The position numbers and the translations under genes were made by a program. This document shows positions 1-25,334 of a DNA stretch of 25,334 nt, one piece after another. The DNA is from a virus: IMG/VR virus record IMGVR_UViG_3300042368_000146, positions 1-25,334 of that record; one strand, written 5' to 3'. The notes beneath the pieces are model-generated. The model searched no databases and was not told the DNA's origin. It saw only the letters and a list, made by a program, of their open reading frames with translations. Within the stretch, counting starts at the first letter, position 1; every line of letters starts with the position of its first letter.

Positions 1-18
1 TCGTTTGTAAAGATTTCG

Positions 19-125
19 TGTCCGATATGTCCGTTTACTAGGTAAACACACCCATGCCCGAAATGCCCGAATAGCGGCCATTGTTCCAATCGTCCGGGTA
101 TGTCGGTAATGTCCGATCTTGTCCG
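19..125 (+). repeat. Iteron-like array of TGTCCG words spaced 9-10 bp
   Basis: TGTCCG or a one-to-two-base variant occurs at 19, 28, 55, 64, 82 (TGTTCC), 91 (CGTCCG), 101 (TGTCGG), 110 and 120. Start-to-start distances are 9, 27, 9, 18, 9, 10, 9 and 10, so all are close to multiples of 9-10 bp, about one helical turn. The best copies extend to aTGTCCGaT. Such face-of-the-helix spacing is typical of cooperative protein binding (iterons, operators, RHH target arrays). The positions are seen directly; the function is inferred. The gene directly downstream encodes an RHH protein, a family that commonly binds tandem short repeats. Confidence 0.5.
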
Positions 126-211
126 CCCCCACCCCCCGACCCGAACAAGCGTTCGAACATACATCATTGAATCGGACATATGGTGCAAAGACCCCATAAG
201 GGTACAAACCA

Positions 212-233
212 CCCCACCCCGCCCAACCCTCCC
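212..233 (-). other. G-quadruplex motif on the minus strand
   Basis: The + strand carries C-runs of 4, 4, 3, 3 and 3 separated by A, G, AA and T. The - strand therefore has at least four G-tracts of three or more with loops of 1-2 bases, matching the canonical quadruplex rule. Folding has not been tested. Confidence 0.5.
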
Positions 234-320
234 AAATCGGACACAACCCGCACTATCGAACGTATGTCCATTGACGCTTCAACCGTTGAATCTTCAACCA
301 TCTGGGGGCCACGGCTATGA

Positions 321-346
321 CCCACCCCCTGCCCCCGCACCCCCCC
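321..346 (-). other. Strong G-quadruplex motif on the minus strand
   Basis: The + strand shows C3-A-C5-TG-C5-GCA-C7, so the - strand has four G-tracts of 7, 5, 5 and 3 with loops of 3, 2 and 1 bases. This is a second canonical quadruplex motif about 90 bp after the first and 69 bp before the first gene. Short loops and long tracts predict high stability. A role in packaging, replication or transcription is speculative. Confidence 0.55.
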
Positions 347-414
347 TCCTATCATGATGATATGGCTGGGTTTGATTCCTGTCATGTGTACTAGTTGTGG
401 GCTAGTATGGGGTT

Positions 415-690
415 GTGGTGAATCGTTGGCGTGCTGTTCGTCGGCAGCGGAATCTTGTGTTGGACCTGGATTTGGACAGGTTGTTGGTTTTGGCTGCTCG
501 TTCTGCGAATATGTCTGTTAATGGTTTTGTTACGGCCTTAATTGAGGAGGCTTGTGGTGCAGGTACTAATTCAGGATTCGGCGGTTGTGACGGAACTTCA
601 GCGGAGGGCGATTGTGCTGGATTGTCCGGTGGGGGATTTGGTGACGGCGATGTTGTCGGTGTGTCTGGTGAGGGACGACATTTAGCGTGA
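415..690 (+). CDS. Small ribbon-helix-helix DNA-binding protein
   Basis: The first ~45 residues have an RHH (Arc/CopG/omega-like) pattern: a basic N-terminus, a strand of alternating residues (LVLDLDLD, 14-21), helix A (RLLVLAARSAN), the SV turn and helix B (NGFVTALIEEAC). RHH proteins are dimers that insert the strand in the DNA major groove. The start is GTG at 415 or the adjacent GTG at 418; the latter has better spacing (5 nt) from GGGG at 409-412. Residues after ~46 are Gly/Ser/Asp-rich and look like an out-of-frame tail, because a second, better-looking frame overlaps this part (557-685). Its position just before large terminase makes a small-terminase or packaging-regulator role possible; autoregulation through the upstream repeat array is equally plausible. 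The family call rests on pattern only. Confidence 0.6.
   Translation: MVNRWRAVRRQRNLVLDLDLDRLLVLAARSANMSVNGFVTALIEEACGAGTNSGFGGCDGTSAEGDCAGLSGGGFGDGDVVGVSGEGRHLA
557..685 (+). CDS. Tiny RHH-like protein in an overlapping frame
   Basis: This 42-codon frame starts at GTG 557 (GTG 554 is also in frame) behind an excellent ribosome site, GAGGAGG at 544-550, and ends with TAG at 683-685, one base before the terminase start at 687. It lies in the +1 frame relative to the 415-690 gene. Unlike that gene's Gly-rich tail, it encodes a protein-like sequence with VVTELQRRA followed by CPVGDLVTAMLSVCL. The segment PVGDLVTAML aligns with SVNGFVTALI of the upstream RHH domain, with identical V, V, T and A, so it may be a diverged second RHH module. 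Alternatives are that it is the true C-terminus of the first gene reached by a +1 frameshift, or chance coding. No family match is claimed. Confidence 0.5.
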   Translation: MQVLIQDSAVVTELQRRAIVLDCPVGDLVTAMLSVCLVRDDI

Positions 691-2546
691 AGGCTGCTGA
701 TCTTAGGAAGTGGGAGAAGTATTTCGAGGCCCGTAATGGGGGTGTGGCTGTTGAGGCTGCGGCTCGTCGGGCGAAGCTGAGTGCTTCTACGGCTTATAGG
801 TTTGAGCGGGGCGACCCTGGTTCTGGGGGTTTGATTGCTGCTGCTGATCTTGGGATCACGATGGTGGCGGGAAATCTGGTGGCTCCTCCGTTGTCGGCTG
901 AGGCTCAGAGGGCTTTGGACGATTTCGCTTATTTCCGGTTGCGTTATTTTGGTCGTAAATCTACTCCGTGGCAGGAACGTGCAGCATATGAGTTGCTGAG
1001 GGTTCTTGAGGACGGGTCGAATGAGCGCAAGTTTGTGGTGATGAACGAGCCCCCTGGTTCGGGTAAGTCCACTTTGTTTACTCACGACATCCCTGCTTGG
1101 TTGATTGTCAGGGATCGCACTATTCGTATTCAGATTGGCAGCCGTACGGAACGCCAGGCCCGAATGTATGTGGGTCGTATTAAGCGCAGTCTTGAACGTG
1201 AGGCTCCTTTGCGGGCTAATGCTGACGACTTGGCTAGGGGTATTGGGTTTGATGCTGAGGCTTGTGTCATGGATGACTTTGGGGCGTTTAAGCCTGAGGG
1301 TCGTACGGACATTTGGCGTGCTGAGGCGCTGGTGGTGCGGCAGTTGGATGGGGTGCAGTTGGATGACAAGGAACAGACTGTTTCGGCTTGGGGTCAGGAC
1401 TCTGGCTTCCTGGGTGGCCGTTATGACTTTGTTATCTGGGACGACCTTGTTGACCGCAAGAACATGAAGACCGAAGAAGCCAGAGAGAACTTGAAGGAAT
1501 GGTGGGATGGAGAGGCTGAATCCCGAGTCGAACCTGGCGGTCTGCTGCTTCTGCAGGGCCAGCGAATCCAACACAATGACCTATACCGCCATTGTTTGGA
1601 CAAGAAGAAACTGGACGAGACACCCAAGTACAAGCACATCGTTTACAAAGCCCATTACGAGGAGTTGTGCAACGGTGACCATGACGGGCTAGAGCCGTGG
1701 CCCAAGTCATGCCTGCTGGACCCCCATCGCTTGCCGATGTCCCACCTCGAAACCCTCAAGCACAATAACCCTCGCTCTTTCGCGGTCATGTACCAGCAGG
1801 AAGACGGCGACATCGTAGGTGGCTTGGTCGATCCGGCCTGGATTACAGGTGGTCTGGACGCTGAGGGCTACCCTGCCGCTGGATGCTTGGACAAGGAACG
1901 CGGCTTGTTGACCGTGCCAGAGCATTTGCTCAACGGCGAAGGCTGGTCTTTTGTCACAGTCGATCCCTCTCCTACCGAATGGTGGGGCGTCATCTGGTGG
2001 GTGTACGACCCAGACTCCGAGAACCGCTACATCATCGACTTGCACAAGCGGCGCATGAACCCAGAGCAGTTCCTATCGCTAGACCTTGACACATTTGAAT
2101 GGTCAGGCCTCTTATCTGACATGTATCGCGAAGGCAACGACATTGGCGCTCCAATCCGCCATGTCGTAGTCGAAGTTAACGCCGCCCAGAGGTGGTTGCT
2201 CAACCAACCCCACGTTCAAAAGTGGTCTGCCATGACCGGAGTAACGTTCGTGCCGCACACCACCAGCATCAACAAACAAGACCCCAAGTACGGTCTTGAA
2301 TCTATTGGTGATCTGTTCCGGCAGGGCCGTATTCGTATGCCGTGGGCCGACATTAACTCGCGAAACCGACTCAGTTACTTGATTGAAGAGGCAACCAAGT
2401 ATCCTGAAGCAGACACAACAGACTTGATTATGTCAACGTGGTTCCACAAACTAGCCATTGAGAACCTCTATACTCCGAGAAGGAGTGGTATGTATCAGAT
2501 GAGCCGCCCAGGATGGATGGGCAACGTCCAGCGAGGAATTGCATGA
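687..2546 (+). CDS. terL: Terminase large subunit (packaging ATPase and nuclease)
   Basis: This is the motor that cuts concatemeric phage DNA and pumps it through the portal into the prohead. The 619-residue product shows the Walker A motif PPGSGKST (122-129), a Walker B-like strand DFVIWDD (247-253), a coupling-motif region LLLLQGQRIQHNDLY (286-300), and an RNase H-like nuclease half with candidate acidic residues in FVTVDPSPT (D426), VVVEVNAA (E497) and DTTDLI (576-581). Residues ~17-42 look like a helix-turn-helix (AVEAAARRAKLSASTAYRF), which is unusual at this end and may supply DNA recognition normally given by a small terminase. The start is GTG at 687, one base after the tiny overlapping frame; its ribosome site (GAGGG, 670-674) is rather distant. 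Wobble-base use changes near 1430, from T/G-ending to C-ending codons. The stop overlaps the portal start (ATGA). Confidence 0.92.
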   Translation: MKAADLRKWEKYFEARNGGVAVEAAARRAKLSASTAYRFERGDPGSGGLIAAADLGITMVAGNLVAPPLSAEAQRALDDFAYFRLRYFGRKSTPWQERAAYELLRVLEDGSNERKFVVMNEPPGSGKSTLFTHDIPAWLIVRDRTIRIQIGSRTERQARMYVGRIKRSLEREAPLRANADDLARGIGFDAEACVMDDFGAFKPEGRTDIWRAEALVVRQLDGVQLDDKEQTVSAWGQDSGFLGGRYDFVIWDDLVDRKNMKTEEARENLKEWWDGEAESRVEPGGLLLLQGQRIQHNDLYRHCLDKKKLDETPKYKHIVYKAHYEELCNGDHDGLEPWPKSCLLDPHRLPMSHLETLKHNNPRSFAVMYQQEDGDIVGGLVDPAWITGGLDAEGYPAAGCLDKERGLLTVPEHLLNGEGWSFVTVDPSPTEWWGVIWWVYDPDSENRYIIDLHKRRMNPEQFLSLDLDTFEWSGLLSDMYREGNDIGAPIRHVVVEVNAAQRWLLNQPHVQKWSAMTGVTFVPHTTSINKQDPKYGLESIGDLFRQGRIRMPWADINSRNRLSYLIEEATKYPEADTTDLIMSTWFHKLAIENLYTPRRSGMYQMSRPGWMGNVQRGIA

Positions 2547-4396
2547 AGTCAATCGAAGAAATCCTGGCTCTCTACAAGCAGCGCGTCGCCTTTTACGGGC
2601 CCCTGCACTCAAAGATGCGGCTTATCCAGTCGATCTACAATGGCACCGCTGAGATTCCGCTTCCCGATATGGAGCGGTCTGAGATGCCTTCCGTTCCTAA
2701 CCTGCTTGCGGCGGGTGTCGATCAAATGGCTGGACGTATCGCATCGGTAACACCGAACGTTATCTTTGCGGAGAAGACCCCGAACCGTACCGAGAAGCGC
2801 CGAGTGGGTACAGCGTCGCGGGTTGTCACGGGCTGGTGGCAGGAAGACCGCCTCATGATGAAGATGAAGCAGCGGTCCCGCCACCTCATCGCTTATGGCA
2901 TGAGCCCCGTGGTTATCCGCTGGAAGAAGGACCGTCCTACGTGGCATGTGCGCCACCCCCTTGAGACTTTCCCATCCACGGATATTGTTTCCGGTCAGGT
3001 CAAGCCCACCGATTGCATTTTCGCGTACCGTCGTTCTGTTGCTTGGCTCCGCTCAATGGGCTACGGGCAGCAAGTAGCGTCGGTTACAGGCAAGTGGGAT
3101 ATGTCCGACGACGCCTCAATGCTCCTTATCGAGTACATTGACGGCAACGGCACACAGTTGATCCTCACTTCCTACAGCGAGGGCAACGATATTGGCTCCA
3201 TGTGGGAGTCCAGCGGCAAGATGCGCGGCGTCATTCTCGAATACATCGACACTTCCGACATCGAAATGCCCGTTACGGTTCCTATGCGTCTCACTCTTGA
3301 TGGTGCGGCAGGCCAGTTCGACAACATGATCGGCATGTACTTCATGCAGGCCCGCCTTATGGCGCTAGAGACGATTGCCGTGGAGAAGGGAATCTTCCCT
3401 GACACCTACATTGTGTCTCGCCCCGGCGAGATCGGGCGCATTATCGACGGCCCCCACGACGGACGCACCGGCCTTATCAACATTATTTCCGGTGGCGACA
3501 TCCGCACAGAGCAGCCGCAGCCCGGCTATCTAACTAATCCGACGATTGACCGGATTGAGCGGAACCAGCGCGTGACTGCGGGCATCCCAGCAGAGTTTGG
3601 TGGCGAGTCTTCTACCAATATTCGTACGGGTCGCCGTGGCGACGCTGTTCTTTCAGCGGTTATTGACTTCCCCGTGGCTGAGGCGCAGGAAACTTTCTCG
3701 TTTGCTCTTGAGGAAGAGAACGAGATCGCTATTGAAATGGCGAAGAAGTTTGCTGGCGATAAGACCACAACTATTTACGTGGGTACAGGTAACGCTACTA
3801 AGGCTGTGACCTACACTCCGAATCAGGTTTTCCCTGATGTTGAGCATGTGGTTTCGTATCCGGCAGCCGGAACTGACGTAAACAGCCTCCTTATCGGTTT
3901 GGGGCAGCGCATCGGCCTGGGCATTATGTCTAAGGAAACCGCTGCGTCGCTTGATCCGTTTATTGACAACCCTGAGGTTGAGCACGACCGGATCATTGCC
4001 GAGGGCTTGGAGCAGGCGCTTGTGGCGTCTATCCAGCAGCAGGCAGCGGGTGGACAGATTCCTCCGCTGGTGCTGGCTAAGGTGATGTCAATGGTCAAGA
4101 GCGACCGTATGGAGATTGCTGAGGCTATCCAGAAGGTTACTGAGGATGCGGCTGAGGAGCAGCGTCGGGCCGAGGAAGAGGCCATGATGGAACAGCAGGG
4201 CGGTATGGGCATGGAGCAGGCTCTTGCTGGTGCCACGATGGGTTCCATGATGGGTCCTGAGGCAGCGGCTCAGATGCAGTCTCCAATTCCTGGCGCTGGT
4301 CAAGGCATGGAAGACCTTGGTTCTTTGCTGGGGGCGTTGCGCCGCCCGGCTATGACTGTTGCTCCCATGCGTGGAGTTGAGAGGGGTGCTGTGTAA
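2543..4396 (+). CDS. Portal protein
   Basis: The portal forms the dodecameric ring at the head vertex through which DNA passes and to which the tail attaches. The start is taken as ATG 2543 rather than the in-frame ATG 30 bases upstream, because GAGGA (2533-2537) lies 5 nt before it and it overlaps the terminase stop as ATGA. The 617-residue length fits portals of short-tailed phages. Visible portal-like features are the conserved early segment SVPNLLAAGVDQMAGRI, a charged helical region around KMKQRSRHLIAYG, the central part with RNQRVTAGIPAEFGG, and a long helical stem region (AEAQETFSFALEEENEIA). The C-terminal ~120 residues are Glu/Gln/Met/Ala-rich with MMEQQGGMGM, probably a flexible crown or barrel end. 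Assignment comes from sequence pattern and position after terminase. Confidence 0.85.
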   Translation: MKSIEEILALYKQRVAFYGPLHSKMRLIQSIYNGTAEIPLPDMERSEMPSVPNLLAAGVDQMAGRIASVTPNVIFAEKTPNRTEKRRVGTASRVVTGWWQEDRLMMKMKQRSRHLIAYGMSPVVIRWKKDRPTWHVRHPLETFPSTDIVSGQVKPTDCIFAYRRSVAWLRSMGYGQQVASVTGKWDMSDDASMLLIEYIDGNGTQLILTSYSEGNDIGSMWESSGKMRGVILEYIDTSDIEMPVTVPMRLTLDGAAGQFDNMIGMYFMQARLMALETIAVEKGIFPDTYIVSRPGEIGRIIDGPHDGRTGLINIISGGDIRTEQPQPGYLTNPTIDRIERNQRVTAGIPAEFGGESSTNIRTGRRGDAVLSAVIDFPVAEAQETFSFALEEENEIAIEMAKKFAGDKTTTIYVGTGNATKAVTYTPNQVFPDVEHVVSYPAAGTDVNSLLIGLGQRIGLGIMSKETAASLDPFIDNPEVEHDRIIAEGLEQALVASIQQQAAGGQIPPLVLAKVMSMVKSDRMEIAEAIQKVTEDAAEEQRRAEEEAMMEQQGGMGMEQALAGATMGSMMGPEAAAQMQSPIPGAGQGMEDLGSLLGALRRPAMTVAPMRGVERGAV

Positions 4397-4767
4397 TGCC
4401 GCGTGGTGGTGAGCGTCGAGGTACGCAGGGTAAGGGTTATTCAAACCGTACTGATCTTGCGGTGGATTATGCGCCTGGTGGCAATCCTGCTACGGGTGGT
4501 TTGGCAGCGCCAGCGCAGCAGCAACCGATTATGGGTCCTGCTATTGGTGCGGATCAGGTTCCTAATCTGGGTGATCCGACGATGCGCGCAAGCGAGCCTG
4601 TAACTGCAGGTCTTGATATTGGTCCTGGCGCTGGTTCTGAGGCTATGGGGCCGATGCCGCCGCCGCCGATGGACCCTATCCGTCAGGTTCTTCAGGCTAT
4701 GCTTCTTCAGGGTGGCAATCCTGATGTTGTTCGTCTTCTTAACCGGCTTGATTACGAAGGACGTTAA
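4396..4767 (+). CDS. Short Pro/Gly/Met-rich protein of unknown function
   Basis: A 123-residue protein whose ATG shares an A with the portal stop (TAATG); GAGAGGGG at 4379-4386 is its ribosome site. The N-terminus is basic (MPRGGERRGTQGKGYSNR). The middle is low in complexity (Ala, Gln, Pro, Gly, with PPPPM), and the last ~25 residues form a probable helix (IRQVLQAMLLQGGNPDVVRLLNRLDYEGR). The disordered body with a short C-terminal helix resembles small linker or head proteins located between portal and internal proteins, but I do not recognise a family. Its stop overlaps the next start (TAATG), so it is translated together with the giant gene that follows. Confidence 0.75.
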   Translation: MPRGGERRGTQGKGYSNRTDLAVDYAPGGNPATGGLAAPAQQQPIMGPAIGADQVPNLGDPTMRASEPVTAGLDIGPGAGSEAMGPMPPPPMDPIRQVLQAMLLQGGNPDVVRLLNRLDYEGR

Positions 4768-7700
4768 TGAGTCAGCAGCCGTATGAATGGCAGGACTGGT
4801 CGCAGGTACGTTTCCCTCCTCCGTATGAGGAGCCGTCAACTGCGAGTGCGCCTAGTCGTGATTTGCGTAGCACTTCCGTTGCGGATATCAATGTGCGCGA
4901 ATACAGCAAAACAAGTCGTCCGCTTATTATGCGCGCAAAGATGTGGGACGACAACGGGTATTACATTAACGGTCCTACGTTTCAGCCGTGGAATCATGCC
5001 AAAACACAGATGGATGCCATTCGCGCTATTACTGCGTCGTGGAATGATCCAACTCGCCGCGCTGCGGTTGACACGTTTCAGACCTATGTGAGCCGTTATG
5101 GTCACACGAATTCTCCTGGCGTGCTTTGGGGTATTGCACAGTTGGGTATTGATCCAGAGTCAGACGTTGTTAAGCAGATTCTTCAGAGTGACGCTGATGA
5201 AGTTCAGCGAGAGAATCGTCAGAGCCAGCCAATGCGTGCTGGCTCGCCTGTAGCAAACGAGGATGTTGAAGAAGCGGCTAGCCTGTGGGAGCCACTTCAG
5301 TTTATTTCTCGTAACGCTTTTTCTGTGCTTTCGTCGGGCATGGAGGCTGTGCAGGGCAGCATGAGGATGATTGGTGGTGCTGTCGCTAATGATGATATGA
5401 CTGCGGCTGAACGTGCTGGTCAAATTCTTGGCGCTACGGCCGGTTTGTTTGCTGGTCCGCTGACTGGTGCGATTGTTGCTGAGGGCGAGGATGAACCTGA
5501 CAATCCGTTTGGTAATCCTTGGTCACAGACTGATTTTGGTCAGACTCTTGCTCTTGCGCGCGAGATCGGTTTTGACGCATTTACTTCTGGTCAGGCAGGG
5601 CTTGATATTCGGCGCGCAGATCAGGAACTAGCGGAACTTGATCCTAATTTTCAGAATCTTACGCCTGATGAGCGTACCGCTATGGCTGAAGCGTACGCAC
5701 AAGAGAACGAGTATTACTCGCAGCCTGGTTGGTTTGTTGACGAAACGAGTATTGTTGGTGAGCGTCAGCGACGCCGCACGTTTAACACGTGGGCCATTCC
5801 TGGTCCCGATAATGAAATGACTGCCTGGACAATTGGGCGCGGCATTGCATCAGCAACGGTAGGCGCAGATAGCGAAGCCTACGGAACGATGTCGGGAGCG
5901 ATTGACGCTGTTGCCGCAATTGTTACTGACCCTCTTACTTATCTTCCGGCTGTCGGTTTGCCGTCTAAGGCTCTATCCGCTGTTACAGGCGGGGTGTGGA
6001 AAATTGGTAAGGCTGGGGATGAATGGCGTGCTGTTCTCCGACGCATGAATGAGGTCGGTCAGGAAGCGCAGCGACTTAACGCCGCTGGGGATCAAACCGC
6101 TGCCCGACAAATCGCAGTTGAAGGTTTGACTGAGTATTTGGGGCGTCCACCTACGGCGCGTGAAGTTGCTGATGTTGTTGACGGTATTGTTTTCAACGTT
6201 GACCCTACTGATCTTAAGAATATGGGGATTGACGAAGTAGCGGAAATGACTCGCGCTGCGCGTGAAGTTGATCTGACTAGCCAGCAACTTGACGCCGCTA
6301 AGCCTGATACTGAGGCCGCATACACTTATGTACGGACTGCGCGACGCGAAATTCTTGAAGGCGAATCAACGCAGCGGTTTATTGATAGTAATGTGAAGTC
6401 TACTGGCGGCACCAGCCAGGTTGCTCCGCTTGCTGATATTTGGGATGACTTTGTTGCGTTTGGTCAGCAGAACCCGAATGTTAAGCCGAGTGATTACATG
6501 GCGCAGCGATTTGGGCTTAGCCCCGAAACTGGACTACCGGCAGAAAACGCAGCGGATAGTTACTACCAGTTTCTTGAAGTGTTCGATATGTACCGAACAT
6601 TTGCCGCTGGACGTAAGGCTCCTCTTAGCCGTTCCGTAGATGATTTTGCTGTTGTTTTGCGTGACGCCGCTAGTGACACTCGTAGCGTTAAGCAAGCAAA
6701 AGATATTGACCAGACTAAGTTGGATTCTGACGCGGTTGCGCTTATGGTGCGGCCCGAAGCAGATAGGCAATTGGAAGAACTTGAAAGCCTTAATCTACAC
6801 GGTGTTGTTGTAGACGGTGTTCCTTCCGCTGATGCTGGTGTACTTGGAGCGTATGGACCTGACGGTGGGGTGTTTTATTTCTCTGGGTCGGCTCGCAGCA
6901 AACTAAACATTGCTGATGGTCAGGAAGTTATCCCGCCTAAGGTTCGCGAGGCCGTTGTCAATAGGCTGATGCAAGTCGCAGAACGTGACGATATGCGGCT
7001 TACTGAAGACATTATTGACATTGATTTCGACACGATTCCAGGCCAGGTGTATCGCCAGATTTCAGCGGCTACAGATGCCCGCGGTTTTATGAACGAGTTG
7101 TTTAGTGATGAAACACTTACTTACAATGGTCTATTGAAGGCTGCCGCGCTTGTTGGTTTTGATGCTGTCCTTGATGACATTATGCGTACGGCTATTAAGA
7201 AGAACCGTATTGACGGTATTACAAATGTTGATGGTGTACCTGGGCGTACATGGCTGGGCAATAACCCAAACGTAAATGGTTACGGCATTTCACCTGATGT
7301 GAGAGAGTCTATTGGACAGGTACGAGGGATGCCTGACCCGGTTACCGCGCTTGATGAAATTGGTATCGGGGCGCGCACTACTGCTCCGCTTGGATACCGC
7401 AGTTTGACACCGTTTGACCTAGACGTTCAGCGCATTGGTAAGTACGAGTCCGGTATGAACAACCGCGACCTGCTGAGTCAGTTCCGTAGCGACGCGATTT
7501 TTAATGGCTACCGCCGCCAGGAAGAACTTAAGACACAGATTGATTCTCTAAACGCTGAGTGGACTGATCCGGTAGCGAAGTTTAAGAGTGTTGTTGGTTG
7601 GCACTCTGGTATGCGGCACCACCCCGTAAACGGTTTTACAACCGACGAGCGTGGCGTACGAGCGTTTCTGTTCGGCATGGGGCCAATGTCTGCTCTCGGT

Positions 7701-10700
7701 AATCGTGCTCTTGGTGTGCTTGGTGATTTTGTCCCTCAGGATGCGCGCGCTGCTGCGATTGCTGCGCGGGATAAGGCTGCGACTCTTGGGCGCAATAATC
7801 CCGAGTATGCACCTCTTATGAAGGAATACACCAATCTTGTCGATGACGCTATTGGTGAATTGATCCTTGTTACAGGTAGCAAGTGGTCGGCTGATTTGTA
7901 CCGCGAGGTTGCAGAGAACGCAATCAACGGTGGCGGCAAGTCTGGTCTTATTGACATTTTGGCCCCGCGTCTTGGTGTTGATATTAGCGAGGGCGATATC
8001 TCTAAGACTATTGTGAGTAGGAATAAGGACGGCAAGACTTGGCTTAATTCACGGCGTACTGTTATGCCTAAGGTGCACCGCATGTTGGGCCAGATGCCTA
8101 CTGCGCGTAAAGTTAATTTGCAGGACGCACGCGATGTTGTCGATAACGCAATTCTTTATGGTCGCTATGCCGGTGTTGACGAAAAGGAAATTCGTAGTCG
8201 TATCGGCGCTGTTATGCGAACTAGCGGCACAGTAGAAGAAGGCCTTGTTGCTCGTAACGCGCTGAAGGAAATTCTTGATCTATCGGCGGTAAAGATGATT
8301 GAGAATATCGAGGCGTCTGGCGTTACTAAGGTGCTATTCCGTGGAGAAGCCGGTCAGCGCCGTAAAAAGGAAATTATCAACGCGATTAAGGACTCTACTG
8401 CGCTTTACATCGGCGGTAAGTACAAGGCGCGTGACGGTGACATAAACGAGGCTGTTGCTCTTGGCGCAGACATCCGTAAGTTTGTTACTGCAAGCGGCAA
8501 CGAGTACATCATGCCGAATCCGAAGTTGGATGCTGAACTAGCGGACGGATTTGTTGGTCTTCCTGGCGTTGAAGAGTGGGGCGCTGGCCTGCGTAGAATT
8601 ACGCTTGCGCTGGATCGTTTGCCAATGGTCGGTAATACGGCAGATGCGGCGCTTCAGTTCTACAACAATTTCTTCCGTACATCACTACTTGTGTTCCGTG
8701 GAGCGTACGTTATTCGCAACCTTGCAGAAATGCAGGTCCGCATGTTCCTTAACGGACACGAAAGCATTTTTAACAGTCCCGCAACTATCCTTGCTATGAC
8801 TGTTGGCGATGAGTGGTGGTCACGCAAGGTCGCTAAGTACGCCACTAAGCGCGAGGAAGCGGTTACTACTCTCCGCGCTCAGTTGAATCGGGACCCGCTA
8901 GATGATGAGATTGAGGCGCTTGCTGGGCCTGCTCCTAAGATGCCGTCAATGCTTGCCTCGTTTGACAAGTACAAGAACACCGTTCTTGACACTAGTTTTA
9001 ATACTGGGATGGATGCGGAACTAGCAGCGGCTAACCGTGTGACAGATTTCTGGGGTCTTCTCCGTGAGTCCCATTCTTTGACTGATCCGCGCGTGTATTC
9101 GTCCGGTATCCGTCAAGGCTGGGATGCGGTGGAGTACGGTAGCCAAAACTTCACTAAAGGCTGGGCTAATGAACTAATTATGTTGCAGCGGTCTGAGGTT
9201 GTTCGCTTGGTTGTTGGCAAGCCAGATCAGCAGCAGTTCGCCAGCCTTACCAACGGAACCGCTGGCATGGATGTCCAGAAGTCAATCGCCAATGACCTTA
9301 TGTACTCTAATAAGTACGAAGGTTTGCGGCGTCGGCTTATTGCTGCCGATGAAGAGTATGGGCGTATTCTTCAGGACGAAGAGGCTGTACTGGAGTACCT
9401 ATTCCGCAACCCCAATAGCATTTTTAACAAGGTGCTTCTCTACACGAACAATGATCCGCGCCTGGTGAACTTCATTGCTAGCGGCAAGTTGTCGTACGCG
9501 GATGGTGGGGTGCTATCCCCGAATAGTTTTACCGATGTACGCAAGCGTATTTCTGCTTTCCGCGCTGTACTTGACGACCATTTCTCAGGTGACGACTGGG
9601 CTAACCATTTCCGTGCTGCTAATGGTGGGATGGGTGCCCGTGTTCCATTTATTGAGACAATGGATTCGGGACAAGGGAACGCACTTGTTAATCGGTTCTT
9701 TGAGATTTCGGCAAAGATTGAGCGGCTCGGAGCGGTAGGCCCAGAGTTCCGTATGGCCTACTGGGATCGAATCGCTGACCTGGCTCCCAGCCTGCGGGGT
9801 AAGGACGTTGATCGTGCGCTGAAGGCTGCGGAAACAACTCTTGGTCCTATCCAGAACGCTGTAGGCAAAAAGATTGGGCGCACACATAAGGCGTGGGGCG
9901 CGCTAAACAAGTCCAAGGAAAACGGCACAGAGGGCTTTATGACTCTGAACGAACTCCATGAGGCAGCGATGAAGTATGCTGCCGACGAGGTTGCTGGACT
10001 GTTTTACGATGCTGCTCGCCGTAACAATCTTTGGTACGCGCTACGGGTTGCAATTCCGTTTGGTCAAGCGTGGGGCAATACGCTAACGCAATGGACTAAG
10101 TTGGGCGCTAAGAGGCCGCTGAACATTTACAAGGCGCAGAAGTTGTTTAACGCGCTTCAGGAAGAGCAGTCAAACGCTATTTACGAGGCTGGGCAGCAGT
10201 TTGGCCCGTTGAGTGCTTACGGCAAGTACGAGCCTGGGTACGCTCCGTGGGAGCGAGATTCGCAGGGTGGCTTCTTCTACACCGACGATTTTGGTGACAC
10301 GGTGTTTGAGGTTCCCTTTGCCGGGCGCGCGCTAGGCATGGGCGCCAACGTTCTTGCCAGAATGAATGGTGTGGATGCTGGACCGCTGCTTGAGGCTAAT
10401 GCGTCGGTGCAGTCTCCTGTCACTTCGCTTAACCTAGCCCTTGGTGGCGATAGTGTTTTGCCTGGATTTGGTCCAGCGGTTGCTTTCCCGCTGGGTGCGG
10501 ACATTGTTCCTGATAACAAGATGACTGGGTGGTTGCGTCAACAGGTCGCTCCGTTTGGCGATAAGCAGATTCTTGAGAGTGGTACTCCTGCGTGGTTGCA
10601 GAAGGTCGTTGGTGGCGTTCAGGCCATTCCTGTTGTGGGTGGTGTGGCTTCGTCGTGGACTAGTTCGTTGTATCCGGCGATGAAGAACCGCAACATCAAT

Positions 10701-11666
10701 GACGCTATGGCTATTTTGTCAACTACTGGAAACTATCCAGATTTGATGACTAATCCTGTTACTGCTCGCCGGTTTAAGGAAGATGCTGAGGAATTGGCAG
10801 CAGCGACGATGCTAATGACAGGCATGATGCAGAATGTTATGCCTAGTACGCCGCTTCCTGAGGGTGCTGTTCGGTTCCCTGTGGGTGAGGGTGAGGAGCA
10901 GACTACTGCTCAGTACACGCTCGGCTTGGTGAATTCGCTGTTCCAGCAGTATCAAGTTAATAACATGGGCGATCGTACGGCAGCGGTTGAGGAAATGATT
11001 AAGGACCTTGGCCCTTATGCTGCTTTTGCTCTTGTGGGTAACTGGGCGGGTTACACGCGGCTTCCCACATCGCAGGCTCTTGATTGGGCTTATGACAATC
11101 CTGAGATCGCGGCGGCAAACATTGACTTGTTTACGATGTTTTTCCCGCAGGGCGATTCGTCTGATGTTCGGGCTCGCCGCTGGCTGAGGGATCACACGTT
11201 TGGTGAGCAGCAGCGCAAGAATCCTGATGAGGCGTTTGCGGAAGCGGTTGGGTTCCTTAGCGGAACTCAGTTGGCTCGTATTAGCAGTATGGAAAACGCT
11301 GGCGAAATGTCAGCGGACCAGGCTGCTGACGCTAGGGATGCGGTGCGTAAGCAGTATTTGGCTGTTGATGATCCTGCTGGCACGTTCCTTGACCGCACGA
11401 TGGAACTTGAGCAGATTAACGATTTTGTTAACAGATACGGTGAGATTCAGCAGAGTCAGGCTGGCAAGGCATTTATGATTGCCTGGAGCCTTCGAGAGAA
11501 GGCTTTGCTTCATACTCGCGCATGGACTGGCGATGAGGACGCTGGGCTTGGTTCTGAAAAGGCCACCCCAGTAAGGAACGAATATTTCCGACAGTTGGAT
11601 ACTCTTATTCAGCAGTATCCTGACTTTAAAATTCTTGGGAACCGTCTTCGTAAGGAATGGGAGTAA
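4767..11666 (+). CDS. Giant virion-associated protein, probable internal/ejection protein
   Basis: The 2299-residue product takes up 27% of the window. It starts at ATG 4767 with GAAGGA at 4757-4762. There is no signal peptide and no recognisable polymerase, protease or lysozyme motif. Hydrophobic stretches near residues 220-240 (ATAGLFAGPLTGAIVA), 375-410 (AIDAVAAIVTDPLTYLPAVG), 1300-1325 (FFRTSLLVFRGAYVIRNL) and 1950-1970 (AIPVVGGVASSW) may insert in membranes. Around 1740-1790 is a segment DAARRNNLWYALRVAIPFG followed by a Trp-rich stretch, which I have seen in very large phage structural proteins. The rest is mostly helical and charged. Very long, helical, weakly hydrophobic virion proteins in short-tailed phages are usually stored in the head and ejected to form a conduit (T7 gp15/gp16 role). 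That role is inferred from size, composition and neighbours; a virion RNA polymerase was considered but its motifs were not seen. Confidence 0.7.
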   Translation: MSQQPYEWQDWSQVRFPPPYEEPSTASAPSRDLRSTSVADINVREYSKTSRPLIMRAKMWDDNGYYINGPTFQPWNHAKTQMDAIRAITASWNDPTRRAAVDTFQTYVSRYGHTNSPGVLWGIAQLGIDPESDVVKQILQSDADEVQRENRQSQPMRAGSPVANEDVEEAASLWEPLQFISRNAFSVLSSGMEAVQGSMRMIGGAVANDDMTAAERAGQILGATAGLFAGPLTGAIVAEGEDEPDNPFGNPWSQTDFGQTLALAREIGFDAFTSGQAGLDIRRADQELAELDPNFQNLTPDERTAMAEAYAQENEYYSQPGWFVDETSIVGERQRRRTFNTWAIPGPDNEMTAWTIGRGIASATVGADSEAYGTMSGAIDAVAAIVTDPLTYLPAVGLPSKALSAVTGGVWKIGKAGDEWRAVLRRMNEVGQEAQRLNAAGDQTAARQIAVEGLTEYLGRPPTAREVADVVDGIVFNVDPTDLKNMGIDEVAEMTRAAREVDLTSQQLDAAKPDTEAAYTYVRTARREILEGESTQRFIDSNVKSTGGTSQVAPLADIWDDFVAFGQQNPNVKPSDYMAQRFGLSPETGLPAENAADSYYQFLEVFDMYRTFAAGRKAPLSRSVDDFAVVLRDAASDTRSVKQAKDIDQTKLDSDAVALMVRPEADRQLEELESLNLHGVVVDGVPSADAGVLGAYGPDGGVFYFSGSARSKLNIADGQEVIPPKVREAVVNRLMQVAERDDMRLTEDIIDIDFDTIPGQVYRQISAATDARGFMNELFSDETLTYNGLLKAAALVGFDAVLDDIMRTAIKKNRIDGITNVDGVPGRTWLGNNPNVNGYGISPDVRESIGQVRGMPDPVTALDEIGIGARTTAPLGYRSLTPFDLDVQRIGKYESGMNNRDLLSQFRSDAIFNGYRRQEELKTQIDSLNAEWTDPVAKFKSVVGWHSGMRHHPVNGFTTDERGVRAFLFGMGPMSALGNRALGVLGDFVPQDARAAAIAARDKAATLGRNNPEYAPLMKEYTNLVDDAIGELILVTGSKWSADLYREVAENAINGGGKSGLIDILAPRLGVDISEGDISKTIVSRNKDGKTWLNSRRTVMPKVHRMLGQMPTARKVNLQDARDVVDNAILYGRYAGVDEKEIRSRIGAVMRTSGTVEEGLVARNALKEILDLSAVKMIENIEASGVTKVLFRGEAGQRRKKEIINAIKDSTALYIGGKYKARDGDINEAVALGADIRKFVTASGNEYIMPNPKLDAELADGFVGLPGVEEWGAGLRRITLALDRLPMVGNTADAALQFYNNFFRTSLLVFRGAYVIRNLAEMQVRMFLNGHESIFNSPATILAMTVGDEWWSRKVAKYATKREEAVTTLRAQLNRDPLDDEIEALAGPAPKMPSMLASFDKYKNTVLDTSFNTGMDAELAAANRVTDFWGLLRESHSLTDPRVYSSGIRQGWDAVEYGSQNFTKGWANELIMLQRSEVVRLVVGKPDQQQFASLTNGTAGMDVQKSIANDLMYSNKYEGLRRRLIAADEEYGRILQDEEAVLEYLFRNPNSIFNKVLLYTNNDPRLVNFIASGKLSYADGGVLSPNSFTDVRKRISAFRAVLDDHFSGDDWANHFRAANGGMGARVPFIETMDSGQGNALVNRFFEISAKIERLGAVGPEFRMAYWDRIADLAPSLRGKDVDRALKAAETTLGPIQNAVGKKIGRTHKAWGALNKSKENGTEGFMTLNELHEAAMKYAADEVAGLFYDAARRNNLWYALRVAIPFGQAWGNTLTQWTKLGAKRPLNIYKAQKLFNALQEEQSNAIYEAGQQFGPLSAYGKYEPGYAPWERDSQGGFFYTDDFGDTVFEVPFAGRALGMGANVLARMNGVDAGPLLEANASVQSPVTSLNLALGGDSVLPGFGPAVAFPLGADIVPDNKMTGWLRQQVAPFGDKQILESGTPAWLQKVVGGVQAIPVVGGVASSWTSSLYPAMKNRNINDAMAILSTTGNYPDLMTNPVTARRFKEDAEELAAATMLMTGMMQNVMPSTPLPEGAVRFPVGEGEEQTTAQYTLGLVNSLFQQYQVNNMGDRTAAVEEMIKDLGPYAAFALVGNWAGYTRLPTSQALDWAYDNPEIAAANIDLFTMFFPQGDSSDVRARRWLRDHTFGEQQRKNPDEAFAEAVGFLSGTQLARISSMENAGEMSADQAADARDAVRKQYLAVDDPAGTFLDRTMELEQINDFVNRYGEIQQSQAGKAFMIAWSLREKALLHTRAWTGDEDAGLGSEKATPVRNEYFRQLDTLIQQYPDFKILGNRLRKEWE

Positions 11667-11668
11667 GA

Positions 11669-13411
11669 GTGGCCCCGGTAAGGTTCAGCGACGGTAGAAG
11701 CACCTACATCCCCAATACGGTCCCTGGGGCGCCTGCTGGGGTCCGAACGCCAGGGTCCCTAGCCAACCAAGCCCTGTCGGTTTATAGCCGCCCTAACTGG
11801 GCTGTAGGGCTTTCTGCTGACCGTGCGGCGGCGCAGGCGGCTTTGAACCAGCGGCTTATTCAAGAGGCTATGGAGCGTGCGCGTGAGCGTGCGGAGGAAA
11901 TCCGTAGGCAGATTGAGGAGCGTCGTAGGAAACTGGAAGAGGAGCAGGCTGCTCGGGATCAGATGGAAGCCCGTGGCGGTATGGGAACTTTGGGCGCTGT
12001 TCCTCCTGCCCAACGCGGTTTGCCTACGGTGATTCCTAGTGCAAGTCAGGGAAGTTATCTTTCTACAGGCGAGCGAGCCGATATGGAGCGTAACGCTGTC
12101 GATATTAACGCTGGTGACGTTAGTCTTTCTCCCGTTTCGGTGTCTAGCGATTTCCGCACAGATAACAAGGCTCTTGCGGACAGCATGGCCGCTAAGCGCG
12201 GCATGGAAGTTATTGATCTTGGCAATGGTCTTTATGGTTTGCGTGATCCGCGTCAAGAGCCGGGGTTGCTTGGGGCTGAGGGTTGGACTCGTCGCGTAAT
12301 TCCTGGGATTGTTTCTGACCGTATGTACCAGTCTGCTCAGCGCCGTGATCTTATGGCTGAGAAGACTGAAATGTATGAGGGCAGCCCTAACTTTAAGGAA
12401 CTTGCCTTGCGGTACGAGGGCGATGACATGGAGCGGTATTGGTCTAATGTGCATAGGGCACAAATCAATATTTGGGGTGATCCGGTCGCAATTACTGAGA
12501 AACGGTTTACTGGTCGTTACGACGAAAACGGAATGAAGATTTATGATGACGTAACGGTTGGTTGGGATTGGGATGCTGATGTTGAAGCCCCAATGCAGGA
12601 CCCTAATACTGGGGCGCTTCTGTCTCCAGCGGACTCAAATAGGCCGTCTTATCTCGGGATGATTCCTGGCGATATCGTTGTAAATCTGCCTCCCCGTCCA
12701 GCGGCAGACGCCGATATTGATGAGTGGCGGCGTTACTACAACGGTCTTAAATCTTCTGTTGCTACGCCGCTGTATAAGCCGGAGTCACCTATGGAGACAT
12801 TGCAGCGCATGGATGTTAAAAGTCGTGCGCGTTTCCAGAAGCAACTTGTTGCAGCACAGTTGATTTCTACGGATGAAACAATTATTCCAGGGCAAATGGA
12901 TCAAACCACGCTTGAGACTATGGCTGGTCTTATGGCTGAGGCCAATTTTGCTGGCATTACCTGGGAGGTTCGTCTTTCGCAGGCGCTTCAGGAGGCCGCT
13001 ATCCGTAAGGCCGAAAGTAGCGGTGGCGGCGGGTACGGCGGCGGTGGTGGTGGAGGTGGTACCACTACTTACAAGCAGATTCAGTACACGCAAACATCCG
13101 TTGCCCAGGCACGTTCCATGCTTATTGGCGTGCTTACTGAGGCTCTGGGTCGCTATCCCACGGACGAAGAGGTAGCCGAGTTTCTGAAGATTGTGAATAA
13201 GCAGGAGCGAAAGTCACCTACTAAGACAGTTACACGCACCACTACTGAGGGCGATATGACGAGGGCTGTGTCGCGTACTACACCGAGTACGGTTGACGCT
13301 CAGGCGCTTGCTGAGGAGTTTGCTCAGGGTGTCGGTGGCGGCGCTCCTGCTGAGGCTAACGCAGCGGCTAACTATCTTGCTGGATTCCTTGAGTCACTTG
13401 GAGCGCGATAA
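11669..13411 (+). CDS. Coiled-coil, poly-glycine minor virion protein
   Basis: I prefer the GTG start at 11669, with GGGAG at 11659-11663 and 5 nt spacing. The in-frame ATG at 11657 has AAGGA directly abutting it and would add four residues. The 580-residue protein has a Pro/Gly N-terminus, a long charged coiled coil at about 50-102 (AMERARERAEEIRRQIEERR), a mixed central region, and a poly-Gly linker near 449-468. A C-terminal module of about 110 residues follows (QARSMLIGVLTEALGRYPTDEEVAEFL). The GRYPTDEEVAEFL part has the look of a small repeated helical domain used in phage internal proteins. It follows the giant protein with a short overlap zone and precedes the EF-hand protein by a TAATG overlap, so it is probably part of the same internal complex. 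The family is not recognised with certainty. Confidence 0.7.
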   Translation: MAPVRFSDGRSTYIPNTVPGAPAGVRTPGSLANQALSVYSRPNWAVGLSADRAAAQAALNQRLIQEAMERARERAEEIRRQIEERRRKLEEEQAARDQMEARGGMGTLGAVPPAQRGLPTVIPSASQGSYLSTGERADMERNAVDINAGDVSLSPVSVSSDFRTDNKALADSMAAKRGMEVIDLGNGLYGLRDPRQEPGLLGAEGWTRRVIPGIVSDRMYQSAQRRDLMAEKTEMYEGSPNFKELALRYEGDDMERYWSNVHRAQINIWGDPVAITEKRFTGRYDENGMKIYDDVTVGWDWDADVEAPMQDPNTGALLSPADSNRPSYLGMIPGDIVVNLPPRPAADADIDEWRRYYNGLKSSVATPLYKPESPMETLQRMDVKSRARFQKQLVAAQLISTDETIIPGQMDQTTLETMAGLMAEANFAGITWEVRLSQALQEAAIRKAESSGGGGYGGGGGGGGTTTYKQIQYTQTSVAQARSMLIGVLTEALGRYPTDEEVAEFLKIVNKQERKSPTKTVTRTTTEGDMTRAVSRTTPSTVDAQALAEEFAQGVGGGAPAEANAAANYLAGFLESLGAR

Positions 13412-14574
13412 TGGCTAAGACACCGACATCTAAGTGGAATCCTGACGGTATCGACTACAACAAGGATAAGCAGGTCGATGCTAACGATGACATGTTTGCC
13501 GTTAAGGACTATGACGGTGACGGCAAGGTTAGCCAGAAAGAAGAAGAGCGCTTTATTAAGGAGCGCGACGAAACTAATACTGAGTACAAATACAACGCTA
13601 AGGGCGAACTTGTTGAGAGTAAGGTAACTGGTAGCGGGAAGGAAGTTCCCGAACCAAGCCTTAGTTTCAGCCAATATACCGAGAAGTTTCTCGCCAATAA
13701 GCCTGAGGTTCGCAGGGCTATTCAACTTGCTATTAAGTACAAGTGGAGCCAAGATCAGTTCAATAACTACATCGAAGCGGAAACCGCTTGGGGTAAAAGC
13801 ACTACGGATACTCAGGCCGCGTTTGATCTTCAGATTAAGGGCAACAAGAGCGAGGAACTAACCGATCCGACAACGGGAAAGATTCCTGTTACTCGTAAGC
13901 GGATTGCTGATCTTGCTACTTCTATGGGTGTCACTATTGCTGACGCTAATCTTGAGAAGTACGCGAAGACCGTTGTTCGTAGCGGTCTTGACGACGAAAC
14001 TGTGCGCGCTTGGATTGCGGGTCAATTCAGTATGGCTCCCCCGGCAGGCGCAACGGGGCCGACGCTTCCTGGCGAGCCTGGAGCCCCGGCTGCTCCCGCA
14101 CAAACAATTCAAGGAACTGCGTCTGAGATTAGTGATGCTATTAAGCGGTTGGCTCGCTCTTACGGTGTGACTATTACTCCCGAAACTTTGCAGACAAAAA
14201 TTCAGGAGGGTTTGCGTCAAGGCCCAAACTGGACTTCATGGGTTGAGGGACAGCGCAACATTTTCCGGCAGTCCGCTAAGACGATGTACGCGACGGTAGC
14301 GGACAAGTTGGATGAGTACACGCTTGAGGATCTAGTGGACCCGTATCTTGAGGATGCCGCTAATTTGCTGGGCGTGCCTAGAATAAATATGGATTTGTCT
14401 AACCCAATGTGGACTAAGGCATTGTCTGGTGCTGATGGTAAGCCAATGACCCGTGAGGAATGGATGCGTACTTTGCGTATGGACAAGCAGTACGGCTGGA
14501 ACAATACCCAGCGGGCTAAAACCGAAATGGTCGAACTTGGTGATGAACTTCTAGCAGCGTTTGGAATGGCATAA
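13411..14574 (+). CDS. Virion-associated protein with two EF-hand loops
   Basis: A 387-residue product; ATG overlaps the previous stop (TAATG), with TTGGAG just upstream. Near the N-terminus are two calcium-binding loops: D15-N17-D19-Q21-D23-D26 (less canonical) and D33-D35-D37-G38-K39-V40-S41-E44 (canonical DxDxDGKVSxxE). They are 18 residues apart, like dockerin-type or bacterial EF-hand pairs. The middle and C-terminal parts contain an internal duplication: IADLATSMGVTIADANLEK and IKRLARSYGVTITPETLQT, each followed by a Trp-containing stretch. The C-terminus is helical (KTEMVELGDELLAAFG). Calcium binding would be structural, perhaps stabilising the particle or sensing the change in calcium on entry. 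It sits in the block of probable internal proteins; no known family is claimed. Confidence 0.7.
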   Translation: MAKTPTSKWNPDGIDYNKDKQVDANDDMFAVKDYDGDGKVSQKEEERFIKERDETNTEYKYNAKGELVESKVTGSGKEVPEPSLSFSQYTEKFLANKPEVRRAIQLAIKYKWSQDQFNNYIEAETAWGKSTTDTQAAFDLQIKGNKSEELTDPTTGKIPVTRKRIADLATSMGVTIADANLEKYAKTVVRSGLDDETVRAWIAGQFSMAPPAGATGPTLPGEPGAPAAPAQTIQGTASEISDAIKRLARSYGVTITPETLQTKIQEGLRQGPNWTSWVEGQRNIFRQSAKTMYATVADKLDEYTLEDLVDPYLEDAANLLGVPRINMDLSNPMWTKALSGADGKPMTREEWMRTLRMDKQYGWNNTQRAKTEMVELGDELLAAFGMA

Positions 14575-15719
14575 TGGCAACTCCTCCTCGCGGCAATTCA
14601 TCTGGTGCTACAAGTGGTGGGCCAAATCGTGGTTCTGGTGGCGGCGGTCGTGGCGGTGGCGGCGGCGGCGGTCGCGGTGGTGGCAAAACTCCTCCTCGCG
14701 ATCCTCAGCCTGGTTTTTACTGGGTAAAAACTCCAGGCGGGCAATGGAGAGAAAGGTCAGTCGATCCTGGCCCAACTGGGCCGAGCGGCCCCACGGGAAC
14801 TACTGGTCCTACGGGAACTACCGGAAGTACCGGAAGCACCGGGTCAACTGGTCCTGCCCCTGAATACACGCCTATTGTTACCGGCGCGACAGAGTACATG
14901 GAAGCACTTTTGGCTTCTGCGGTTGGTGTCGCTGGTCTTGGTAATTGGGCTGCGAACCTTTACATGCAGGGCGCTTCTCCAAACGAAATTATTCAGGCTC
15001 TTAGGTATGGGATGGATCAGAGCCCCGAAGGTCAGGCAGCGCACCAGAAGTATTTGGCTGCTTTTCCTGGCATGGATGAGTTCATTAAGGATGGAACATT
15101 CTCAGGTGAGGCTCCTGAAATGCAGTACATCGCGTATCGGAACGCGGTGAAGGAGGCTGGGGCACGCTATGGGGTCAATGTTGATCTGACCAGTCCCACA
15201 AAGATTTATACTTACTTGAAGAATAATGTTTCTGCTGCTGAAATTGCGGATCGCATGAGTACCGCTGCTAGCGCAGTAGCCACAACACCCGTAGAAACAC
15301 TCACCCTACTTAACGAATACTACGGAGTAGGTAGCAGCGATCTCATTAGTTTCTTCCTAGATACGGATGAGACAGAGGCAATGCTTCAGAAGCGGTACAC
15401 CGCTGCGCGCATCGGCACCGAGGCTGTCCGAAATCAATTTGGCGTCAATGCTACCGAAGCAGAAGCCCTAGCCACCCGTGGGATCGGCGTGGGCGAAGCA
15501 GCCCAAGGATTCCAGGCCGCAGCCCAGCGTCGCTCCTTCATGGGAGGCGCAGGCGAAACGGCATCCCGAGAGCAACTTATCGGGGCATCTTTCGGTGATG
15601 TAGAGGCTGAACAGGCGATTGCCCGTATCGGTGGCTCTCGCGCAGGACGATTCGCTGAGGGTGGCGGGTTTGCTGCTGGGCAAGAAGGCGTAGGCGGGCT
15701 AGGTTCAGCGACACGCTGA
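14574..15719 (+). CDS. Minor virion protein with RGG and collagen-like N-terminus
   Basis: A 381-residue product starting at an ATG that overlaps the previous stop (TAATG). Residues 1-45 are Gly/Arg/Ser-rich with GGGGRGGGG-type repeats (RGG-like, likely disordered and nucleic-acid friendly). Residues 48-58 (FYWVKTPGGQW) form a short aromatic patch. Residues 65-93 are nine or ten Gly-X-Y triplets of collagen type (GPTGPSGPTGTTG...). The remainder is a helical domain of about 280 residues with KNNVSAAEIADRM and a Gly-rich C-terminal tail (FAEGGGFAAG). It is the last gene of the large-protein block before the non-coding gap and the capsid genes. Its codon use shifts to C-ending codons at about 15270. 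The function is unknown; it is probably an internal or linker component of the virion. Confidence 0.7.
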   Translation: MATPPRGNSSGATSGGPNRGSGGGGRGGGGGGGRGGGKTPPRDPQPGFYWVKTPGGQWRERSVDPGPTGPSGPTGTTGPTGTTGSTGSTGSTGPAPEYTPIVTGATEYMEALLASAVGVAGLGNWAANLYMQGASPNEIIQALRYGMDQSPEGQAAHQKYLAAFPGMDEFIKDGTFSGEAPEMQYIAYRNAVKEAGARYGVNVDLTSPTKIYTYLKNNVSAAEIADRMSTAASAVATTPVETLTLLNEYYGVGSSDLISFFLDTDETEAMLQKRYTAARIGTEAVRNQFGVNATEAEALATRGIGVGEAAQGFQAAAQRRSFMGGAGETASREQLIGASFGDVEAEQAIARIGGSRAGRFAEGGGFAAGQEGVGGLGSATR

Positions 15720-15727
15720 CCCGGCTA

Positions 15728-15755
15728 TTGCATAACTGAATATTGGATGTAGTAT
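15728..15755 (+). promoter_or_regulatory. Possible sigma70-type promoter for the capsid genes
   Basis: TTGCAT at 15728-15733 and TAGTAT at 15750-15755 are separated by 16 bp and lie at the start of the only sizeable gap in the late region, before scaffold and capsid genes. Each hexamer matches consensus only partly (3 of 6 and 4 of 6), so this is a weak call. The same TAGTATnnGG word occurs at 403-412, just before the first gene of the window. Confidence 0.35.
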
Positions 15756-15898
15756 TTGGAGTGAGCCAAACGTTGGCCCCCTGAAAAGGGGCGTGCTAAC
15801 CGGCTCAGGTGCCGGGCTAGGCATTGACCGTCCTATGCCTGAGTAATAAGGGTCACTCATTTAACCATGCTCCGAAAGCCATGCTCCCGTGGTTTTCG
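15755..15898 (+). ncRNA. Structured leader RNA upstream of scaffold and capsid genes
   Basis: Six hairpins follow one another: TTTGG/CCAAA (15755-15770), GCCCC/GGGGC (15776-15792), CCGGC/GCCGG (15800-15815), AGGCAT/ATGCCT (15819-15840), TGAGT/ACTCA (15840-15859), and an 11-bp stem with two G-U pairs and a CTCC loop (15873-15898). In addition CTCAGG (15804-15809) in the third hairpin is complementary to CCTGAG (15838-15843), giving an alternative pairing or pseudoknot. The last stem ends 14 nt before the ribosome site GGGAAGG (15913-15919) of the scaffold gene. No known riboswitch, ribozyme or tRNA signature was recognised. It could be a regulatory leader, a processing site or a stability element for the capsid message. 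Confidence 0.5.
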
Positions 15899-15921
15899 CG
15901 CTATAGCAGATTGGGAAGGCA

Positions 15922-16395
15922 ATGTCCGACAACTACACAGATGACGACTTCGATCTTGACGCTGACGACAGCAATAGCATCCAGAACCTTCGACGGGCCG
16001 CTAACGCTGCTAAGAAACTCAAGGCCGAAAACACCCGAATGAAGCGCGAACTTGCTTTTGCTAAGGCCGGGATTCCCCTCACAGACCCCAAGATGAATTA
16101 CTTTGTCAAGGGATACGAGGGCGAGTTGGAGCCCGATGCGATTCGTGAGGCAGCGACAGAGGCCGGGTTCCTTGCTGTAGAGGCCGCTCCCCAAGAGCAG
16201 GTTTCAGACGCTAACGCCGAGGCTGTGGCTTACGCCCAGCAGCGAGTAATGGCGGCATCAGCGGGAGCCACTTCAGAAGATATTTCTGAGGCTGCGGCGC
16301 TGGCTCGCATGGAATCCGCAATGCAAGAGGGTGGTCTGGAGGCAATGTTGGACGTTGCCCGACAGTACGGCATCCCCACTAACGCTGAATATTAG
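15922..16395 (+). CDS. Probable scaffolding protein
   Basis: A 157-residue, acidic, mostly helical product encoded directly before the major capsid gene, the usual place for the scaffold that guides prohead assembly and then leaves. The N-terminus is Asp-rich (NYTDDDFDLDADDS), followed by a charged helix (LRRAANAAKKLKAENTRMKR), a conserved-looking core (FAKAGIPLTDPKMNYFVKGY) and an Ala/Glu/Gln-rich C-terminal half. ATG 15922 has GGGAAGG two bases upstream of the GC spacer. Its stop TAG overlaps the capsid gene's ribosome site. No separate maturation protease gene is seen in the window. Confidence 0.75.
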   Translation: MSDNYTDDDFDLDADDSNSIQNLRRAANAAKKLKAENTRMKRELAFAKAGIPLTDPKMNYFVKGYEGELEPDAIREAATEAGFLAVEAAPQEQVSDANAEAVAYAQQRVMAASAGATSEDISEAAALARMESAMQEGGLEAMLDVARQYGIPTNAEY

Positions 16396-16406
16396 GAGAA
16401 TAAGAA

Positions 16407-17450
16407 ATGCCAGCAGGCACCGGCACCCCCGGTTCTAACCAGAACGGCCCTCTCGCAGCGCCGTCTTTTTCCCCCGGCGAGATTGTTACCGCTGCGGGTC
16501 CGCTGAGCAACAACGCTCCGGCCCCCGTCGTTGACATCACCCTGGGCTCGCAGTTCGTTACCAAGGCGTACGACCTTGCGATTTACCCGGCCCTCCGTCC
16601 CGAACTTATCTTTGACCAGTTCGCTACGGTTCGCGCCACCCGCCTTACGCACCGTGGCGCTAGCGTCCGGTTCTCATTCGTTGACGACATCAGCGAGCAG
16701 GTCACCCCGCTCCTTGAGAACATCGACGTTGACAGCGTGACCCTTTCCAGCAAGGCTCTCTCGGTCCCGATGGACGAGTTTGGTACTGCTGTCACCACCA
16801 CGGCTCTGCTCCGTGGCACTTCGATGATCCCGGTGGACCCGCTGGTCGCTGAGCGCGTCGGCTACAACGCCGGTATCTCGGTTGACACGCTGGCTCGTCA
16901 GGCTCTTGATGTCGCGTCCATCACTTACGATGACGCTTCCACGGCGACCATCACGGAGATCGGTTCCTCTAGCGACTTCCTCAACTCTTGGCTCATTCAG
17001 GAGGCTGTCGCTAATCTTCAGTCGAACAACGTCCGTCCCTTCCGTGGCGGTCAGTACGTCGCTGTTGTGTCGCCGTACCAGGCCCAGCACCTCAAGTCCG
17101 ATACCACGGACACGGGCTGGCGCTACACGGTGTCCCGCAACGAGGGCGCCGCTGGCAACAGCATCTTCATGGGCGAGATCGGCACCTACGAGGGTGTCCG
17201 CATCATTGTCAACAACCACCTCACCAGCACGGGCATGGCTTACGTCATGGGTGCCGAGGCGCTGTCGAAGGTTTACTCCGACGCTCCTGGTTTCGGCCCG
17301 AACCCGCGCGTGGTCGTGTCGCCGGTTGTGGATAAACTGCGCCGTTTCGCCTCTATCGGCTGGTACCACCTGGTCGGGTACTCGGTGTTCCGTGCGGATG
17401 CTCTTGTTCGCATTGAGACTGATCCGGGCCTCCAGCCCCCGCCCGCCTAA
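16407..17450 (+). CDS. Major capsid protein, N4-gp56 family type
   Basis: A 347-residue product that forms the HK97-fold shell. Recognisable family features are AYDLAIYPALRPELIFDQFA near 54-73, the RGASVRFSFVDD strand, VDEFGTAV-like E-loop sequence (PMDEFGTAVTTTALLRGTS), IPVDPLVAERVGYNA, and the C-terminal GWYHLVGYSVFRADALVRIE. TAGGAG at 16393-16398, overlapping the scaffold stop, is the ribosome site. Codon use is strikingly C-ending (GTC, ATC, CTC, TTC, GAC) compared with the T-ending neighbours 4767-15200, as expected for the most highly expressed gene. The gene is followed after 10 bases by a strong hairpin. Confidence 0.92.
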   Translation: MPAGTGTPGSNQNGPLAAPSFSPGEIVTAAGPLSNNAPAPVVDITLGSQFVTKAYDLAIYPALRPELIFDQFATVRATRLTHRGASVRFSFVDDISEQVTPLLENIDVDSVTLSSKALSVPMDEFGTAVTTTALLRGTSMIPVDPLVAERVGYNAGISVDTLARQALDVASITYDDASTATITEIGSSSDFLNSWLIQEAVANLQSNNVRPFRGGQYVAVVSPYQAQHLKSDTTDTGWRYTVSRNEGAAGNSIFMGEIGTYEGVRIIVNNHLTSTGMAYVMGAEALSKVYSDAPGFGPNPRVVVSPVVDKLRRFASIGWYHLVGYSVFRADALVRIETDPGLQPPPA

Positions 17451-17460
17451 GACGGACTGA

Positions 17461-17494
17461 GAGGGAGGGGCCTGCACTAGCGGGCTCCTCCCTC
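17461..17494 (+). terminator. 15-bp hairpin after the capsid gene (attenuator or mRNA stabiliser)
   Basis: Arms 17461-17475 and 17480-17494 pair along their whole length (15 bp, two of them G-U) around an ACTA loop. There is no T-run afterwards: the next bases are ACAGGGGAG, the ribosome site of the following small gene. It is therefore not a classical intrinsic terminator. It may be a partial terminator or a 3' stem protecting the capsid mRNA and lowering expression of genes beyond it. Confidence 0.6.
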
Positions 17495-17509
17495 ACAGGG
17501 GAGTGACTG

Positions 17510-17656
17510 ATGAACAAGGTGAAGAAGGTCATGGGAGAGTACAAGCGTGGCACTCTCCACTCCGGTTCCAAGAAGGGGCCGAAGGTTAAGTCTCGTAAGC
17601 AAGCGGTCGCTATTGCTTTGAGTGAGCAGCGGCGCGTGAAGAAGCGGAGCAAGTAG
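17510..17656 (+). CDS. Small basic protein, DUF6496-like
   Basis: A 48-residue product, strongly basic. The segment KVMGEYKRGTLHSGSKKGP followed by VKSRKQAVAIALSEQRR matches the pattern I know as DUF6496, a short family common in phages and bacteria without a defined function. The start ATG 17510 follows AGGGGAG (17497-17503) directly after the capsid hairpin. The C-terminus is KKRSK, and its final 17 bases are repeated at the end of the next gene. It is first in a cassette of tiny basic proteins next to the capsid gene, which suggests abundant, possibly virion-packaged DNA-binding proteins; that role is inferred. Confidence 0.8.
   Translation: MNKVKKVMGEYKRGTLHSGSKKGPKVKSRKQAVAIALSEQRRVKKRSK
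17639..17655 (+). repeat. 17-bp direct repeat, copy 1 (copy 2 at 17912-17928)
   Basis: The sequence AAGAAGCGGAGCAAGTA occurs identically at 17639-17655 and 17912-17928, 273 bp apart. It encodes the C-terminal KKRSK plus the start of the stop codon in two successive genes, so the copies bracket exactly one gene unit. This spacing would allow gain or loss of that gene by homologous recombination. Confidence 0.7.
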
Positions 17657-17929
17657 ATGCCAGCGAAGGGTCCCGGTTACGGGAGCAGTGGTCGCATGAG
17701 TGGTGGCGCTGGTCGCCACGCCAAGCCGTCTGGCGCTTCTCGCGTTAAGACTGGTATGAGTAAGGTTCGGAAGACTAAGGGCACTTCTAACTACGGCAGC
17801 GTCGATAAGAGTGGCATGTTTCGTGGTTGGGGTTCTGCTTCTCGCGCTGGTGCTGAGGGTCCGAAGAAGTCTTCTGGTAATCGTTTTGTTATGCCGTCTA
17901 CGACTAAGAAGAAGAAGCGGAGCAAGTAA
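17657..17929 (+). CDS. Small Lys/Gly/Ser-rich basic protein
   Basis: A 90-residue product that begins immediately after the previous stop. It is dominated by Lys, Arg, Gly and Ser, with almost no acidic residues, and ends in KKKKRSK. Short motifs GAEGPKK and KTKGTSNYGS recur in related form in the neighbouring small genes, suggesting duplication within the cassette. No hydrophobic core is visible, so it is probably disordered and nucleic-acid binding, protamine-like in composition. No family is recognised. Confidence 0.7.
   Translation: MPAKGPGYGSSGRMSGGAGRHAKPSGASRVKTGMSKVRKTKGTSNYGSVDKSGMFRGWGSASRAGAEGPKKSSGNRFVMPSTTKKKKRSK
17912..17928 (+). repeat. 17-bp direct repeat, copy 2
   Basis: This copy is identical to 17639-17655 and lies at the 3' end of the 90-residue basic gene, running into the TAATG junction with the next gene. 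Confidence 0.7.
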
Positions 17930-18099
17930 TGAAGTCTCAATCCACGGGCGGCACTAAGGGCAACGGCCCTAAGTGGAAGGGTCAGACAAGCGGCTCTTAC
18001 GGTCCCCAGTATGAGCGCACTACCGCCGTTACTCGCCGTAAGGCTGCTATGGCTAAGAAGTCTGCTACTGCCCCTAAGCGTGGATCGAAGAAGAAGTAA
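17929..18099 (+). CDS. Small basic protein (56 residues)
   Basis: Starts at ATG 17929 within a TAATG overlap and ends at TAA 18097-18099. The product begins MKSQSTGGTKGN, contains a KGQTSGSYG segment and ends KRGSKKK. It has about a quarter Lys/Arg and very few acidic residues. The N-terminus resembles that of the 18478-18627 protein (MKAQTKGNRATGSY), suggesting they are paralogues. No family is recognised; it belongs to the post-capsid basic cassette. Confidence 0.65.
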   Translation: MKSQSTGGTKGNGPKWKGQTSGSYGPQYERTTAVTRRKAAMAKKSATAPKRGSKKK

Positions 18100-18371
18100 T
18101 GCCTGCTAAGTCTGGTCGTGACCCCCGGCTCGCAAGGGCCGGGGTTAGCGGCTTCAACAAGCCGAAGCGTACGCCGTCGCATCCCACTAAGTCGCATGTT
18201 GTTGTGGCTAAAGAGGGTAGCCAGGTGAAGACGATTCGGTTTGGTCAGCAGGGTGTGACGGGTGACCGTCAGCCCACGAAGCGTCAGGCGTCGTTTAAGG
18301 CGCGTCACGCTAAGAACATCGCTAAGGGCAAAATGTCCGCAGCGTACTGGGCCAACAAGGTGAAGTGGTAG
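18099..18371 (+). CDS. Conserved phage basic protein with RHAKNI-GKMSAAYWA motif
   Basis: A 90-residue product, TAATG overlap at the start. The segments SHVVVAKEGSQVKTIRFGQQ and SFKARHAKNIAKGKMSAAYW followed by ANKVKW form a pattern I recall from many environmental and cyanobacterial phage small proteins of unknown function. Unlike the other basic proteins it has a probable folded core (strands VVVAKEG and VKTIRFG, then a helix ending in the aromatic YWANKVKW). The conserved Arg-His and Trp suggest a specific nucleic-acid or protein contact. The function is unknown. Confidence 0.75.
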   Translation: MPAKSGRDPRLARAGVSGFNKPKRTPSHPTKSHVVVAKEGSQVKTIRFGQQGVTGDRQPTKRQASFKARHAKNIAKGKMSAAYWANKVKW

Positions 18372-18373
18372 TC

Positions 18374-18481
18374 ATGTGCATGGCTTGTGGATGCGGTATC
18401 GCTAATGACAAAAAGTCCACGGTGATGATTGACGGCAAGGTCAAGGTCACCCACGATGGGATGAAAGAGGGCGGCAAGTGA
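18374..18481 (+). CDS. Tiny cysteine-rich protein (35 residues)
   Basis: The product starts MCMACGCG, three cysteines in a CxxCxC arrangement at the very N-terminus, followed by a short Lys/Gly-rich strand region (KSTVMIDGKVKVTHDG). This could bind a metal ion or be a redox centre. The ribosome site is weak, so it may rely on coupling to the gene before it, 2 bases upstream. The stop overlaps the next start. Short CxxCxC phage proteins next to capsid genes are known to me only as hypothetical. Confidence 0.6.
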   Translation: MCMACGCGIANDKKSTVMIDGKVKVTHDGMKEGGK

Positions 18482-18627
18482 AGGCTCAGACTAAGGGCAA
18501 CCGCGCTACGGGTTCGTACGCAAAGGCCAGCCGTAACAGCAAGGCGAGCGTTGTAATGATGCGCCCTAAGAAGGCTCAGAAGTCTGTTGCCCGTAAGGGC
18601 GCTGAAGGGCCGAAGCGGAAGAAGTAG
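18478..18627 (+). CDS. Small basic protein (49 residues)
   Basis: Uses GTG 18478, overlapping the previous stop (GTGA), with AGAGG at 18466-18470 and 7 nt spacing. The product begins MKAQTKGNRATGSY and ends GAEGPKRKK, with a Lys/Arg-rich body. Its two ends resemble the 56-residue protein (start) and the 90-residue protein at 17657 (GAEGPKK). It is the last of the basic cassette; the next gene starts on its stop (TAGTG). Confidence 0.65.
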   Translation: MKAQTKGNRATGSYAKASRNSKASVVMMRPKKAQKSVARKGAEGPKRKK

Positions 18628-18956
18628 TGGCTACCGTCCAACTGTTAGGTAGAGGAACCTACGGCCCCGACGTACCGATGGGCCGTGGGGTTTCTCGCCT
18701 GTGGATGTACTTCCTGTCACCACCAGCCCAGAACAGCGTAATCGTTTACGACGACGGTAGCGTTGTTGAAGCACCAGGATTTGAAAACAGCCAGATTCAG
18801 GCCGATAACGTCTACGTGTTTATTCTTGGTGGGACTCGTTTTCGCTGCGAAACTGGGTCATTTGAGTACAACGCTCTAACTGCTGCTGGGTATACTTGGC
18901 AGACGATTACCGGCTTTGATGAGTACGGTGAGGATTACGATGACCAGTACCCATAG
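18627..18956 (+). CDS. Small virion-region protein with acidic C-terminus
   Basis: A 109-residue product starting at GTG 18627. In contrast to its basic neighbours it looks globular and beta-rich ([41 protein letters not shown]) and ends in an acidic Tyr/Asp tail ([13 protein letters not shown]). The beta-rich core and its position between capsid and fibre genes suggest a head decoration or tail-associated protein, but no family is recognised. The following gene uses the ribosome site TAGGAG that overlaps this stop. Confidence 0.7.
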
Positions 18957-18964
18957 GAGTGTTT

Positions 18965-20233
18965 ATGCCTACGCTCCCAAGTCCTAATCGTGCGCCTGGT
19001 GACCCGAATCATGCGAGTGACACCAATTTAATTATTGATGCAATTAACGCTATCCAATCGCAGGTGGATAACTTTCCTCCTGGCCCTACTGGTCCTGTTG
19101 GTCCGACAGGTCCGACTGGTTCAGTAGGTGCGACAGGCGCTGCCTCTAACGTTACAGGACCTACAGGTAGCCAAGGTGATGCTGGTCCTACTGGACCTAC
19201 TGGCGCGCAAGGACCTGTTGGCCCTACGGGAACGCAGGGACCTACGGGCGCGCAGGGCTTTCAGGGGATCGTCGGCCCAACCGGGCATATCGGACCCACC
19301 GGGCCGCAAGGCAATTCCGTCACCGGCCCGACAGGACCGACTGGCCCCCAGGGTGATCGTTACCAAACCACTTCCACTACGCCAATGACTATCATTGCTA
19401 GCGGGACACTTAACTTTACGATCCCTACTGGGTTGGCTTACACAACTAATCAGACGATTCTTGTCTCGCATGATTTTGCTAACCACATGCACGCAGAGAT
19501 CGACACCTATAATGCTTCAACTGGTGCGGTAGTTGCTCAGGTCAGCGACAAGGAAGGCAGCGGTACTTACTCGCTGTGGGAAGTTAACCTATCTGGTGCT
19601 GTTGGTGCTGAGGGTCCGACTGGTCCTACGGGTGCTACGGGTGCGCCGTCCACGGTTACTGGCCCGGTAGGTCCGACTGGTCCGGTAGGTCCGACTGGCC
19701 CTCAGGGTCCTGCTGGGGCTCAGGGAATCCAGGGAATCCAGGGGAATACAGGTCCTACCGGCGCGACTGGGTTGGCTGGCAGTACGGGGCCGACTGGACC
19801 TATTGGCCCTACTGGTTCTACTGGCACTCCTGGTGTCACGGGTCCAACCGGTCCTACTGGACATATTGGACCGACTGGTGCGAATTCCACGGTGACTGGT
19901 CCGACTGGGCCAACTGGACCGATGGGTCCTGCCGGTACTAACGGTGGCATCGGTCCGACTGGTCCTACGGGTGCAGCGTCTACGGTAACTGGACCCACGG
20001 GTGCCGCTGGCGCTAACGGAGCCCCTGGTATAGATGGTCCGACTGGGCCAACTGGACCTCAAGGTGCTATTGGCCCTACGGGTCCTCAGGGTCCGACAGG
20101 TCCCATCGGGGCGACTGGCCCCACAGGATCAACCGGACCTACCGGCCCAGTCCAATTCGCTTCTTACCAGACATCCGCTCCTTCGAGTCCTGTCACGGGA
20201 CAGATTTGGATGGATTCGGACGCCACCGTATGA
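18965..20233 (+). CDS. Collagen-like fibre protein
   Basis: A 422-residue product; ATG 18965 is preferred because TAGGAG (18954-18959) is 5 nt upstream. Order of parts: an N-terminal anchor (residues 1-36, [15 protein letters not shown]); collagen-like Gly-X-Y repeats, mostly GPT (DNA ~19079-19355); a beta domain of about 80 residues (19356-19595, with [15 protein letters not shown] and YNASTGAVV) of the kind inserted in many phage fibres; a longer collagen block (19596-20155); and a short C-terminal motif [19 protein letters not shown]. Regular breaks of the type GAxSTVTGP interrupt the triplets. Collagen repeats in phage trimerise into rods. The protein is likely a tail or head fibre. The stop overlaps the glycosyltransferase start (ATGA). 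Confidence 0.85.
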
Positions 20234-21273
20234 AAATAGCCGTCTATACCATCGCTAAGAATGAGCAGCAGTTTGTGGAACGCTGGCAGCAGTCAGCCTG
20301 CGACGCAGACTCGCTACACATTCTGGACACGGGCAGCGACGACCGTACAGTAACGGTTGCCCGTGATCTTGGTATTGATGTGGTCGTGCGGAAGATTGAC
20401 CCGTGGCGATTCGACCATGCTCGTAACGCAAGTCTCGCTATGGTTCCTAACGGTGTTGACTTGTGTATTGCGTTGGACATGGATGAGGTTCTGCTACCTG
20501 GGTGGCGAGACGAACTGGAAAAGGTCGGGGCAAATGTTACGCGACCGCGCTACAAGTACACATGGTCATGGAAGTCTCCGAGTGTTCCAGACCTCCAGTA
20601 CGGGGGAGACAAAATCCATTCCCGTAACGGGTACAAGTGGAAGCATCCCGTTCACGAAGTTCTTGTCACAGATGGTATTGAAGAAGTGCAGGAATGGACT
20701 GATCTGGAAATTCACCATCATCCTGACCATACGAAGTCGCGGGGCCAGTATTTTTCGCTGTTGGAATTGGCGGTAGCGGAAGACCCTGAGGACGACAGGA
20801 ACTCTCACTATCTGGCCCGAGAGTATTTCTTTCACAATAAGATGGATGAGGCTGAGGCCGAGTTCAAGCGGCACCTATCTTTGCCTAGAGCGGCATGGCC
20901 TGCCGAGCGAGCCCAGTCGTACCGCTATCTGTACAAGATTACAAAGAACTCTGACTATCTTCACTCTGCTATTCGTGAGGACCCTCAGCGCCGTGAGGCC
21001 TACGTTGACTTGTCTTTCCACCACTACCTAGAGGCCGAGTGGATGCCATGTCTTGCTGCCGCTAAGGGCGCTCTAGCAATCACGGAGAAGCCGTTGATGT
21101 ATCTGGTTGAGGGGTTTGCGTGGGGAGAACTGCCGCATGATTTGGCGGCTGTAGCGGCCTACGAGTTGGGCTTGTATCAGGAGGCTAAGTATCACGGCAT
21201 GGAGGCGGTCAAACTGTCTCCTTATGACGATAGACTTATTACTAATCTGAAGATGTATGAGGAGGCGGCATGA
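20230..21273 (+). CDS. Family 2 glycosyltransferase with C-terminal TPR-like helices
   Basis: A 347-residue product that transfers a sugar from a nucleotide-sugar donor. The start is ATG 20230, overlapping the fibre stop. The GT-A domain shows the N-terminal strand [36 protein letters not shown], the metal-binding DxD in LDMDE (83-85) and [10 protein letters not shown] (137-145). The C-terminal half is helical with TPR-like segments ([20 protein letters not shown] and [20 protein letters not shown]). Enzymes with this GT2-plus-TPR design are known in phages and bacteria. Translational coupling to a Gly-Pro-Thr fibre suggests that the fibre itself, or the host surface, is the target; the first is the more attractive idea. 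The acceptor and sugar are not visible from sequence. Confidence 0.85.
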
Positions 21274-22154
21274 CGACGATTGCGAATATGGTTGCTGACG
21301 CGCGCCGCATTACCTACGGGTCAATGACTGAGCAAATCAACCTTATTGCCTCTACCGCTGCGGCGGGGGCTACGTCATTGATATTGGAACTTGATGTCAC
21401 GGGTATTACCCCAGGTTCCATTCTGTCGTCTGGCTTGAATGTCTGGTATGTCAAGGGTGTCCAGACTTCCGGCAATCAGGTGTTCGTCATTCCTGGCTAT
21501 GACAATTCTCCACAGGTTGTGGCTAACGCTGCGGATACTGTCATTATTAAGCCTAGGGTTACTGACTGGTATTTGTTTAATGCTATTAACGACGAGATCA
21601 GGAAACTGTCATCCCCCACTAACGGGCTGTACCGGGTAGGCACTTGGGTAGTTGACGTTTCACCCACCTACCAGACGTACGAGGTTCCGTCCGAGGCGCT
21701 GGACATGGTGAACATTCTGCGTGTCCGTTATCGCTGGCCTGGAACCCCCGATGTGTGGAGCGACATCCGTACCTCCTCGTATCGTTGGATTGTTAGCGAG
21801 ACTGGTAACAAGATTCAGTTGCTTGTTAACGTGCCGTCAGGAACAGAGATTGAGTTCACATATAAGGCCCCATTTGTTGAGGCTACAAGCCTTACTGACG
21901 ATCCCGTTGCTGATTGTGGGTTGGCGCAGACGATGCTTGATTTGCCTCCGCTTGGAGCAGCAACCACGTTGCTGAAGACCACGGATTCGCGACGTAATCA
22001 GATTAGCGCGCAGGGTGATCCGCGTCGCGCTACTGAGGTTCCTCCCGGCTCTAATCTTTCATCGGCAGCGATGCTGGATCGGGATTACAAGGCTCGCGTG
22101 CAGGATGAGTACGTTCGTCTGGTGCAGCGGTTCCCCATTTTTAAGGGCGTGTAA
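21270..22154 (+). CDS. Head-tail adaptor-like (tail tubular A-like) protein
   Basis: A 294-residue product; the ATG overlaps the glycosyltransferase stop, with GAGGAGG at 21258-21264. It begins with a helix (MVADARRIT), contains a small beta region, WYLFNAINDEIRKL, a mixed strand region, and a C-terminal helical part (LGAATTLLKTTDSRRNQISA then PRRATEVPPGSNLS and RDYKARVQDEYVRL). The C-terminal pattern and position before the nozzle-like gene suit the adaptor that joins portal and tail in short-tailed phages. Identification is by pattern and gene order. Confidence 0.6.
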   Translation: MTTIANMVADARRITYGSMTEQINLIASTAAAGATSLILELDVTGITPGSILSSGLNVWYVKGVQTSGNQVFVIPGYDNSPQVVANAADTVIIKPRVTDWYLFNAINDEIRKLSSPTNGLYRVGTWVVDVSPTYQTYEVPSEALDMVNILRVRYRWPGTPDVWSDIRTSSYRWIVSETGNKIQLLVNVPSGTEIEFTYKAPFVEATSLTDDPVADCGLAQTMLDLPPLGAATTLLKTTDSRRNQISAQGDPRRATEVPPGSNLSSAAMLDRDYKARVQDEYVRLVQRFPIFKGV

Positions 22155-24025
22155 TGGCACAGATTACGCGCCAGTTTGACGAGCCGTATAGCGAACGCAA
22201 CACAGGGTTGCCGTCGTGGTTTTCGCCTTCTGTTGTTGGCCTGAATGGTAGGCCGTATCTCGTTGACAATGAGGGCGGTAACTATCGTCGTCAGGGTGTC
22301 GATGTTGTGCAACAGCGCAACACTTCCGACGCGCGTGACGTTCTCTTGTTGCCGCAAGATGTGTGGCGGCAGATGCAGCAGTCGTGGCATTTCGGGGCGG
22401 GCCAGTCGAACCTTGACCGGGACAACGCTCTACCGTATAGGTACCAGGATTCGTTTGGTATTGATCCGTGGACGCAATGGCAGGTGTCGCTACTACCCGC
22501 TACGGAGAAACTTGGTGAGATCACTTATACCGGCGATGTGTGGATTAGCGCTATCGGTGATTACCTTTGCGTATTTAATGGCGAAACTGTTGCATGGTTT
22601 GACGAACTAGCCGACGACGCTACCCCCGTCGGCACGGTTACGTTTTCTACTGGGCACGACATTGTAGACATCGCTAACGACGGACTTGTCGCTACCGCGC
22701 TTACTGATGACCGTTATATCTGGTATGTGGATAGTCCTACTGGCACTCCTGCTAAGTGGGCAAATCACCAGTACACCACGGGTGTTACGTTTATTGCGTG
22801 GGAAAAGGATTATCTGATTGTTGGTGACGGCAACGTTCTTAAGAACGCCGTTAAGGGAAATAACCCTGCCACCATTTATACGCATCCAGATACGGCGTTC
22901 CGCTGGTACAGCGCATGTTCTGGCAGCCAGTTCATTTACGTTCTTGGTCGGGTAGGGGACCGCACCACTATTCACAAGGTTGGTATTAAGCCTGACGGTA
23001 CTGGGCTGCTTCCTGCTATTGTCGCTGCCACTTTGCCTGATGGTGAGATTGGCACGATCATTGACTCGTACCTTGGGTACGTCTTTATCGGTACAGATAA
23101 GGGTGTCCGCATGGCGCAGGCCGATGGGAACGGTGACCTAGTTCTTGGCGCAATCATCCCTACGGCGCAGCCAGTCAAGTGCTTTGAGGGCCAGGACCGT
23201 TTCGTTTGGTACGGCAACAGCGCGATCAGCGGACAGTACACAGACAACGAGAACAGGTTTCCTTCGACTACCGTGTGTGGTGTAGGACGTATGGACCTAA
23301 GCACGTTTACGATTGGTCCGCTAGTTCCGGCGTATGCGAATGATATGTATACGTTGGAGGAAACTGGTAAGGATGTCCAGTCCGTTACGACTTATTTGAA
23401 TAAGCGCGTGTTTTCCGTTAAGGGCGCGGGCGTCTTTTTTGAGTCAAATAACAGGGTTGAGTCGGGTTGGCTCAAGCAAGGCACCATGTCATTCTCCGTC
23501 GAAGACCTCAAGACCGGCCTTTACACGCAGGCCAAGTGGCTTCCGCTAGAGGGCGAAATCGACATCGACCTTTCTTATGACTCTGGTGATTATGAGCGGG
23601 TAGCGGAGTTCTCTATTCAGGGAACAGTCCGCTCGGACAATGTGTATCTGGATGGTCGCCAGTTTACCCGCGTTAACCCTACCTACATTCTGTGCCGCTG
23701 TGTGGGGGAGACATCTAGCGGGCCAACGTTTACCCGTTGGGAGATTCGCGCTGTTCCGGTGAAGGGTCGGTCGTCTCGGTGGACTATTCCAATTATGAAC
23801 TATGACACGATTGAACTTGATGGTGTTGTGTATAACCGGGATGTCCTTGCTGAGTTGGATTCGTTGATGAACTTGTGTCAGAACGGCAACCTGTTTGTGC
23901 TACAGGAGTCTGGTAGGGCTTATCAAGTTCACGCTAAAGATTTTCTTTGGCAGCCAGAAAAGTTGTCAGCCAATGGTAAAGGTTGGCAAGGAACCTTTAC
24001 AATGATCGTGGAGGAAATGGCATGA
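22154..24025 (+). CDS. Tail nozzle-like (tail tubular B-like) protein
   Basis: A 623-residue, beta-rich product starting in a TAATG overlap. The N-terminus (QFDEPYSERNTGLPSWFSPS) is followed by a GQSNLDRDNALPYRYQDSFG stretch and DPWTQWQVSLLP, then propeller-like beta repeats (for example YLCVFNGETVAWFD, FIYVLGRVGDRTTIHKVG, YVFIGTDKGVRMAQ), ending in strands and FTMIVEEMA. Beta-propeller nozzles (T7 gp12 role) follow adaptors in this order, so a nozzle or tail-tube role is the best guess. The sequence alone does not exclude another baseplate-like tail protein. Confidence 0.6.
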   Translation: MAQITRQFDEPYSERNTGLPSWFSPSVVGLNGRPYLVDNEGGNYRRQGVDVVQQRNTSDARDVLLLPQDVWRQMQQSWHFGAGQSNLDRDNALPYRYQDSFGIDPWTQWQVSLLPATEKLGEITYTGDVWISAIGDYLCVFNGETVAWFDELADDATPVGTVTFSTGHDIVDIANDGLVATALTDDRYIWYVDSPTGTPAKWANHQYTTGVTFIAWEKDYLIVGDGNVLKNAVKGNNPATIYTHPDTAFRWYSACSGSQFIYVLGRVGDRTTIHKVGIKPDGTGLLPAIVAATLPDGEIGTIIDSYLGYVFIGTDKGVRMAQADGNGDLVLGAIIPTAQPVKCFEGQDRFVWYGNSAISGQYTDNENRFPSTTVCGVGRMDLSTFTIGPLVPAYANDMYTLEETGKDVQSVTTYLNKRVFSVKGAGVFFESNNRVESGWLKQGTMSFSVEDLKTGLYTQAKWLPLEGEIDIDLSYDSGDYERVAEFSIQGTVRSDNVYLDGRQFTRVNPTYILCRCVGETSSGPTFTRWEIRAVPVKGRSSRWTIPIMNYDTIELDGVVYNRDVLAELDSLMNLCQNGNLFVLQESGRAYQVHAKDFLWQPEKLSANGKGWQGTFTMIVEEMA

Positions 24026-24447
24026 GACGCGAATACGTTGGCGGCGCACAGGCCGCTCGGCTTACGGCAGGCTTGGGCGGTACTTCCCTTGACCTCACCA
24101 TCTCCTGCAACGATCTTACTAACTGGCCCACCGGAACAGGTGGCACCCCTTTCTATGTTGTTATTGATCGCGGCACCGCAAGTGAAGAGAAGATTCTTTG
24201 TGGTTCTCGTAGCGGTAATACTCTTTTGGTTTTTGATAATGGCGTGACGGTCGGAAGGGGCGCAGACGATACTAGTATCACGGCCCATTCGAACAATGCA
24301 ATCATCGAGCATGTATTCACAGCAACAGACGCAGACGAATCAAACGCACACATTAACGTAGGACATCCGCAAATTTTTTACCAGACAACGGCACCCACTT
24401 TGCCCGCAGCGGGAAATCTTTGGGTAGACTCTGACGGAACGGTTTAG
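24022..24447 (+). CDS. Small tail protein, likely fibre attachment
   Basis: A 141-residue product starting at ATG 24022, overlapping the nozzle stop (ATGA) with GGAGG at 24010-24014. The in-frame ATG at 23983 is rejected because it would overlap the nozzle gene by 43 bases without a ribosome site. It is beta-rich: GGAQAARLTAGLGGTSLDLT, WPTGTGGTPFYVVIDRGTAS, then EEKILC, GRGADDTS and AHSNNAIIEHVFTATDADES. Small proteins of this type often carry the fibre in phages. The last 22 residues (YQTTAPTLPAAGNLWVDSD then GTV) closely match the end of the collagen fibre, suggesting a shared docking or trimerisation element. Confidence 0.7.
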   Translation: MRREYVGGAQAARLTAGLGGTSLDLTISCNDLTNWPTGTGGTPFYVVIDRGTASEEKILCGSRSGNTLLVFDNGVTVGRGADDTSITAHSNNAIIEHVFTATDADESNAHINVGHPQIFYQTTAPTLPAAGNLWVDSDGTV

Positions 24448-24456
24448 GGAGCAGTC

Positions 24457-25334
24457 ATGGCAGATCGTCCTACATATGTGTGGACTGGCAGCGCGTGGGA
24501 TACTATCGCTGATCCTGGCGCTGTTCGTGAATCTCTAGTTACCGCCAAGGGGCAGGTAGTCGGCGCCTCCGGCTCTGGCGTCACGGTGGCGATACCCGCC
24601 GCATCCGGTAATGGTCAGGTCATCGTGTCTGACTCCGCACAGGCGAGCGGTAACAAGTTCTCGTCTGAGGTTGGCACTTTGTCATTCCCTGACGGCTCCG
24701 CGTCGGCCCCGTCAATCACCAATACGGGTGACCCCAACACCGGGATCTACTTCCCCGCGGCCGACACGGTTGGCATCGCTACGGGCGGGCTTCCGGCGGC
24801 GGTCTTCGTGGCCGGTGCGATCAGTAACCCCACGTTCACCGGCACGCCTGCCGCTCCGACTGCCGCCGTCGATACAAATACGACCCAGGTGGCGACCACG
24901 GCTTTCGTTCTCGGGCAGGGTGGGACCGCTACGCCGCTGGTAAACGGTACGGCATCGGTTGGTAGTAGCCCGCGATATGCGCGACAGGATCACATACATG
25001 GCACCGACACATCGCGGGCTCCGTTGGCGAGTCCTAATTTTAGTGGTTTGCCTATTGCTCCCACGGCAATTGCTGATACAAGTACGGGTCAAATAGCGAC
25101 AACCTCCTTTGTTATGGGCCAGGCAGCCTCGGCTGCTCCCTTGATGAATGGTTCCGTCAGCGTAGGCGTTTCGGGGCGGTATGCCCGAGCGGACCATGTT
25201 CACCCGACTGATACGTCAAGGGCTCCCCTAGCGAGCCCCACGTTCACCGGCGTGCCTGCCGCTCCGACTGCCGCCGCTGACACAAATACGACCCAGGTAG
25301 CGACAACCGCCTATGTCGTGGGGCAGGCTGGGGG
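24457..25334 (+). CDS. Tail fibre with ~68-residue repeats (incomplete, runs off the window)
   Basis: ATG 24457 has AGGGAG at 24446-24451. The 292 residues visible contain no stop, so the 3' end is outside. Order: N-terminus PTYVWTGSAWDTI; Gly/Ser/Val-rich stretch; the fibre motif GDPNTGIYFPAADTVGIATG; then repeats of ~68-69 residues beginning at 24823, 25030 and 25234, each with the core PxFxGxPxAPTAxxDTxTxQ, ATTxxVxGQ, RYARxDHxH and TDTSRAPLAS. This repeat type is typical of phage receptor-binding fibres (trimeric shafts). The receptor-binding tip would be beyond the window. Confidence 0.85.
   Translation, partial: MADRPTYVWTGSAWDTIADPGAVRESLVTAKGQVVGASGSGVTVAIPAASGNGQVIVSDSAQASGNKFSSEVGTLSFPDGSASAPSITNTGDPNTGIYFPAADTVGIATGGLPAAVFVAGAISNPTFTGTPAAPTAAVDTNTTQVATTAFVLGQGGTATPLVNGTASVGSSPRYARQDHIHGTDTSRAPLASPNFSGLPIAPTAIADTSTGQIATTSFVMGQAASAAPLMNGSVSVGVSGRYARADHVHPTDTSRAPLASPTFTGVPAAPTAAADTNTTQVATTAYVVGQAG
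24823..25334 (+). repeat. Tandem repeats in the tail fibre gene (two full, one partial)
   Basis: Units start at 24823 (207 bp), 25030 (204 bp) and 25234 (101 bp to window end). Units 1 and 3 are nearly the same in DNA, including identical runs of 15, 21 and 17 bases, while unit 2 is strongly diverged at the DNA level but keeps the protein pattern. Confidence 0.75.

Follow-up and report, generated by a model that had tools for sequence, protein, structure and literature searches.

What fills the only large gap in the late region of this phage, directly ahead of its capsid genes? The window analyzed here, a virus record of 25,334 bases, encodes terminase, portal and major capsid proteins. As the earlier note had stated, its late region has no other large gap, apparent later gaps being filled by small open reading frames (ORFs). 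The gap spans 202 bases (15720–15921; the leader elements and the two genes that follow are on the plus strand) between the stop of the upstream ORF at 15719 and the start codon AUG (15922–15924) of a gene encoding 157 amino acids (15922–16395). This start, which agrees across relatives, is preceded by the Shine-Dalgarno (SD) sequence GGGAAGG from 15913. The gene lies directly before the major capsid protein gene (16407–17450; phrog_1357, major head protein, 1.5e-39; Pfam Phage_capsid_3), which starts 11 nt past its stop codon. Its product falls into phrog_7813, listed in PHROGs as of unknown function, and a profile search of solved structures returned only weak coiled-coil-like matches. AlphaFold2 predicts, at moderate confidence (pLDDT 74), an all-helical protein, as would be expected of a scaffolding protein, and the model is silent for or against RNA binding; in Streptomyces phage Dennebes, the gene at the equivalent place bears the annotation scaffolding protein. 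From position, the Dennebes annotation and the predicted helical fold, we infer that the 157-residue product is the scaffolding protein. Between the portal and scaffold genes, a 2299-residue ORF (4767–11666) has no Pfam or PHROGs match, and a search for tRNA and tmRNA genes found none in the window.

For comparative analysis of the gap, relatives were collected by their capsid and scaffold proteins. Capsid comparisons in IMG/VR gave 23 relatives at 72–85% identity, then two more at 64–65%, and one further relative was found in an Actinomycetales MAG contig. Scaffold alignments extended the set by hundreds, with the 80 best of each scan being used; more than 570 such scaffold leaders are present in IMG/VR. 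Extraction of the sequence upstream of each scaffold start yielded 164 distinct leaders (113 and 51). In the closest relatives the leader motifs are readily recognized by eye, and they are found again in freshwater and marine clades that are more distant. The final hairpin, P5, located directly before the scaffold ribosome site, is kept in 159 of the 164 leaders; the hairpins P2 and P3 and the pseudoknot formed by the P3 loop are additionally kept in the closest relatives of the window, and the minimal members of the family consist of P5 alone. Among isolate phages we found no direct DNA or scaffold-protein relatives, only distant capsid relatives. These include isolate Streptomyces phages with capsids 36–44% identical, which have a similar arrangement with the hairpin loop UUCCCUAG and the SD CUAGGAG. 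In Streptomyces phages of the Beephvirinae (leaders L155, L157, L358–L362 and L364), tRNA genes lie directly upstream of the scaffold leader. The scaffold start of phage Immanuel3 is annotated inside the leader hairpin, and this annotation is probably wrong.

The P5 hairpin (15872–15900) is composed of a 5' CC (15872–15873), a helix (15874–15881 with 15890–15897), the loop UGCUCCCG (15882–15889) and the 3' flank G-C-G (15898–15900), in which C15899 is bulged. The helix extends to 11 bp (15873–15883 with 15888–15898) and is the final stem recognized in the earlier note. Its pairing probability in the fold model of the window is 1.00, and its covariation is 3.65 compared with 0.58 for the null, a value that none of 500 nulls reached. 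CC before the hairpin and G-N-G after it form the commonest flank signature, which occurs in 159 of 164 leaders (97%) versus 4% of shuffles; N is U in 99 leaders, C in 49 and A in 11. In the marine CCACC clade (L324–L356), G-A mismatches seem to occur in tandem within the P5 helix (AUCC-GA-AGU/GCU-GA-GGAU).

The most informative pairing of the leader, which is absent from the earlier note, joins the P5 loop to the SD of the scaffold gene. In the window, UCCC (15885–15888) pairs with GGGA (15913–15916), forming what we call pseudoknot 2 (15885–15916). The helix, which is 4 bp here and mostly 4–5 bp elsewhere, is weak on its own. Its two strands vary jointly across lineages, and the best loop/SD runs include CTCC/GGAG (49 leaders), CACC/GGTG (25), TCCC/GGGA (23), CTCCC/GGGAG (8), CCCTT/AAGGG (4) and CTCCA/TGGAG (3), as well as CTCG/CGAG and CCCC/GGGG. 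CUCC/GGAG is found in most leaders, CACC/GGUG in a marine clade and UCCC/GGGA in the group of the window. A test in which the loop and SD classes were swapped gave p 1e-4; a cruder version with automatic loop calls gave a weaker result, and shuffling the loops in place discriminated poorly because they are short and C-rich. When loop and SD were anchored independently of each other, the middle pair across 157 leaders was U-A in 95, A-U in 26, C-G in 17 and U-G in 14. Its covariation of 0.37, against a null mean of 0.04, was reached in 1 of 1000 tree nulls and reflects few lineage-level changes, on three shared branches, because most leaders are of the one type CUCC/GGAG. The pairs flanking it vary too little to add power. 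A gap-free scan of all columns was noisy, and its top-ranked pair was the expected middle loop:SD pair. Several P5 loops are not segments of the usual 16S tail, and the loop therefore appears to follow the SD rather than to copy the ribosome. In this pairing and covariation of a hairpin loop with the downstream SD, the leader agrees with operators of the SD-masking kind. The length of the P5 helix and that of the linker to the SD are not correlated (r -0.04).

The location of this element is specific. A pattern scan of IMG/VR for P5 plus SD, with the stem letters left free, gave at least 120 matches, of which 80 loci were kept. All 80 lie 6–9 nt before a start codon and have complementary stems throughout, and the ORFs that follow are scaffold homologues at 78 of them, the other two ORFs being truncated, to 35 and 12 amino acids, where the contig or locus ends. 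The window and five phage contigs of larger size were searched with a structural descriptor, which requires a CC-hairpin-GNG unit whose loop is complementary to sequence ahead of a start codon. It found one site in the 25-kb window, the leader itself, and the scaffold leader plus little else in four of the five larger contigs, compared with 0–1 matches in block shuffles. A loose CC..GNG..GGAG pattern was non-discriminating over whole records.

The upstream half of the leader was analyzed in 20 close relatives. The helices were segmented by hand, because the MAFFT alignment of the core (A4) misaligned P1 and P3, and each was checked against the sequences. As the null for covariation, the same substitutions were re-placed at random on the capsid tree in 500 replicates. 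The outer and inner helices of P2, P3a, pseudoknot 1 and P5 each exceeded all 500 of these phylogeny-aware nulls, which answers the suggestion of the earlier note to look for covariation among homologous leaders. P2 (15772–15800) consists of the outer helix GUUGGC/GCUAAC and the inner helix CCCCU/AGGGG, with a GAAA tetraloop (15783–15786) and a CGU bulge (15792–15794). A GNRA loop caps P2 in all 20 relatives, and the sequence signature of this hairpin is also found in the marine clade. A P2 pattern scan matched only contigs that had already been found, and a search of the window for another site resembling P2 gave 8 matches against 9.3 expected. P2 is enclosed by P1 (UGAGCC, 15762–15767, with GGCUCA, 15802–15807), for which the support is modest: a helix of at least 4 bp and of varied sequence is present in 20 of 20 relatives, and the mean run of 5.55 is a modest excess over the 4.54 of shuffles.

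P3 (15812–15843) begins with CC (15812–15813), continues with a helix closed by the loop CAUUGACCGU (15822–15831) and ends with the GNG sequence G15841-A15842-G15843. The P3a pairs of the relatives are canonical in 60 of 60 cases and include C-G, G-C and U-A types. Pseudoknot 1 (15825–15855) forms between UGACC (15825–15829) of the P3 loop and GGUCA (15851–15855). Its types among the relatives are GGCC/GGCU, GACC/GGUC (as in the window), GGCG/CGCU and AGCC/GGCU, with the register of the downstream strand set by hand in a way that somewhat favours pairing. P3 bears the same CC/GNG signature as P5, and in the freshwater clade an upstream hairpin with this signature and a CCCC loop is found in 46 of 148 leaders, compared with 1% of shuffles, with a GGGGUG strand downstream of it. 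It looks as if a single H-type pseudoknot module were present twice, as P3 and as P5, with the second copy closing on the SD. The freshwater clade has extra pairs X1X2/Y2Y1 under P5 that covary (GC/GC in 44 leaders, GU/AC in 18, AC/GU in 15). With these pairs closed, the linker would be too short to bring the loop to the SD and, judging from this geometry, the extra-pair state and the loop:SD state are therefore probably mutually exclusive.

Promoter-like sites place the likely start of the transcript near the beginning of this structure. The window contains a weak match, TTGCAT (15728–15733) and TAGTAT (15750–15755) with a 16-nt spacer, and a promoter consensus scan returned none in the window itself. 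Stronger TTGACA/TATACT sites lie at the equivalent place in many relatives, and Sigma-70-like sites with a score of at least 9 are found just upstream of 26% of leaders versus 3% of shuffles. Transcription starting about 7 nt past TAGTAT would place the 5' end of the RNA at P1 (15762). A distance of 13 nt separates the end of the -10 box from P5 in some minimal members.

We consider it likely that the gap, in which helices, pseudoknot 1, loop:SD covariation and, among the loci kept, placement before scaffold starts are established by sequence comparison, is a cis-acting 5' leader of the scaffold–capsid mRNA and that its SD-masking pseudoknot controls scaffold translation. In the model that we propose, the leader would combine the P2 hairpin with two H-type pseudoknot modules of the form CC-[hairpin]-GNG, N being one bulged nucleotide; the loop of P3 in module 1 would pair with the strand just downstream, and that of P5 in module 2 with the scaffold SD. 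Because the P5 loop pairs with the SD, pseudoknot 2 would hide the ribosome site and keep scaffold translation low, and its opening would expose the SD. Loop:SD pairing is presumed to lower scaffold initiation, and a signal to relieve or enforce it. Translation of the capsid gene, with its start 11 nt past the scaffold stop, may be coupled to that of the scaffold gene. By analogy with P22, for which such control is reported, one may guess that the likeliest single trigger is free scaffolding protein repressing its own translation. More tentatively, and with considerable doubt, the tandem modules might represent a new and widespread class of phage regulatory RNA that measures free scaffolding protein and toggles access to the SD, one protein reading both modules; the RNA would then set the ratio of scaffold to coat during head assembly.

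Phage genes with high expression often have stabilizing hairpin leaders, and the chain of stable hairpins here begins at the probable transcription start. The leader might therefore mainly stabilize or insulate an abundant late mRNA, its 5' hairpins forming a barrier to RNases and the complementarity to the SD being incidental. We regard this as unlikely, as it leaves the joint change of loop and SD, and the conservation of the CC/GNG flanks and of the loop, unexplained. Less probable still is a metabolite-sensing riboswitch that uses the P5/SD pseudoknot as its expression platform. Occlusion of the SD by an H-type pseudoknot is a known mode of riboswitch expression, in preQ1 and others, and a conserved site could be provided by the CC/GNG bulge. 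However, the helices are hypervariable and surround no large conserved core, scaffold genes alone lie downstream among the loci kept, which would be odd for a metabolite signal, and no Rfam 15 covariance model matched at the gathering score in the window or in the loci of 21 relatives, a permissive search giving weak sub-threshold matches only. The earlier note, too, had recognized no riboswitch or ribozyme and had suggested an undescribed regulatory RNA.

The least probable readings concern transcription and an alternative fold. The put sites of HK022 are structured RNAs near a phage promoter that act on RNA polymerase and not on the SD. A promoter-proximal antitermination RNA of this kind, allowing the polymerase to read through the late operon, would fit a structured RNA that lies right after promoter-like sites and is followed by a long late operon. 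The resemblance to put consists of promoter proximity, with no defining put feature matched; the most conserved part of the leader goes together with the SD and the start codon, and minimal members have P5 alone rather than a tandem put-like pair, making this reading very improbable. We give equally little credence to the switch envisaged in the earlier note, in which CTCAGG (15804–15809) would alternate between its local stem and CCTGAG (15838–15843). The two strands are indeed perfect 6-bp complements and pair in the minimum-energy fold of the window, which has -64.8 kcal/mol compared with -46.9 for the conserved fold (calculated without pseudoknots), departs from the latter in the P1–P3 part and leaves P3a with a probability of 0.00. 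In the 20 relatives, however, this pairing is at chance level (mean best run 3.2 versus 3.5 in shuffles, with 2 of 20 reaching 5 bp), and the strands pair elsewhere, in P1 and P3a. The chain of six consecutive hairpins described in the earlier note does not correspond to the conserved build. The segment 15755–15898 does fold more stably than 200 of 200 dinucleotide shuffles (-59.3 versus -45.6 kcal/mol, z -3.5), but comparison gives P1, P2, P3 with its pseudoknot, and P5, and the functional unit continues past 15898 to the SD GGGA (15913–15916) and the start at 15922. The abundant compensatory changes and the conservation across many phages bear out the impression of a designed RNA leader.

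An operator that masks the SD by a pseudoknot is a known kind of element, whereas the family, the tandem build and the target gene are new as far as tested. In the E. coli rpsO (S15) operator and in SD-occluding riboswitches of the preQ1 type, an H-type pseudoknot arises at the ribosome site when the loop of a hairpin pairs with a strand downstream. Their sequence and context are unrelated to those of the leader analyzed here, which has two tandem modules and a last loop that tracks the SD across lineages. The control of the P22 scaffold is post-transcriptional, and we know of no defined RNA structure or RNA target for its autoregulation. The element described here likewise precedes a gene assigned a scaffolding role. 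Autoregulation of the P22 scaffolding protein, whose gene lies before the coat gene, goes back to Wyckoff and Casjens (1985 J Virol 53:192), as cited in PMC5744158. The operator of T4 gene 32 serves autogenous translational control and, like the leader here, is the 5' leader of a phage mRNA in which an H-type pseudoknot precedes the SD (PMC535899, PMC3014915). Its pseudoknot lies about 67 nt upstream of the start and nucleates cooperative binding of gp32, with no SD pairing (PMC535899, PMC3014915), and a 2010 review considered it possibly the sole viral pseudoknot in translational autoregulation (PMC3014915). In contrast to our leader, it belongs to the gene of a ssDNA-binding protein, has unstructured UUAAA repeats over the ribosome site and possesses neither CC/GNG modules nor tandem copies. 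A gene 32-type operator was rejected for the window, whose gap (15720–15921) has no run of UUAAA repeats, whose P5 loop has the SD itself as its partner and whose first gene past the gap precedes that of the capsid.

A literature search with limited coverage of subscription papers found no description of the scaffold leader, and two comparative RNA-discovery studies (PMC2864571, PMC8040213) leave capsid genes unmentioned. The comparative sequence data point to a real, conserved and apparently undescribed cis-regulatory RNA. They add a family absent from Rfam and, for the scaffold/coat feedback known in P22 since 1985, a defined, covarying RNA at that gene in a very large environmental phage group. 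With similar hairpin/SD pairing in culturable Streptomyces phages, the question of scaffold control becomes directly testable.

Several features were observed around the capsid genes. In the contig of leader L116, an ORF between the scaffold and capsid genes (3487–3933) reads, by eye, like an HNH-type homing endonuclease. Past the capsid gene of the window, tiny Lys/Arg-rich ORFs of 48, 90, 56, 90 and 49 amino acids follow in a row (17510–18627), the first being DUF6496 and the fourth phrog_7595. Just 3' of the capsid gene (17460–17520), a stable hairpin containing CUCCUCCCUC precedes the SD GGGGAG of the next ORF and might act as another SD mask or else as an attenuator. A post-capsid site in the contig of leader L010 (G001, 14360–14388) also passed the anti-SD hairpin descriptor, with the loop UUCCUCC and the SD AAGGAG.
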